A program made the translations under genes and the position numbers. Shown here piece after piece: positions 1-64,000 of a DNA stretch of 64,000 nucleotides (the stretch's first letter is position 1; each line of letters opens with the position of its first letter). Where the stretch lies: the NCBI GenBank assembly GCA_020854105.1, contig JADZGB010000043.1, forward strand, positions 124,001-188,000, read 5' to 3'. This stretch comes from Burkholderiales bacterium. Its GTDB lineage: Bacteria > Pseudomonadota > Gammaproteobacteria > Burkholderiales > SHXO01. A model generated the notes under the pieces. The model was given only the letters and a program-made list of their open reading frames with translations. It had not been told where the DNA came from and did not search any database.

Positions 1-148
1 ATTCATCGACCTGCGGTGCGAAGCGTTCGATCGCGTACCGGATCAGCGGCTTTCCGTCCAGCTCGACCCAGCCCTTGTCGACACCGCCCATGCGGCTGCC
101 GCGCCCGCCGGCGAGGATCACGCCGGTGACGGGAGGACGCGTTATCAG
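1..148 (-). CDS. mobA: MobA, molybdenum cofactor guanylyltransferase (N-terminal part only; runs off the window)
   Basis: The visible N-terminus reads [13 protein letters not shown] followed by VDKGW, the nucleotide-binding signature of MobA, which attaches GMP to molybdopterin to make the bis-MGD precursor. Only about 49 codons are inside the window. There is no ATG near the expected start. A CTG whose last two bases are the first two of the moeA stop codon (a CTGA overlap, 145-148) is the most economical start, and the GTG at 119-121 is an alternative. It would be the last gene of the minus-strand run moaA-moeA-mobA and is probably translationally coupled to moeA. The family call is firm; the start codon is inferred. 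Confidence 0.85.
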
Positions 149-1407
149 AGAATCCCTTCCAGGAGCTGCACGTCCACCTCGGCGCCCGGGGGGGTGTTGC
201 CCTGATCGTCGGGCAGCACGATGAAGCAGTTCGCAGCGCTCATCGACGAGAGCACCTGGGAACCCTGGTCTCCCGTGGTGCGCACGCTCCAGCGCCCGTC
301 GTCGCCCTGGCTCAGGATGCCGCGCTGGAACTCGGTGCGCCCGGGAGTCTTGCGGATGGCGCTTGTGCACGCCGCCTTGAACGTGGGTATCGGCGCCGGG
401 TGCGGCACTCCCATCAGCACCAGCAGCGCCTCACGCACGAACTGGTAGAAAGTCACCATGGCCGACACCGGATTGCCGGGCAGTCCGAAGAAGTGCGCCT
501 GGCGCAGCTTGCCATACGCCAACGGCCGACCGGGCCGCATGGCGATCTTCCAGAACAGCACCTCGCCCAGTTCGTCGAGGATCTGCTTGACGAAGTCGGC
601 TTCGCCCACCGAGACGCCGCCGCTGGTGATCACCACGTCGGCGATGGCTGACGCTTCGGTGAAAGCCCGTCTGATCAGTGCCGGGTCATCGCGCACCACG
701 CCCAGGTCGATGGCGTCGACGCCGAGCCGCTCCAGCATCGCGTGGATGGTGTAGCGGTTGCTGTCGTAGATCTGACCGGGTCCCAGCGGCTGACCGATCC
801 CGACCAGTTCGTCGCCGGTGGAGAAAAAGGCAACGCGCAGGCGGCGATACACGCCGACCTCGCCGATGCCGAGCGAGGCGAGCATGCCGATCTCCGCAGG
901 CCGCATGAGCTGCCCAGCCGGGAACACCACGCCGCCCTTGCGGATGTCACCGCCGGCGAGACGCACGTTCTGGCCCTTCTGCTGGCCGCCCGGGATGGAC
1001 ACCGTGCCGGCGGCGGCGGTCACACGCTCCTGCATGATCACCGTATCGGCTCCGACCGGCATGACCCCGCCGGTCATGATGCGCACCGCCTGTCCGGCCC
1101 TGGCCTCGGCCTCGCAGGGCCGGCCTGCGAAGGAGGTCCCGATGACCGCGAGGGTCGCACCGGCCTCTCCGAGGTCTGCATGGCGGAAGGCGTAGCCATC
1201 CATGGCGGAATTGTCGTGCGCCGGCACGTCGATCGCGGAGATCACGTCTTCGGCCAGCACGCGTCCCTGCGTGTCACGCACGTGCAGACGCTCGACGCCG
1301 CGCACCGGCGCGAGGAAGGCGCGAATGTATTCGCGCGCCTTGGCCACCGGCATCGAATTGGGATCGTAGTCCGAGTCCTGGGCAAGAGTGGACAGCGTCT
1401 TCGTCAT
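145..1407 (-). CDS. moeA: MoeA, molybdopterin molybdenumtransferase
   Basis: 420 residues, the usual MoeA length. It inserts molybdate into adenylylated molybdopterin, the last step of basic Moco synthesis, in the cytoplasm. Visible signatures are [10 protein letters not shown] near residue 65, FSTGDELV near 195, the MoCF-type loop [12 protein letters not shown] near 265 and [10 protein letters not shown] near 310. The C-terminal domain IV follows the last motif. It lies between moaA upstream (39-bp gap) and mobA downstream (overlapping ends), so the three form one cofactor operon on this strand. Confidence 0.97.
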
Positions 1408-1446
1408 GTCGTGGTGTTCGTGATTCGGAGTGTGGGCGGGGCGATC

Positions 1447-2529
1447 CTATCCGCCGATGTAGGACATCTCGACCTTACGCAGCCGGGCGGTCTCGGCCGT
1501 GCGGATCTCGGAGTAGCGGTCGGCGCGTGCTCCCCACACGGTCTGCAGGCGCCGGGAGATCTGCTCGTCGTCCCCGCCGCCGCGCAGCAGCGCGCGGAAA
1601 TCGGTGCCCTGCGTGGCGAACAGGCAGGTGAACAGCCGTCCCTCGGCGGACAGGCGCGCGCGCGTGCAATCGCGGCAGAAGGCCTGGGTGACGGACGAGA
1701 TGAATCCCACTTCGCCGGATCCGTCCCGGTAGCGCCAGCGCTCGGCCACTTCGCCGCGGTAGTTCGCCTCGACCGACTCGATCGGCATGGCGGCGTTGAT
1801 GCGCTCTACCAGTTCGCGCGACGGGACGACGTGTTCCATCTTCCAGCCATTGGTGGCGCCGACGTCCATGAATTCGATGAAGCGCAGGATGTAGTTCGGC
1901 CCCTTGTCGCGGAAGTATCGCGCCATGTCGACCACGCTGTGGTCGTTGACGCCGCGCTTGACCACCATGTTGACCTTGATCGGCAGCAGGCCCACGCGCT
2001 CGGCCTCCTCCATGCCCTCGAGCACCTTCTCCACCGGGAAGTCGACGTCGTTCATGCTGCGGAACACCGCATCGTCGAGCGAATCGAGGCTGACGGTGAT
2101 GCGCTTGAGACCGGCGTTCTTGAGATCCCGTGCCTTCTGCTCGAGCAGCGAGCCGTTGGTGGTGAGCGTGAGATCCAGGTCGTCCCAGTAGGCAAGCATC
2201 TCGATCAGGCGCTCGAGCTTGCGGCGCACCAGCGGCTCTCCACCGGTGATGCGGATCTTCTCGACCCCGTGGTCGCGGAAGACGCGCACCATGCGATGGA
2301 TCTCCCCGAAGCTCAGCAGCTGATCGCGTTCCAGGAACTGGAAGTCCTTGCCGAAGACCTCCTTGGGCATGCAGTAGGTACAGCGGAAATTGCAGCGGTC
2401 GGTCACGGAGATGCGCAGGTCGCGCAGCGGGCGCGTGCGCGTGTCGAGCAGGGGCTGCTCGGTTCTGCGGGGCGGCACCGGGCCGCGTTCGGGGCGTGCG
2501 CTGCTGGACGTGGTATCGGTCGGGCTCAT
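1447..2529 (-). CDS. moaA: MoaA, GTP 3',8-cyclase
   Basis: 360 residues. Radical-SAM enzyme that, with MoaC, converts GTP to cyclic pyranopterin monophosphate, the first Moco step. The N-terminal cluster motif CNFRCTYC follows a 45-residue leader. The second [4Fe-4S] site is [10 protein letters not shown] with a third cysteine in FTCLFA. The protein ends in YIGG, keeping the C-terminal Gly-Gly needed for activity in this family. A TATAAT hexamer on the minus strand sits about 33 bp upstream of the ATG. It heads the moaA-moeA-mobA run; no moaC is in the window. Confidence 0.97.
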
Positions 2530-2561
2530 CTTCGGTGCGTTGATCCCGTTGAGGAATAACG

Positions 2562-2567
2562 ATTATA
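2562..2567 (-). promoter_or_regulatory. Candidate -10 element for moaA
   Basis: A perfect TATAAT on the minus strand lies 33 bp upstream of the moaA ATG, placing transcription start near 2555. No good -35 hexamer is seen 16-18 bp upstream, so this is either activator-dependent or fortuitous. The 227-bp region 2530-2756 between moaA and moaD must hold both divergent promoters. No ModE-type palindrome was found in it. Confidence 0.4.
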
Positions 2568-2722
2568 CCGGCCTGCCTCGCAGTGTACGAGGCCCGGATG
2601 ACCCTGCCGGGCCTGGGTGTTTTCCGGCCTCGGCCAGGTTTCTTCCCGTGCAGTGAGGTGACGGACCCCGGCACGCACGGCCGGTTCACGCGGCCGGGGG
2701 GCGCATGCGCGGGGTCTCGCCG

Positions 2723-2728
2723 TATAAT
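2723..2728 (+). promoter_or_regulatory. Candidate -10 element for moaD-moaE-modE(short)
   Basis: TATAAT lies 28 bp upstream of the chosen moaD ATG (2757), giving a short leader. A -35 match at the right distance is not apparent. If it is the true -10, the in-frame ATGs at 2727 and 2736 would lie at or before the transcript start, which favours 2757 as the moaD start. Confidence 0.35.
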
Positions 2729-2756
2729 GCCGTATATGTCGGATGGTGCCCGCACG

Positions 2757-3059
2757 ATGGACAACTCGGACGTGTTCAAGGGACTCGCCTCGCAGGCGGG
2801 CGTAACGATCTCGGTGCTGTATCTCGCGCGTCTGCGCGAGGTTCTCGGGACAGACCGGGAAGAGCTGACGCTGCCCGGTGCAGCGCCCACTGTCGCGGCG
2901 CTGCGCGCGTTCCTGCTGGAGCGCGGTGGCGTATGGAGCAAGGAACTGGCCCCCGACCGGCCGGTGCGTGTTGCAGTGAATCAGGACATGGCCCGCTCCG
3001 ATACGGTCCTGCGAACCGGCGACGAGATCGCCCTGTTCCCTCCGGTGACCGGGGGCTGA
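2757..3059 (+). CDS. moaD: MoaD, molybdopterin synthase sulfur-carrier subunit
   Basis: About 100 residues with a ubiquitin-like fold signature (ISVLYLARLREVLG near the start) and the obligatory C-terminal Gly-Gly (PPVTGG), which is thiocarboxylated and delivers sulfur to precursor Z within the MoaD-MoaE complex. Upstream in-frame ATGs (2727, 2736) would only add residues before the conserved beta strand. The gene is two bases away from moaE, which is its partner subunit. Confidence 0.93.
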   Translation: MDNSDVFKGLASQAGVTISVLYLARLREVLGTDREELTLPGAAPTVAALRAFLLERGGVWSKELAPDRPVRVAVNQDMARSDTVLRTGDEIALFPPVTGG

Positions 3060-3061
3060 GC

Positions 3062-3514
3062 GTGACGGTGCGCGTGCAGATGCAGGACTTCGACGTCTCG
3101 GGCGAGATGGCGGTCATGCGGGCCGGCAATCCGGCCATTGGCGCCATCACCAGCTTCGTGGGTCTGGTGCGCGACCTGAACGAAGGCGATTGCGTATCCG
3201 AAATGATCCTGGAACATTATCCTGGCATGACGGAGCGCTCGCTCGAACGCATCGTGCAGGAGGCAAGAGCGCGCTGGGACATCATCGACGTGCTGGTGGT
3301 GCACCGGATCGGCCCCCTTCGACCCCTCGACCAGATCGTGCTGGTGATGGTCGCCGGTGCGCACCGCGGCGAGGCATTTTCTGCGTGCGAGTTCGTGATG
3401 GACTACCTGAAGACACAGGCTCCGTTCTGGAAGAAGGAACAGACGCCGGCCGGCGGGCGCTGGGTGGACGCGCGCGACAGCGACGACGCGGCAGCAAAGC
3501 GCTGGCAGCAGTAG
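3062..3514 (+). CDS. moaE: MoaE, molybdopterin synthase catalytic subunit
   Basis: 150 residues starting at GTG 3062, two bases after the moaD stop. It converts cyclic pyranopterin monophosphate to molybdopterin using sulfur from MoaD. The active-site stretch KTQAPFWKKE places lysines at about residues 117 and 124, matching the catalytic pair of Escherichia coli MoaE. AHRGEAFSAC upstream is also typical. The GTG start gives the normal length; the next in-frame ATG (3080) would remove the first strand. Confidence 0.96.
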   Translation: MTVRVQMQDFDVSGEMAVMRAGNPAIGAITSFVGLVRDLNEGDCVSEMILEHYPGMTERSLERIVQEARARWDIIDVLVVHRIGPLRPLDQIVLVMVAGAHRGEAFSACEFVMDYLKTQAPFWKKEQTPAGGRWVDARDSDDAAAKRWQQ

Positions 3515-3522
3515 GCTACTCC

Positions 3523-3954
3523 ATGGGGATCCACACGCAGACGGGCAAGCGCACCAGAAGCCGCACTCCTTCCGCGAAGGGAGCTGCGAAGGGGACTGCC
3601 ACCGCGTCCGCGCGCAGGATCGACGGCCCGCAGATACGCATCATGTTCCGCAAGGCCATCGCCATGGGGCCAGGCAAGGCCGACCTGCTGCGCGCCATCG
3701 GGACCACCGGCTCCATCTCGGCTGCCGCCCGCGAACTCGGCATGTCCTACCGGCGCGCCTGGCTGCTGGTGGACACCATGAACCAGTGCTTCAAGTCTCC
3801 CTTGGTCGAGACGCTGACCGGCGGTCAGCACGGCGGCGGGGCGCGCGTGACCGAGCTGGGACAGGACGTGCTGCGCCGCTACCTGGACATGGAAGCGAAG
3901 GCCGCCGAGAGCGTGAAGGACGAACTGGCCCAGTTCACCAGGTTGATGGGCTGA
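3523..3954 (+). CDS. Short ModE-type winged-helix regulator (DNA-binding domain only)
   Basis: 143 residues. After a basic, disordered leader of about 35 residues comes a LysR-like winged helix typical of ModE N-domains (GSISAAARELGMSYRRAWLLVDTMN, quoted in part: GSISAAARELGMSYRRAW) and a dimerising C-terminal helix. There is no Mop/TOBE domain, so it cannot bind molybdate as full ModE does. It starts eight bases after moaE and is very likely co-transcribed with moaD-moaE. A second, full-length ModE is at 33678. Role is inferred: a Mo-independent relative that regulates cofactor genes or competes for ModE sites. Confidence 0.85.
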   Translation: MGIHTQTGKRTRSRTPSAKGAAKGTATASARRIDGPQIRIMFRKAIAMGPGKADLLRAIGTTGSISAAARELGMSYRRAWLLVDTMNQCFKSPLVETLTGGQHGGGARVTELGQDVLRRYLDMEAKAAESVKDELAQFTRLMG

Positions 3955-3965
3955 CGTCCCTGCGC

Positions 3966-5057
3966 TTACCCCACGGCTTCCTCTCGTTCGCGCTCGAGCA
4001 ACTGCTTCTTGCGCGCCAGTCCCCAGCGATAACCCGCCAGATCCCCGTCCAGCCGCACGACGCGGTGACAGGGCACGGCGACGGCGAGCGGGTTCGCGGC
4101 ACACGCGGCCGCCACTGCGCGCACCGCACGGGGTGAGCCGATGCGTTCAGCGATCTGCGTGTAGGTCGTGGTCTCGCCAGGGGGAATCTCGCGCAGCGCC
4201 TCCCACACACGCTGCTGGAAGGCGGTGCCGCGGATGTCGAGCGGGAGATCGTGGGGCAGACGTGGGCGCTCGATGACAGCAACCACCCGCGCAACCAGAC
4301 CTTCGAACGCGTCTTCGCCGCCAAGCAGATCGGCGTTTGGAAAGCGCTCCTGCATGTCCTGCAGCAGAGTCCCCGGGTCGTCCCCGAGCAGGATTGCGCA
4401 GATGCCGCGATCGGTCGCCGCGACCAAGACCGCACCGAGTGAGCACTGGGCGAGTGCGAAGCGAATGCGCGTGGCAGCCCCTCCGTTCCGGTATTGAGTG
4501 GGGGTCATGCCGAGCATCCGGTCGGCGCGTTCGTAGAACCGGCTGTTTGAGCTGAAACCCGCATCGTAGATCGCATCGGTTACCCGGCTGGAGTCCCGCA
4601 GTGAGCGCTGCATCCGGCGCACGCGCTGATGCTCTGCGTAGGCCTTCGGTGTCACCCCGACAACAGCCTTGAAGGTACGATGAAAGTGCGATGCGCTCAA
4701 CCCCGCTGCATCGGCCAGTTCCTGCAGCAGCGGGGGTTGCTCTGCAGTCTCGATCAGCCGGCAGGCGCGCGCAACCGCAGGCGCGCTACCGGCATCGCCA
4801 CTTGCATCGTCCGGCCGGCAGCGTTTGCATGCGCGAAATCCGGCCCGCTGTGCGTCCCCGGCCGTTGCGTAGTAGGCAATATTCTCCGGTTTCGGCCGTC
4901 GGGCTGCGCAGGAAGGGCGGCAATAGACGCCAGTGGTTCGGACGGCATAGACGAAGCGCGAGTCGGCCGCGCGATCTCTGCGCACGATCGCGTTCCATCG
5001 CTCGTCTGCCGTCAGACCCTGTCGCTCGCCATCTCGCCGGGGCATGTCCAGTTCCAT
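3966..5057 (-). CDS. ada: Ada, bifunctional O6-methylguanine-DNA methyltransferase / transcriptional activator
   Basis: 363 residues in the classical Ada order. The zinc-binding methyl-phosphotriester domain carries cysteines in VYCRPSC (about residues 46 and 50) and FRACKRC. An AraC-type helix-turn-helix follows (LSASHFHRTFKAVVGVTPKA). The C-terminal suicide methyltransferase has the acceptor cysteine in AVPCHRVV (about residue 330). It repairs alkylated DNA and activates its own regulon when methylated. It is convergent with the short modE gene (11-bp gap). A decayed second copy lies at 9716-10066. Confidence 0.96.
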   Translation of the reverse strand: MELDMPRRDGERQGLTADERWNAIVRRDRAADSRFVYAVRTTGVYCRPSCAARRPKPENIAYYATAGDAQRAGFRACKRCRPDDASGDAGSAPAVARACRLIETAEQPPLLQELADAAGLSASHFHRTFKAVVGVTPKAYAEHQRVRRMQRSLRDSSRVTDAIYDAGFSSNSRFYERADRMLGMTPTQYRNGGAATRIRFALAQCSLGAVLVAATDRGICAILLGDDPGTLLQDMQERFPNADLLGGEDAFEGLVARVVAVIERPRLPHDLPLDIRGTAFQQRVWEALREIPPGETTTYTQIAERIGSPRAVRAVAAACAANPLAVAVPCHRVVRLDGDLAGYRWGLARKKQLLEREREEAVG

Positions 5058-5337
5058 ATTGTCCTCACGATCCAGTGTATCCGAGCCGGGAGCATGCAGC
5101 CCTGGCGGTCGCGCGGCACTCCGATTCTTGCGACCGAACTCGATCCACGCCACCGGGTTTGCCGGTGCAGAGTCGGCATGTCCAGGCGGCCCCGTCGTAC
5201 TCGCGCAGGCGCCCCCGATCCTGTCCGGGCCACCTAGTGCGGCACACGGCAGTCGGATGTCCGGTTTTTCTCGCATACGTAGGCGATCCGAAACCGCCTC
5301 GCTCCTAATCTTCACTGCACGTCCAGGAAGCCAGTCC

Positions 5338-5535
5338 ATGGAGGATCGCGAGGTATTCATCGTGCGCGTCTACCGCCGCTCCGGAATCGAAATCGCCGGT
5401 ATCGTCGAGCGCGTGGCGGGCGGCGAACGGCGGCCGTTCCAGGGCTGCGGCGGCATGTGCAGCACGCTCGCCGACTTCCTTTCCCTGGACGAAGGAGTCG
5501 ACCAGCACCAACCGAACCGGGAGAACGAGGCATGA
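5338..5535 (+). CDS. Small conserved-looking protein of unknown function
   Basis: 65 residues starting MEDREVFIVRVYRR, with an AGGAAG ribosome-binding site seven bases before the ATG. The last codons overlap the next gene as ATGA (5532-5535), which argues for a real, translationally coupled gene. No domain is recognised; it is a charged beta-rich peptide with no signal or membrane segment. The 280 bp before it (5058-5337) separate it from ada and must carry divergent promoters; nothing else is visible there. Confidence 0.7.
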   Translation: MEDREVFIVRVYRRSGIEIAGIVERVAGGERRPFQGCGGMCSTLADFLSLDEGVDQHQPNRENEA

Positions 5536-6038
5536 CGAAATCAACGAGGATCGCTGTTGCATTGCTGGCAGCATGGACGTGGGCGGGTGGCACAGCCAGT
5601 GCCGCCAAGGTGAACATTCCCAAGCAGGGCAGGTATGCGTTCGACTTCTGCCCGGTGGGACACGGCAAGACCCTGTCTGGCGGCAATAACTTCGTGCTCG
5701 CCTACGAGATCGATGCCCTCACGCGCAGTACACCGGCCGGCGGGCCGTTCGACCGGATGGGCGCGCGCTGCTACGGGATGTACAAGAACATCGATGGAAC
5801 TCCCAGCGAGAGCGGGGTGTGCGAGATGACCGACATCGATGGCGATAAATGGTGGATGAACTATCAGGGAGATGCTGTCGGGAAGGGAGGCGCGTATAAG
5901 GCAGTTTGGGGCAGCGGGAAGTACGAAGGCGCTACCATCCAGGGTGAGTACCGACTCGATAACAACTGGGGAAGCCCGGCCAAGGAAGTAGCCTTCGTCG
6001 GCTGCAACCCGAACCAGGGCAGCTACCAGTTGAGATAG
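5532..6038 (+). CDS. Exported protein of unknown function
   Basis: 168 residues. A clear Sec signal peptide (basic MTKSTR, hydrophobic core, cleavage near ASA-AK) is followed by a cysteine-containing beta-rich domain with aromatic-rich WWMNYQGDAVGKGG and a C-terminal FVGCNPNQGSYQLR. Cys residues in DFCPVGHG, ARCYGM, GVCEM and VGCNP suggest two periplasmic disulfides. It overlaps the small gene upstream (ATGA) and sits 53 bp before the large BTAD regulator, so the three are likely one unit. No family function can be assigned. Confidence 0.85.
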   Translation: MTKSTRIAVALLAAWTWAGGTASAAKVNIPKQGRYAFDFCPVGHGKTLSGGNNFVLAYEIDALTRSTPAGGPFDRMGARCYGMYKNIDGTPSESGVCEMTDIDGDKWWMNYQGDAVGKGGAYKAVWGSGKYEGATIQGEYRLDNNWGSPAKEVAFVGCNPNQGSYQLR

Positions 6039-6091
6039 TCGTCCAGGCAGCGAGCGCGGCCTTCCCCGGAGGCTGCATTCAGGGGGCTGTC

Positions 6092-9000
6092 ATGGCAACA
6101 CGCACGGCACTGGCCAAGGTAAGCCGTCCGCGGCTGTTCGGTGTAGTCGCGCGCGAACGGCTGTTCAAGTTGCTCGATGCCAACGCGGGCCGCCCGTCCA
6201 TCTGGATCGACGGCCCGCCGGGGGCCGGCAAGACCACGCTGGTTGCGAGCTACGTCGAGGACCGGGCGCGCCCCTGCCTGTGGTACCTGCTCGAACCGGG
6301 CGATGCCGATCCGGCCTCGTTCTTCCATTTCCTCCTGCTTGCCGCCCAGGATCTGCTCCGCCGCGATCTGGCCGATCTGCCGCGGCTCATGCCCGAGCAC
6401 GTGCTGGACCTCGCGGCGTTCGCCAGGCTGTTTTTCCGCGCGCTGTTTGCCCGCTTGCCGCAGAACACTCTGCTGGTTCTGGACAACTACCAGGAAGTCG
6501 GCCCGCAATGGGCCGTGCACGATCTGGTCGCCATCGCCGTGCAGGAGATGCCGGCGCACTGTTCGATCGTCGCCATTAGCCGGGAGCCCCCGCCGACCCC
6601 GTTCATCGAGCACGTCGCGCACGGCGCCATGCTTCTGATCGGATGGAATCAGCTGCAGTTCACCCTCGACGAAGTACGCGACGTTTCCACGCGGCGCAAT
6701 GTCAGCGACCGCTGGCTGGTCGAAGCACTGCACCGTGAGTCGCAGGGGTGGGCAGCAGGCCTGACCCTGATGCTGGAACGGCTCAACCACCTCGGTGGCG
6801 CCGCGCGTGACTTGCCGACCGAGACACGCGAGTCGGTGTTCAACTACTTCGCCAGTCTGCTGTTCGAGCAGGCTTCGAGCGAGGCGCGTCAAATTCTGTT
6901 GTCCATTGCTTTCTTGCCGCGCGTCACCGCCGCGCTGGCCCGTTCCCTTAGCGGACGGGAGGCAGGGGGCGCACTGCTGGAGGATCTCTATCGACGGCGC
7001 ATGTTCATCGATCGCCGCCCGGATGCGGAGCCGGTGTACCAATTCCACGCGCTGTTCCTGGATTTCCTGCGCGCACGGGCCGAGGCGATGCTTGTGCCCG
7101 AGGTGCTGCAGCAGTTGCTACGGCGTACGGCACGGTCGCTGGAGGAGGCGGGGGATGCGGAAGCGGCAATTGAGGTCTGGATGCGGGCGCAGGATTGGTC
7201 CGAATGCGCACGGATCGCTACCACCCTCGGGGTCGGGCTGTTGAATCAGGGGCGCCGGCAGACGCTGATCCGCTGGCTCTTGGCGATTCCCGAACCCGAA
7301 CGGTCCCAACGGCCCTGGACCCAGTACTGGCTTGGCCGTGCACAACTGCAGACCGAACCGCAGACCGGCCTGAAGACCCTGCACGAGGCGCTACATTCGT
7401 TCGCGGGGGAGGATCACGCACAAGGACGCGTCGAATGCCTGACCGCTCTGCTCAACGGTTCGTTCCTGGGCTTCCATGCGCTGGCCGAAATGGATTGCCT
7501 GCTCGATCAATTGCTGGCGCAAACGCAAGCGTCGTCGCAAACGCGCTCCACCGATGAGGGGCTGCGCGTCATTGGCGTGCTGTGCATGACCTTGTTCCAC
7601 GTCCGCCCCTGGCATCCGCTCGCGCTCACGTCCTACCAGAAGATCGAGGCGCTGTTGCCTCGCTGTACGGATCCGTCGGTAGCACTGCTCAGCGCCATGG
7701 CCGGCTTGGTAGTCAGTGGACTGTGCGGAGATTTCGAGCGTGGCGAACGGATCGTGGCCATGATGGAACCATTCGTTCTTTCCGATTCGTCCAGTCCGTC
7801 AGACGCCGCCTGGTCGTACGCGCAGATCGCCTGGTTGCGCTTCATCCAGGCACGATACGAAGACGCATTGCAGGCGATCGAGCGCGGTCTGGACATCGCC
7901 TCCCGGCACGGCCTGAGCCAGCTCAAACGACAGCTCCTGTTCTGGCGCTTCACCATCGAATGGCGAGCCCTCGGATGGTCCCGTGCCTTGACGACCCTGT
8001 CCGAGATCGAAGCGATCCAGGCGCCGTACGGCCCGATGTCCACGGCCCAGCTCCGGCTCTACCAGGCTCGTGCAGCCGGGCATCTTGGGCGACGTGACGA
8101 GGCGTCGCGCTGCAGCCTCCAGAGCCAGAAATGGGCGCTGCGCATTGGCTCGCGTCTGGAGGAGGTGGTCTACTCGGTCTCCAACGCAGACGTGCAACTG
8201 GAGGCGATGCAGTGGGAAGCGGCGGCCAGGATGATCGCCCACGCCAAGGAGGTCGTGCAATCCGCGCCGCTATACGCGTGCTTCATGCCGGCGGTGCTGA
8301 TGCTCGAGGGGCGTCTGGCCTGGGACCAGGGTGATGTCGGCACTGGCACGCAGCGGCTTCGCGAAGCATTGGCATTGGCCCACACCGGCAATCACCGCTT
8401 CTATCTGCGCTTCTGCGACTGGGCGATGCGGCGGATGTTCCCGCTCGCGTTGGAAGAGGGGGTCGAGCAGGGTCTGGTCGCCGAACTCGTCCGCAGGTTC
8501 AGAATCCGGCCTCCGGCCGATGCAACCGAGGTCTGGCCCTGGCCGATGCGCGTCGTCACCATGGGCCACTTCCGGGTCGACGTCGAAGGCGAACCGCTCG
8601 AATTCGCCCGCAAGCTGCCGCGCAAGGCCCTGACGCTGCTCAAGGCCCTCGTGGCCCACGGGCGCCGGGGCGCGACCGAGCAGCTCCTGTGCGACAGCCT
8701 GTGGGCCGACGAGGACGGCGATGCAGCCAACAACGCGTTGTCGATCACCGTCCTGCGCTTGCGCAAGTTGCTCGGTTCGAACGAATCAGTTCTTCAGAAG
8801 GGCGGGAAGATCTGGCTCAATTCGGAATTCTGCTGGGTCGATGCCTGGGCGTTCGAGGACGCAGTCGTGGCCGGTGGAGAGCGGGCCATCGATGCTCTGC
8901 GTCTGTTCGGCGGAGGCTTCCTGCCGGAGGACGAGGAGGTGACGTGGACGGTCGCCGTGCGCGAACGCATCCGCGGCCGGTTCATTCATGTGCTGGCCGA

Positions 9001-9286
9001 GCACGGTGGGCGCTTGGAAGAGGCGGGGAACGCGCAAGCGGCGGCAGATCACTATCTGCGAGGAGTCGAAGCCGATCCGGTGGTGGAATCGTTCCATCAG
9101 GGACTCATGCGCTGCTACGAGCGGCTCGGCCGGCGCAGTGAGGCCTTCAGCGTCTATCGACGGCTCAGGCACACGCTCTCCGTGGTTCTCGGCGTGTCGC
9201 CTTCGGACACCACGCAGCGATTGTTCCAGCGCATGCTGGATGATCAGCGTGCGCAGGATGAGGGCGGCGGCCGACGCTGCGCGTGA
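6092..9286 (+). CDS. Large STAND-type regulator with MalT-like ATPase and C-terminal SARP-like winged helix plus BTAD
   Basis: 1064 residues. Residues 15-300 form a MalT-like P-loop NTPase (Walker A GPPGAGKT at about 41-48, Walker B-like LLVLDNYQEV near 130). Residues 300-800 are helical TPR-like repeats. From about 818 comes an OmpR/SARP-type winged helix (MGHFRVDV, RKLPRKALTLLKALV, ALSITVLRLRKLLG), then a bacterial transcriptional activator domain to the end. Signal sensing by TPRs with ATP-dependent oligomerisation is known for the family; the ligand here is unknown. It most likely controls the preceding exported-protein gene. Confidence 0.9.
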   Translation: MATRTALAKVSRPRLFGVVARERLFKLLDANAGRPSIWIDGPPGAGKTTLVASYVEDRARPCLWYLLEPGDADPASFFHFLLLAAQDLLRRDLADLPRLMPEHVLDLAAFARLFFRALFARLPQNTLLVLDNYQEVGPQWAVHDLVAIAVQEMPAHCSIVAISREPPPTPFIEHVAHGAMLLIGWNQLQFTLDEVRDVSTRRNVSDRWLVEALHRESQGWAAGLTLMLERLNHLGGAARDLPTETRESVFNYFASLLFEQASSEARQILLSIAFLPRVTAALARSLSGREAGGALLEDLYRRRMFIDRRPDAEPVYQFHALFLDFLRARAEAMLVPEVLQQLLRRTARSLEEAGDAEAAIEVWMRAQDWSECARIATTLGVGLLNQGRRQTLIRWLLAIPEPERSQRPWTQYWLGRAQLQTEPQTGLKTLHEALHSFAGEDHAQGRVECLTALLNGSFLGFHALAEMDCLLDQLLAQTQASSQTRSTDEGLRVIGVLCMTLFHVRPWHPLALTSYQKIEALLPRCTDPSVALLSAMAGLVVSGLCGDFERGERIVAMMEPFVLSDSSSPSDAAWSYAQIAWLRFIQARYEDALQAIERGLDIASRHGLSQLKRQLLFWRFTIEWRALGWSRALTTLSEIEAIQAPYGPMSTAQLRLYQARAAGHLGRRDEASRCSLQSQKWALRIGSRLEEVVYSVSNADVQLEAMQWEAAARMIAHAKEVVQSAPLYACFMPAVLMLEGRLAWDQGDVGTGTQRLREALALAHTGNHRFYLRFCDWAMRRMFPLALEEGVEQGLVAELVRRFRIRPPADATEVWPWPMRVVTMGHFRVDVEGEPLEFARKLPRKALTLLKALVAHGRRGATEQLLCDSLWADEDGDAANNALSITVLRLRKLLGSNESVLQKGGKIWLNSEFCWVDAWAFEDAVVAGGERAIDALRLFGGGFLPEDEEVTWTVAVRERIRGRFIHVLAEHGGRLEEAGNAQAAADHYLRGVEADPVVESFHQGLMRCYERLGRRSEAFSVYRRLRHTLSVVLGVSPSDTTQRLFQRMLDDQRAQDEGGGRRCA

Positions 9287-9325
9287 TGCTCCATGGGCTC
9301 CATCAGGTGCGGGGACTGCTCCTAC

Positions 9326-9715
9326 TCACTCAGACTCTGCCAACAGCCGCCGCTGCGTGCCTGGCACCTTGAGCGCAGATGCCAAGCGAAGGATCGAGGC
9401 TGCGTCGACGACTACTGCTCCTACATGCCCGTTATCGGCAACAATCAGGCCGGATGTGACGCCGATCACGGAGATGGCTTACCCCGCGCCGTGTAGAAGC
9501 GGCGAGCCGGAATCACCCTTTGAACTGCCGCAATCCGTGAAAAGGAAGCGGCCCTTGGGATCGCGATGCAGGATCTGACAGGCAGGATCGAGCATGAGGC
9601 GGCCGCGAGGACGAAACACGAAATTCCAGAGCCAGCCAGGTGAAAGCTCGGATCGGTTGGGAGAAGCCTGTCTGTTACCGCTGTGTCCTCGCGAGACGCA
9701 GCCCCCGGGATGCCT
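9326..9715 (-). pseudogene. Remnant of a trypsin-like serine protease
   Basis: On the minus strand an open stretch ends in the active-site motif GDSGSPLL preceded by a Cys (TDCGSSKGDSGSPL), with an upstream disulfide cysteine (DPACQILHRD), which is the S1-family C-terminal half. It is stopped by TAA at 9479-9481. The same frame resumes with AISVIGVTSGLIVADNG and continues to a TGA at 9326-9328. No start codon, catalytic His or Asp region remains, and the N-terminal half is replaced by the ada remnant. I read this as a dead fragment. Confidence 0.7.
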
Positions 9716-10066
9716 TTATCCGCAATTCGAGATCCAGGATCCGACCTCGAGGGCAGGGTTGTTCTCAGCATTGGCTCTGCTGCCTACACCGGAGTCCTGT
9801 CTCTCGCGCTCCAGAAGTTCTTGTTTGCACGCGAGTCCCCAGCGATATCCAGCCAGATCGCCATTGCGCCGAATGGCCCGATGGCAGGCGTAGTAGCTCA
9901 CGTTCTCCGGTCGCGGCAGACGCGCCCCGCATGATGGGCGGCAATACACGCCCGTAGTACGCACCGCGTAGACGAATCGCACGCCGGCCATGCGGTCGCG
10001 CCGTATGATCGCCTGCCAGCAATCGTGCGCATCCAGGCTGCTGCCTTCGGTCAGGCTCGAGCCCAT
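9716..10066 (-). pseudogene. Second ada copy with a large in-frame internal deletion
   Basis: About 116 codons. The N-terminal zinc domain is nearly identical to that of the intact Ada (IIRRDRMAGVRFVYAVRTTG, then VYCRPSC). After SYYA it jumps straight to CHRAIRRNGDLAGYRWGL, which is the end of the methyltransferase domain. About 240 residues are missing: the second zinc-cysteine pair, the AraC helices and most of the methyltransferase. The reading frame is kept and an ATG exists at 10066. It cannot be a working Ada; whether the short protein is made is unknown. Confidence 0.8.
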
Positions 10067-10159
10067 CTTTACCTCTGTGCAGGTGTAATGAGGATCGAGT
10101 ATGGAGCGCGGCCGGATCCCTGGCACTCCGGATGCTGCGCCGAAATGCCGGCTTCCGGC

Positions 10160-12133
10160 CTAAGGACGGTCTTCGTCTTGCCGGCGCACCGCTCGCTGTT
10201 TGCGAGCGATACCGTACGCGAGTCCTGCGACGACCAGCAAACTCGGCGTGAATGGCTCGGGAACAACCAAGGCGATCTCGCCGTGGCGGTCTTCCGTCAC
10301 GCCGTAGAGCGCCTCGTACGGTTGCCCGGCGGGCACATCATGCGGTGGGAAGGGGTGGTTGGGATCGACGCCGATTGCGCGCAGGGAGTCGAGCATCACG
10401 TCGGCGTCCGATGCAGGTGCTTCGGCCAACGGGTTGGCAGCGAGCCAGGCACTGAGTGCGACGAGATCCGGCGCGAAATCGCCGCCGACGTCAAACGCGT
10501 CGTAGGGAGTAAACCAATCGGCGGGCGGCGGCATGATCCCGATGGCTTCCAGGGCGGCCAGCAAGTCCGTATCGTCGTACCAGGGCAAGGGGTCGACGAT
10601 GTCGGTCACTTGTCGTTGCGTCACGATCGGCAGGAAGTCCAGATCGAATTGACAGCCCACCAGGTTGGAATTGTTGCAGGTATCTCCATAGTTGGTTACG
10701 CGATGGATCACTTCTTCGACGATCCCGGCGCCGAGATCGTTGCGCAGGGTCACGTAGCCGGTGTTGGAACAGCCCCCGATGGCCATGCAGACGTTCGTCA
10801 ACACGGGCTCGCCATCGACGATCTCATAGGTCTCGGTCTTGAACTTGAGCGTAGAGGTCGCGCCGGTCGTGACGAAGGTGCTGTTCGTGTGCCCGGAATA
10901 CAGATCGAGACTGGCCAGATTGATGTTCCAAGGAGTCGGATTGAGCAAGGGGCCGAGTTCGAGGCCGAAACCGTGCAGGGCGAGCGCGTCGAGTTCGAGC
11001 CCGGCATTGGCGACCAGATCGAAGTCGAAATCGACGCCATAGTTCAGACGATGATGCTGCGTGATGCTCAGCGACGCGGCATTCAGACTGCGCAACTCGA
11101 CGCCCACTTCGTCGCCGAGAGGCAGGAACAACGATTTCAGGGGTTGCCAAGTACCATTCACACGCATCTCGACCGGCGATGAAAACTCGTACACCGTCTG
11201 CAACGCGCTCGGTGTGAATGTCATGTTCTGCCGCAGGTCGATACCGGCATACGCGTCGAGGCTCAGCAGTTCGTAACCGAAGCCCATCAAATTCCCTTCG
11301 AGCGGAATCGGAAGGCCGGCGGCTTTGGCCACCAGTTCGGCCACGTCCATCTTGACCGTGAAGATCGATTCCTGTTTGTCGAACTGGATCTGATTGAACC
11401 CGATGTTGCTGTAAGTCTTCGAAAACGTCGGGATGCTGCCCTTGGCCTCGGCGAAACCTCCCGGCCATTTGTACTCGAAAGGCTTGGCGCCATCGACGGT
11501 CTGGCCGAAGAGTTCCAATCCGTTATGGTCGATGGCGGCCAGCGGCACTTCGCCGTTGAGTTTCAAACTGAGTTTGGCCGAAATGCACCCGACGAGACAG
11601 GCTTTGGCCTGGGCCCAGCCGCCGAGATCGAGCACGAGGTCGGCATAGCCCTTGGCGCCGTCGGAGGCGATGTTCAGTTTCTGGATGCCGAGGGAATCGA
11701 TGCTGTTGTAGAGGTAGAACGCGTCACCCACGACGGGATCTTTCTGCTGCGGAATGATGACGGTTCGCGTCTGTGCTTTCGAGGCGAGATCGAGGACGCC
11801 GCGCATACCGGCGCCGAACCGCGCGTCGATGTCGGCATGTCCGCCGGCGCCGGCCCACAACCCGACCTTGCCCCAGCCGGCCCCGTACGGAATGGAAGGG
11901 GCGATATTCATTATCGGGATCAGCACCGATTCGTTGAAGTTGGCATAACCCGCCGAACCGGTGATGTTCACCGTGGATTGCTGGTCGATGACCCAGGCGC
12001 CGGCGGGCGCCGGCGGGACAAGCCACAACAGCAGCGGCGCCAATGCTGCGCGCAAGAGGCGAGCATGCCGGCGCGCGTTGTTGTTGTCAGGGTAGTGGAA
12101 TGAACAATGGGATGCAGCTGCCGTCTCGAGCAC
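10160..12133 (-). CDS. Large exported PEP-CTERM protein
   Basis: About 657 residues from a GTG start at 12133, chosen because GAGAGGAG (12141-12148) sits seven bases upstream; a nearby ATG (12138) is out of frame and too close. A signal peptide (LLRAALAPLLLWLVPPAPAGA) is followed by a beta-rich, Asn/Asp/Gly-rich body with a few cysteine pairs. The C-terminus is a textbook PEP-CTERM: VVPEP, a hydrophobic segment, then ARKQRAVRRQ (10163-10264). The family is processed by exosortase and associated with exopolysaccharide; no exosortase is in the window. Cargo function is unknown. Confidence 0.88.
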   Translation of the reverse strand: MLETAAASHCSFHYPDNNNARRHARLLRAALAPLLLWLVPPAPAGAWVIDQQSTVNITGSAGYANFNESVLIPIMNIAPSIPYGAGWGKVGLWAGAGGHADIDARFGAGMRGVLDLASKAQTRTVIIPQQKDPVVGDAFYLYNSIDSLGIQKLNIASDGAKGYADLVLDLGGWAQAKACLVGCISAKLSLKLNGEVPLAAIDHNGLELFGQTVDGAKPFEYKWPGGFAEAKGSIPTFSKTYSNIGFNQIQFDKQESIFTVKMDVAELVAKAAGLPIPLEGNLMGFGYELLSLDAYAGIDLRQNMTFTPSALQTVYEFSSPVEMRVNGTWQPLKSLFLPLGDEVGVELRSLNAASLSITQHHRLNYGVDFDFDLVANAGLELDALALHGFGLELGPLLNPTPWNINLASLDLYSGHTNSTFVTTGATSTLKFKTETYEIVDGEPVLTNVCMAIGGCSNTGYVTLRNDLGAGIVEEVIHRVTNYGDTCNNSNLVGCQFDLDFLPIVTQRQVTDIVDPLPWYDDTDLLAALEAIGIMPPPADWFTPYDAFDVGGDFAPDLVALSAWLAANPLAEAPASDADVMLDSLRAIGVDPNHPFPPHDVPAGQPYEALYGVTEDRHGEIALVVPEPFTPSLLVVAGLAYGIARKQRAVRRQDEDRP

Positions 12134-12465
12134 GACATTTCTCCTCTCAACAAGGAACACCGAACAACAAACCGATCCACGGTTCATCCGTCACTGGTGG
12201 ACCTTCGTTCGCCACCGCCCTCGACGCATGGGCAGTACGCCCGCTAGCATGCAAGATTCAACCCAAACGGGTAAAGTTTTGTTTATTCAATAGCTTGATA
12301 GTTATGACGCAGGCCGTCTGGGGTGGAGTGTAATATTTGGCGACGGTGATACCCCCGCCCTTGGCTTGCACAAGGCCTGGGATGCAGCACCCGAGCATGC
12401 CAGCGCGCGATCCGTTTCCGGCCACCTTCACTGCTCAGACGGTCCATCTCACTGGGCACGATTCA
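12134..12465. other. AT-richer intergenic region upstream of the PEP-CTERM gene
   Basis: About 330 bp without a supportable gene. The stretch 12260-12310 is markedly A/T-richer than its surroundings and lies upstream of the PEP-CTERM gene, so it is the likely place for that promoter. No convincing -35/-10 pair or palindrome was found. Confidence 0.5.
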
Positions 12466-12760
12466 GCTAGCGGTAGAGGCGGGCGTTCGGATCGGCCGTG
12501 CTTGTGAGGGTGTCGTTGATTCACGGCTAGCCAGCCCTTCCCGTCGGCTCTGGCATTGCCTCTCTCCCCCCGCCTGGCGGTTGCTCGCCCGATTCCTCCT
12601 TGGGCCGGAAGCCCTTCTGACTAGCCTTGCCTGGATCGGCTTCTCCGGTCCGATCGAGTCCTGACCCACCGGCGCGTAGATCTGGTTGAACCGGGCGTTC
12701 ATCTGCATTGCATCCGCGCCAGGGGGTTCGATCATGACGGGCGCTTCGATCATGACGGGT
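12466..12760 (-). mobile_element. Degenerate fragments of an IS5-family transposase
   Basis: Two short pieces in different minus-strand frames match the order of an IS5 (IS1182-like) transposase. The N-terminal piece, MNARFNQIYAPVGQDSIGPE, resembles the common ARFxxMYxxxGRxSIPPE stretch. The second piece, NDTLTSTADPNARLYR, resembles the NDTHASTTDPxARLYRK signature. The parts between and after them are gone, with frameshifts and stops. No terminal inverted repeats could be identified. It marks an old insertion between the PEP-CTERM gene and the aminotransferase. Confidence 0.65.
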
Positions 12761-12819
12761 GCATCGACCGCCTGCCAGTCCCATTATGCGGCGAGAATGC
12801 GGCGGGTTTCAACAACCTG

Positions 12820-14046
12820 CTAACGGTGTTCCTGTGTCTCACGTATCGGCACGCCGAACTCCCGGTGGCACACCTCCGCCAGCAAACCGACCCCCTCGCG
12901 GATGTTCTCGGCGGGGGAATGCGCGAAGCAGATGCGTGCCCGTACTCTGCCCGCCTGCGCATCGGTCATCCACTCCGCGCCGGGGTTGATGGCGACGCCT
13001 GCCTGCAGCGCCAACTGCGCCAGGCGCGTGGTGTCGACCTTCGCCGGAAACTTCACCCACAGGAAGATGCCCCCGGCCGGATCCTCGAACTCGACGGCAT
13101 CGCCGAAACACACGCGCAGCGCCCCCATCAGCGCCTCGGCCTTGCCCCGCAGGGTCCGGCGCAGCGCCTGCACGTGCGGTTCGAAGTGCTCGTGACAGTA
13201 TTCGGCCAGCACCATCTGCTCCAGCGCGCCGGAACCGGCGTCGGTCTTCATCGGCAGAATCCGGCTCATCAGCGGCCAGCCCGCGACGATGTAGCCGATC
13301 CGCAGCGCAGGCGCGATCGACTTCGAGAACGAGCCGATGTGCACCACCTGGTCGTCGTCGACCATGCCGCGCAGCGCCTGCGGCCGCCTGCCGTCCCATA
13401 CCAGATCGGCGTAGCAGTCGTCCTCGAAGATCGGGACGCCGAACTCGGAGGAAAGGGCAATGATCTCGCGCCTGCGCGCCTGCGACATGACCGTGGCCGT
13501 CGGGTTCTGCACCGTCGGGATCGTGTAGATGAACTTCGGACGCACGCCTTCACCGGACAACCTCTCGAGGGCCTCGCGCAGTGCCGTCGCACTCAGGCCG
13601 TGCGCGTCTACCGGCACGCCGACGATGCTCACGCCGAGGCGCTGCAGCCGGGTGATGGTGCCGGCGTAGGTCATGTCCTCGACGATGACCGTGTCGCCGG
13701 GGCCGGCGAATACGCTGTTCACGAGATCGAGGCCTTGCAGCGAGCCGGAGGTGATCAGGATCTCGTCGGGACTGCAGGCAATGCCGGCATCGCGGGCGAG
13801 CTTGTCGGCGAGGAACTCGCGCAGCGGCCGGTATCCGAGCGGTCCGCTGTGCAACCCGTACATCGACAGGGACTTGCCCTCGCGCTGCAGCACGCGCGTC
13901 GCGGCCTCGACCAGCTCCGCGACCGGCACGCTGTCGGCATCGTTGTGTCCGCCCACGAAGTTGTACCTGGGAGATCCGGTCCATCGGGCGGCGGCGGGCG
14001 GCAGATCGGGGCGCAGAAGGGCTGTAAAATCGAAGGACAAAGTCAT
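12820..14046 (-). CDS. PLP-dependent aminotransferase, fold type I (MocR/LysN-like catalytic domain)
   Basis: 408 residues. The PLP lysine lies in GSFSKSIAPALRIGY, with substrate-side motifs YGLHSGPLGYRPLR, PTVQNPTA and FEDDCYADLVW in the order of 2-aminoadipate/aromatic transaminases. There is no N-terminal GntR helix, so it is an enzyme rather than a MocR regulator. The substrate cannot be told from sequence. It is divergent from the enolase-superfamily gene (about 100 bp), which hints at a shared catabolic role. Confidence 0.88.
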   Translation of the reverse strand: MTLSFDFTALLRPDLPPAAARWTGSPRYNFVGGHNDADSVPVAELVEAATRVLQREGKSLSMYGLHSGPLGYRPLREFLADKLARDAGIACSPDEILITSGSLQGLDLVNSVFAGPGDTVIVEDMTYAGTITRLQRLGVSIVGVPVDAHGLSATALREALERLSGEGVRPKFIYTIPTVQNPTATVMSQARRREIIALSSEFGVPIFEDDCYADLVWDGRRPQALRGMVDDDQVVHIGSFSKSIAPALRIGYIVAGWPLMSRILPMKTDAGSGALEQMVLAEYCHEHFEPHVQALRRTLRGKAEALMGALRVCFGDAVEFEDPAGGIFLWVKFPAKVDTTRLAQLALQAGVAINPGAEWMTDAQAGRVRARICFAHSPAENIREGVGLLAEVCHREFGVPIRETQEHR

Positions 14047-14147
14047 CTCCGGTGCATGTTCTTGTAGTGGCGAGCGGCTGGCACGCAGGACAGCCTGCTG
14101 CCGCTCACGCTACGATAGCGCAAACGGCATCGATCCTGGGAGGCACG

Positions 14148-15353
14148 GTGAAGATCACGGATATCGAGACGCTGTCCTGCGACGCGGGCTGGCGCAACTA
14201 CCATTTCTGCAAGATCACGACCGACGCCGGCATCGTCGGCTGGAGCGAGTTCGACGAAGGCTTCGGTGCGCCCGGGGTAGGCACCGTCATCCAGCGGCTG
14301 ACCTCGCGTATCCTCGGACAGGACGCCAATGCGCACGAGCGCATCTACAACGAGCTGTACACGGTCACCCGTCCTGCGGCCGGCGGAGTGGTGGCCCTGG
14401 CACTGGGTGCGATCGAGAATGCGCTGCTCGACGCGAAGGCAAAGGGGCTCGGCGTGCCGGTCTACGAGCTCCTGGGCGGCATGGTGCGGGATCGCATCCG
14501 TGTGTACTGGTCGCACTGCGCCACCTGGCGCATCAGCCTGCCGCACGTGTACAAGCCGGCGATCACCGACCTCGACGGGGTCAAGGCGATCGGCAGGGAA
14601 GTGCGCGAGAAGGGCTTCAGCGCGCTAAAGACCAACATCTTCACCTACGACGCGCAGGGCAGGCAGGCGAGCGGCTGGCGACCCGGCTTCGGCGTTCCCG
14701 TCGAGCCCGGCCTGAACGTCGAGCGCAAGGTGCTGCGCGACCTCGTGGCGCATCTAGAAGCCCTGCGTGACGGTGCGGGCCCCGACGTGGACATCCTGCT
14801 CGATCTCAACTTCAACGCCAAGACCGAGGGCTACCTCAAGATCCTGCGGGCGATAGCGGACCTGGACATCTTCTGGGTGGAGCTCGACAGCTTCGATCCG
14901 CACGCACTGGCCTACATCCGCAGCCACAGTCCGCACCCGATCAGCTCCTGCGAGACGCTCCTCGGCCTGGGCGAGTTCCTGCCGTATTTCCGGGAACAGG
15001 CGATGGACGTGGCCATCGTCGACACGCCCTGGAATGGCGTATGGCAGTCGATGAAGATCGCCGCGGCGGCCGATGCCCACGAAGTGAACGTCGCGCCGCA
15101 CAACTTCTACGGCCACCTGTGCACCATGATGAACGCGCACTTCTGCGCCGCGGTGCCAAACCTGCGCATCATGGAGACGGACATCGACCGGCCTGAATGG
15201 GACCACGAACTGTTCACGCACGTGCCGGAGTTCGTGGACGGCCATCTGGTGATGCCGAAGCGGCCGGGCTGGGGCATCGAGCCGGACGAGGAGGGGCTCA
15301 GGAAGCATCCGCCCAGGGACTCGATCGGCTTGATCAGCCGGCGCAACGCCTGA
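14148..15353 (+). CDS. Mandelate racemase / muconate lactonizing enzyme family protein
   Basis: 401 residues from GTG 14148, chosen for the GGGAGG site four bases upstream and because the protein then begins at the conserved KITDIETL strand. It has the N-terminal capping domain and an enolase-type barrel with KTNIF, metal-ligand motifs DILLDLNFNAKTEG and WVELDSF, SCETLLGL and a late His in APHNFYGHL. Members abstract the alpha proton of carboxylates (acid-sugar dehydratases, racemases). It is followed closely by an SDR, a common sugar-acid degradation pairing. The exact substrate is unknown. Confidence 0.9.
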   Translation: MKITDIETLSCDAGWRNYHFCKITTDAGIVGWSEFDEGFGAPGVGTVIQRLTSRILGQDANAHERIYNELYTVTRPAAGGVVALALGAIENALLDAKAKGLGVPVYELLGGMVRDRIRVYWSHCATWRISLPHVYKPAITDLDGVKAIGREVREKGFSALKTNIFTYDAQGRQASGWRPGFGVPVEPGLNVERKVLRDLVAHLEALRDGAGPDVDILLDLNFNAKTEGYLKILRAIADLDIFWVELDSFDPHALAYIRSHSPHPISSCETLLGLGEFLPYFREQAMDVAIVDTPWNGVWQSMKIAAAADAHEVNVAPHNFYGHLCTMMNAHFCAAVPNLRIMETDIDRPEWDHELFTHVPEFVDGHLVMPKRPGWGIEPDEEGLRKHPPRDSIGLISRRNA

Positions 15354-15377
15354 AGCACGCAGACAGAGGGGGCCGAC

Positions 15378-16082
15378 ATGTTGTGTCTGGATCTGAGCAG
15401 CCGGGTGGTTGCGGTCACGGGTGGCTTCGGCAGCCTGGGCTCGAGCGTGGGCCGGGCAGCGCTGTCCGCGGGTGCGCAGGTGGCCTTGATCGACCGGGCC
15501 GATGCCTCACGCCTGCCGGTCTACGCCAGCGATGCGTTCGCCCTGGGCGGCGTCGATCTGGGCGCGAGTGAATCGGCGAGCGTGGCGATGGCACGCGTGG
15601 TGGAGCGATTCGGTCGACTCGATGCGCTGGTCAACGTCGCGGGCGGGTTCAGCTGGGAGAAGGTCGAAGGCGGCAGCGCCGGTACCTGGGACGCGATGTA
15701 CCAGATCAATCTGCGTACTGCCGTGAACGCCACCCAGTCGGCGCTGCCGCACCTGCTCGCGCGCGGGGATGCACGCATCGTGAACATCGGTGCGGGCGCA
15801 GCTGCCAGGGCGTCGGCCGGCATGGGCGCCTATGCCGCATCGAAGGCCGGCGTGGCGAGATTCACCGAGGCGCTCGCGGACGAGCTGAAGGACCGTGCCG
15901 TGTGCGTGAACGCGGTCCTGCCCTCCATCATCAACACCCTGGCCAACCGCGCCGACATGCCTTCGGTCGACTTCAGCCGCTGGGTGAAACCGGAGCAGAT
16001 CGCCGACCTCGTCGTGTTCCTGCTTTCTCATCATGCGCGCGCGATCACGGGCGCCCTGATACCCATATCCGGCCGGGTCTAG
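15378..16082 (+). CDS. SDR family oxidoreductase
   Basis: 234 residues. The Rossmann glycine motif is TGGFGSLGSSVG, NVAGG follows strand 4, and the catalytic pair is YAASK. It sits 24 bp after the enolase-superfamily gene and is probably its operon partner, acting as an NAD(P)-dependent dehydrogenase. The protein is slightly short of the usual 250 residues but complete. Confidence 0.88.
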   Translation: MLCLDLSSRVVAVTGGFGSLGSSVGRAALSAGAQVALIDRADASRLPVYASDAFALGGVDLGASESASVAMARVVERFGRLDALVNVAGGFSWEKVEGGSAGTWDAMYQINLRTAVNATQSALPHLLARGDARIVNIGAGAAARASAGMGAYAASKAGVARFTEALADELKDRAVCVNAVLPSIINTLANRADMPSVDFSRWVKPEQIADLVVFLLSHHARAITGALIPISGRV

Positions 16083-16303
16083 CGAGGCGGACCGGGAACC
16101 CTGATCCCTCCTGCACCAGGGCTGCCGTTCCAGCAGGGCAGCGCACGCCGTAGCTGCATGCGATCCAGCCGGTACAGGACGCAATCGGCCTGGTGCTCGC
16201 GCTCGGCCCGGCGCGCATGTCCGTTGCCGGCGCGTTCGCACTGGCGCATGACGCCGCCGTGCTGGTGCAACGGATCGCACGCAGCCAGCTGCGGCGCGCC
16301 TGA
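16083..16303. other. Short intergenic stretch with a possible coding remnant
   Basis: Between the two convergent SDR genes. On the plus strand 16157-16303 reads open after a stop and ends in AVLVQRIARSQLRRA, with codon use like a real C-terminus, but it has no usable start and I could not assign it to a family. It may be the tail of a lost gene. Confidence 0.3.
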
Positions 16304-17074
16304 TCACCCGCTCAGCAGCTGCCCGCCATCCGCGCACACGGTCTGGCCCGTGATCCAGCTCGCCAGGGGCGAGGCGAGGAACACCACGAGACGGGCAACC
16401 TCTTCGGGCCGTCCCATGCGGCCGAACGGGATGCTGCGCAGGACCGCGTTATAGAGTTCGGGGGCGTTCGTCCTGCGCTGTTCCCACAATCCGCCGGGAA
16501 ACTCGATCGAGCCCGGTGCCACGCAATTGACACGTACGCCCTTGCGCGCCAGCAGCGCGGCCTGCGAGGTGGTGTACTGGATCACCGCGGCCTTGACGGC
16601 GGCGTAGGCGGGCGTGCGCGTGGAGGCGCGATAGCCGGAAATCGAGGACACGTTCACGATCGCGCCCGTACCGGAGGCGGCGAGGAAAGGCTCCGCTGCA
16701 GCGGAGGCGCGCACGGTTGCCATGACGTCCACGTCGAGGCTGGCCTGCCAGGCTGCTTCGTCGTTGCCCAGGCCGAAGCCCGACGCGTTGTTGATCAGCA
16801 CGTCGATGCCTCCCAGCGCCTGCGCCGCTTCCGCGATGTAGCGCTGCACGTCGATCGCGCTGGCGAGATCGCAGGTGGAGGTGTGTACCGCGGCGCCGTC
16901 ATCGGTGTCCACGAGGGCCTGAAGCTCGCGGTGCACGGCCTGCAGCGCGGCAGCACCGCGGGCGCAGGTGGACACGGATGCGCCCGCACCGGCGAACGCC
17001 AGCGCGATGGATCTGCCGATGCCGCGGCTGGCGCCGCAAACCACCACCCGCCTGCCGCCCAGGTCGATCTGCAA
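16304..17074 (-). CDS. SDR family oxidoreductase
   Basis: 256 residues, classical SDR: GASRGIG cofactor loop, NNASG, catalytic Ser in NVSSISG, YAAVK catalytic pair, and the C-terminal GQTVCADGG seen in 3-oxoacyl-reductase-like enzymes. It is a different lineage from the SDR at 15378. Divergent from the monooxygenase gene, with a 100-bp gap. Confidence 0.9.
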   Translation of the reverse strand: MQIDLGGRRVVVCGASRGIGRSIALAFAGAGASVSTCARGAAALQAVHRELQALVDTDDGAAVHTSTCDLASAIDVQRYIAEAAQALGGIDVLINNASGFGLGNDEAAWQASLDVDVMATVRASAAAEPFLAASGTGAIVNVSSISGYRASTRTPAYAAVKAAVIQYTTSQAALLARKGVRVNCVAPGSIEFPGGLWEQRRTNAPELYNAVLRSIPFGRMGRPEEVARLVVFLASPLASWITGQTVCADGGQLLSG

Positions 17075-17174
17075 GATGGCCCCCCGGTGAGTTGAACGCG
17101 AAATGCATTATAGGCACGCGTACGCGCGCTACCGGCCGCTTCGGTTAAGCTTTGCCATCGCATCGGGATTCGCC

Positions 17175-18170
17175 ATGAAACTTTCCGTGCTCGACCAGTC
17201 CACTTCCTCGCGCGGCAAGACGCAGGACGTCGCCATCCGCGAAACGCTCGCGCTCGCCAGGCACTGCGAGGCGCTGGGCTATCACCGCTACTGGGTGTCG
17301 GAGCACCATGCCAGCGACAGCATCGTGGGTACCGCCCCGGAAGTGCTGATGGCGGCGATCGCCGCCACCACCAGCCGCATCCGCGTGGGCAGCGCCGGGG
17401 TGATGCTGCCGCACTATTCCGCCATGAAGGTCGCCGAGCAGTTCCGCGTTCTGGAAGCCATCGCGCCAGGGCGCATCGACCTCGGCCTGGGGCGGGCGCC
17501 GGGGACCGATCGGCTCACGGCGATGGCGCTCAACCCCTATTCCAACGCGGCGGAGGACTTCCCCGCGCAGGTGCGCGACCTGCACGCGTGGGTGAACGAC
17601 CTGCCGTTGCCCGCGGACCATCCGTTCCGCAGCATCAAGGCTCATCCGACCGGGCCCACGGCGCCGGAGATCTGGATCCTGGGAAGCTCCGATTACGGTG
17701 CCCAGCTCGCCGCCTATTTCGGCCTGCCGTACGCCTATGCCTACTTCTTCACCGATGGCCATGGCACCGAGGCCGCGCTCGACCTGTACCGGCGCAACTA
17801 CCGGCCAAGCGAGCAATACCCCGAGCCGCGAGCCACGATCTGCGTGTGGGCGCTCGCGGCCGACAGCGAGGCGCAAGCGCGCCACCAGCTCAAGACGCGC
17901 GAGTACTGGCGCGTGGGCTTCGAGAAGGGAAGCCGCGAGCAGCTGGTGCCTCCGGAGCATTCCGAATCCTATCCCTATTCCGACGCGGAGCGCTCCGTCA
18001 TCGAACGCGTGCGCGGCAAGGCCTTCGTCGGGACCGGTGAACAGGTCGGAACCCGCCTGCGCGAGCTGGCGCAGCGGCTGGACCTGGATGAACTGGTGAT
18101 CGTCACCTGGACCTACGACGCCGAGCCCAGGCACCGCTCGTACGAACTGCTCGCCAAGGCGCTGCTGTAG
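17175..18170 (+). CDS. Luciferase-like (LLM class) flavin-dependent oxidoreductase
   Basis: 331 residues beginning MKLSVLDQS. Typical family features are YWVSEHHAS, TSRIRVGSAGVMLPHYS and GRIDLGLGRAPGTDR near residue 115, then APEIWILGSSDYGAQLAA. These are FMN-dependent monooxygenases or reductases of the MsnO-like group; substrate not predictable. It ends four bases before the convergent MFS transporter stop. Confidence 0.9.
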   Translation: MKLSVLDQSTSSRGKTQDVAIRETLALARHCEALGYHRYWVSEHHASDSIVGTAPEVLMAAIAATTSRIRVGSAGVMLPHYSAMKVAEQFRVLEAIAPGRIDLGLGRAPGTDRLTAMALNPYSNAAEDFPAQVRDLHAWVNDLPLPADHPFRSIKAHPTGPTAPEIWILGSSDYGAQLAAYFGLPYAYAYFFTDGHGTEAALDLYRRNYRPSEQYPEPRATICVWALAADSEAQARHQLKTREYWRVGFEKGSREQLVPPEHSESYPYSDAERSVIERVRGKAFVGTGEQVGTRLRELAQRLDLDELVIVTWTYDAEPRHRSYELLAKALL

Positions 18171-18173
18171 CGC

Positions 18174-19604
18174 CTACGGCGCGCGATCGTAGAAGCGCGC
18201 GCCGGTGAGCGGCTCGGCGATGCTCTCCAGCGAGCGTCGTTCTGCATCGACGCCGAGCTTCAGCGCGACGACAGCGGCAATCAACACCAGCAGCGCGCCG
18301 ACCACGTAGCCGCCGGCCACCGCCAAGCGGCTCTGCGTCTCGATCAGCAGGCCGAACAGCGTCGGCGCGAGGAAGCCCCCGATGCCCGTGCCGACGGCAT
18401 AGAACACGGCGATCGCGAGTCCGCGCATCTCGAGCGGAAAGATCTCGCTCACCGTCAGGTAGGCTGAACTGGCAGCGGCCGAAGCCAGGAAGAATACCAG
18501 CGGCCACGCCAGCGTCTGGGTGGTAGCATCCAGCCAGCCCTGTACGAAACCGACCGCCGTCAGCAACAGCGTGATGCCGGATAATCCATAGGTCGCCGCG
18601 ATCATGCGACGGCGCCCCACCCGGTCGAACAGGGGGCCGAGAATCAGCGGTCCGAGAAAATTGCCGATCGCGAAGGGCACGATGAACAGGCCCACGCGTG
18701 CGTCGGGCACGGCGTAGAAATTGGTGAGCACCAGTGCGTAGGTGAAGAAGATCGCGTTGTAGAAGAAGGCCTGGGCGGTCATGAGCGTGAGTCCCAGCAC
18801 GGTGCGCCGGCGGTGATGCGCAACGAGCACGCGCATGATCTCGCCGAGCGTGGGCGGCGGCCGCAGTCCCACCGTCACGGTCGGCAGCGCCGCATCGTCC
18901 GGGTGGCTGTGGCCGATCTCCGCCTCGATCGCGCGCACGATCGCCTGCGCCTGCGCCTCGCGTCCGTGCGTGACCAGCCAGCGGGGACTCTCCGGTACGT
19001 GGCGGCGCACCAGCAGGATGGCGATGCCCATCACCGCGCCCAGCCCGAAGGCCGCGCGCCAGCCCAGTTCCGGTCCCAGCCAGCGCGGGTCGAGCAGGAC
19101 CACGGCCGCGCCGGCGCCGAAGGCCGCACCCACCCAGAAGCTGCCGTTGATGGCCAGGCTCACGCGCCCGCGTACGCGCGCGGGGATGAGCTCGTCGATG
19201 GCCGAATTGATCGCGGCGTACTCCCCGCCGATACCCACGCCGGTGAAGAATCGACAGACGGCGAAGCTCCAGAAGCTCCAGGTGAAGGCCGTCGCCAGCG
19301 TGGCTACCAGATAGACCGAGAGCGTGATCAGGAACAGACGCTTGCGCCCGTGGCGATCGGCCAGGCGTCCGAAGAACAGCGCGCCGAGCACTGCGCCGCC
19401 GATGTAGGCCGAGGCACTCAATCCGATCTGCGCGGCGCTGAGCGAGAGCGTCCCGGGATGCTGCAGCGCCGGGGCGATGGCGCCCACGATGGTGACTTCG
19501 AGCCCGTCCAGGATCCAGGTGATGCCCAGGGCTAGCACCACGCGCCAGTGCCAGCGTGACCAGGGCAGGGAGTCGAGTCGGTGGGGAATATCGGTGTGTG
19601 GCAT
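18174..19604 (-). CDS. MFS transporter, sugar/acid permease type
   Basis: 476 residues with 12 predicted membrane segments. The signature GRLADRHGRKR lies between TM2 and TM3, the related RVGRRRM between TM8 and TM9, and PESPRWL follows TM6, as in the AAHS/metabolite:H+ symporter families. The N-terminus is WILDGLEVTIVGAIAPAL. The likely cargo is an organic acid, fitting the surrounding catabolic genes. Divergent from the hydrolase gene at 19735. Confidence 0.9.
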   Translation of the reverse strand: MPHTDIPHRLDSLPWSRWHWRVVLALGITWILDGLEVTIVGAIAPALQHPGTLSLSAAQIGLSASAYIGGAVLGALFFGRLADRHGRKRLFLITLSVYLVATLATAFTWSFWSFAVCRFFTGVGIGGEYAAINSAIDELIPARVRGRVSLAINGSFWVGAAFGAGAAVVLLDPRWLGPELGWRAAFGLGAVMGIAILLVRRHVPESPRWLVTHGREAQAQAIVRAIEAEIGHSHPDDAALPTVTVGLRPPPTLGEIMRVLVAHHRRRTVLGLTLMTAQAFFYNAIFFTYALVLTNFYAVPDARVGLFIVPFAIGNFLGPLILGPLFDRVGRRRMIAATYGLSGITLLLTAVGFVQGWLDATTQTLAWPLVFFLASAAASSAYLTVSEIFPLEMRGLAIAVFYAVGTGIGGFLAPTLFGLLIETQSRLAVAGGYVVGALLVLIAAVVALKLGVDAERRSLESIAEPLTGARFYDRAP

Positions 19605-19734
19605 CGCACTCGGGTTGAAGACGGCGGCTCAGCCGGCGGCAAGCGCAGTGCCGTGTGCGCTCGCCGAGCATGTATTCTTGCGTGTCACACGGCGCCACGA
19701 CGGGCGCGACGTGGCAGCCACGACGGAATCCGAA

Positions 19735-20907
19735 ATGCACACCGATCTCTCCGAACTCCAGCCCCTGTCGCTGCCGGCAGGCATCCGCTCCCGATACGTG
19801 GACGGCATCAACGGCCTGCGCATGCACGTGCTCGAAGCCGGCTTCGAGACTGCGGGGCTGCCCTGCATTCTGCTGCTGCACGGGTTTCCGGAGCTCGCCT
19901 ACAGCTGGCGCAAGATCATGCTGCCGCTCGCGCAGGCAGGCTATCACGTCATCGCGCCGGACCAGCGCGGCTACGGGCGAACCACCGGCTGGGACGCCGA
20001 CTATGACGGCAACCTGCACGACTTTCATCTGCTGGGCATCACGCGCGATGCGCTGGCGCTGGTGTACGCCTTCGGCTACCGGTCGGTGGCGGCAGTGATC
20101 GGCCATGACTTCGGCTCGCCGGTGGCCGCCTGCTGCGCGCTCGCGCGGCCGGACGTGTTCCGGTCGGTGGTGACGATGAGTGCGCCCAACCCCGGGATTG
20201 CGCCGCTGCCCTTCGACAGCCTCGTGCACCCGGCGCAGCCGATCAGCACGGAGAACGTGATCGAGACGCTGCCCGCGCTGAAGCAGCCGCGCAAGCATTA
20301 CCAGTGGTACTACTCCGGGCGCAGTGCGAATGCCGACATGATGAATGCGCCCCAGGGACTGCACGCGTTCATGCGCGCCTACTATCACTACAAGAGCGCG
20401 GACTGGAAAGGCAACAAGCCGTTCCGTCTGGCCGCCCGCACGGCGGCCGAGATGGCGAAGATGCCGACCTACTACATCATGAACCGCGACGAGGACATGG
20501 CGCAGACCGTCGCGCCCTACATGCCCGGGGCGGACGAGATCGCCGCCTGCCGATGGCTCACGGAGGAGGAGATGCGCGTGTACAGCAGCGAATACGCCCG
20601 TACCGGCTTCCAGGGCGGGCTGCAGTGGTATCGCACGCGTTTCGTGCCCGCGTACAACGCCGAGTTCCAGCTCTTCGCCGGACGCACGACCGACGTGCCG
20701 TCCGCCTTCATCGCCGGGACGAGCGACTGGGGCGTGTATCAATGGCCGGGCGATTTCGAGGCGATGCAGGAGAAGTACTTCAGCGACATGCGTGGCGTGC
20801 ACCTGCTCGAGGGAGCCGGGCACTGGGTGCAGCAGGAGCAGCCCGAGCAGGTGAGCGCGCTCCTGCTCGCGTTCCTGCGCCGGCAGCGCGGGGCGGCGAC
20901 GGCATAG
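19735..20907 (+). CDS. Alpha/beta hydrolase, epoxide hydrolase-like
   Basis: 390 residues. The oxyanion motif HGFPE, nucleophile elbow GHDFGSP (Asp, not Ser, as in epoxide hydrolases and dehalogenases), a large cap domain, and the catalytic histidine in GAGHWVQQE are all present. The start ATG 19735 is chosen because upstream codons overlap the divergent transporter promoter. Likely opens an epoxide by an ester intermediate; the substrate is not known. Confidence 0.88.
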   Translation: MHTDLSELQPLSLPAGIRSRYVDGINGLRMHVLEAGFETAGLPCILLLHGFPELAYSWRKIMLPLAQAGYHVIAPDQRGYGRTTGWDADYDGNLHDFHLLGITRDALALVYAFGYRSVAAVIGHDFGSPVAACCALARPDVFRSVVTMSAPNPGIAPLPFDSLVHPAQPISTENVIETLPALKQPRKHYQWYYSGRSANADMMNAPQGLHAFMRAYYHYKSADWKGNKPFRLAARTAAEMAKMPTYYIMNRDEDMAQTVAPYMPGADEIAACRWLTEEEMRVYSSEYARTGFQGGLQWYRTRFVPAYNAEFQLFAGRTTDVPSAFIAGTSDWGVYQWPGDFEAMQEKYFSDMRGVHLLEGAGHWVQQEQPEQVSALLLAFLRRQRGAATA

Positions 20908-20919
20908 TCCGATGCCGTC

Positions 20920-21030
20920 ATCCCGGCGAAAGCCCTGTCCGATCCCGTCATCTCCGATCCTGTCATCCCCGATCCCGGATCCCGTCATCTCCGATCCCGT
21001 CATCCCGGCGAAAGCCGGGATCCAGGGATT
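20920..21030. repeat. REP-like iterated palindromic sequence
   Basis: Variants of GATCCCGTCATCYCC are iterated several times. Two copies continue into CCCGGCGAAAGCC. The second copy is a perfect hairpin with six-bp arms and a GAAA tetraloop (21004-21019). The first (about 20924-20937) is truncated. This fits the intergenic REP/BIME type common in proteobacteria and could act as an mRNA stabiliser or terminator between the hydrolase and selO. Confidence 0.75.
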
Positions 21031-21096
21031 CAGCGGATGCAGGAAACCGCACATCGATCCCGGGAACCCCTTGCCCAGCCCGCGAATCACAACATC

Positions 21097-22671
21097 ATGC
21101 ACGCCCTGCGCTTCGACAACGCCTTCGCCCGTGAACTGCCCGCCGACCCGCTGGAGAGTCCTGGGCGGCGGCAGGTTCACGGTGCCCTGTACTCGCGTGT
21201 CACGCCCACGCCGGTGGCAGCTCCGACGCTGATTGCCTGCTCACGCGAGGTTGCCGGGTTGCTCGACCTCGACGCGCAGGACATCGCATCGCCCGAGTTC
21301 ATCAGGGTATTCGGCGGCAACGCGCTGATCGATGGCATGCAACCGATTGCGGCCAACTACGGCGGCCATCAGTTCGGCAACTGGGCCGGACAACTCGGCG
21401 ATGGCCGCGCCATTACCCTGGGAGAGGTGGTGAACACGCGCGGCGAGCGCTGGGAACTGCAGCTCAAGGGTGCCGGCCCGACACCGTACTCGCGCATGGC
21501 AGACGGGCGTGCCGTGCTGCGCTCCTCGATCCGCGAGTTCCTGTGCAGCGAAGCGATGCATCACCTGGGCATCCCGACCACGCGCGCGTTGTGCCTGGTG
21601 ACGACCGGCGAGCAGGTGATCCGCGACATGTTCTACGACGGGCGGTCGCGCGCAGAGCCCGGGGCCATCGTATGCCGGGTATCGCCTTCGTTCATCCGTT
21701 TCGGCAACTTCGAGCTGCCTTCGTCACGCGACGACCTGCCGCTGCTCGATCAGCTGATCGACTTCACCATCCGGCGCGATTTTCCGGAACTCGTGAGCAG
21801 GTCCGGCGACGAGACGAGTGCAGCGGTGCGCGCCGAATGGTTCGCGCAGGTGTGCGAGCGGACCGCGCGCATGGTGGCGCACTGGATGCGCGTGGGCTTC
21901 GTCCACGGAGTGATGAACACGGACAACATGTCGATCCTCGGCCTCACCATCGATTATGGTCCGTATGGCTGGATCGACGACTTCGATCCGGACTGGACGC
22001 CCAACACCACCGATGCTGCGACCCGTCGCTACCGCTTCGGCCAGCAGCCGCAGGTCGCCTGGTGGAACCTGAACCGCCTGGCCGCCGCGCTCGCTCCCGT
22101 GTTTGCGCGAGTCGAGCTGCTGCAGGCCGGACTGCAGCGCTACGCCGACGCCTGGATGGCGGCCGAGCGCGCCAACATCGCAACCAAGCTCGGACTCGCC
22201 GAGTGCCGCGACGAGGACGTCGACCTGATGCAGTCGCTGCATGCGTGGATGCAGGCGGCCGAAGTCGACATGACGCTGTTTTTCCGCGCCTTGAGCGATG
22301 TCGATCCTGCCGATCCGGGCACCGCGGCATTCGACCAGGCGTTCTACGATCAGACCAAGCGCCTGCAGCACGAGGCGGATTTCCGCTCCTGGCGCGCACG
22401 CTACGCGGCCCGGGTGCGCCGGGACGGACGTCCTTCCCAGCCGCGGCGCGCCTTGATGCATTCGGCGAATCCGCGCTATGTCCTGCGCAACTACCTGGCA
22501 CAGCAGGCGATCGACCGCGCCGAACAGGGCGACTACCGGGGCGTGCACGAACTGCTCGAGGTCCTGAGGCGCCCCTGCGAGGATCAGCCGGGTCGCGAGG
22601 CGTTCGCGCAGAAGCGGCCCGACTGGGCCCGCACGCGTGCGGGCTGCTCTATGCTGTCGTGCAGTTCCTGA
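21097..22671 (+). CDS. selO: SelO, protein adenylyltransferase (YdiU)
   Basis: 524 residues from ATG 21097; an in-frame ATG at 21037 lies inside the REP tail and is unlikely. Pseudokinase-fold signatures are [34 protein letters not shown] and [13 protein letters not shown]. The C-terminus is SCSS, with cysteine at the position that is selenocysteine in animal SelO. The family AMPylates proteins during oxidative stress. Confidence 0.95.
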
Positions 22672-22847
22672 CCTGTCGCCACCGCCGCGGCGTGTGCATG
22701 GGTTGCGGACCGCCCTGCACGCGTGAGCCATGCTGTGCATCGCTGGATAACGCCCCGGGATGCTCCTTCGCCGGACAATACCCAGGCACGCCCTTGGCCG
22801 GGCCGCTCGCCGATCGCATGACACAATGAGCCGGGGAGGAGGACATC

Positions 22848-24302
22848 ATGGGCGCGTTCGTGGAATTCGAGGACTACGATGGACTCGGCCTTGCCGGGCT
22901 GGTGCGTAGCAGGCAGGTCCAACCATTGGAACTGCTGGATGCCGCCATTGCCAGGGTGAGGGCGCGCAACGCACACGTCAACGCCGTGGTGATGGAGCTG
23001 TACGACCACGCGCGCCGGGCAATCGCGCGAGGCCTGCCGGACAGCCCCTTCAGCGGTGTGCCATACCTGATGAAGGATCTGACTTCGCCCATCGCGGGCG
23101 TGCGCATGACACGCGGCTCGCGGTTCTTCGCCGACACGCCACCGTCGCCGCTCGACAGCGTGCACGTCGAGCGCCTGAAGAGGGCGGGGCTGGTGATCTT
23201 CGGACGCACCAACACCTGTGAACTCGGTCTCTCGCTGACCTGCGAACCCCGCCAGTACGGACCGACGCGCAATCCCTGGGATCCGAGCCGTACTTCGGGA
23301 GGTTCCAGCGGCGGCGCGGCAGCTGCGGTGGGAGCGCGCATGCTGCCCATGGCGCATGCCTCGGACGGCTTCGGCTCCATTCGCGCGCCTGCCGCCTGCT
23401 GCGGCCTGGTAGGGCTGAAGCCCACGCGCGCGCGCAACACCTTCGCCCCGTTTGCCGGAGAAGGGCTGGGCGGTGTGTCCACCGAGCACGCGGTCACGTT
23501 GACGCTTCGCGATTGCGCTGCGCTGCTGGATGCGACCTGCGGGCCGGGACCGGGTGATCCGTTCGTCGCGCCGCCGCCACTGCGTCCATATCTGAAGGAG
23601 GTGGGCACCGACCCGGGCACGCTGCGTATCGCCTGGACCGCCCGGACGCCCAACGGTGCGAGGATCGATCCTGTCTGCCTGCAGGTGCTCGCCGATACGG
23701 TGCAGTTGTGCATCGACCTCGGGCATCGCGTCGAGGAATGCGACCCCGAGATCGAGCGCGAGGCGGTGGTGCCGACCTTTCTGACCCTGGCCGCTGCCAA
23801 CACCGTGGTGAATCTGCAAGGCCATCTCACCGCCGCGCGCGAGCCCCGCGAGGACGAGGTGGAGCGCATCACCTGGCTGACTGCGAAGCTGGGCGAGTCG
23901 ATCTCGGCCCCGAATTACGCCCGTGCGGTGCACACCGAGCACCGGCTCGGCCGGCAGATGGCAGCCTTTCACCAGCACTGGGACGTGCTGCTGACCCCCG
24001 GGCTGGCTTCGCTGCCGGTGCCCCTGGGATGGCTCGACATGATGATGGAGGACGTGGAGGCGTACTGGCAGCGCGTGTTCGCCTTCTCGCCATTCACGGT
24101 CTGGTTCAACCTGACCGGCCAGCCGGCGATGGTGCTGCCGATCGGTCAGAGCGCCGGTGGGCTGCCGGTGGCCGTGCAGCTGATCGCACCCTTCGGGGAC
24201 GAGGCCACGCTGTTCCGGCTGGGTGCGCAACTGGAGGCGGCGCGGCCCTGGATCGGGCGCAAGCCGCAACTGGCAGCCAATCTTCTTCCGCCACGGACGT
24301 GA
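22848..24302 (+). CDS. Amidase signature family hydrolase
   Basis: 484 residues with a GGAGGAGG site upstream of ATG 22848. The catalytic Ser-cisSer-Lys triad is visible as the Lys in PYLMKDL, the glycine-serine stretch SGGSSGGAAAAVGA, and the nucleophile in GSIRAPAACCG. It resembles general amidases rather than GatA (no gatB/C nearby). The 176 bp between selO and this gene (22672-22847) shows nothing recognisable. Confidence 0.9.
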   Translation: MGAFVEFEDYDGLGLAGLVRSRQVQPLELLDAAIARVRARNAHVNAVVMELYDHARRAIARGLPDSPFSGVPYLMKDLTSPIAGVRMTRGSRFFADTPPSPLDSVHVERLKRAGLVIFGRTNTCELGLSLTCEPRQYGPTRNPWDPSRTSGGSSGGAAAAVGARMLPMAHASDGFGSIRAPAACCGLVGLKPTRARNTFAPFAGEGLGGVSTEHAVTLTLRDCAALLDATCGPGPGDPFVAPPPLRPYLKEVGTDPGTLRIAWTARTPNGARIDPVCLQVLADTVQLCIDLGHRVEECDPEIEREAVVPTFLTLAAANTVVNLQGHLTAAREPREDEVERITWLTAKLGESISAPNYARAVHTEHRLGRQMAAFHQHWDVLLTPGLASLPVPLGWLDMMMEDVEAYWQRVFAFSPFTVWFNLTGQPAMVLPIGQSAGGLPVAVQLIAPFGDEATLFRLGAQLEAARPWIGRKPQLAANLLPPRT

Positions 24303-24412
24303 CCTGCAGCGTGCGGCGCTCAGAGCGCGCGCTTCTCACCTGGTAAGACGCAGGCACCCACACGGCATCGGAATGCGCACACGCAGCGGTACGCGAACCG
24401 CGTCGTGCTGCC

Positions 24413-24440
24413 TTGACATTCTCGCTATATCTTTTGCAAT
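24413..24440 (+). promoter_or_regulatory. Promoter for the TonB-receptor operon, overlapped by a ModE box
   Basis: A perfect -35 (TTGACA, 24413-24418) is followed 16 bases later by a fair -10 (TGCAAT, 24435-24440). The ModE box begins four bases after the -35 and covers the -10, the geometry of a repressor that blocks RNA polymerase. The same TTGACA-N4-box layout recurs at 29705. Confidence 0.65.
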
Positions 24441-24446
24441 ATAGCG
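24423..24446. promoter_or_regulatory. ModE box 1 (perfect palindrome)
   Basis: CGCTATAT, eight bases, ATATAGCG: perfect 8-bp inverted arms in the layout known for ModE operators. It overlaps the promoter of the TonB-dependent receptor operon. A full-length ModE is encoded at 33678. Confidence 0.85.
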
Positions 24447-24523
24447 CCTGGACGCGGATAGAGCGTCGCTGTTGCTCGCAGCTGCACGAGGCGAGCGCAT
24501 GCTGCAATCGTCGGTGCGCCTCT

Positions 24524-24547
24524 CGTTATATTCATACTGATATATCG
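24524..24547. promoter_or_regulatory. ModE box 2
   Basis: CGTTATAT, eight bases, ATATATCG: 7 of 8 arm positions match. Its centre is 101 bp from that of box 1, close to a whole number of helical turns, so both lie on the same DNA face in the leader of the receptor gene. Confidence 0.78.
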
Positions 24548-24639
24548 CAATGTGTCGCACCGCTCTATTGCCCAATTCAATGTCATGCGGTGCGAACCTT
24601 CCAGGTACGGCCGGCACTCACCCAGGAGATCGTCGCTCC

Positions 24640-26712
24640 ATGCGCCCGTCCTGGCAGAACCTTTCCGCCGCCGTGGCATTCGCTCTGACCGCACCCGCCG
24701 TCGTAGTCGCCGCTGACCGTGAAACCGGCGAGCCCGCGCCCTACGTATACACACTGGGCCAGGTCACGGTGGTGACCGCGACCCCTGAGCCTATCGACAC
24801 CAGTGACGACGTGGTCACCAGAGAGGAGGTATGGACGTTCAACACGTCCACGCTGGACGAGGCGGTGAAGCTCACACCCGGCGTCATGACCACGATGGAC
24901 AGCAGCGGCCGCCGCAACGAGCACGACATCTTCGTGCGTGGCTTTGGGCGCTGGCAGGTCCCGCTGTCGATCGACGGTGTGCGCATCTACCTCCCGGCGG
25001 ACAACCGGCTCGACTTCCGACGCTTCCTGACCGCGGATCTGGCCGAAGTGCAGATCCAGAAGGGCTACGTCTCGGTCATCGATGGACCGGGTGCCATGGG
25101 CGGGGCAATCAACCTGGTCACGCGCAAGCCGACCGAGCTTCTCGAGGGGCATGTGCAGGCTGGAATCGACCTCGGACGCGATGGCAGCTACGACGCGTGG
25201 AACGGCTACGCATCGATCGGCACTCGCCAGGAGCGCTTCTATGCACATGCCAGTGTCAGCTACCAGGATCGTGACCACTGGCAGTTGCCGGGCAGCTTCG
25301 ACGGTACGTCGATACAGCCCGAAGGGGAACGCAACCGCTCGCACAACCGCGACTCCCGCGTCAACCTGAAGCTCGGATTCGAGCCTAATGTCAGCGATGA
25401 GTATTCCGTCAACTACACACGGCAGAAGGGTCGAAAGGGGGCGCCGCTCAACGTCTATAACGACCCGCCGAATCCGCCCAACAGCTATTGGGATTGGCCG
25501 ATGTGGGACATCGAGAACATCTACTTCCTGTCCAGCACGCGCCTGACCGATTCCAGCTACCTGAAGACGAAGATCTACTACAACACCTTCGACAACGCGC
25601 TGTATGCCTACGACAACGGGACCTACACCACGCAGTCCAACAACGGCCGCTTCCGCAGCTACTACGCCGACAAGAGCCATGGACTGAGCGTCGAGTACGG
25701 CTTCCGCGCGCTGCAGGACACCGACACCCGCCTGGCCGCACACTGGCGAAGCGACCGCCACGACGAGTACAACCTCAACCGGCCGACCCATCCGACCCTG
25801 AGCTTCCGCGAACCGACTCAGCGCAGCCGCGAGGACACCTGGTCCCTGGCTCTGGAAAACACCTGGCACGCCACTGGCGCGATCGACCTGCTGGTCGGCG
25901 TCAGCTATGACCGCAATGACATCAAGCAGGCGCAGGACTTCAACACGGCGCAAGGCCTGTTCGACTACCCGACCGGCGGCAGCGACGCATGGAACGCACA
26001 GGCGGCGGTGTACTGGCAGCAAAGCGTCAAATCGCGCTTCGGTCTGAGCGTATCGTCCCGCACGCGTTTTCCCACCTCGCTCGAGCGCTTCAGCACGCGT
26101 TTTGGCACTGCAATACCGAACCCGGATCTTGGAAGTGAACGCGCGACCAATGTGGAGCTTTCGTGGAAGAAGTCGATCTCCGACGACGTTCGCTTCAACA
26201 CGGCGCTGTTCTACGCCGATGTCGGCGACATGATCCAGACGGTCATCGTAGACGCCGGTCCGCCGCAGCTCACCCAGACCCGGAACGTTGGCGATGGCGA
26301 GTTCTACGGCGTCGAACTCGGAGCGGAGGCAAGCCTGTCAACCACGTTCGTCGTCGGCGGCACGTTCACCTGGATGCACCGGGAAATCGATGATCCGCTG
26401 CAGCCCGATTACCGACCCACCGGCGCTCCGGACAGCCAGGGACTGCTATACGCGACCTGGTCGCCGCTCGCGCGCTGGTCGTTCACGCCCAGCATCGAGT
26501 ATGCGAGCAATCGCTGGAATAGTGGTCCGGGTACCATCTACCTGCGCACCGGCCGGTACACATTGGTGAACATGCAGGTCCAGTGGGACGCCGCAAAGAA
26601 CGTGCGCTTCGCAGTCGGGGCCCGCAACCTGCTCGACGAGGAGTACGAACTGGCCTGGGGCTTTCCCGAGCAGGGTCGATCTATCTACGGCAAGGTGCAG
26701 ATTGACTTCTGA
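24640..26712 (+). CDS. TonB-dependent outer-membrane receptor (putative molybdenum-related uptake)
   Basis: 690 residues from ATG 24640, with AGGAG 11 bases upstream. A signal peptide ends near VVVAA, a TonB-box-like VTVVTA lies at about 42-47, the plug domain spans roughly 55-165 (FVRGFGRWQVPLSIDGVRIY, GPGAMGGAINLVTRKP), and a 22-strand-type barrel ends in the aromatic KVQIDF. The family imports metal chelates or scarce nutrients with TonB energy. Two ModE boxes lie upstream, and a binding protein plus a di-heme cytochrome follow. Inference: it imports molybdenum or a Mo-chelate. An iron-chelate receptor cross-controlled by ModE is the alternative. Confidence 0.9.
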   Translation: MRPSWQNLSAAVAFALTAPAVVVAADRETGEPAPYVYTLGQVTVVTATPEPIDTSDDVVTREEVWTFNTSTLDEAVKLTPGVMTTMDSSGRRNEHDIFVRGFGRWQVPLSIDGVRIYLPADNRLDFRRFLTADLAEVQIQKGYVSVIDGPGAMGGAINLVTRKPTELLEGHVQAGIDLGRDGSYDAWNGYASIGTRQERFYAHASVSYQDRDHWQLPGSFDGTSIQPEGERNRSHNRDSRVNLKLGFEPNVSDEYSVNYTRQKGRKGAPLNVYNDPPNPPNSYWDWPMWDIENIYFLSSTRLTDSSYLKTKIYYNTFDNALYAYDNGTYTTQSNNGRFRSYYADKSHGLSVEYGFRALQDTDTRLAAHWRSDRHDEYNLNRPTHPTLSFREPTQRSREDTWSLALENTWHATGAIDLLVGVSYDRNDIKQAQDFNTAQGLFDYPTGGSDAWNAQAAVYWQQSVKSRFGLSVSSRTRFPTSLERFSTRFGTAIPNPDLGSERATNVELSWKKSISDDVRFNTALFYADVGDMIQTVIVDAGPPQLTQTRNVGDGEFYGVELGAEASLSTTFVVGGTFTWMHREIDDPLQPDYRPTGAPDSQGLLYATWSPLARWSFTPSIEYASNRWNSGPGTIYLRTGRYTLVNMQVQWDAAKNVRFAVGARNLLDEEYELAWGFPEQGRSIYGKVQIDF

Positions 26713-26762
26713 TCGAAACCGCTCAGCGGTGCGTGCGGACAAGCGACATAAGGGGTGAGACG

Positions 26763-28127
26763 ATGAGTGCTCGGGGAATGATGCGCTGGCTGGGCGCTCT
26801 GGTGCTGTCGTGCATATGCACGTTCGGCGCGCACGCGGCGCAGCGGGTGGTGGTGGTGACCTCCTACGCGCAGGAAGTCATCTCCCGCATGGAGGCCGAG
26901 TTCACGCGCGCCAACACCGATCTCGCGCTCGACGTGATCTGGCGCATGCCGCGCGATGCGATGCCTTACCTGGAGAGCGAAGCCGGCAAGACGGTCGATG
27001 TGTACTGGGCGGCGTCGGGACGCAACTTCGCCGACTTGGCCGAGCAGGGTTTATTCGCGGCCCAGCCTGACTTGGCTGCGGCGCTGCCCGCGACGCTCGC
27101 GGGCTTCGAACTGTCGGACCAGAAGGCGCGCTACATGGCCAGCGAAGTGGCCTTGTACGGATTCGCCATCAATCCCGAGTACCTGGCCCGACGCGGGCTT
27201 CCCGAGCCGGCGAGCTGGCGCGACCTGGCCGATTCGCGCTACCGCGGGCACCTCCTCTTTCCGCTACCGTCGCGGGTCGGTTTCGCTCCGCTCATGATCG
27301 AAGCGCTGCTGCAACGAATGGGCTGGACCGGGGGGTGGGCGCTGCTCAGCGAGATCGCGTCCAACGCTCGGCTTTGGAGTCCGGGCGGAGCCTTCATCAC
27401 CGAGGAAGTGGCCGCTGCCAGCAAGGGCGTCGCCGTGACCATCGACTTCTTCGCGGCATCGGCGATCGCGAACGGAGCGCCCATGCGTTTCGTCTATCCG
27501 GACGTGCTCGCAGTTTCGCCTGGGCACGTGGGTATCCTGAGGAATGCGCCGAATGCGCAGGGCGCCAGACGCTTCGTCGCCTTCCTGCTGTCGGAAGCGG
27601 GTCAGCGCGCGCTGTTGCATCCGGACGTGCGCAAGCTGCCCGTGCATCCCGACCTCTTCAAGGAAGCCGATGCACCGGCGTTCGATCCCTATGCAGCGCC
27701 GCTGCCTGCGGGCTGGAGATACGATGCAAGACGAGGGGCAGTGCGCCTGGCGGTGGACAGCGCGGTGTTCGACGCGCTGATCACTGCGCAAGGTGCGGCA
27801 CACGCGCGACTGTGGCAGGCGCTGCGCGCCGCGCGTTCCGCTGCGCTCGCGCGTGGCGATGCTGCGGCGCTGTCGCTCGTGGCCCGGGTGCAGGCATCGG
27901 CCTTGCGCCCGCCCATCGACGAGGCACAATCTCATTCGCCCGAGATACGCGAAGGACTGGGAGGGCGGGCGGTGCGCGGCGGCACCGAAGCGCCGCCGGA
28001 GGCCTCCGCGCTGTCGACGCAGTGGCAGTCGGCGATTGCCAGGCAGTACGCGGACGCGGTCGCACGGCTGGAGGCGTCCGGCCTGCTGGCCGAGGACTGG
28101 TCTTCCCAGGCGGGTGTCAAGCAATGA
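26763..28127 (+). CDS. Periplasmic ABC-type substrate-binding protein with a C-terminal extension
   Basis: 454 residues. A signal peptide (ALVLSCICTFGAHA) precedes a type-2 periplasmic binding fold of the Fe(III)/anion class (VVVVTSYAQEVISRM, VDVYWAASGRNF, GILRNAPNAQGARRFVAFLL). From about residue 310 there is an extra, mainly helical region of some 140 residues that ordinary members lack. No ABC permease or ATPase adjoins it. It follows the receptor by 50 bp and overlaps the di-heme gene by ATGA, so it is the middle gene of the operon. The ligand is unknown; molybdate or a metal complex is inferred from regulation. Confidence 0.82.
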   Translation: MSARGMMRWLGALVLSCICTFGAHAAQRVVVVTSYAQEVISRMEAEFTRANTDLALDVIWRMPRDAMPYLESEAGKTVDVYWAASGRNFADLAEQGLFAAQPDLAAALPATLAGFELSDQKARYMASEVALYGFAINPEYLARRGLPEPASWRDLADSRYRGHLLFPLPSRVGFAPLMIEALLQRMGWTGGWALLSEIASNARLWSPGGAFITEEVAAASKGVAVTIDFFAASAIANGAPMRFVYPDVLAVSPGHVGILRNAPNAQGARRFVAFLLSEAGQRALLHPDVRKLPVHPDLFKEADAPAFDPYAAPLPAGWRYDARRGAVRLAVDSAVFDALITAQGAAHARLWQALRAARSAALARGDAAALSLVARVQASALRPPIDEAQSHSPEIREGLGGRAVRGGTEAPPEASALSTQWQSAIARQYADAVARLEASGLLAEDWSSQAGVKQ

Positions 28128-29494
28128 ACCTGGTGCTGCGTGCCGTCGCAGCGATCGCCCTGCTGCTGTGCGGGCTCGCACATGGGCGCGAACCGTCAGT
28201 GCCGGCTGCCGGCGGCTCGTCCACCACCACACTGGAATCGCGCGAGGCGTACTCGCAGCCGAGCCAGGCGCTGCCACCGGCGCTGCTTGCGGGCTTCTTC
28301 GCCGGGCGCAGCCTGTTCCGTCAGGTGTGGATCATCGCACCGGCGCTGGACGGCGAAGTCGATGGACTCGGCCCGACGTTCAACCGTGCATCGTGCCTGG
28401 CGTGCCATCTGAAGAACGGCCGCGGGGGCGCGCCCGAAAGCCACGAGGAGCCCCTGCGCGGAATGCTGGTGCGCCTCAGCGTGCCAGGCATCGGTCCGCA
28501 TGGCGGGCCCGTTCCACACCCGGTGTACGGCGATCAGTTCAACGATGCGGCAATTCCCGGCGTGCAGAGGGAAGGGCGCGTGGCCATCGACTGGATCCGC
28601 CACGACGAGGTACTTGCCGATGGCACCATCGTCGAGCTGCGGCGGCCGGTGGTGTCGCTGGCCGAACCGGGCTTCGGGCCTCCGGGCGACGACATCCTGC
28701 TGTCGCCGCGCATCGGAGCGCCGGTGTTCGGGCTGGGATTGCTCGAGGCGGTGAGCGAGAAGACCATGCGCGAACTCGCGGCGCGCGCCAAGCCCGACGG
28801 CGTGCGCGGTCGCGTGAACGAAGTGTGGGACCACAGCCTCGGACGTACGGTGATCGGCCGCTTTGGCTGGAAGGCCAACGCCGGAACGCTGCGCCAGCAG
28901 ATCGCCTCTGCCCTTCTGGGCGACCTGGGCATCACCTCCACCGTGCTGGAACGGGAGAACTGCCCGCCGGCGCAGCGTGCCTGTGCCGATGCGGTGAACG
29001 GCGGCACCCCGGAGCTGTCCGAGGCGCAGCTCCAGGCCATGGTGCTGTACCACCAGGCGCTGTCGGTACCGGCAGCACGCACGCACGACGATCCCGCCGC
29101 GCTGCGCGGGGAGCAGGTGTTCCACCGGGCCGGTTGCGGTAGTTGTCACCTGCCGCAACTGACCACCGGTACGCACGAGCAACATGCCTGGCTGTCTCAT
29201 CAGCCCATTGCGCCGTATTCCGACCTGCTGCTGCACGACATGGGCGAAGGCCTGGCGGATGACCGGCCGGACTACCTGGCCTCGGGGCGGGAGTGGCGCA
29301 CGCCACCGCTGTGGGGAATCGGATTGACTGCGCTGATCAGCGAGCGCGAGAGCTATCTGCACGACGGCCGTGCACGCTCGCTGATCGAGGCGATCCTGTG
29401 GCATGGCGGAGAGGCGCAGGCCGCGCGCGAGCGTGTGCGCGCCCTGCCGGCCGCCGAGCGTGAGGACCTGCTGCGATTCCTGCGCAGTCTGTAG
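28124..29494 (+). CDS. Di-heme c-type oxidoreductase (DUF1111 family)
   Basis: 456 residues with a signal peptide. Two heme-c sites are present: CLACH near residue 90 and CGSCH near 340. The C-terminal motif HDMGEGLADDRPD and the LHDGRARSLIEAILWHGGEA stretch (quoted in part: LHDGRARSLIEAILWHG) are typical of this MauG/cytochrome-c-peroxidase-related family. These proteins often neighbour metal-uptake genes. Its start overlaps the binding-protein stop (ATGA), implying coupled translation. A role in periplasmic redox release of a chelated metal is an inference. Confidence 0.9.
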   Translation: MNLVLRAVAAIALLLCGLAHGREPSVPAAGGSSTTTLESREAYSQPSQALPPALLAGFFAGRSLFRQVWIIAPALDGEVDGLGPTFNRASCLACHLKNGRGGAPESHEEPLRGMLVRLSVPGIGPHGGPVPHPVYGDQFNDAAIPGVQREGRVAIDWIRHDEVLADGTIVELRRPVVSLAEPGFGPPGDDILLSPRIGAPVFGLGLLEAVSEKTMRELAARAKPDGVRGRVNEVWDHSLGRTVIGRFGWKANAGTLRQQIASALLGDLGITSTVLERENCPPAQRACADAVNGGTPELSEAQLQAMVLYHQALSVPAARTHDDPAALRGEQVFHRAGCGSCHLPQLTTGTHEQHAWLSHQPIAPYSDLLLHDMGEGLADDRPDYLASGREWRTPPLWGIGLTALISERESYLHDGRARSLIEAILWHGGEAQAARERVRALPAAEREDLLRFLRSL

Positions 29495-29677
29495 GGCGTA
29501 CGTGAGGTCGGGCGCCACTACCGCCCACGCCTCGAGGCAACCGTGAAGGAGTACGCGGTCCAGTTCGCCAGGGTGCAGCTGCTCACCATCGACGCGGAGT
29601 TCGGCGGCTGGCAGAAGGCACAGGCCGGGCGCTTTGCCGACGTCGCGCTGGTCGACCGGATCCATCAGCCGCGCTAG
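29495..29677 (+). pseudogene. C-terminal remnant of a sulfate-binding protein (Sbp/CysP-like)
   Basis: In the frame that begins right after the di-heme stop, the DNA reads EVGRHYRPRLEATVKEYAV, then LLTIDAEFGGWQKAQAGRFA and VDRIHQPR before a TAG at 29675. The order YRPR ... YAxQF ... LxTID..FGGWxKAQ..HFxDGG..DxI is that of the C-terminus of periplasmic sulfate-binding proteins. The N-terminal four fifths are absent and the GGTF segment is changed, so it is a dead fragment. Confidence 0.78.
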
Positions 29678-29704
29678 TCACGCATCGTCCCTGGCCTTCA
29701 GGGA

Positions 29705-29710
29705 TTGACA
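29705..29710 (+). promoter_or_regulatory. -35 element for the DUF2325 gene, next to ModE box 3
   Basis: Perfect TTGACA four bases before ModE box 3, the same arrangement as at 24413. No strong -10 can be picked because the box occupies its place. Confidence 0.55.
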
Positions 29711-29714
29711 GGAG

Positions 29715-29738
29715 CGCTATATTCACACGAATATAGCG
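29715..29738. promoter_or_regulatory. ModE box 3 (perfect palindrome)
   Basis: CGCTATAT, eight bases, ATATAGCG: the same perfect arms as box 1 but an unrelated spacer, which argues for selection on the arms. It overlaps the expected -10 region of the DUF2325 gene promoter. Confidence 0.85.
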
Positions 29739-29779
29739 AATCTGCTGGACGATCGTATTCCGGCTTTTTTCTGACCCGT

Positions 29780-29803
29780 CGCTATATTTCTCTCAACATA
29801 ACG
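29780..29803. promoter_or_regulatory. ModE box 4
   Basis: CGCTATAT, eight bases, ACATAACG: 6 of 8 arm positions pair. ACATAACG also appears, as I recall it, as the right arm of the Escherichia coli modA operator. The centre is 65 bp downstream of box 3 and 54 bp before the chosen ATG. Confidence 0.7.
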
Positions 29804-29845
29804 TAACGGGCGGACGTGATGCATGAAGCAAGAGGATCGAACGAA

Positions 29846-31147
29846 ATGATGGCGATCTCGGCCGTAGTCCCCGCAGCGCCCAACACTGTGCGAAGACAGG
29901 ACTGGTTGCCGGCCCTCGGCAGAAAGCCGGTTCCCTCCTTGGCCGCGAAAAGGCAGCGCCGCAAGCTCCTGGACCTGGATTCGCACCTGCACTGCTCGAT
30001 CGTCGGGACCTGTCTCACCGTGGCCGAACTCCGGCGTATCGTCGTCCGGCGCCTCGGTCAGCATCTGGCGCGCGAGTCAGACCTGGAGATCCATGAGCAT
30101 GGTGTGCGCCTCGCATCCGACGCCGAGGCGAGCCGGGAGCTGTCGCGCGAGCTCGACCGCAAGTTCGAGCTGTCCATCAAGCGCTTCGGCCGTGCGGATA
30201 CCGAAGTCGGCATAGGTGCGCTGTGGGAAGAGGCCAAGCGAAGCGGCGACATCCCTGCCGGCTACTGGTGCCTGGTGACTCATCCGGCAACCTCGCGCGG
30301 GCTATTGCAGCGCGCGGTCGGCGACGTGCACATGCTCTCCCACATAGTCGGCGCGTCCAATAGGGCCGACATCCGCCGGCTTGCGCAGCTGGACGAGCGC
30401 TGTGGCAGGCTCGACGACAAGGTCGCCCGCCAGCAGGCTCGCATCCAGGCGCTGTCGATCGAGCGGGATGCGGCGAGGCGCGAGATTGGTGCAGCCCTGC
30501 AGTGTGTGCCCGCGTCTTCTTCCGGGCACCCGGGGCAGGAATCGCAGGATGCCGCGCAGTTCCTGCGACAGGCCGTGGCGGCACTGGAGCAACGGCTGGT
30601 CGCTGCAAAACGGCGGCGCGAGCATGCGGAGGCGACAAGCGCAGCGGACCGCGCAGCCGTCCAGCGCCTGGAGGCGCAGCTCCGGGCAAGCGCTGCGCGG
30701 GAACGCATGCTGGAGGCGGAACTGCAGGCAGCCGCCACGCTGCTGGAGCAGTCCGGTACCGCCAAGGGTTGCGCGAACGATGAAGGGACCAGACTCGCAG
30801 GCTGCAGCGTGCTCTACGTAGGTGGCCGTCCTGGTGCACTGCATGCCATGCGGGCGTATTGCGAAACGCGCGGCTGCGGCTTCATGCACCACGATGGAGG
30901 GCTGGAGGTGCGTATCGGTCTGCTCGATTCCTGGATCCGCGGGGCGGATCTGGTCGTGTTCCCGGCGGACTGCGTGAGCCACGACGCCGCCCTGGCAGTC
31001 AAGCGTGCCTGCCGGCAGGCAGGGCGGCCATTCAAGGCCCTGCGCTCCTCGGGAGTCACCAGCTTCGTGGCCGCCCTCGAGTGCTGGGAGCCGACCGGGG
31101 AAGACGAGCAGGCGATGGCATGCGACGACGCCGTCGCCGGTTGCTGA
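29846..31147 (+). CDS. DUF2325 coiled-coil protein under ModE control
   Basis: About 433 residues from ATG 29846 (AGAGGA nine bases upstream; in-frame starts at 29816/29819 lack a good site). The N-terminal part carries LDSHLHCSIVGTCLTVAELR, with His and two Cys, as in other long DUF2325 proteins. Residues 180-310 are a long coiled coil. The C-terminal DUF2325 domain starts at CSVLYVGGRPGAL and holds YCETRGCGFMHHDGG and FPADCVSH. Cysteine and histidine content suggests metal or redox binding. Two ModE boxes lie upstream. Function unknown; a molybdenum-related role is inferred from them. Confidence 0.8.
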   Translation: MMAISAVVPAAPNTVRRQDWLPALGRKPVPSLAAKRQRRKLLDLDSHLHCSIVGTCLTVAELRRIVVRRLGQHLARESDLEIHEHGVRLASDAEASRELSRELDRKFELSIKRFGRADTEVGIGALWEEAKRSGDIPAGYWCLVTHPATSRGLLQRAVGDVHMLSHIVGASNRADIRRLAQLDERCGRLDDKVARQQARIQALSIERDAARREIGAALQCVPASSSGHPGQESQDAAQFLRQAVAALEQRLVAAKRRREHAEATSAADRAAVQRLEAQLRASAARERMLEAELQAAATLLEQSGTAKGCANDEGTRLAGCSVLYVGGRPGALHAMRAYCETRGCGFMHHDGGLEVRIGLLDSWIRGADLVVFPADCVSHDAALAVKRACRQAGRPFKALRSSGVTSFVAALECWEPTGEDEQAMACDDAVAGC

Positions 31148-31237
31148 CTGAGTTGATGCCCATCCTCACGGGCTGAGCCGAAACGGACGGGAATCAGGCT
31201 GCACTTGATCGGACCATTCATGACAAGGAGAGCAGTA

Positions 31238-32404
31238 ATGAGGAGAGAGGCAGTGATGCGTCGCGCATTGGGTGTCCTGGCGCTGGCAACGGCGGTACAG
31301 GCGGCATATGCCGCCGGTCCGGAGCCCTATGCCGTCAAGGGCGAGGTCATCCAGCGCCTGAACGGGTTCGACAACCCCGAGGGCGCAATCTTCAGCGCCG
31401 ACGGGAAGTACGTGTTCATTTCCAACGCTGCCGAACTCGGTATGCCGGACAAGGGCTTCTTCTGGACGCACGAGGGCGGTTACATCAGCAAGCTCGAGGT
31501 TCAGGCCGACGGCACGCTCGAGATGGTCAACGAGCGCCTGATCAGCGGACTGACCGGGCCATTGGGAATGGCGGTCAATCCCGTCGCCACCAGGACCTTC
31601 CCGAAGGGAACGATCTTCCTGGTCGAAGCCTGGGCGCCGCTGGCGGCGGCCGACGGCACGCCGGTGAAGGACGCGAAACTGCTCGATCCCAAGATCGTCG
31701 CCTTCAACACCGACGGCAAGGTTCTTGGCTCGATCAAGCTCGGACCGGGCTCGGCGGCGCACAAGGCCGCCGGGGTCACGGCCACACTGGCCAATGCGCT
31801 GGCCTTCGACAAGGCCGGAAATCTCTATCTGGCGGACACGGGCATCGCGGGCGGACTGTTCGAGCCGGCCATCGCCACGACGGGCGGTGGCGTGTACATG
31901 TTCCCGATCACCTCGCTCGACGCGCTGGCGGCAGGCAAGGACGCACCGGTATCGTTCATCTCCATGCCGGACAGCGGGCCTGACGGGATCGAAGTCGCGG
32001 CCGATGGATCGATCCATGTGAACAGCGTGGGCGCCGCGGCCGGACTGAAGGATCCAGCGGAAGGCGGCATGTATCGCCTGCAGGCTTCGGATCTCGGATC
32101 GGGCAAGCTGCCGGAGCCGTTCGCCAGGGGACTGGGGGCGCTGGACGGTCTCGATTTCGTCGGAACGATCCGCCTGGATACCGAGATCAAGAACACCAAC
32201 AGCGTGGTGGTGACCCCGATGCCGGAGGGCAAGCCGTATCGGCTCACCTACGACCAGGACATCACCCTCGCCGGACCTGCTGACATCGCCGTGCGCAAGA
32301 ATGCCGACGGCAGCTATCTCCTGGTGATTCCCGAATTGTCCGCTACGTTGCCCAACAACAAGGACAACCCGGTCACCGTGGTGAAGCTCCCGGCACACTT
32401 CTGA
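31238..32404 (+). CDS. Exported SMP-30/gluconolactonase-like beta-propeller protein
   Basis: 388 residues from ATG 31238, chosen for AAGGAG seven bases upstream (an ATG at 31256 is also possible). A signal peptide ends near QAAYA. Repeated blades such as NPEGAIFSADGKYVFISN, GLTGPLGMAVNP, ALAFDKAGNLYLADTG and GPDGIEVAADGSIHVNS mark a six-bladed NHL/SMP-30-type propeller. It follows the DUF2325 gene by 90 bp on the same strand and may share its transcript. Ligand and activity are unknown. Confidence 0.82.
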   Translation: MRREAVMRRALGVLALATAVQAAYAAGPEPYAVKGEVIQRLNGFDNPEGAIFSADGKYVFISNAAELGMPDKGFFWTHEGGYISKLEVQADGTLEMVNERLISGLTGPLGMAVNPVATRTFPKGTIFLVEAWAPLAAADGTPVKDAKLLDPKIVAFNTDGKVLGSIKLGPGSAAHKAAGVTATLANALAFDKAGNLYLADTGIAGGLFEPAIATTGGGVYMFPITSLDALAAGKDAPVSFISMPDSGPDGIEVAADGSIHVNSVGAAAGLKDPAEGGMYRLQASDLGSGKLPEPFARGLGALDGLDFVGTIRLDTEIKNTNSVVVTPMPEGKPYRLTYDQDITLAGPADIAVRKNADGSYLLVIPELSATLPNNKDNPVTVVKLPAHF

Positions 32405-32417
32405 GGCGAACATCTGC

Positions 32418-32444
32418 CGTGACGGTGCCCGCGTCACCGTCACG
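32418..32444. terminator. Hairpin after the beta-propeller gene
   Basis: A perfect 10-bp stem with arms CGTGACGGTG and CACCGTCACG and a 7-base loop, 14 bases after the stop. No T-run follows, so it is a weak or factor-dependent terminator, or an RNA-stabilising stem. Confidence 0.5.
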
Positions 32445-32557
32445 CCCGGCCGATCCGGCGTAAGCTGGTTGGCCAGGGATCGGTCCGGCAGGGACCTTCT
32501 TCTCGAACCGGCAGCGCCGCTTACCTGGTGCTGCCTTCCTTTGCAGGAGAGGACAGC

Positions 32558-33049
32558 TTGGAGTACGCGTCGGTGCGGTTGGAGACTATCGGCGTGATCC
32601 GGTCGCCGCATGTCGATCCGGCGGGGATGCCGATCCAGCCCAGCGCCGCAGTGGGCGTGCAAGGGCGCATCGAACTCGATCCGCGCTTCGAGGCGGGCCT
32701 GCGCGACATCGACGGCTTCTCGCACCTGTGGCTGCTCTACTGGCTGCATCAGGTGAAGTCGTCGCAGCTCACGGTCGTGCCCTTTCTCGACCGGCAGGAG
32801 CATGGGATCTTCGCCACGCGCGCACCGCCGCGTCCCAACCCCATCGGTCTTTCGCTCGTGCGCCTGATGCGGCGCGAGGGCAACTGCCTCCTCGTGGAGA
32901 ATCTGGACGTGTTGGATGGCACGCCCTTGCTCGACATCAAGCCCTACGTCCCGGCGTTCGATAGCACGAGCGATGCGCGCATCGGATGGTTCGCGGGCAA
33001 GCTGGAGGATCTCGGCCAGGCGAGGGCGGACGCTCGCTTTGCGCGATAG
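32558..33049 (+). CDS. trmO: TrmO, tRNA (N6-threonylcarbamoyladenosine37-N6)-methyltransferase
   Basis: 163 residues from TTG 32558, decided by AGGAGAGG five bases upstream. The family signature is FATRAPPRPNPIGLSLVRL, with LLDIKPYVPAFD near the end. It methylates t6A at position 37 of tRNA using SAM. The protein is the short, single-domain form without the C-terminal extension of the Escherichia coli enzyme. It converges on the di-Mop gene. Confidence 0.9.
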   Translation: MEYASVRLETIGVIRSPHVDPAGMPIQPSAAVGVQGRIELDPRFEAGLRDIDGFSHLWLLYWLHQVKSSQLTVVPFLDRQEHGIFATRAPPRPNPIGLSLVRLMRREGNCLLVENLDVLDGTPLLDIKPYVPAFDSTSDARIGWFAGKLEDLGQARADARFAR

Positions 33050-33070
33050 TCCGGCCCCGTGCGGTCAGGA

Positions 33071-33499
33071 TCAGCCGGAAATGGCCAGGATGACGTGGCT
33101 CGCCTTGATCAGCGCGGTCGTCGTCTTGCCCGGCGCGAGCTGCAGATCGGCCACGGCGTCATTGGTCACTACCGCGTGCAGGTCCGCTCCGCCCTTCAAG
33201 CGCAGCGTCACCTCGCTGTTCACCGCTCCCTTCTGGACCGCGGTCACCTTTCCTTCGAACTGGTTGCGGGCGCTGAAGCGATAGCCATCGGTGTCGGTGA
33301 GCAGGGTAACCAGGGGTGCCTTCACCAGCGCCATCGCGCGCTTTCCAACGGCAATGCCGAGCGAGGCGGCGCTCGCACTGGTCACCACCGCGACCAGCTT
33401 GTCTCCCCCGGCGAGATCGATCGCGACTTCCGTGTGGACCGGACCATTCTGAACGTTCGATACGACACCTTGAAACTGATTGCGTGCGCTGACCTTCAT
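33071..33499 (-). CDS. Molbindin-type protein with two Mop domains
   Basis: 142 residues made of two tandem Mop (TOBE) repeats: KVSARNQFQGVV ... VTSASAASLGIAVG ... ALVKAP, and FSARNQFEGKV ... VTNDAVADLQLAPG ... ALIKASHVIL. Such proteins bind several molybdate anions and act as cytoplasmic Mo stores or buffers. An AAGGAGA site sits five bases before the ATG. It is divergent from modE (178-bp gap that contains ModE box 5), so the same operator could serve both. Confidence 0.93.
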   Translation of the reverse strand: MKVSARNQFQGVVSNVQNGPVHTEVAIDLAGGDKLVAVVTSASAASLGIAVGKRAMALVKAPLVTLLTDTDGYRFSARNQFEGKVTAVQKGAVNSEVTLRLKGGADLHAVVTNDAVADLQLAPGKTTTALIKASHVILAISG

Positions 33500-33630
33500 G
33501 CAGTTCTCCTTGCGATGGATGTAACGAAACGGGCGCCTTTCTGCTCCCGGCGCATGCGCACGTGTTCTCAAACCCGCTCGCTACATCCCACCATAGCGCT
33601 TCGCTGGGGAGGGCGGAATATGGCGCCATG

Positions 33631-33654
33631 CGCTATATACTGCGCGATATAGCC
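33631..33654. promoter_or_regulatory. ModE box 5, in the modE/molbindin divergent region
   Basis: CGCTATAT, eight bases, ATATAGCC: 7 of 8 arm positions match. It ends 23 bp before the modE ATG and lies 132 bp upstream of the di-Mop gene. Autoregulation of modE by ModE is the likely meaning. Confidence 0.82.
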
Positions 33655-33677
33655 AGGCGCAATCGGAATCACGGCAG

Positions 33678-34496
33678 ATGGCAAAGCGGCGATTGCAGGC
33701 AAGCCTCGAGGTCAAGACGGATCACGGCGCAGTGCTGGGCGAGACCCGCATTCGGCTGCTCGAGGCAATGGACAAGTATGGCTCCATCGCCCAGGCCGCG
33801 CGCCGGGTGCCGCTGTCCTACAAGGCAGCGTGGGATGCATTGGACGACTTGAACAACCTCGCCGACTTTCCGGTGATCGAGCGCAGTGTGGGCGGCGCAG
33901 GCGGCGGTGGCACGCGCCTGACCGACTACGGGCGCAGGCTCGTGGCGATGTTCCGGGCGATCGAGCATGAGTACGGGAGTGTCATCGACCAGGTGTACGC
34001 CAGGGTGGGCGACGCCGATGGCGCCGACGCGGCAGCATTCCAGCGCCTGCTGCGCCGTATCAGCCTGCGCACGAGCGCGCGCAATCAGTTCGCCTGCCGG
34101 GTCACCCGAATCCTGTCCGGACCGGTATCAGCGCAGGTAGGCCTGGCGCTGGACGAGACCTGCGAACTGCAGGCAATGCTCACCAACGACTCCATGGTAG
34201 ACCTGCGCCTGGCGCCCGGCACGGAAGTGCTTGCATTGGTGAAGGCGCAGGCCGTGTTCCTCCTCGGCGATACCGGGATTCGCACCAGCGTGAGCAATCA
34301 CCCGAGCGGCATCGTGAGCAGGATCCAGCGTGGACCGGTGAACAGCGAGGTCTCGGTCGATCTCCCGCTGCGCCATATACGCCACGTGACGGCCGTAGTG
34401 ACCAGCGAGTCGGTTGCCGCGCTCGCGCTCGAGATCGGATTGCCGGTGACCGCGGCATTCCAGGCCTCCAGCGTGAGCCTGGCGACGCTTGCCTGA
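33678..34496 (+). CDS. modE: ModE, molybdate-dependent transcriptional regulator
   Basis: 272 residues, the full ModE plan. A LysR-like winged helix (GSIAQAARRVPLSYKAAWDA) with the glycine-rich wing GGAGGGGTRLTDYG spans 20-85, followed by a dimer helix. Two Mop domains follow (TSARNQFACRVTRI and SVSNHPSGIVSRI repeats), binding molybdate at the dimer interface. Mo-loaded ModE represses uptake genes and may activate Mo-enzyme genes. Box 5 sits at its own promoter. It is the obvious regulator of the six boxes in this window. Confidence 0.95.
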   Translation: MAKRRLQASLEVKTDHGAVLGETRIRLLEAMDKYGSIAQAARRVPLSYKAAWDALDDLNNLADFPVIERSVGGAGGGGTRLTDYGRRLVAMFRAIEHEYGSVIDQVYARVGDADGADAAAFQRLLRRISLRTSARNQFACRVTRILSGPVSAQVGLALDETCELQAMLTNDSMVDLRLAPGTEVLALVKAQAVFLLGDTGIRTSVSNHPSGIVSRIQRGPVNSEVSVDLPLRHIRHVTAVVTSESVAALALEIGLPVTAAFQASSVSLATLA

Positions 34497-34534
34497 GGCG
34501 GGTGCCCTGCGGGGCGTGCGGTGAAGCGCCTTTT

Positions 34535-34590
34535 CAGTGCGGCGGATTCTGGTCAGTGCGGCGGATTCTGGTCAGTGCGGCGGATTCTGG
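34535..34590. repeat. Three tandem copies of a 19-bp unit at the 3' end of the RND permease gene
   Basis: Copies at 34535-34553, 34554-34572 and 34573-34590 (the last is one base short). Read on the minus strand each unit contains the codons Gln-Asn-Pro-Pro-His and TGA, so the last codons and stop of the permease have been copied twice downstream of the working stop. Confidence 0.93.
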
Positions 34591-37500
34591 CCCTGAGCCG
34601 GTGGAGCGTGGCCCTGGGCCTGCGCAGCGTGTCCATGTGCCGCCGCAGGATGTGCATGCGTTGCCGAATGATGTCCGTGCGCCGGATCGTCCGCCCTCCA
34701 GTCCTCGGCGAAGCGGCGCCTCGGTGCGCCGCCCCGGCGCAGCAGGCTGAACACCAGCGGCACGAAGAACAGGGTGGCCACGGTCGCGAGCAGCAGTCCC
34801 CCGATCACCGCGCGACCCAGCGGCGCGTTCTGCTCGCCGCCTTCTCCCAGGCCGCTTGCCATCGGGACCATCCCGGCCATCATGGCCAGTGCCGTCATCA
34901 GCACCGGACGCAGCCGGGTGGAGCCGGCCTCGAGCGCCGCGTCGATCGAGGATCGGCCATGGTGCAGTTGTTCATTCGCGAAGGAGACCATCAGGATGCT
35001 GTTCGCCGTGGCCACGCCCACGCTCATGATCGCGCCCATCAGCGACGGTACGCTGAAGTTGGTACCAGTCAGGAACAGCATCCAGACGATGCCGCAGAAG
35101 GCGGCAGGCAGGGCGGTGATGATGATGAACGGATCGGTCCAGCTCTGGAAATTGATCACCATGATGAGGTAGACGAGCAGCACGGCCGCGAGCAGGCCGA
35201 TGCCCATGCGCGTGAAGGCGTCGTACATGCTTTCTGCCTGTCCGGTAAGTTCGATGCGCGTGTTGTTCTTCTGCGCTTCGGCTTTCGGCAGCATCTCGTC
35301 GATCACCTTGCGCACGTCGCTGGCCACGCCGCCCAGATCGCGCCCCTGCACGTTCGCGTAGACGTCGAACGAGAGCTCGGTGTTGACGTGATTGATGATG
35401 GCCGGAGTCTTCGCGTATTTGACCGTGGCCACGTTGCCCAGAGTCTGGGTCAGTCCGTTGCCGTTGCCGTTGCCGTTGCCGGGAAGCGGAATATTGAGGA
35501 TCGATTCGATCGAATCGAGCGCCAGGTGATGTGGCTGCACGACCACCACGCCGTAGGGCCTGCCGGTGTTGGGATCGTTCCAGTAGTTCGGCGTCACCAC
35601 CACGCTGGAACTCGACGAGATCAGGAAATTCTGCGCGATCTCGCGTTGGTTCAGGCCCAGTTCGGCCGCACGGGTACGGTCGACCTCCAGGCGCAGCGCC
35701 GGCTGGTCCATGATCTGGTGCACGTGTACGTCGACGGCGCCGCGCACCTGCTGAATCTTCGTCGCGAGTTCCTGTGCCAGGTCGTAGTTCTTGTAATCGC
35801 CCCCGATCACCTTCACGTCGATCGGTGCCGGCAGGCCGAAGTTCAGGATCTGATTCATCATGTCGGCCGGCTGGAAGTAGAAGCTGCTAGTCGGGAACCG
35901 CTCGGGAAGGATCTGCCGCAGGCGGCGCACGTACTCGACGGTCGACGTGCGGTGCCCGGGCTTGAGCGAGATGAGCAGTTCTCCGTCGCTGGAACTCAGC
36001 GTGACGTTGTCGCTGTAGGCCAGATTGGTGGAGGGCGGGATGCCGATGTTGTCGATGATGACGTCCAGGTCCTCCTTGTCGATCACGCGCCGGATCTCGT
36101 CCTGGACCCGGGAGAAGATCACGCCGGTCTCCTCGATGCGCGTGCCGATCGGGGCATTGACGTGCATGCGGATCTGCCCGGCATCCACCGCCGGGAAGAA
36201 GTCCCAGCCCACGAACCAGGCGGCCATGCCGGAACTGGCGACCAGGATCAGGAAGGCGGTGAAGACCGTGCGCGGCTGACGCAGGGTCCATCCCAGGGCA
36301 TGCAGATAGCGTTGGCGCAGCCGCTCGAAGGCCGCTTCGAAGCGCCGGTGCAGGCGGCCGCCATGCTCGGGCTCACCCTCGTGTTCGTGGCCGCGCAGGA
36401 TGTAGCGCGACATCACTGGCACCAGCGTGCGCGCCAGGAAGTACGACGTGACCACGGCGAACACGACGGCCAGCGCCATCGGCACGAACAGGTATTTCGG
36501 GGCGCCGGTGAGCAGCAGCACGGGCAGGAATACGATGCAGATGGCGAGCATCGACACGAATGCCGGCGTGACGATCTGGCGCGAGCCGTCCAGGATGGCA
36601 TTGCGCAGATTCTTGCCCATCGCCACGTGGCGGTGGATGTTCTCGATCGTCACCGTGGCATCGTCGACCAGGATGCCCACTGCCAGCGCCAGCCCGCCCA
36701 GCGTCATCAGATTCAGCGAGTGCCCCAGTGCGGCCAGCAGCACGATGGACATCAGGATCGCGAGCGGAATTGCCGTGATCACGATCACCGTGCTGCGCCA
36801 GCTGCCGAGAAAGAGCAGCACCAGCAGGCCGGTCAGTGTCGCCGCGATCAGCCCTTCGGTCACGACCGCGTGCATGGCGTTGACCACGAACACCGACTGG
36901 TCGAACAGGAACGACATCCTCAGCCCGTCCGGCAACTCCACGTTGCCCAGGCGTTCGCGCACCTGGCGGATGATGTCCAGCGTGGAGGCGCCGCTGCTCT
37001 TGAGAACCGTGATGAGGCTGGACTTGCGGCCGTCGTGGCGTACCAGACTGGTCTGCTCGTTGTAGCCGTCGCGCACCGTGGCTACATCGCGGATGTAGAC
37101 CATGGTGCCGTTGACGACCTTGAGCGGCAGATCGCCGATCAGGTCGATCTTGTCGGGCGAGTTGTTGATGCCCAGGATGTACTCCCGCTCACCGATCTGC
37201 GTCGAACCGGTGGGAAGGTTCACGTTCTGACGATTGAGCGCCTCGTTCACCTCGCGTGCCGAGATGCCGCGCGCGTGCATGCGCTCGGGGTCGAGGTCGA
37301 TCATGATCAGGCGCGGGCGTCCGCCGTAGGGCAGGGGGACGGTGGCGCCGGGCACCGGCACCACCTCGTTGCGCACGATCCACAGTCCCTTGTCGTAGAG
37401 CTCCTGCTCGGACAGCGTGTCGCTGCCCAGTGCGATCTGCAGGATCGGGACGCTGGAGGCGTCGTACTGGACGATCTGGGGCGGCGTCATGCCCGGCGGC

Positions 37501-37859
37501 ATGCGCCGGATGATGGTCTGCGAGGTGGCGGTGATCTGGGACACCGCCTGGTCGATCCGCACGTTGGGCTGGAAATAGATGCGGATGACGTTCTTGCCGT
37601 AGATCGTGTGCGATTCGATCCGCTTGACGTTGCTGACCGTGGTGTTGATCTGCTGTTCCGAGAAGATGGTGACCTGCTTCTCGAAGGCGTCGGCAGGGAT
37701 GCCGACGTACTGCCAGATCAGCGTGACGATGGGCTCGGTGATCTCGGGGAAGACGTCCTTGGGCATGCGCACGATCGCGATGATGCCCAGCAGCAGGATC
37801 GCGAAGACGAGGACCACGAAGGTATAGGGGGCCCGCAAGGCGAGCCGCACCATCCACAT
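34572..37859 (-). CDS. RND efflux transporter, permease subunit
   Basis: 1095 residues, with 12 membrane segments and two large periplasmic loops. RND motifs seen are IVRMPKDVFPEI after TM1, the TM4 proton-relay acids in ALAVGILVDDATVTIENI, and SVGVATANSILMVSFANE near TM11. The C-terminal 35 residues are unusually rich in His, Ala, Pro and Gln (eight His), a possible metal-binding tail. Divergent from the adaptor and outer-membrane genes, a split arrangement. The cargo is unknown; the location in the molybdenum island is suggestive only. Confidence 0.93.
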   Translation of the reverse strand: MWMVRLALRAPYTFVVLVFAILLLGIIAIVRMPKDVFPEITEPIVTLIWQYVGIPADAFEKQVTIFSEQQINTTVSNVKRIESHTIYGKNVIRIYFQPNVRIDQAVSQITATSQTIIRRMPPGMTPPQIVQYDASSVPILQIALGSDTLSEQELYDKGLWIVRNEVVPVPGATVPLPYGGRPRLIMIDLDPERMHARGISAREVNEALNRQNVNLPTGSTQIGEREYILGINNSPDKIDLIGDLPLKVVNGTMVYIRDVATVRDGYNEQTSLVRHDGRKSSLITVLKSSGASTLDIIRQVRERLGNVELPDGLRMSFLFDQSVFVVNAMHAVVTEGLIAATLTGLLVLLFLGSWRSTVIVITAIPLAILMSIVLLAALGHSLNLMTLGGLALAVGILVDDATVTIENIHRHVAMGKNLRNAILDGSRQIVTPAFVSMLAICIVFLPVLLLTGAPKYLFVPMALAVVFAVVTSYFLARTLVPVMSRYILRGHEHEGEPEHGGRLHRRFEAAFERLRQRYLHALGWTLRQPRTVFTAFLILVASSGMAAWFVGWDFFPAVDAGQIRMHVNAPIGTRIEETGVIFSRVQDEIRRVIDKEDLDVIIDNIGIPPSTNLAYSDNVTLSSSDGELLISLKPGHRTSTVEYVRRLRQILPERFPTSSFYFQPADMMNQILNFGLPAPIDVKVIGGDYKNYDLAQELATKIQQVRGAVDVHVHQIMDQPALRLEVDRTRAAELGLNQREIAQNFLISSSSSVVVTPNYWNDPNTGRPYGVVVVQPHHLALDSIESILNIPLPGNGNGNGNGLTQTLGNVATVKYAKTPAIINHVNTELSFDVYANVQGRDLGGVASDVRKVIDEMLPKAEAQKNNTRIELTGQAESMYDAFTRMGIGLLAAVLLVYLIMVINFQSWTDPFIIITALPAAFCGIVWMLFLTGTNFSVPSLMGAIMSVGVATANSILMVSFANEQLHHGRSSIDAALEAGSTRLRPVLMTALAMMAGMVPMASGLGEGGEQNAPLGRAVIGGLLLATVATLFFVPLVFSLLRRGGAPRRRFAEDWRADDPAHGHHSATHAHPAAAHGHAAQAQGHAPPAQGQNPPH
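35456..35485. repeat. Hexanucleotide microsatellite inside the RND permease gene
   Basis: Four to five head-to-tail CCGTTG units (minus strand GGCAAC/GGAAAC-like) encode a Gly-Asn-Gly-Asn-Gly-Asn-Gly-Asn run in a periplasmic loop. The unit is in frame, so slippage would lengthen or shorten the loop without a frameshift. Confidence 0.7.
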
Positions 37860-37984
37860 GTGGGGATTCCTTCAGTTGCAGTTTTATTGCGAACAGGTTA
37901 CAACATCGATGTGACGAAACACAAAACATATATGCAAGCTGCTGATTGATTGGATTTAAGCCCAGACGGCGGAGGGCAAGAAGA

Positions 37985-39232
37985 ATGGATGTACGGGGTG
38001 AACTGGCTCGGGTCGGCTGGCTGCTGACATCTCCCGAGCGTGGCGCGTCGCGCGCCAGATTGTGGCTGGCCGCCGGTGTGGCCTTCCTCTCGGCGCTGTT
38101 TGCCGTGGGCCTGTGGCCGCGCTGGGAGGCCGTCCGCGCGGCGCAGGCGGATACCCCTGCCCAGTCCGTGCAGACGGTGGTGTACGTGCATGCGGAACCG
38201 GGGAAGGGCAAGCACGAGTTGAGTCTCCCGGCCAACGTGCGCGCCTTCCAGGAGGCGATGCTGTACGCACGCACCAACGGCTATCTCAAGCGCTGGTTGG
38301 TGGATATCGGCGACGGCGTGCGCGCCGGCCAGCTTCTGGCCGAGATCGAGGTGCCCGAGGCAGATCGCGAACTGGACGAGGCGCGTGCGCGCGTGCAGCA
38401 GGTGAGCGCGCATCTCGATCTGGCGCGCATCACCGCTGAACGCTACCGTGACGCGAGCAGGGACGAAGCGGTATCGCCCCAGGAACTGGACGAGAAGCTC
38501 GGCGCCGAGCGCGTGCGCCAGGCCGATCTCGCGGCGGCGAAGGCCCAGGTGCAGCGCCTGGAGCACATGCGCGCCTACCAGCGCGTGACGGCTCCGTTCC
38601 CGGGGACCATCGTGGCGCGCAACGTCGAGATCGGCACTCTGGTGCAGGCCGGCAGTGCGGCGGCGAATGGCTGGCTGTTCAAGCTGTCCCAGACCGACCG
38701 CATGCGCGTCCAGGTCAACGTGCCGCAGAACTACGCGCACCTGGTCAAGCCCGGGATGGAGGCCGAACTGCGCGTGCGCGAACTCGGAACGGACGCGTTT
38801 CCGGCCAAGGTCGAACGCACGGCGGGTGCGTTCGACCATGCCACGCGCACTCTCTTGGTGGAACTGCTGGTGCCCAACCCCCAGCGCAGACTCCTTCCCG
38901 GCATGTACGGGCAGGTGCAGTTTCACGTCGTCGATCCGCACCCCAACGTGGTGATTCCGGTGACCGCTCTGATCGTGAGCGGCGACGGACTGCAGGTCGC
39001 GGTTCTGGACGCAAGGGACGCCGTGCGGCTCAGGAAGGTCAAGGTGCTGCGCGACCTGGGCAGGGAAGTCGAGGTCAGCGAGGGACTGGCGGTGAAGGAG
39101 CGCGTGATCAATAACCCGCGCGACACGCTCCAGGCAGGCCAGCAAGTGCGGGCCGTGCTGCAGGAGAAGCCCGCCGACAGGAAGGACACGCCCAAGGCCG
39201 GCGTCAAGCCGGCCGACAAGGCCAAGACATGA
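37985..39232 (+). CDS. RND efflux periplasmic adaptor (membrane fusion protein)
   Basis: 415 residues. One N-terminal membrane anchor (LAAGVAFLSALFAVGLWP), then barrel-sandwich halves (YARTNGYLKRWLVDIGDGV and VTAPFPGTIVARNVEIGTLV) around a helical hairpin at about 130-190, beta-barrel and membrane-proximal domains. It couples the RND pump to the outer-membrane channel encoded next (ATGA overlap). The 125-bp divergent gap to the permease (37860-37984) is AT-rich but shows no ModE box. Confidence 0.92.
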   Translation: MDVRGELARVGWLLTSPERGASRARLWLAAGVAFLSALFAVGLWPRWEAVRAAQADTPAQSVQTVVYVHAEPGKGKHELSLPANVRAFQEAMLYARTNGYLKRWLVDIGDGVRAGQLLAEIEVPEADRELDEARARVQQVSAHLDLARITAERYRDASRDEAVSPQELDEKLGAERVRQADLAAAKAQVQRLEHMRAYQRVTAPFPGTIVARNVEIGTLVQAGSAAANGWLFKLSQTDRMRVQVNVPQNYAHLVKPGMEAELRVRELGTDAFPAKVERTAGAFDHATRTLLVELLVPNPQRRLLPGMYGQVQFHVVDPHPNVVIPVTALIVSGDGLQVAVLDARDAVRLRKVKVLRDLGREVEVSEGLAVKERVINNPRDTLQAGQQVRAVLQEKPADRKDTPKAGVKPADKAKT

Positions 39233-40689
39233 TCCGCTCGCGCGCGGCCGCCGTAGTCGGGATCGCGGTGCTCCTCGGCGCCTGCGCCGCGGCGGGACCG
39301 GACTACAGGCGCCCCGAGGTCGGCCTGCCGCAGGCGTTCAAGGAAGCCGGTCCCTGGCGCCAGGCAGATCCGCGTGACGACATCGCCCGCGGCGCCTGGT
39401 GGGAGGCATTCCGCGATCCCGTGCTGAACGCACTGCAGGCGCGGGCGCAGGCTGGCAATCTGCGGCTGCAGGCCGCGGCGGCGCGCGTGCAGCAGGCGCG
39501 CGCCCTGAGCGGCCTGGCCGATGCGGGTGCCCTGCCGGTGGTGGAACTCGCACCGGACGCCGCCCGCTATCGGGTGTCGGAGAATCGCCCGGATCAGCCT
39601 AGCAAGGTACCGGGGAACGAAGCCTACACCACCGATCGCTTCCGGCTGCCGCTGTACGCCAGCTACGAAGTGGACCTGTGGGGCAGGATCGCGCGCCTGC
39701 GTGAAGGTGCGCAGGCACGGCTGGAGGCGAGCCAGGCGGCATACCACACCGTCCTGCTCACCCTCCAGGGCGAAGTGGCGCAGACCTATTTCTCCGTGCG
39801 TGCGATGGAGGACGAGGCCCGCATCCTCGCGGACAACTTGGAAGCCCGGCGCCGGTCCCACGCCATCGTCGATGCGCGCCGCCGCAGCGGCCTGGCCACC
39901 GAGTTCGACGTGTTGCGGGTCGAGACCGAACTGTCATTGACGCAGAGTGAGCTGCAGGCTGCCCGACGCCGGCGCACCGAACTCGAGCACGCACTCGCCG
40001 TACTAATGGGGGAAGCTCCGGAGGCGTTCAGACTCGAGGATGCACCGGCGAAGGCGGCGCTGCCGGTCGTGCCCTTCGGCTTGCCGTCCGATCTGCTGGA
40101 GCGGCGGCCGGACGTGGCGGAGGCCGAGCGGCTGCTCGCCGCGCGCAACGCGGACATCGGGGTCGCGAACGCGGCCTTCTTCCCCTCCATCAGGCTGACC
40201 GGATCGGTCGGATTCGAGAGCGCCGACCTGTCCGACCTGCTGCGCGCCGACAGCTTCATCTGGGGGGTGGCGGGCGGGCTGGTGCAGCCCCTGTTCGACG
40301 GCGGACGGCTGCGTGCCAACCGGGATCGCGTCGAGGCTGCGTGGCAGGAGAACCTCGCCGGATACCGGGAGCGGCTGCTGGTCGCATTCCGCGAAGTCGA
40401 CGATGCGCTCGCGGCGCTGCGCTATCTCGATGCACAGCATGAGGCGCTGTCGCGCGCCAGCGCAGGTGCGCGCCGCGCCGAGCAGCTCGCACAGGCGCGC
40501 TATCGCGCTGGCCTGGTCACCGTTCTCGAAGTCGTCGACGCGCAACGCAGCCGCCTGCAGGCCGAGCGCCAGTACAATGCGGTGTGGAACCAGCAGTTGC
40601 TGGCGAGCGTCGCGCTGGTCAAGGCGCTCGGAGGTGGGTGGGAGGCGCGCGCACAGGAGACCCGGGCCGTGCACGCCGCCGCCAGGTAG
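39229..40689 (+). CDS. NodT-family outer-membrane efflux lipoprotein
   Basis: 486 residues. The lipobox LLGAC puts the acylated Cys near residue 19, followed by the usual GPDYRRPEV. Two TolC-type repeats of long helices are visible (RLPLYASYEVDLWGRI, LLERRPDVAEAERLLAARNA, QARYRAGLVTVLEVVDAQRS). It overlaps the adaptor stop by ATGA and completes the tripartite pump. Confidence 0.93.
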   Translation: MIRSRAAAVVGIAVLLGACAAAGPDYRRPEVGLPQAFKEAGPWRQADPRDDIARGAWWEAFRDPVLNALQARAQAGNLRLQAAAARVQQARALSGLADAGALPVVELAPDAARYRVSENRPDQPSKVPGNEAYTTDRFRLPLYASYEVDLWGRIARLREGAQARLEASQAAYHTVLLTLQGEVAQTYFSVRAMEDEARILADNLEARRRSHAIVDARRRSGLATEFDVLRVETELSLTQSELQAARRRRTELEHALAVLMGEAPEAFRLEDAPAKAALPVVPFGLPSDLLERRPDVAEAERLLAARNADIGVANAAFFPSIRLTGSVGFESADLSDLLRADSFIWGVAGGLVQPLFDGGRLRANRDRVEAAWQENLAGYRERLLVAFREVDDALAALRYLDAQHEALSRASAGARRAEQLAQARYRAGLVTVLEVVDAQRSRLQAERQYNAVWNQQLLASVALVKALGGGWEARAQETRAVHAAAR

Positions 40690-40715
40690 GACTGGCAGAA
40701 CCAAGGAGCGGTGAC

Positions 40716-41216
40716 ATGAAGAGCATGCAGCTGGCAGCCGTGACGGCCATCGTGATCGCCTCGGCTGGTTGCGCGGCCAACCGGGTTCAGGGGCACACTG
40801 CGGAAGAGGTCAAGGGTCACTGCGCCGAGCGCATGGCGAGCAGCAGCATCGATCCGATCCGCGAGAAGCTGCTGGTTCCCCTGACCATCGGACAATCTCA
40901 GCCGATCGAGATGCTCGCCAATCGCACGTTCCCCGCAACGGACGAGGAGCGCAAGGCGATACTCGCGCTCGCGGAGGCGCACACCGAGTGCAACAGATTC
41001 GCACGCGAGCGTCTGGGGCCCCCTCCCAGCTACCGTGCCTCCAGCCAGGACCGCGTGACCGCCGCGCTGTCCGATCTGTACGCGGGCGATATCACCTACG
41101 GCGAGTTCGCCAGGAGCATGCTGTTCATCGGTGCACGCGATCAGACTGCACGCGAGGACATCGAACAGGCCATCCGTTCGCGCGAACGCTGGGCGGAGAT
41201 CGACGCCGCCAATTGA
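40716..41216 (+). CDS. Small lipoprotein of unknown function
   Basis: 166 residues with AAGGAG seven bases before the ATG. The signal peptide ends in a lipobox (IASAGC). The mature part is helical and contains two further cysteines (KGHCAER, TECNRF) and no recognised domain. It follows the NodT gene by 26 bp, so it probably belongs to the efflux operon. Confidence 0.8.
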   Translation: MKSMQLAAVTAIVIASAGCAANRVQGHTAEEVKGHCAERMASSSIDPIREKLLVPLTIGQSQPIEMLANRTFPATDEERKAILALAEAHTECNRFARERLGPPPSYRASSQDRVTAALSDLYAGDITYGEFARSMLFIGARDQTAREDIEQAIRSRERWAEIDAAN

Positions 41217-41301
41217 GCGATGGCGGCATGGCCTCCCGGCCTCCGCCAGTCCTCGCCGGTTGTCGTTTGCCGGTTTCTGCCCGCAGGCACACCCCCGGCC
41301 C

Positions 41302-41307
41302 TTGACA
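41302..41307 (+). promoter_or_regulatory. -35 element for the porin-modABC operon
   Basis: Perfect TTGACA 31 bases before ModE box 6. A convincing -10 was not found, but with normal spacing the transcript would start at about 41337, so the box would cover the start point. Confidence 0.45.
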
Positions 41308-41338
41308 GTCATGCGCTAGTTTTAAGAAGATACGCCAC

Positions 41339-41362
41339 CGTTGTATTGAGAACGATATAACG
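41339..41362. promoter_or_regulatory. ModE box 6, upstream of porin-modABC
   Basis: CGTTGTAT, eight bases, ATATAACG: 7 of 8 arm positions match. It ends 26 bp before the TTG start of the porin gene. This is the expected site for ModE repression of molybdate transport. Confidence 0.82.
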
Positions 41363-41387
41363 CAGCCAGGCATCCGAGGAGACGATA

Positions 41388-42995
41388 TTGGGCGGACAGG
41401 AACACGCAAGGCGATTGCGGCATCCGGTTGCCGCGTTGGCGCTGGCCGCCCTTGCCGCACCGTCGAGCGCGGGAGCGCAGGACACGGAGGAGCGCATACG
41501 GCGCCTGGAGGAACAGCTGCAGGCAATCACGCAGGAGTTGCACGAATTGAAGGCGGGACTCGCGCAGCCGCCATCGGTGCGGCAGGCGGCCGAGGCTGCG
41601 CCGGCAGAGGCACGGGCGGCCAGCGCACGCGCCGAGGCGGCCGCGGCTCGCATGGATGCCACCGCGCTCGACGAGCGGGTCCAGACTCTGGAACAGCGCC
41701 TGGATCAGCAGGGCATCCGCGCGCAGCTGGCCGACGGCCTGATCCTCGAGGATCCCGGGCAGCGATGGCGACTGCGCATGACCGGCCGGGCACTGGGCGA
41801 TTACCGTTCGTTCTCTCCCGACGTGGTGGCGGCGGACACCTTCAGCATCCGCCAGGCCCGCCTGGGCGTGAACCTCCAGGTTCTGCGCGACTGGTCCATC
41901 TATGTCGAGGGCGAATACGCCAGCACCGCGATCAGCCAGAACGCCTTTCTCACCAACGCGTACGTGGACTGGCAGGTGATGGGGCAGCAGCTGACGCTCC
42001 GGCTGGGTCAGTTCAAGCCTCAGTTCGGTTTGGAGCACACGGATCGGGTGCCCTTCTTCGATTTCACCGAACGCGCGCTTCCGGCAGGTCTGATCCAGAA
42101 CTTTCTCTTCGATCGCGGCCTGATGGCCTTCGGCTCCCCGCTGCCCGGCTTCTACTACGGCGTGAGCGTGACCAACGGCACCGGCCAGAACATCGACGAG
42201 CGCCAGACCGATTCGACCGAAACGACACAGGACGGGAAGGACTTCACGGCCCGCTTCGCGTGGAATCTGGCACAGTCGATGGCGTGGCAGGATTCCATCG
42301 TCCACGCAGGCGTGTCGTACAGGCGCGGCACGCAGGCCAACTCCACCTCCAACCCGTACTTCGCCGCATCGCTCACCACCGAGGGGCGTGGCGTCACCTT
42401 CTTCGCGCCGCAGGCGTTCAACTCCAGCAACGGAACTTCTCAGGTGGGCTCGATCGATCGGCGGCTGCAGGGAGCGGAGGCCATCCTGGCGCACGGCCCG
42501 GTCAAGCTCGCCGGCGAGTACATCACCGCCCGCTACTCGGGTGATCGCTCGGCCGCGCCGCTGGGCGAGTTCGAGCGCGACATCTCCGGCTACTACCTGA
42601 GTGCCATGTGGCTGATCACCGGCGAGCATTACGCCGACGCGTACAAGGGGTCGTTCGTTCAGCGCATCAGGCCGCGCAACGCCTTCTCGTGGAAGGACGG
42701 CACCTGGGGAGCGTGGGAGATCGGCCTGCGCTACAGCAGCATCGACGCATCCGATTTCAAGGCATCGAATGCCCCCTTCACCGGACGCCCCGGCACTTCG
42801 GCTACTGCCCTGGTCACCAGCCAGTCCACGGGTGCACAGGCCTACACGTTCGGCCTGAAGTGGATGCCCAATTCGTACGTACGTCTGATGTTCGACTACA
42901 TCCGCACCGAGTTCGACGATGACATCGTGATTGCCGGCAGATCGACCGGTCACGAGAACGCGGTAAATGTCCGCGCACAGTTCGACTTCTTCTGA
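41388..42995 (+). CDS. OprP/OprO-type anion-selective porin with N-terminal coiled coil
   Basis: 535 residues from a TTG start decided by GAGGAGA five bases upstream. Signal peptide to about residue 30, a coiled coil with IRRLEEQLQAITQELHELK and a second heptad stretch to 110, then a 16-strand barrel of the phosphate-selective porin family (ARLGVNLQVLRDWSIYVEGEY, LRLGQFKPQFGLE) ending in aromatic QFDFF. It leads directly into modA (8 bp) under ModE box 6. Inference: an outer-membrane channel for molybdate or related oxyanions. Confidence 0.88.
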   Translation: MGGQEHARRLRHPVAALALAALAAPSSAGAQDTEERIRRLEEQLQAITQELHELKAGLAQPPSVRQAAEAAPAEARAASARAEAAAARMDATALDERVQTLEQRLDQQGIRAQLADGLILEDPGQRWRLRMTGRALGDYRSFSPDVVAADTFSIRQARLGVNLQVLRDWSIYVEGEYASTAISQNAFLTNAYVDWQVMGQQLTLRLGQFKPQFGLEHTDRVPFFDFTERALPAGLIQNFLFDRGLMAFGSPLPGFYYGVSVTNGTGQNIDERQTDSTETTQDGKDFTARFAWNLAQSMAWQDSIVHAGVSYRRGTQANSTSNPYFAASLTTEGRGVTFFAPQAFNSSNGTSQVGSIDRRLQGAEAILAHGPVKLAGEYITARYSGDRSAAPLGEFERDISGYYLSAMWLITGEHYADAYKGSFVQRIRPRNAFSWKDGTWGAWEIGLRYSSIDASDFKASNAPFTGRPGTSATALVTSQSTGAQAYTFGLKWMPNSYVRLMFDYIRTEFDDDIVIAGRSTGHENAVNVRAQFDFF

Positions 42996-43003
42996 AGGTG
43001 ATC

Positions 43004-43756
43004 ATGCGATCCTTTGCTGCCGGAGTCCTGCTTTGCGGCCTGCTGCTGTCGGCATTGCCCTCGCGCGCGGCCGACCTGACCGTATCTGCCGCCGCCAGCC
43101 TGACCAACGCCTTCGGCGAGATCGGCAGGCTCTACGAGCAGGTCAATCCGGGATCGAAGGTGCTGTTCAACTTCGGCGCTTCCGGTTCGCTCCTGCAGCA
43201 GATCGCCCGCGGCGCACCGGTGGACGTGTTCGCGACGGCGGACCTGGAGACCATGGACCGGGCACAGAAGCAGAACCTCATCGCGCGGGACACGCGCTCG
43301 AACTTCGCGGCGAACAGGCTGGTGCTGGTGGTGCCGCAGGATGCGAAGGCACATGTGGCGGCGCTGGCGGATCTGTCCGGTCCCGGGGTCGCGCGCATCG
43401 CCCTGGGCAACCCGGAGAGCGTGCCCGCGGGGCGATACGCCAGAGAGGTACTGGAGTCGGCCGGTCTGTGGGAATCCCTGAAGGACAAGTACGTCTTCGG
43501 ACAGAACGTGAGGCAGGTGCTGGACTACGTTGCACGAGGCGAGGTCGATGCCGCGATGGTGTATTCGACCGATTCCAGGGCGATGAAAGGTCGGGTCGAC
43601 GTGGTCGTCGAACTGGCGACCATGACGGCGATCCTCTATCCCATCGCGGCAGTCAAGGGCGGCGGCAACGAGAAGTCGGCGCGCAGGTTCATCGATCTGG
43701 TGCGCTCCGAGCAGGGACAGGCAGTGCTGTCCAGATACGGTTTCAAGGCGCCTTGA
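43004..43756 (+). CDS. modA: ModA, periplasmic molybdate-binding protein
   Basis: 250 residues from ATG 43004 with GAAGGTG just upstream. Signal peptide (LLCGLLLSALPSRA) and the ModA landmarks AAASLTNAFGEIG, FNFGASGSLLQQI, GAPVDVFATAD and DAAMVYSTD. It binds molybdate or tungstate and delivers it to ModBC. It starts eight bases after the porin stop. Confidence 0.95.
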   Translation: MRSFAAGVLLCGLLLSALPSRAADLTVSAAASLTNAFGEIGRLYEQVNPGSKVLFNFGASGSLLQQIARGAPVDVFATADLETMDRAQKQNLIARDTRSNFAANRLVLVVPQDAKAHVAALADLSGPGVARIALGNPESVPAGRYAREVLESAGLWESLKDKYVFGQNVRQVLDYVARGEVDAAMVYSTDSRAMKGRVDVVVELATMTAILYPIAAVKGGGNEKSARRFIDLVRSEQGQAVLSRYGFKAP

Positions 43757-43823
43757 ACGCACGGCGGAAGCGGACACATGCGCTACGGACCGCGATCGAG
43801 TTCGTGTAGCATTGCCACCCGCC

Positions 43824-44489
43824 ATGCTCGGCTCCGCCGTGGTTCCATTGCTGCTGACGCTCAAGGTCGCGGGCTTCGCGACCCTGCTCGCGCTCGTCAT
43901 GGGGGTGGCGGTTGCCTTCGTACTGGCGCGCCACGACTTCCCGGGACGGGATCTGCTGGATGCGGTCTGCACCCTTCCGCTGGTGATGCCGCCAACGGTG
44001 CTCGGTTACTACCTCGTCGTGCTGATCGGACGACGCGGCTGGATCGGCGAATGGTTGTGGGAGACCTTCGGCATCACGCTGATGTTCACCTGGCAGGGCG
44101 CGGTGTTTGCCGCGGCAATCGTGGCCTTTCCGCTGGTGTTCAAGGCGGCGCGCGCCGCCTTCGAGGGTGTGGATCGCCAGCTGGAGAGCGCGGCACGCAC
44201 CCTTGGTGTCTCGGAGTGGGGGGTCTTCTTCCGCGTGACCTTCCCGCTTGCCTGGCGTGGTGTGCTGGCCGGGACCATGCTGGCGTTCGCACGCGCGATG
44301 GGCGAGTTCGGCGCGACGCTGATGGTAGCCGGCAACATTCCCGGCAGGACGCAGACGCTCTCTCTGGCGGTGTACGACGCCGTCCAGGCCGGCCACGACG
44401 ATCTCGCCAACTTCCTCGTGCTGCTCACTTCGGTGGTGTGCGTGGCGATCCTGTTCGGATCGGGCAAGCTCCTCAAGCCACGCTACTGA
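43824..44489 (+). CDS. modB: ModB, molybdate ABC transporter permease
   Basis: 221 residues, five to six membrane segments. The cytoplasmic EAA loop reads LESAARTLGVSEWGVFFRVT followed by FPLAWRGVLAG, and FARAMGEFGATLMVAGNIPG is the usual ModB C-terminal signature. ATG 43824 gives the normal length; a TTG at 43812 is possible. The 67-bp gap to modA shows no obvious signal. Confidence 0.95.
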   Translation: MLGSAVVPLLLTLKVAGFATLLALVMGVAVAFVLARHDFPGRDLLDAVCTLPLVMPPTVLGYYLVVLIGRRGWIGEWLWETFGITLMFTWQGAVFAAAIVAFPLVFKAARAAFEGVDRQLESAARTLGVSEWGVFFRVTFPLAWRGVLAGTMLAFARAMGEFGATLMVAGNIPGRTQTLSLAVYDAVQAGHDDLANFLVLLTSVVCVAILFGSGKLLKPRY

Positions 44490-44496
44490 TTCGCTT

Positions 44497-45252
44497 ATGA
44501 AGCTGCGCGTCGACATCCGCAAGACGCTGCGTGCACGCGATCGCGCGTTCATGCTGGAGGCGCGCTTCACCACCGAGGACGACCGCGTGGTCGTGTTCGG
44601 CGCGTCGGGTTCGGGCAAGAGCGTGACGATGCAGTGCATCGCCGGATTGATCTCCCCCGACGAGGGCATCATCCAGGTCGGAGACCGGGTGCTGTTCGAT
44701 TCCGGGGCGGGAATCGATCTGCCGCCCCAGGTTCGCCGCGTCGGCTATCTGTTCCAGGATTTTGCCCTGTTTCCGCATCTGAACGTCGAGGACAACGTCG
44801 GCTTCGCACTGCGCCGCGGCGCATGCGGCCGGATGGATGCGGTGCAGCGGCAGGCGGTGCACGATCTGCTGCGCCTGTTCGAGATCGAGGGGCTCAGCCG
44901 CAACTTCCCGTGGCAGCTGTCCGGGGGACAGCGTCAGCGCGTGGCGCTGGCGCGGGCGCTGATACTCCAGCCGGAGATCATGCTGCTCGACGAACCGCTG
45001 TCGGCGCTCGATCCGCTGTTGCGTGGACGCGTACGCGCGGAACTGGTCGCACTCCAGGAGCGCTTCGACGTGCCCATGATGGTGATCACGCACGATCCCG
45101 CGGACGTCGAGACGATGGCCGAGACCATCCTGGTATACAGCCACGGCAAGGTAGCCCGGCAGGTGCGCGCGTCGCGGTTCGCGCAGGAGGGGGCGCTTGG
45201 CAGAGCGGACATCGGCGGGATCCTGACCGCGGCGTATGTCGACGGCCCCTGA
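44497..45252 (+). CDS. modC: ModC, molybdate ABC transporter ATPase lacking the C-terminal Mop domain
   Basis: 251 residues. Walker A GASGSGKS, Q-loop YLFQDFALFPHL, signature LSGGQRQRVALARA, Walker B MLLDEPLSALD and switch His in VITHDPAD are intact. Typical ModC proteins are about 350 residues and end in a Mop/TOBE domain that senses cytoplasmic molybdate; here the protein stops right after the ATPase domain. A separate single-Mop gene follows 90 bp downstream and may supply that function. Confidence 0.95.
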   Translation: MKLRVDIRKTLRARDRAFMLEARFTTEDDRVVVFGASGSGKSVTMQCIAGLISPDEGIIQVGDRVLFDSGAGIDLPPQVRRVGYLFQDFALFPHLNVEDNVGFALRRGACGRMDAVQRQAVHDLLRLFEIEGLSRNFPWQLSGGQRQRVALARALILQPEIMLLDEPLSALDPLLRGRVRAELVALQERFDVPMMVITHDPADVETMAETILVYSHGKVARQVRASRFAQEGALGRADIGGILTAAYVDGP

Positions 45253-45342
45253 AGTGCGCGTCGGCGCACCGTACCAAGATTTGACGCCTCGATACGAATG
45301 GATATCTGTCGTTGCTTTCAGGACGAGGAAGGATCGAAGAAA

Positions 45343-45552
45343 ATGAGGCTCAGCGCGCGCAACCAGCTCAAGGGCGTGATCTGCGAAGTGACCCGCGGCA
45401 GCACGACCACCATCGTCAAGATCGAGGTACGCAACCCGGCGATCATCTCCGCGTCGATCACCAACGAGGCGGCGATCGAGCTCGGGTTGCGGCCCGGGCA
45501 GGATGCGGTCGCGGTGATCAAGGCATCCGACGTCATCGTCGGCGTCGACTGA
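45343..45552 (+). CDS. Single-domain molbindin (Mop)
   Basis: 69 residues, one Mop domain: MRLSARNQLKGVICEVTRG, ASITNEAAIELGLRPGQD, AVIKASDVIVGVD. It forms oligomers that bind molybdate. An AGGAAGGA stretch lies about nine bases before ATG 45343. A TTGACG hexamer 57 bp upstream could give it its own promoter. It directly follows the Mop-less ModC. Confidence 0.93.
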   Translation: MRLSARNQLKGVICEVTRGSTTTIVKIEVRNPAIISASITNEAAIELGLRPGQDAVAVIKASDVIVGVD

Positions 45553-45560
45553 CCGTACAC

Positions 45561-45577
45561 CCGGCGCCACGCGCCGG
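45561..45577. terminator. GC hairpin after the single-Mop gene
   Basis: CCGGCGC, three bases, GCGCCGG: a perfect 7-bp stem nine bases after the stop codon. There is no T-run, so it is at best a weak terminator. Confidence 0.4.
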
Positions 45578-45630
45578 ATGACCGCCGCCGGCGAGCACGT
45601 GCTGCAGGGCGTGCCGGCAATGGCGGCCGC

Positions 45631-45636
45631 TATAAT
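45631..45636 (+). promoter_or_regulatory. Candidate -10 for fluC/crcB
   Basis: TATAAT 22 bp before the ATG, without a recognisable -35. The leader would be very short, leaving no room for a riboswitch in the transcript. Confidence 0.35.
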
Positions 45637-45657
45637 CGCGCGCATGGATCGATCGTC

Positions 45658-46041
45658 ATGACCGCCGCTGCGTTGGTCGCCATCGGCGTTGGCGCCATGC
45701 TCGGCGCATGGCTGCGCTGGCTGCTCGGGCTGCTGCTCAATCCGATATTTCCGGCGGTGCCGCTCGGAACGCTGGCGGCCAACCTGGCCGGCGGCTACGT
45801 CATCGGGATCATGGTCGAGCTGCTCGGGCAGCATTCGGCGCTATCGCCCGAGGTGAGACTGTTCGCGGTCACCGGATTCCTCGGCAGCCTCACCACCTTC
45901 TCGACGTTCTCCGCGGAGTCCGTCGGATTGCTCTCCCGCGGCGAGTATGGCTGGGCCACGGCGCACATCCTCGTCCATCTGGCCGGCTCGCTGCTGCTCA
46001 CCGTGCTGGGCATGCACACCGTGCGTCTGTTGCAGGGCTGA
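45658..46041 (+). CDS. crcB: FluC (CrcB), fluoride ion channel
   Basis: 127 residues, four membrane segments. Family motifs are GAMLGAWLRW, PLGTLAANLAGGYVIG and GFLGSLTTFSTFS, which contains the central phenylalanines and Na+ site. It exports fluoride as a dual-topology dimer. It converges on nnr with a 2-bp gap. Confidence 0.95.
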   Translation: MTAAALVAIGVGAMLGAWLRWLLGLLLNPIFPAVPLGTLAANLAGGYVIGIMVELLGQHSALSPEVRLFAVTGFLGSLTTFSTFSAESVGLLSRGEYGWATAHILVHLAGSLLLTVLGMHTVRLLQG

Positions 46042-46043
46042 GC

Positions 46044-47549
46044 TCAGACGTCGATTGCCGGTCCGTATATGGCGTCGTTGAGAAGCTCGCGCGCGGCCGC
46101 GGTGACCTCGCTTGCCGTCATGCCGATCCAGCCGCCCTGGGCCTGCGCGCGCATGTCCGCGGCACGTCCGTGCAGGTGCACCCCGGTGCGCAGGGCCGCG
46201 AGCGGTTCGACGCCCTGGGCCAGCAGGGCGCCGCAGATGCCCGAAAGCACGTCTCCCATCCCGGCACTCGCCAGCCCGGGATTGCCGGTGTCGTTCATCC
46301 ACCAGTGGCCATCCGGTGCGGCGACCACGGTGCCGGCTCCCTTGAGCGCCACGCCGGCACGATAGCGTTGCGCCAGCGCGACGGCCGCGGCGACGCGATC
46401 GTTCTGCACCTCGGCCGTGGTGCAGCCCATGAGACGGGCCGCCTCGGCAGGATGAGGGGTCAGCAGCGTTGCCGCCCTGCGGCTTCGGCATACGTCCCGC
46501 AGCACGTCGTGCGCGCCGAGCAGATTCAGCGCGTCCGCATCGAGCAGCAGCGGTAGTTCGCGCTCCAGGGCGAGCGCCACGGCGCTGCGGGCAGGGGGCG
46601 ACTGACCCAGGCCTGGCCCGAGCACGAGACAGTTCAACTGGCTCATCTCGACGACCTCGCCTGCTTCACGCAGCATCAGTTCGGGCTGATTCGGATCGAC
46701 GCTCAACTCCTTGCGCAGCAGACCCAGGTAGATGCGTCCTGCGCCCAGCTGCAGCGCGGCACGGCCCGCGAGCAGTGCCGCACCGGTCATTCCTGCCGCA
46801 CCGCCGACGATGCCTAGGCTGCCGAAACTGCCCTTATGACTGTTACGCGGTCGGGGCGCGAGGACATCGTTCAGGCATGCCATGCCGATCAGCCGTCCTA
46901 CCGGGAGCTGAAGGGACTGCGCGTCGAGTTCCAGATCGCACACCTCCCACTGGCCCACGTGATCGGGCCCGTCGAGCGTGAGCAGGCCGGGCTTGAGCGC
47001 GATGAAGGTGACGGTGAAGGCGGCGCGTACGGCAGTGCCGAGGACGGCACCGGTGTCCGCGGACAATCCGCTGGGGATGTCGAGCGCCAGCACCGGCGCC
47101 GGCTGGCCGTTCATCCACTGCACCAGCTCTGCGGCCCGACCTTCCGGCGCACGCGTGAGGCCGATGCCGAACAGCGCATCGACCACCAGGTCGGGGTGGT
47201 GCTCGGGAAGCCGGTCCATGAGCGCGCCCCCGGCCGCGATCCAGGCCTCGCAGGCCGCACGCGCGTCCGCCGGGAGTCGATCCGGCTCGCCGATGAAGAG
47301 CACGCTGACCCTGTACCAGTCTTGCATCAGGTGACGCGCGAGCACGAAGCCGTCGCCGCCGTTGTTTCCCGGCCCGGCGATGACCAGCACGCTGCGTCCT
47401 TGCACGAGCAGGCGCTCGCGTGCGATGCGCGCGGCGGCAAGACCGGCGCGCTCCATCAAGCCGGGACAGGCAGCGGCAGCGATCGCCGACGATTCGATGG
47501 CACGAATTCCGGCGCTACGGTAGACGGGCAGGGACGAGAGGGCAGGCAT
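46044..47549 (-). CDS. nnr: Nnr, bifunctional NAD(P)H-hydrate epimerase / ADP-dependent dehydratase
   Basis: 501 residues from ATG 47549 (GGAG eight bases upstream). The N-terminal epimerase half has GPGNNGGDGFVLARHL and DALFGIGL. The C-terminal kinase-like dehydratase half has SHKGSFGSLGIVGG, LTPHPAEAARL and NDTGNPGLASAGMGDVLSG. It repairs hydrated NAD(P)H. Divergent from purL across 63 bp. Confidence 0.95.
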   Translation of the reverse strand: MPALSSLPVYRSAGIRAIESSAIAAAACPGLMERAGLAAARIARERLLVQGRSVLVIAGPGNNGGDGFVLARHLMQDWYRVSVLFIGEPDRLPADARAACEAWIAAGGALMDRLPEHHPDLVVDALFGIGLTRAPEGRAAELVQWMNGQPAPVLALDIPSGLSADTGAVLGTAVRAAFTVTFIALKPGLLTLDGPDHVGQWEVCDLELDAQSLQLPVGRLIGMACLNDVLAPRPRNSHKGSFGSLGIVGGAAGMTGAALLAGRAALQLGAGRIYLGLLRKELSVDPNQPELMLREAGEVVEMSQLNCLVLGPGLGQSPPARSAVALALERELPLLLDADALNLLGAHDVLRDVCRSRRAATLLTPHPAEAARLMGCTTAEVQNDRVAAAVALAQRYRAGVALKGAGTVVAAPDGHWWMNDTGNPGLASAGMGDVLSGICGALLAQGVEPLAALRTGVHLHGRAADMRAQAQGGWIGMTASEVTAAARELLNDAIYGPAIDV

Positions 47550-47581
47550 GGGGATCTCCAGTGCCAATGATAGAGATTCCG

Positions 47582-47587
47582 TATAAT
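47582..47587 (+). promoter_or_regulatory. Candidate -10 for purL
   Basis: TATAAT 25 bp before the purL ATG in the 63-bp purL/nnr divergent gap. No clear -35 is seen. Confidence 0.4.
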
Positions 47588-47612
47588 TCCGCCTCACCTT
47601 CTTCAGACCTCG

Positions 47613-50600
47613 ATGCCTACCATCCTCCGGCTTCCCGGCCGCCGCGCGCTCTCCGATTTCCGTCTAGACAAGCTCCTCCAGTCCGCCCGCGCAGCGCTGC
47701 CCTCCCTGCGCAGCGTCGAAACACGCTACTGGCACTTCGTGAAGCTGCGCGAGCCGCTTGCCTCCGATCGGCGCGCCGTGCTCGAGCGTCTGCTCACCTA
47801 CGGTCCGGCAACCACGGAGGATGACTGCACTCCCTCGCTGGTGGTGGTGCCTCGCCTGGGTACCATATCGCCGTGGTCGTCGAAGGCCACCGACATCGCA
47901 CATCAGTGCGGACTGGATATGGTCGAACGCATCGAACGCGGGACCGCCTTCACTTTCGTCCTCGACCGGGGCACGGCGCTCGGCGCGCAGGCACGCACGC
48001 TGGTTCTGCCGATCGTGCACGATCGGATGACGGAGACGGTGCTGGAACGCGTCGAGGAAGCCGATGCACTGTTCGAGGAGATGACGCCTGGAGCGCTCGC
48101 GCACGTGGACGTGCTCGGCGCCGGCAGTGCGGCGCTGGAGCGCGCCAACGTGGAGATGGGGCTGGCACTGTCCGCGGACGAGATCGATTATCTGCTCGCC
48201 TACTTCCAGCGCATCGGCCGCAATCCCACGGATGTCGAGCTGATGATGTTCGCGCAGGCCAATTCCGAGCACTGCCGACACAAGATCTTCAATGCGGACT
48301 GGCTGGTCGATGGCAGGCCGATGCGGCACTCGCTGTTCGGCATGATTCGCAACACGCACTCTGCACACCCGCACGGCACGCTGGTCGCATACGCCGACAA
48401 CTCCGCGGTCATCGAGGGTACGACCACGGCGCGCTTCTATCCGCGCACCGACGGCGTGTACCGCTTTGGCGTGGAGCCTGCGCACATCCTGATGAAGGTC
48501 GAGACCCACAATCATCCGACCGCCATCGCGCCCTTTCCCGGTGCCGCCACCGGGGCGGGCGGAGAGATCCGCGACGAGGGCGCGACCGGCCGCGGCGCAA
48601 AGCCGAAGGCCGGACTGACCGGCTTCACCGTGTCCAATCTGCGCATTCCCGGAGCAGTCCGGCCCTGGGAGGGCGACGACTTCGGAAAGCCGGGGCGCAT
48701 CGCCTCCGCGCTCGAGATCATGATCGAGGCCCCGATCGGTGGTGCGGCGTTCAACAACGAATTCGGCCGACCCAACCTGCTGGGCTACTTCCGCACCTTC
48801 GAGCACAGCGTCGCAGGCGAGCGCCGCGGTTACCACAAGCCGGTCATGATCGCCGGAGGACTGGGCAACATCTCGGCCTCGCAGATCGAGAAGCAGCCGT
48901 TGACGCCCGGCACCGCGCTGGTGCAGCTGGGCGGACCTGGCATGCTGATCGGGCTGGGCGGCGGTTCGGCGTCCAGCATGGGTACGGGACAGAACACCGA
49001 GGATCTGGATTTCGATTCGGTCCAGCGCGGCAATGCGGAGATCCAGCGGCGCGCACAGGAGGTGATCGACCGCTGCTGGGCGCTGGGCGAGGACAACCCG
49101 ATCCTGTCCATCCACGATGTCGGCGCAGGCGGTCTGTCCAACGCCTTGCCCGAGCTCGTGCACGGCGGCGGAGTCGGCGGACGCTTCTCGCTGCGCGACA
49201 TCCCGATCGAGGAGCGCGGCATGTCGCCGTTGCAGATCTGGTGCAACGAGTCGCAGGAACGCTACGTCCTCGCCGTGTGCGCGGATCGGCTCGAGATGTT
49301 CGAGGCACTGTGCCGGCGCGAGCGCTGCCCGTTCGCCGTCATCGGACGCGCGACCGCCGAGCACCAGCTGGTGGTCGAGGATCGGTCCACGGGTGCGCAC
49401 GCGGTGGACATGGATCTGGACGTGCTGCTCGGCAAACCGCCGAGGATGCTGCGCAACGCTCGCCGCCTCGCGCGTGCATTGCCACGGCTCGCGCTCGAGG
49501 GCATCGATCTCGCCGAGGCCGTGCAGCGGGTGCTGCGCCTGCCGGCGGTGGCGGACAAGACCTTCCTGATCAGCATCGGCGATCGCACCGTGGGCGGCCT
49601 GTGCAGCCGTGACCAGTTCGTCGGCCCCTGGCAGGTGCCGGTCGCCGACGTGGCCGTGACGCTGGCCGGGTTCCGCACCGAGCGCGGCGAAGCGATGGCG
49701 ATGGGAGAACGCACGCCCCTGGCGCTGATCGACGGCCCTGCATCGGGGCGCATGGCGGTAGGCGAGGCAATCACCAACATCGCGGCCGCGCCCATCGCGC
49801 GAATCGGAGACATCAAGCTGTCGGCGAACTGGATGGCCCCTGCAGGCCATCCCGGAGAGGACGCGGTCCTGTTCGATACGGTCCGTGCCGTGGGCATGGA
49901 GCTGTGCCCGGAACTGGGGATCAGCATCCCGGTGGGCAAGGATTCCATGTCGATGAAGACCTCGTGGTCGCAGGGCAGCGAGCGGCGCGAGGTGGTGGCG
50001 CCGCTCTCGCTGATCGTATCGGCCTTCGCCCCCTGCGAGGGCGCGCGGCGCACGCTCACACCGCAACTGGCAGCAGAGGAGGACAGCGTACTGCTCCTGC
50101 TCGACCTGGGCGGCGGGCGTAACCGCCTTGGCGGATCCGCGCTGGCCCAGGTGTTCGCGCAACTGGGCGACGAGGCCCCGGACGTGGAAGAGCCGGTCGC
50201 ATTGCGGGCATTCTTCGATACCGTGCAGGCGCTCAACCGGGCAGACGTGCTGCTCGCATATCACGACCGCTCTGACGGCGGCCTGCTGGTGACGCTGTGC
50301 GAGATGATGTTTGCCGGCCGGGTGGGCGTGACAGTGGACGCCGATGCCTTGCCGGGCGTGTTCGGTGCTTCCTGCACGTCCCTGCTCGCAGCCCTGTTCA
50401 CCGAGGAATTGGGCGCGGTGCTGCAGGTGCGGCGCCGCGACGCGGCCAGGGCCACTGCCGCATTCGCGGCAGCGGGGCTGTCCCACGCATGTCACGCCAT
50501 CGGTGCGCCGAACCGCCTCGGGCGCCTCGTCCTGAGGCAGGGAACGCGTGCGCTGTACGAGCAGTCCGGCCACCTGCTGCAGCGGGCCTGGGCCGAGACC

Positions 50601-51518
50601 ACCTGGCACCTGCAGCGCCTGCGCGACAACCCCCAGTGCGCACAGGAGGAGTTCGACCGCCTGCTGGACGTGGCCGATCCGGGACTGCACGCGCACCTGA
50701 CCTTCGACATCGCCCAGGACATCGCTGCGCCCTACATCACCCGGGGAGCGCAGCCGCGCATCGCCGTCCTGCGCGAGCAGGGCGTCAACGGCCAGATCGA
50801 AATGGCAGCCGCCTTCGACCGCGCCGGCTTCCAGGCGGTGGACGTGCACATGAGCGATGTCATCGCGCGAGGCGCCACGCTGGAGCGCTTCCACGGCTTT
50901 GTCGCCTGTGGCGGATTCTCCTACGGCGACGTACTGGGAGCCGGGGAGGGTTGGGCCAAGTCCATTCTGTTCAATGCTCGCGCGCGCGATCAGTTCGAGG
51001 CGTTCTTCGCGCGCAGCGATTCCTTCGCCCTCGGGGTGTGCAACGGCTGCCAGATGATGAGCAACCTGCGCGAACTGATCCCGGGCACCGAGGCATGGCC
51101 GCATTTCGTGCGCAATCGCTCGGAGCAGTTCGAGGCGCGCCTTGCCATGGTGGAAGTGACGCAGAGCCCGTCGCTGTTCTTCTCCGGGATGGCGGGCAGC
51201 AGGATGCCGATCGCCACGGCACACGGCGAGGGCTTCGCCGAATTCGCCAGCGGCCGGCAGCTGGCACAGGCACGCGCGCTCGTGACGTTGCGATACGTGG
51301 ACAATCGAGGCTTCCCCACCAGCGCCTATCCGGCGAATCCCAATGGCTCACCGGAAGGAATCACCGGTCTGACCACCCCGGATGGGCGCTTCACTATCCT
51401 GATGCCGCACCCGGAACGCGTGTTCCGCACCGTCCAGAATTCCTGGCATCCGGCACAGTGGGGCGAGGACGCGCCGTGGATGCGCATGTTCAGGAACGCA
51501 CGGGCCTGGCTAGGCTGA
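47613..51518 (+). CDS. purL: PurL, phosphoribosylformylglycinamidine synthase (large single-chain type)
   Basis: 1301 residues. FGAM synthetase domains span about 1-1020 ([36 protein letters not shown] later in the second AIRS half), and a class-I glutaminase domain occupies the C-terminus ([19 protein letters not shown], the nucleophile in [17 protein letters not shown]). It carries out the fourth step of purine synthesis. The length and domain order are those of proteobacterial PurL. Confidence 0.98.
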
Positions 51519-51549
51519 TCAAGAAAAAGGGGCGCACGCAGCGCCCCTT
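51519..51549 (-). terminator. Intrinsic terminator for the ppiC-like gene
   Basis: A perfect 9-bp stem (AAGGGGCGC / GCGCCCCTT, 5-base loop, 51527-51549). On the minus strand it is followed by TTTTTCTT, a proper U-tract, 36 bp after the PPIase stop. On the plus strand it could also slow purL transcripts but lacks the T-run. Confidence 0.8.
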
Positions 51550-51585
51550 GCCGATTCAGGAGAGCCTGACAGCTACGGCTACGGC

Positions 51586-52398
51586 CTATTCGATCTTCGC
51601 ACCCTCGCGCAGCTTCGCGATCGCGCCGTCGCGCTTCTGCGTGAGCATCTGCTGATACAGGCGCTCCTTGACGTCCTCGAAGGCGGGGAACTGCACGTCG
51701 CGCACGTCGTCCATCATGATGACGTGGTAGCCGTACTGGGTCTTGACCAGCTGCCTGGTGTACTCCCCCTTCTTGAGCGTCGGCAGCACATCGCCGAACT
51801 CCTTCACGAAATTGGTGCCGTCGCTCCAGTCCAGCGCACCGCCGTCGTCCTTCGATCCGCTGTCTTCGGAGCGCTTCTTTGCAACCGCGGCGAAGTTCTT
51901 GCCCTTGGCCTTGTTGATCTCGGCGAGCGCGGCCTTGGCCTGCTTCTCGTTCTTGATCAGGACGTGGCGCGCCTTGAATTCCTTGCCCGGGGAATTGGCC
52001 AGCTGCTCCGTCTTGACGCGCTCGTACTCGGCCTTCATCTCGTCGTCCGTGATCGGATTCTCCTTGATGAAGTCGTCGAAGTAGGCGCGGATCAGGAACT
52101 CCTGCTTCGCCATCTCCATCTGGGTGAGGTACTCGGGATTGCTGTCCAGACCCTTCTTGATGGCTTCCTGGGACAGGATCTCGCGCATGATCAGCGCGTC
52201 CTTGACGTTCTTGCGCAGCGCCTCGTCGTCCTTCTGGCCCTGCGCGACCTGCGCCTTCACCACGTACTCCAGCCGCGCCTGGGAGATGGGGATGCCATTG
52301 ACGATGGCGATATTGCTTTCCTCCGCCTTGGCAGCGGTGAAGGCGAGCAGCCCGGCCAGGACAAGGGCTGCCGCCGACGCGGTCTTGATCGAATGCAT
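51586..52398 (-). CDS. Periplasmic peptidyl-prolyl cis-trans isomerase, parvulin type
   Basis: 270 residues. Signal peptide (LVLAGLLAFTAAKA), an N-terminal SurA/PrsA-like helical chaperone region, then the rotamase domain from about 145 (KARHVLIKNE, DDGGALDW, GYHVIMMDDV). It assists folding of exported proteins. It is downstream of bolA (54-bp gap) in the yciB-bolA-ppiC block. Confidence 0.93.
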   Translation of the reverse strand: MHSIKTASAAALVLAGLLAFTAAKAEESNIAIVNGIPISQARLEYVVKAQVAQGQKDDEALRKNVKDALIMREILSQEAIKKGLDSNPEYLTQMEMAKQEFLIRAYFDDFIKENPITDDEMKAEYERVKTEQLANSPGKEFKARHVLIKNEKQAKAALAEINKAKGKNFAAVAKKRSEDSGSKDDGGALDWSDGTNFVKEFGDVLPTLKKGEYTRQLVKTQYGYHVIMMDDVRDVQFPAFEDVKERLYQQMLTQKRDGAIAKLREGAKIE

Positions 52399-52452
52399 GA
52401 CTTTTCCTTGGTGGTGATGATGTTGCGGTGAGATTGATGGGATTGGACGGCG

Positions 52453-52749
52453 CTACGCGTGAAATGCCTTGTCGAACTCGTCCACCGTATAGGCCTTGAT
52501 GGCGAGCGCGTGAATGTTCCGATGCATCAGATCTGCCACCGCCTGGTACACCATGCGATGGCGCGCCACGGCGGCCTTGCAGAGGAAGTCATCCGAGACG
52601 ATCAGCAGCTGATAGTGCCCGCCGCCCCCGCGGGCGCCCTCGTGCCCGACGTGCTCGCCGCTCTCGTCGTAGATCTCCACGCGCTCGGGCCGGAGCGCCT
52701 GAAGGCGTTCCCGCATCAACGCGACCGTACTGTCCTCGTTGACCATCAT
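52453..52749 (-). CDS. bolA: BolA family protein
   Basis: 98 residues if started at ATG 52749; starts at 52797 or 52803, overlapping the yciB stop, would add up to 18 residues. BolA landmarks are MRERLQALRPERVEIYDES, GHYQLLIVSDDF and ARHRMVYQAVADLM with the Ile-His-Ala-Leu-Ala-Ile-Lys-Ala end. These proteins partner monothiol glutaredoxins in Fe-S and iron signalling. Confidence 0.9.
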   Translation of the reverse strand: MMVNEDSTVALMRERLQALRPERVEIYDESGEHVGHEGARGGGGHYQLLIVSDDFLCKAAVARHRMVYQAVADLMHRNIHALAIKAYTVDEFDKAFHA

Positions 52750-52783
52750 GCGTTGCACGTCGTGTGCGCCGTGACGGGCGCCG

Positions 52784-53404
52784 TCACTTCCTCTCATCGA
52801 CATGTCGCGACAGGAAAAATCCCTGCGCGAGAACGAAAACGAGCATCAGTCCCAGCCCGCCGAACATCTTGAAGCTGACCCAGGTCTCTTCCGAGAAGTT
52901 GAAGGCGACGTACAGGTTGAGGATGCCCATGAGCACGAAGAATCCGACCCAGCTGAGGTTGAGCCTCTGCCAGACCGGGTCGGGAAGCGAGATCTGCTGC
53001 CCCATCATGGCGCGCATGAGGTTCCTGCCGAACAAGAGGTCGGCACCCAGCAGGACCGCGGCGAAAGCCCAGTATAGCACCGTGGGTTTCCACATGATGA
53101 AGGTCGGATCGCGCAGCAGGATGGTCGCACCGCCCATCACCGCGATGATCGCGAGGCTGATCCAGAGCATCTTGTCGACCTTCTTGCCCCGCCCCAGCAG
53201 CCATCCGACCTGTCCGAAGGTCGCGAGGATGGCAACCAGCGTAGCCACTAGGATGGGGGCCTGGGAGGCGAGCACGTGGTCGTCCGCACCGATGCTGCCG
53301 AGCAGCCCGCCGATGAGCGCGGTGGCACTCTCCGGCATGCGCTTGGCTGCCCCGTAGGACAGGAAGAAGAGCAGCACCGGGAACAGGTCGAACAGCAATT
53401 TCAT
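52784..53404 (-). CDS. yciB: YciB, inner-membrane septation/intracellular septation protein A
   Basis: 206 residues with five or six membrane segments. Family features are [14 protein letters not shown] at the N-terminus, [13 protein letters not shown], and [18 protein letters not shown] near the C-terminus. It is involved in cell-envelope and division processes. It heads the yciB-bolA-ppiC run, and its stop may overlap the bolA start. Confidence 0.94.
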
Positions 53405-53585
53405 GCGTTTACCGTGCTCGAAAGAGTCCCTCGTGAGACCTGTCGGACTCCCCGACGGTCGACGGCGGGCGGATTATGACCGCTCGTCCCGAGGCTGTCC
53501 AACCGCCCGCGCACGGCGGAGGATGCTCTGCGGCCGGGTGGTAACATCCGACACTGCCTGCATAACCGCGAAGGGGGAAACCGCC

Positions 53586-53993
53586 ATGCCCATGGTCAAG
53601 ATGGTCGATGACGCGAGCGCGTCGCCTGCTGCCAAGGAGGTGTTCGACGATATCCGGGGGAGCCGCAACACCGACTACGTGAACAACATCTGGCGCACGC
53701 TGGCTGTGCACCCGCCGATGCTCAAGCGCTTCTGGAACTACATGAAGGAGGTGATGATCGAGGAATCCCGCCTGGATTCCCTGACCAAGGAGTACATCTA
53801 TCTCGCGGTGAGCATGACCAACAACTGCGAGTACTGTATACATACTCACATCGCGGCCGCGCGCAAGAAGGGCATGGACGACGAGATGCTGGCTGAACTG
53901 GTGGAGATCGTGGCACTCGCCAATGCCGGCAACCGGCTCACGCAGGGATTGCAGGTCGAGGTCGATGAGCGGTTCAAGCCCAGATTCGACTGA
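53586..53993 (+). CDS. AhpD-like carboxymuconolactone decarboxylase family protein
   Basis: 135 residues from ATG 53586 with AAGGGGG upstream. The redox motif is CEYCIHTH, preceded by EYIYLAVSMTNN, as in AhpD-like disulfide-reactive proteins rather than true decarboxylases. Four bases separate it from the nitroreductase gene, so they form a pair. The 181 bp before it (53405-53585) must contain its promoter and that of yciB; no motif stands out. Confidence 0.88.
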   Translation: MPMVKMVDDASASPAAKEVFDDIRGSRNTDYVNNIWRTLAVHPPMLKRFWNYMKEVMIEESRLDSLTKEYIYLAVSMTNNCEYCIHTHIAAARKKGMDDEMLAELVEIVALANAGNRLTQGLQVEVDERFKPRFD

Positions 53994-53997
53994 CGCG

Positions 53998-54663
53998 ATG
54001 GAGTTCGGGAACGTCATCCGCGCGCGGTTCAGCGCGCGCGCATTCAAGGCCGAGCAAGTGCCCGAGCCGGTTCTGGCCCGGATACTGGATCTGGCCCAGT
54101 GCACGCCTTCCTGGTGCAACACGCAGCCATGGGAACTGGTGATCACGCGCGGCCGGGCGACCGAGCGCTTGCGCGAGGCCCTGTACGCGCATGCCCGGTC
54201 GGGTGCGGCCCCGGCACCCGACTTCCCGTTTCCGGCGGCCTACGAGGGTATCTATCGGGATCGCCGCAAGGTGTGCGGCGTGCAGCTGTATCAGTCCCTG
54301 GGGATCGGCAAGGACGATCGTGCCGCCGCCGCCGAGCAGTCGCTGGAGAACTTCCGCTGCTTCGGTGCGCCGCACGCGGCCATCCTCACCACCGAGGAAA
54401 AACTTGGACCCTACGGGCTGCTCGACTGCGGCCTGTACCTGCAGAGCTTCATGCTGGCCGCGGTCGATGCGGGTGTGGACTGCATCGCTCAGGCGGCGCT
54501 CGCGTCGTACGCGCCGTTCCTGCGCGAGTACTTCTCCATCCCGACGCACCGGCGCATCGTGTGCGGCCTCTCCTTCGGCTACGCCGAGCGCTCGGCGGCC
54601 ATCAACGGCTACCGTACCGAGCGTGCCGGCGTCGACCAGTCGGTCCGCTTCGTCGACATCTGA
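53998..54663 (+). CDS. Nitroreductase family protein (FMN-dependent)
   Basis: 221 residues. FMN phosphate-binding RARFSARAF at the start, PSWCNTQPWELVI near 40, and the C-terminal IVCGLSFGYA are standard. It reduces nitroaromatics, quinones or enones with NAD(P)H. Co-transcribed with the AhpD-like gene, suggesting a redox-stress role. Confidence 0.9.
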   Translation: MEFGNVIRARFSARAFKAEQVPEPVLARILDLAQCTPSWCNTQPWELVITRGRATERLREALYAHARSGAAPAPDFPFPAAYEGIYRDRRKVCGVQLYQSLGIGKDDRAAAAEQSLENFRCFGAPHAAILTTEEKLGPYGLLDCGLYLQSFMLAAVDAGVDCIAQAALASYAPFLREYFSIPTHRRIVCGLSFGYAERSAAINGYRTERAGVDQSVRFVDI

Positions 54664-54755
54664 TCCTCGCGCCGGGCGGGAACAGCGGCTGCTGTCTCCT
54701 CTGGGCGGGCAGGGCGTGCATGCGCAACGTCCCGAGGCTCCGCAAGGAGGCGATC

Positions 54756-55409
54756 ATGCAATCAGCAGCATGCCCCGGCAGGCGCTTCGCGAACCTGCTC
54801 CTGCCCTGGCTCCTGGTTCTCCTCGGGCTGCTGGTGCAGTCCGCCCATGCGCAGTCCACGGACGAGCCGCTGATCCTGGTCGCGGTGCCGCAGCTCGGCG
54901 GCTTCTATCACCACAGCGTGGTGGTGGCGGTGCCGATCGAAGGCAAGCGCCACGTCGGATTCATCATCAACCGGCCCACGGAAGTGTCGATGGGCAGACT
55001 GTTTCCCGGACACGACGCTTCGCGCAAGGTGAGCAGCCCGATCTTTCTCGGCGGCCCGGAAATGGTGAACTCCGTATTCGCCATGCTCAAGGCCGATGAC
55101 AGCCCCGGAGGCAAGAGCTTTGCCGTGATGCCTGGCGTGCAGGTGGTGGCGGAGGCCAGGTCCATAGACCGGATCATCGAGCAGACGCCCGACGCAGCCC
55201 GCTACTACGCGGGATTCGTCGCCTGGCAACCCGGCGAACTCGAGCTGGAACTCGAGCGCGGGTTCTGGTTCACCATGCCGGCACAGGCCGATCTGATGTT
55301 CCGGCACGACGTCGGCAGCATGTGGCAGGAACTGCTCGAACGCAGCAGGCGGGTGCGCACGCAGCTGCCGGGGTCGGACAGCTGGGAACGGGCACCCGGG
55401 ATAGCGTAG
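54756..55409 (+). CDS. Exported YqgE/AlgH (DUF179) family protein
   Basis: 217 residues from ATG 54756, with AAGGAGG five bases upstream. Unlike ordinary YqgE, it begins with a strong signal peptide (LLLPWLLVLLGLLVQSAHA). The body matches DUF179: LILVAVPQLGGFYHHSVV, GFIINRPTEVSM, IFLGGPEM, YYAGFVAWQPGELELELERG. The function of the family is unclear; an exported form would act in the periplasm. Confidence 0.85.
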   Translation: MQSAACPGRRFANLLLPWLLVLLGLLVQSAHAQSTDEPLILVAVPQLGGFYHHSVVVAVPIEGKRHVGFIINRPTEVSMGRLFPGHDASRKVSSPIFLGGPEMVNSVFAMLKADDSPGGKSFAVMPGVQVVAEARSIDRIIEQTPDAARYYAGFVAWQPGELELELERGFWFTMPAQADLMFRHDVGSMWQELLERSRRVRTQLPGSDSWERAPGIA

Positions 55410-55437
55410 CCAGGGCGGGCCAGACCGGCTCGAAGGA

Positions 55438-55457
55438 AGGGCGGCCGAGGCCGCCCT
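55438..55457. terminator. Bidirectional hairpin between the yqgE-like gene and acnA
   Basis: AGGGCGGCC, two bases, GGCCGCCCT, followed by CTTCGTT on the plus strand and TCCTTCG on the minus. The convergent gene ends make a shared terminator likely, though the T-runs are poor. Confidence 0.6.
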
Positions 55458-55488
55458 CTTCGTTGCGACGACCAGTTAAGTCCGGGGC

Positions 55489-58191
<2,703 letters not shown>

Positions 58192-58246
58192 GGGCGTCGC
58201 TCTGGGTGAAGGGAGAATCCGGCGATTGCTGCAGCGAACGGGCCGG

Positions 58247-58384
58247 CTAACCCTCTCGGGTGGCCGCGATGGCCGAGACCGCACCCGTATCCGGCTTCTG
58301 CTGCTGGCTGGTGTACCGGGCAAGGGCGAAGGCCAGAACCAGGCCTGTAAGACCCACAATCGCGAGCTTGGTCAGCGTGCTCAT
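58247..58384 (-). CDS. Small single-pass membrane protein
   Basis: 45 residues, [14 protein letters not shown] then [16 protein letters not shown], ending in ATREG. An AGGAGA site sits eight bases before the ATG, so translation looks real. One hydrophobic helix with a short polar tail. It lies between prpD and acnA on their strand and is likely in the operon. No family recognised. Confidence 0.65.
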
Positions 58385-58466
58385 CTGCAACGTCTCCTGA
58401 TCGATGGTACTTCGATGACAGTGGTGCGCGCCCGGCCCCGAGGACGGGCCGGGCAGTGTTCCGTGC

Positions 58467-59918
58467 CTAGATGACGAACATGTCCACGAATTCGTTGACC
58501 GGCGTGTCCTCCAGGCGCTGCTGATCCTTGCACAGGGCGAGGATGGCGGCGGTCTGCTTGGCCGCGAAGCGGCGCAGCAGGTTGGTGCGGAACTTCGCTT
58601 CGAGAATCGGAATGCCTTCCTGCCGCCGGCGGCGATGGCCGATCGGATACTCGCACACCACCTCGGGCAGGACGGTGCCGTCGTCGAGCGTGACGGTGAG
58701 TGCGTTGGCGATCGAGCGCTTCTCCGGATCGTGGTAGTCCCTGGTGAACTGCGGATCCTCCACGCAGGTGATCCTGTCGCGCAGCGCGTCGATGCGCGGA
58801 TCGGCGGCGACCTCGTCCTCGTAGTCCGCAGCCGTCAGGCGGCCGAAGATCAGCGGCACGGCGACCATGTACTGGATGCAGTGGTCGCGGTCGGCCGGGT
58901 TGTTCAGCGGTCCCTTCTTGTCGATGATGCGGATGCAGGCCTCGTGCGTGCGGATCCTGATCGACTTGATGTCGGACGCGCTCTTGCCCATCTTCGCCAG
59001 CTGCGCGTGCAGCTGCATCGCGCACTCCACCGCGGTCTGCGAGTGGAACTCGGCGGGGAAGGAGATCTTGAACAGCACGTGCTCCATCACGTAGCTGCCG
59101 TAGGGGCGCTGGAACTTGAACGGGTTGCCCTTGAACAGCACGTCGTAGAAGCCCCAGGTCTTGGCGGTGAGCACCGAGGGATAGCCCATCTCGCCCTTCA
59201 TGGTGATGAGCGCGAGGCGCACCGCGCGGCTGGTGGCATCGCCCGCAGCCCAGCTCTTGCGCGAGCCGGTGTTGGGCGCGTGGCGGTAGGCGCGCAGGCT
59301 CTGGCCGTCCACCCACGCCTGCGACACGGCATTGATGACCTCCTCGCGAGAACCGCCCAGCATCCTGGTGACCACCGCGGTACTGGCGAGCTTCACCAGT
59401 ACGACGTGATCGAGGCCGACGCGATTGAAGCTGTTCTCCAGCGCCATCACGCCCTGGATTTCGTGGGCCTTGATCATTGCCGTGAGCACGTCGCGCATCA
59501 CCAGGGGCTTCTTGCCGCTGGCGACCGCGTTGCGCGACAGCCAGTCGGCTGTGGCGAGAATGCCGCCCAGATTGTCGGAGGGGTGCCCCCACTCGGCCGC
59601 GAGCCAGGTGTCGTTGAAGTCGAGCCAGCGGATCATGGCGCCGATGTTGAACGCGGCCTGCACCGGGTCGAGCTGGAATTGCGTGCCCGGGACCTTGGCG
59701 CCGTTGGGCACGACCGTGCCGGGCACGATCGGCCCGAGCAGCTTGGTGCAGGCAGGATAGGACAGCGCCTCGAAGCCGCAGCCGAGCGTGTCCATCAGGC
59801 ACAGGCGGGCGGTGTTGTAGGCCTCGCTGCTCTTGACGTCGTAATCGAGGACGTAGTCGGCGATGTCGACGATCGGCTGATCGGGATCGGGACGGACGTT
59901 GGAGATGTGTGCGGACAT
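58467..59918 (-). CDS. prpD: PrpD, 2-methylcitrate dehydratase
   Basis: 483 residues, the usual MmgE/PrpD length. Motifs [44 protein letters not shown] and [20 protein letters not shown] are typical of the PrpD branch. It dehydrates 2-methylcitrate to 2-methyl-cis-aconitate in propionate breakdown. Follows prpC across a 183-bp gap that holds an inverted repeat. Confidence 0.95.
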
Positions 59919-59947
59919 TGGATTTATCTTGAGCTAGAGAGTCATTG

Positions 59948-60092
59948 CCACAGAGGGCACAGAGAACACAGAGAAAGACAGGCGGCGGCCGGAGCCCTCG
60001 CAAGAGGCCGCCGGAGGGTCAGAGCGCGTCGTGAACGAGCGGCAAGCCGAAGCATGGAGTCGGTCTCTCTGTGCCCTCTGTGTACTCCGTGG
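59948..60092. repeat. 145-bp element with 29-bp imperfect terminal inverted repeats
   Basis: The left arm at 59948-59976 starts CCACAGAGGGCACAGAG. The right arm at 60064-60092 is its imperfect reverse complement, ending TGTACTCCGTGG. About five-sixths of arm positions match. It fills the prpD-prpC gap and reads like a miniature or intergenic palindromic element rather than a regulatory site. Confidence 0.7.
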
Positions 60093-60101
60093 TCGGGTCT
60101 A

Positions 60102-61262
60102 TTACTTCCGTTTCTCGATCGGCACCCACTTCTGGTTCTCGGGGCCGGTGTAGTTGGCACTCGGGCGGATGATCTTGCCGTCGATGCGCTGCTCGATGAC
60201 GTGCGCGGACCAGCCCGATGTACGCGAGATCACGAAGATCGGCGTGAACATCGCGGTCGGGATGCCCATGGCCGCGTAGCTGGCAGCGGAGAACCAGTCG
60301 AGGTTGGGGAACATTTTCTTCTCGTTCCACATGACGGTCTCGATGCGCTCGGCGATGTCGAACATGCGCATGTCGGCCAGTTCCTTGCTCAGGCGCCGCG
60401 CGACGTCCTTGATCACCTTGTTGCGCGGATCGGCGATCGTGTACACGGGATGGCCGAAGCCGATAACGATCTCCTTGTTCGCGACGCGTTGCCTGATGTC
60501 CGCCTCGGCTTGCCCGGCATCCGTGTAGCGCTGCTGGATCTCGTAGGCGACCTCGTTGGCGCCGCCATGCTTCGGTCCGCGCAAGGCACCGATGGCGCCC
60601 GAGATGCTCGAATAGAAATCCGATCCCGTGCCGGCAATCACGCGGGCCGTGAAGGTCGACGCGTTGAACTCGTGCTCGGCGTACAGGTTGAGCGAGGTGT
60701 GCATCGCACGCACCCAGGACTCGCGCGGCTCGCTGCCATGCAGCAAGTGCAGGAAGTGTCCGCCGATGCTGTCATCGTCGGTCTCCGTTTCGATGCGGCG
60801 TCCGTTGTGGCTCCAGTGATACCAGTACAGAAGCATCGATCCGAACGAGGCCATCAGACGATCGGCGATATCGCGTGCGCCCGATACGTCGTGGTTCTCC
60901 TTCTCGGGGAGCACCGTCCCCAGGGCCGAGCAGCCCGTGCGCAGCACGTCCATGGGGTGCGCGGAGGCCGGCAGCCATTCGAGGACGGCCTTCACGTTCG
61001 TAGGCAGCCCGCGCAGCGCCTTGAGCTTGCGCTTGTAGCCGGCGAGTTCCGGCCTGGTCGGCGGCTTGCCGTGCACCAGCAGATAGGCGATCTCCTCGAA
61101 CTCGGCCACGTCGGCGAAATCGAGGATGTCATAGCCGCGATAGTGCAGATCATTGCCGGTGCGGCCGACGGTGCACAGGGCGGTGTTGCCGGCGACCACC
61201 CCGGACAGGGCCACTGACTTCTTCGGTTTCGGTGCTGCCGAGGGCTGGGTATCGGTGCTCAT
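60102..61262 (-). CDS. prpC: PrpC, 2-methylcitrate synthase
   Basis: 386 residues, short citrate-synthase type. Active-site regions are [17 protein letters not shown] with catalytic His, [15 protein letters not shown], and [14 protein letters not shown]. It condenses propionyl-CoA with oxaloacetate. Second enzyme gene of the prpB-prpC-prpD-acnA run (41-bp gap to prpB). Confidence 0.96.
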
Positions 61263-61303
61263 GCGCTTCCTCGTTAATCGTGTATGTGTTCTCGGGGGTT
61301 CGA

Positions 61304-62179
61304 TCAGACCTTGCCCTTGGCGAACAGCTCGTCGAGCTTCTGTTCGTAGGCGTGATAGTCCAGGTAATCGTACAGTTCGGCGCGCGTCTGCATCAGATCG
61401 ACCACGTTCTTCTGCGTGCCGTCCTTGCGCACCGACTGGTAGACCTGCAGTGCCGCCTTGTTCATGGCGCGGAAGGCGGACAGCGGATAAAGGGCCAGGC
61501 TCACGTTGGCGCCGCGCAATTCATCGACGGTGAACAGCGGCGTCTGGCCGAATTCGGTGATGTTGGCGAGCACCGGTACCTTCACCGCATCGGCGAAGCG
61601 CCGGTACATTTCCAGCTCGGTCATCGCTTCGGGGAAGATCATGTCCGCGCCTGCTTCCACGCACGCGCATACGCGCTCGATCGCCGCATCCAGTCCTTCC
61701 ACTGCCAGGGCATCGGTGCGCGCCATGATCACGAAGTTCTGGTCGGTGCGCGCATCGGCCGCGGCCTTGATGCGGTCGACCATCTCGTCGCGCGAGACGA
61801 CTTCCTTGTTCGGGCGGTGGCCGCAGCGCTTCGCCTGGACCTGGTCCTCGATGTGCATCGCGCCCGCGCCGGACTTGATCAGCGACTTCACGGTGCGTGC
61901 GATGTTGAAGGCGCCGCCGAATCCGGTGTCCACGTCCACCAGAAGCGGCAGGTCGCACACGTCGGTGATGCGGCGCACGTCCACCAGAACGTCCTCCAGC
62001 GCGCTGATGCCCAGGTCGGGCAGGCCCAGTGAGCCCGCCGCCACTCCCCCGCCGGAAAGATAGATGGCCTTGTAGCCGGTGCGTTGCGCGAGCCGGGCGT
62101 GATAGGCATTGATCGCACCGATCACCTGCAGCGGCTTCTCCGCCTGTACGGCGGCCCTGAATTTCGCTCCTGCTGACAT
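61304..62179 (-). CDS. prpB: PrpB, methylisocitrate lyase
   Basis: 291 residues from ATG 62179 with GAGGAA six bases upstream. Isocitrate-lyase superfamily features are [41 protein letters not shown] (the KRCGH active-site loop) and IMARTDAL. It splits 2-methylisocitrate to pyruvate and succinate. Confidence 0.96.
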
Positions 62180-62187
62180 GTGGTTCC

Positions 62188-63195
62188 TCACCCTGTGGAT
62201 CGTTGGTTGCCGAAGAACGCGGCCTCTGCCGCAGGCGGCAGTCCCGCTCCGCACGCTCTCGCCCGCTGCAACACCTGCCAGAAGTGGCGGTACGAGGCGC
62301 GGTCGTGCATCTGGCCATCGTGCTTGATCGGACCCCAGCCCGCGGCCTGGCCCGCGAGCAGGATGTCGGCGCTGCGGCCGATCAGGGACAGCTCGGGCGT
62401 CATCGCACGCACGATCGGTTCAATCTGGTTCGGATGGATGCTAACCATGCGCAGAAAACCGTACTCGCGCCTTGCGCGCGAGGCATCACGGTAGGCCGCC
62501 TCCGGGTCACCGGTGTCCATGCAGATGGCGTGACAGGGGACGATGCCATGGGCGAGCGCCGCGGCAGCGAGGTCGGCCTTCGCGCGGATGATCAGCCGGT
62601 GCTCGAACTGCCCGGGCGAGCGCATGGCTGACTCGTCGAGTGCGCCGCCGTGACTGCTGACGAAGTCGAGCAGTCCGAAGTCGAGCGTCTCCACCCAGGG
62701 CAGGGCAGCGATGGACCAGGCGTCGTGCATCGCCCCGTGCGTTTCCATGAGGACGTGGACGGGGATCGCACGGCGAAGACCGAAGTGCAGTACGCGCGAC
62801 CCGACGTAGCCGATGGCCGCTTCGGCTCGTGCCGCGGAAGCGACCTTCGGGATGGTCAGGTAGGCCAGACGCTCGCCCGCACGCGAGAGGAGCACGTCGA
62901 TGTCATGGCTCCAGCTCGGATGATCCGGATCGTGCACCCGCACGCCGACCCGGCCGAAACGATTGTCCGCAGAAGCGACCAGCCCGGCGATCATCTCGAC
63001 GTGGGCAGCCTCGCTTCCGACCGGCGCCCCATCCTCGCAGTCACAGGTGAGGTCGAACACCGGGCCCAGCCGCTGCTGCAACTCGAGCGCCTTGCGCATC
63101 TGGCGCTCGTTCCCCGCGAAATGCTCGCACGGGGGCAGCGACGGAAGGGCTGTCCCGCCCGTCAGCGCGTCGTGCGGATGAATCGCGTCAGCCAT
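62188..63195 (-). CDS. HpcH/HpaI aldolase family CoA ester lyase (CitE-like)
   Basis: 335 residues. The CitE/MCL fold is marked by [53 protein letters not shown] and a metal-binding [10 protein letters not shown]. Such lyases cleave malyl-, citramalyl- or citryl-CoA. It lies eight bases before prpB and 17 after mdh, and this mdh-CitE-prpB order recurs in betaproteobacteria. The substrate is not certain. Confidence 0.88.
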
Positions 63196-63212
63196 TCGTT
63201 CCGGAAGGCCGC

Positions 63213-64000
63213 CTACTTCAGCATGCTGCTGACGGCGTCGCGCTCTTCCAGAAGCTCCTTGTGAGTGGCGTCCATGCGCGCGCGGCTGAACGCACTGATC
63301 TCGATTCCCTGGACGATCGAGTAGGTACCGTTGGCGCAGGTGACCGGATAACCGTAGATGACGCCCTCGGGAATGCCATAGCTGCCGTCGGACGGAACAC
63401 CCATGCTGACCCAGTCACCGCTGCGGGTGCCCCTGACCCAGTCGCGCACGTGGTCGATCGCCGCATTGGCGGCACTGGCCGCGGAGGACGCGCCACGGGC
63501 ATCGATGATCGCCGCGCCGCGCTTCTGCACGGTCGGGATGAAGCCGGTCTCGAGCCAAGGCTGGTCGTTGATCATGGGCCACAGCTTCTGACCGTCTGAT
63601 TGCGCCTGGAACAGGTCGGGGTACTGGGTGGCGGAGTGGTTGCCCCAGATGGTGACCCTGGTAATGCCGCCCACCGGGCGCTTGACCCTGGCGGCGGCCT
63701 GGGAGATGGCGCGGTTGTGATCCAGACGCATCATCGCGGTGAAATTGGCGGGCGCGAGTCCGGGCGCCATCTTCATCGCGATGTACGCATTGGTGTTCGC
63801 CGGATTGCCCACCACCAGCACCTTGACCCCGCGACTGGCCGATGCGTCCAGTGCACGCCCCTGTCCGACGAAGATCTTGGCGTTCTCCATCAGGAGGTCC
63901 TTGCGTTCCATGCCTGGGCCGCGGGGCCGCGCGCCGACCAGAAGGGCGATGTCGGCGTCCCTGAATGCCACCTTGGCATCGTCGGTGGCGACCATGCCTG
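63213..64000 (-). CDS. mdh: Malate dehydrogenase (C-terminal part; start lies beyond the window)
   Basis: About 262 codons visible. [29 protein letters not shown], the catalytic histidine in [12 protein letters not shown] and [13 protein letters not shown] fit the larger, cytosolic-type MDH of betaproteobacteria. It reduces or oxidises malate/oxaloacetate, supplying the acceptor used by PrpC. The missing N-terminus would include the NAD-binding glycines. Confidence 0.95.

Follow-up and report, generated by a model that had tools for sequence, protein, structure and literature searches.

Gene content of the receptor operon

We analysed a 64-kb stretch of DNA (G000:C43:124001-188000, hereafter the window), which is part of a 4.07 Mb genome. 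Three genes encoding a TonB-dependent receptor, a periplasmic binding protein and a di-haem protein (a DHOR) lie together in this window, behind two boxes of the type recognized by the molybdenum regulator ModE. The features are as follows.

24413..24418, + strand: TTGACA, candidate -35 element of the operon promoter, inferred from the sequence because the consensus scan made no call
24423-24446, no strand assigned: ModE box 1, CGCTATATCTTTTGCAATATAGCG, a perfect inverted repeat (8-8-8) that overlies the presumed -10 region
24524-24547, no strand assigned: ModE box 2, CGTTATATTCATACTGATATATCG
24640..26712, + strand: TonB-dependent outer-membrane receptor with plug and barrel (PF00593 7e-34, PF07715 4e-16)
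26763..28127, + strand: periplasmic solute-binding protein with a C-terminal helical extension (PF13343 5e-22, SBP_bac_6)
28124..29494, + strand: di-haem c-type DHOR (DUF1111, COG3488-like) with two CxxCH motifs (PF06537 8e-83)

The likeliest start of the receptor is the ATG at 24640, which is preceded by AGGAGA. Its plug and beta-barrel domains exceed the curated cut-offs (TonB_dep_Rec/Plug), and its score against the siderophore receptor model TIGR01783 (157.6 bits) does not reach the cut-off of 223.5. The nearest relatives by sequence are iron-catecholate and B12 receptors (CirA and BtuB). In the DHOR, both CxxCH motifs and an additional cysteine pair are invariant across 28 sequences, and the single meaningful fold match of its structure model is the di-haem gamma subunit of hydrazine synthase. 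This match does not identify the reaction, and redox action of the DHOR on a cargo or its ligand is an inference. Neither an ABC permease nor an ATPase gene is present within the window operon, and no imelysin domain was found among the operon proteins.

The start of the DHOR gene overlaps the stop of the binding-protein gene as ATGA (28124), and the same type of overlap, with the DHOR starting at the last base of the frame, was found in at least ten homologous loci. A gap of 50 bases separates the receptor gene from the binding-protein gene. A preliminary description of the locus had assigned the three gene families, which the Pfam matches confirm, and had presented all three genes as one ATGA-coupled operon, which held only for the binding-protein and di-haem pair.

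ModE boxes are confined to one region of the genome

Searching the window with the pattern CGNTATATN8ATATANCG gave two perfect matches before the receptor gene. The box is of the E. coli type of ModE operator, ATCGNTATATA-N6-TATATANCGAT (PMC545781). With up to one mismatch allowed, six such boxes occur in the 4.07 Mb genome, all inside the 64-kb window, where the number expected by chance is 0.00; a reversed control pattern had zero matches across the genome at the same tolerance. Two features of a ModE regulon are present, an E. coli-type palindrome in the operon promoter region and a gene for full-length ModE (HTH plus TOBE), and the genome-wide specificity of the box makes the regulatory assignment to ModE strong.

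Box 1 begins 4 bases downstream of the TTGACA at 24413-24418 and, judged by sequence alone, would thus overlie the -10 region. An identical arrangement of TTGACA, four nucleotides and a box lies upstream of the DUF2325 gene, at 29705. The promoter scan called no sigma-70 promoter at the 24413 TTGACA/box site, so the operon promoter itself is only inferred. Of the two regulatory claims made previously, that of two upstream ModE boxes held (both are real and none is expected by chance), and that of one box covering the promoter held in part, in that the layout fits. Molybdenum-dependent binding and repression by ModE at these boxes are likewise inferred, with no footprinting or reporter data.

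The remaining four boxes precede other genes of the window: two lie before the DUF2325 gene, one lies between mop and modE, and one precedes a porin-modABC operon.

29715..29738, no strand assigned: ModE box before the DUF2325 gene (pattern search)
29780..29803, no strand assigned: second ModE box before the DUF2325 gene (pattern search)
29816..31147, + strand: co-regulated DUF2325 protein (PF10087 3e-19)
33071..33571, - strand: double Mop molybdate-binding protein, divergent from modE (TIGR00638 2e-47)
33631..33654, no strand assigned: ModE box between mop and modE (pattern search)
33678..34496, + strand: ModE regulator with HTH_1 and two TOBE domains (domain search)
41339..41362, no strand assigned: ModE box of the porin-modABC operon (pattern search)
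41388..42995, + strand: Porin_O_P outer-membrane porin under the ModE box (PF07396 4e-33)
43076..43747, + strand: ModA (SBP_bac_11 match, 4.7e-60)
44497..45252, + strand: ModC-type ATPase (from its translation)

We take modB to lie between modA and modC. The modABC genes are 13 kb downstream of the receptor operon, preceded by a Porin_O_P gene that has a ModE box of its own; neither this operon, with its box at 41339, nor the modE and double-Mop genes had been mentioned in the preliminary description. The porin that leads this operon (41339-45252) is of the phosphate-selective type and looks like a dedicated molybdate porin, and a Porin_O_P gene also lies directly 5' of the receptor trio in L143 and L146. 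In a same-genus relative (L036), a DUF2325 homologue and the binding-protein gene are transcribed divergently, with two perfect ModE boxes between them. The DUF2325 protein is possibly another partner in molybdenum homeostasis. On its 3' side, at 31205-32404, lies a gene for a secreted protein of 399 aa with the look of a beta-propeller and no Pfam or NCBIfam match, which could also belong to the ModE-controlled unit. As for nitrogenase, the window genome gave only weak matches to NifH-family fragments and no sign of an alternative nitrogenase; the genome is therefore probably not that of a diazotroph.

The trio recurs beside molybdenum and tungsten genes

We searched about 1,840 genomes, and also plasmids, for the binding protein; a contig scan with the binding protein alone identified at least one locus, in a MAG of the same genus. 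Close relatives of the binding protein form a clade (clade A) that is split from a sister clade (clade B) with support of 100/99, although the cleanness of this split is partly a product of sampling because both sets were gathered by similarity. Clade A proteins are nearly always encoded with a receptor and a di-haem gene, and their clusters span several proteobacterial lineages, which comprise several families of Burkholderiales, further orders of that class and a second class to which Azospirillum belongs; Azospirillum argentinense Az39 is one carrier (ABAZ39_RS27510 to RS27525). An ABC permease or ATPase is missing from most clade A loci, yet such genes accompany the binding protein in clade B, and the clade B locus that we examined in Paracoccus denitrificans lies among phosphatase-type genes. 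We considered and rejected clade B as the same system, as its members are ordinary ABC operons with no ModE sites upstream.

Genes for the transport, storage and regulation of molybdenum or tungsten recur around the clade A trio. In L137, genes for a molybdopterin formate dehydrogenase, a ModE-type HTH protein, ModA, a permease-like ORF and ModC come directly before the trio; in L140, a ModE-type HTH gene precedes it and modA follows. The neighbours are modE, mop and modA in L148 and L149, and two mop genes with modE in L041 and L134, with nifK also present in L041. In L088, tupABC with a TOBE-domain ATPase lies directly 5' of the receptor and binding-protein genes, and a SulP gene is found near the trio in L038, L039 and L136. 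TonB genes were detected nearby by tblastn in L078, L087, L098 and L148-L151; TonB neighbours were Pfam-checked in L078, L087 and L138, and TonB is also present in Azospirillum.

The clusters vary in composition. An adjacent receptor is missing in L036, L041 and L134. The receptor and binding protein are present with no DHOR gene nearby in L150, L151 and L088; the haem step may therefore be dispensable, or its gene may lie at another site. One cluster (L138:6951-15174) contains two pairs of binding protein and DHOR, a TonB gene and a receptor, with mop nearby; its second binding protein is very divergent. In Azospirillum sp. TSH58 (L099:9031-10250), the binding-protein gene is split in two frames and its neighbours look intact. 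The short ModE-type HTH proteins that adjoin modA and the trio in two loci (L137:3502-3858 and L140:5607-5948) have no TOBE domain.

Upstream regions carry ModE sites, and Fur sites only at chance level

We trained a ModE half-site matrix only on the four boxes of the window that lie outside the receptor operon and applied it to 410-base upstream regions, with a threshold of p<=0.02 against 200 dinucleotide shuffles each. A significant ModE site precedes the trio in 24 of 30 clade A loci, compared with 0 of 26 in clade B. Across whole loci, the corresponding counts were 41 sites in 526 kb and 1 site in 451 kb. Related loci are not independent of one another. The six clade A loci without a significant site are L037, L040, L088, L138, L140 and L145. 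In L148 and L149 the ModE boxes have a 9-base spacer, and the same variant precedes modE, mop, modA and the receptor gene; this shared variant is the best evidence that ModE reads the motif in each organism.

Run through the same test, the Fur consensus reached p<=0.02 in only 1 of 31 upstream regions, which is the level expected by chance. We therefore rejected control by iron through Fur, an outcome that the preliminary description had named as one that would refute its reading and that, as far as sequence can tell, did not occur. The check that it had proposed, a search for the same three genes beside ModE boxes in other genomes, is answered by the recurrence of the trio and the sites at most of its loci. 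Computation shows which gene families are present, where the ModE sites lie and that they are conserved, and that the trio stays linked to molybdenum or tungsten genes.

The binding protein lacks known iron and sugar-phosphate ligands

The structure model of the binding protein (pLDDT 91.8) was compared with solved folds using Foldseek. The nearest were the sugar-phosphate binders VcA0625 and AfuA, followed by ferric-binding proteins and P5PA. For residue comparisons, we left out the row from a plasmid record and rebuilt the alignment. The Fe(III) ligands of FbpA, Tyr195 and Tyr196, align with Phe229 and Phe230 of the binding protein, and two of the three sugar ligands of AfuA (His205, Asp206 and Glu229; PMC4546632), the His205/Asp206 pair, fall on the same two phenylalanines, which are kept in at least 90% of clade A. 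The position of the third, Glu229, is variable in clade A, and the phosphate-binding region of AfuA (Ser37 and Thr150) is apparently altered. The phenylalanine pair at the ligand columns indicates that the protein binds neither iron in the manner of FbpA nor sugar phosphates in the manner of AfuA. Its conserved residues match no known molybdate site, and the identity of the bound ligand cannot be read from the sequence. The protein was also ruled out as a ModA orthologue, as its best matches are SBP_bac_6/AfuA-like and the genuine ModA is encoded at 43076-43747. Computation also shows that Fur sites and Fe(III)-binding ligands are absent and that the operon has no inner-membrane transporter of its own.

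A predicted route for molybdenum acquisition

The ModE sites, the conserved association with molybdenum and tungsten genes, the lack of Fur sites and the lack of Fe(III) or sugar ligands together make it very likely (probability of roughly 0.8) that the operon is a ModE-repressed, TonB-driven system for acquiring molybdenum, and possibly also tungsten, although no experiment has been done on any member. This was the core claim of the preliminary description, and it is supported by the specificity of the boxes, the recurring trio and its molybdenum and tungsten neighbours; the Mo-chelate cargo and periplasmic redox step that it also proposed remain inferences.

In the predicted sequence of events, scarcity of molybdate would leave ModE free of molybdenum and off its boxes, and the operon would be expressed. 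The receptor would then spend TonB energy to move a molybdenum species through the outer membrane, and the binding protein would catch this species in the periplasm. The di-haem DHOR may act on the species or its ligand and so free molybdate, which ModABC, whose genes lie 13 kb away behind a ModE box of their own, would take into the cytoplasm. Repression by molybdenum-bound ModE, a Mo-chelate as cargo, the order of the periplasmic steps and the redox chemistry are all inferred. Since a ModE-controlled porin and modABC are already in place for free molybdate, the receptor probably serves another form of molybdenum, most simply a chelate; this argument favours a chelate cargo and does not prove it.

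Several observations count against a molybdenum acquisition system. The receptor is nearest to receptors for iron-catecholate and B12, iron-uptake operons with imelysin are known to include DUF1111 proteins (PMC3143127), and the conserved residues of the binding protein include no known molybdate site. In addition, six loci have no significant ModE site and some have no di-haem gene or adjacent receptor.

A bolder reading, which we consider possible but less likely than not, is that the operon represents a widespread and undescribed molybdophore pathway, in which the TonB receptor would import Mo-chelates, the binding protein and the di-haem enzyme would break the complex by redox chemistry, and molybdate would then be handed to ModABC, TupABC, SulP or a FecCD-type importer. 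If true, this would make it the first outer-membrane system dedicated to a group 6 metal.

Alternative explanations

The alternative that survives best, and that remains possible, is uptake of bare molybdate or tungstate by the receptor without a chelator, with the binding protein buffering the oxyanion and the di-haem protein having an ancillary redox role. The relatives AfuA, VcA0625 and P5PA bind small phosphate-bearing ligands, which are similar to tetrahedral oxyanions, and the neighbouring tupABC, modABC and SulP all transport bare oxyanions. Against this, the known cargoes of TonB-dependent receptors are mostly chelates or large molecules, free molybdate is already served by the ModE-controlled porin, and the phosphate-binding residues of AfuA appear not to be retained.

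Import of a substitute metal, tungsten or vanadium, when molybdenum is scarce is unlikely. In its favour, the receptor and binding-protein genes of L088 are directly 3' of tupABC, and TonB receptors of Azotobacter vinelandii are induced when both molybdenum and vanadium are absent (PMC9542535). Most loci, however, carry molybdenum-type genes (modABC, mop and modE), and an alternative nitrogenase is not evident in the window genome.

We consider it very unlikely that this is an iron (siderophore) operon incidentally under ModE that feeds iron to molybdenum enzymes or nitrogenase. Iron uptake is the usual setting of such receptor families and of DUF1111 (PMC3143127), and in Acidithiobacillus ferrooxidans a combined Fe/Mo receptor cluster with a Fur box has been predicted beside nif (PMC2631029). 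Yet the 31 upstream regions contain no Fur site above chance, the Tyr-Tyr pair that binds Fe(III) is swapped for Phe-Phe, the partners are molybdenum and tungsten genes (with trio genes adjoining tupABC in one case and formate dehydrogenase with modABC in another), and the window genome probably does not belong to a diazotroph.

Finally, an opportunistic or chance operon, with real boxes and a function unrelated to metal supply such as redox defence in low-molybdenum cells, has a precedent in ModE control of non-transporter genes in some bacteria (for example, the predicted regulon of Geobacter sulfurreducens; PMC2700814) but is also very unlikely, as the link to molybdenum and tungsten transport, storage and regulation recurs across many lineages and a TonB receptor with a binding protein is an uptake architecture.

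Significance and comparison with known systems

In many soils and fresh waters, molybdenum is often tied up with organic matter and sets a limit on nitrogen fixation, the use of nitrate and the oxidation of formate. Its passage across the outer membrane has so far been regarded as passive, and the literature searched identifies no receptor for Mo-chelates. A conserved, ModE-controlled receptor with named carriers makes this question directly testable, and the operon points to a dedicated, energy-driven route for scavenging molybdenum across many bacteria. Neither the trio nor a ModE-controlled TonB system for molybdenum was described in the literature searched; regulon databases of the RegPrecise type were outside its scope, and an unpublished or database-only prediction may exist.

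Among iron-related systems, the Acidithiobacillus ferrooxidans cluster (PMC2631029), itself only a genomic prediction, similarly combines receptors and TonB genes with a ModA-like binding protein beside nif. It differs in having a Fur box rather than a ModE box and complete or partial iron-siderophore ABC transporters, and a di-haem DHOR is not mentioned in the sections of that paper that bear on it. Operons of the imelysin/EfeUOB type (PMC3143127) share the di-haem family and the setting of periplasmic metal uptake, whereas the window operon has no imelysin, has ModE in place of Fur and has a binding protein from another family. The solved structures closest to the binding protein, in sequence as well as fold, come from AfuABC (PMC4546632) and P5PA, but the sugar-binding His/Asp pair is missing from the window protein and the operon has no cognate ABC permease or ATPase.

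The molybdophores of Azotobacter vinelandii, with which molybdenum is taken up under limitation as a complex with secreted chelators (Bellenger et al. 2008, cited in PMC3440940), are the type of cargo proposed here. No outer-membrane receptor or ModE-controlled trio has been identified for that uptake in the literature searched, and no obvious genes for chelator synthesis lie beside the operon in the window. The classical ModABC system uses ModA as its binding protein and has no outer-membrane receptor, TonB step or haem protein, but the ModABC/ModE regulon resembles the operon described here in its E. coli-type ModE boxes and in supplying molybdenum under scarcity.
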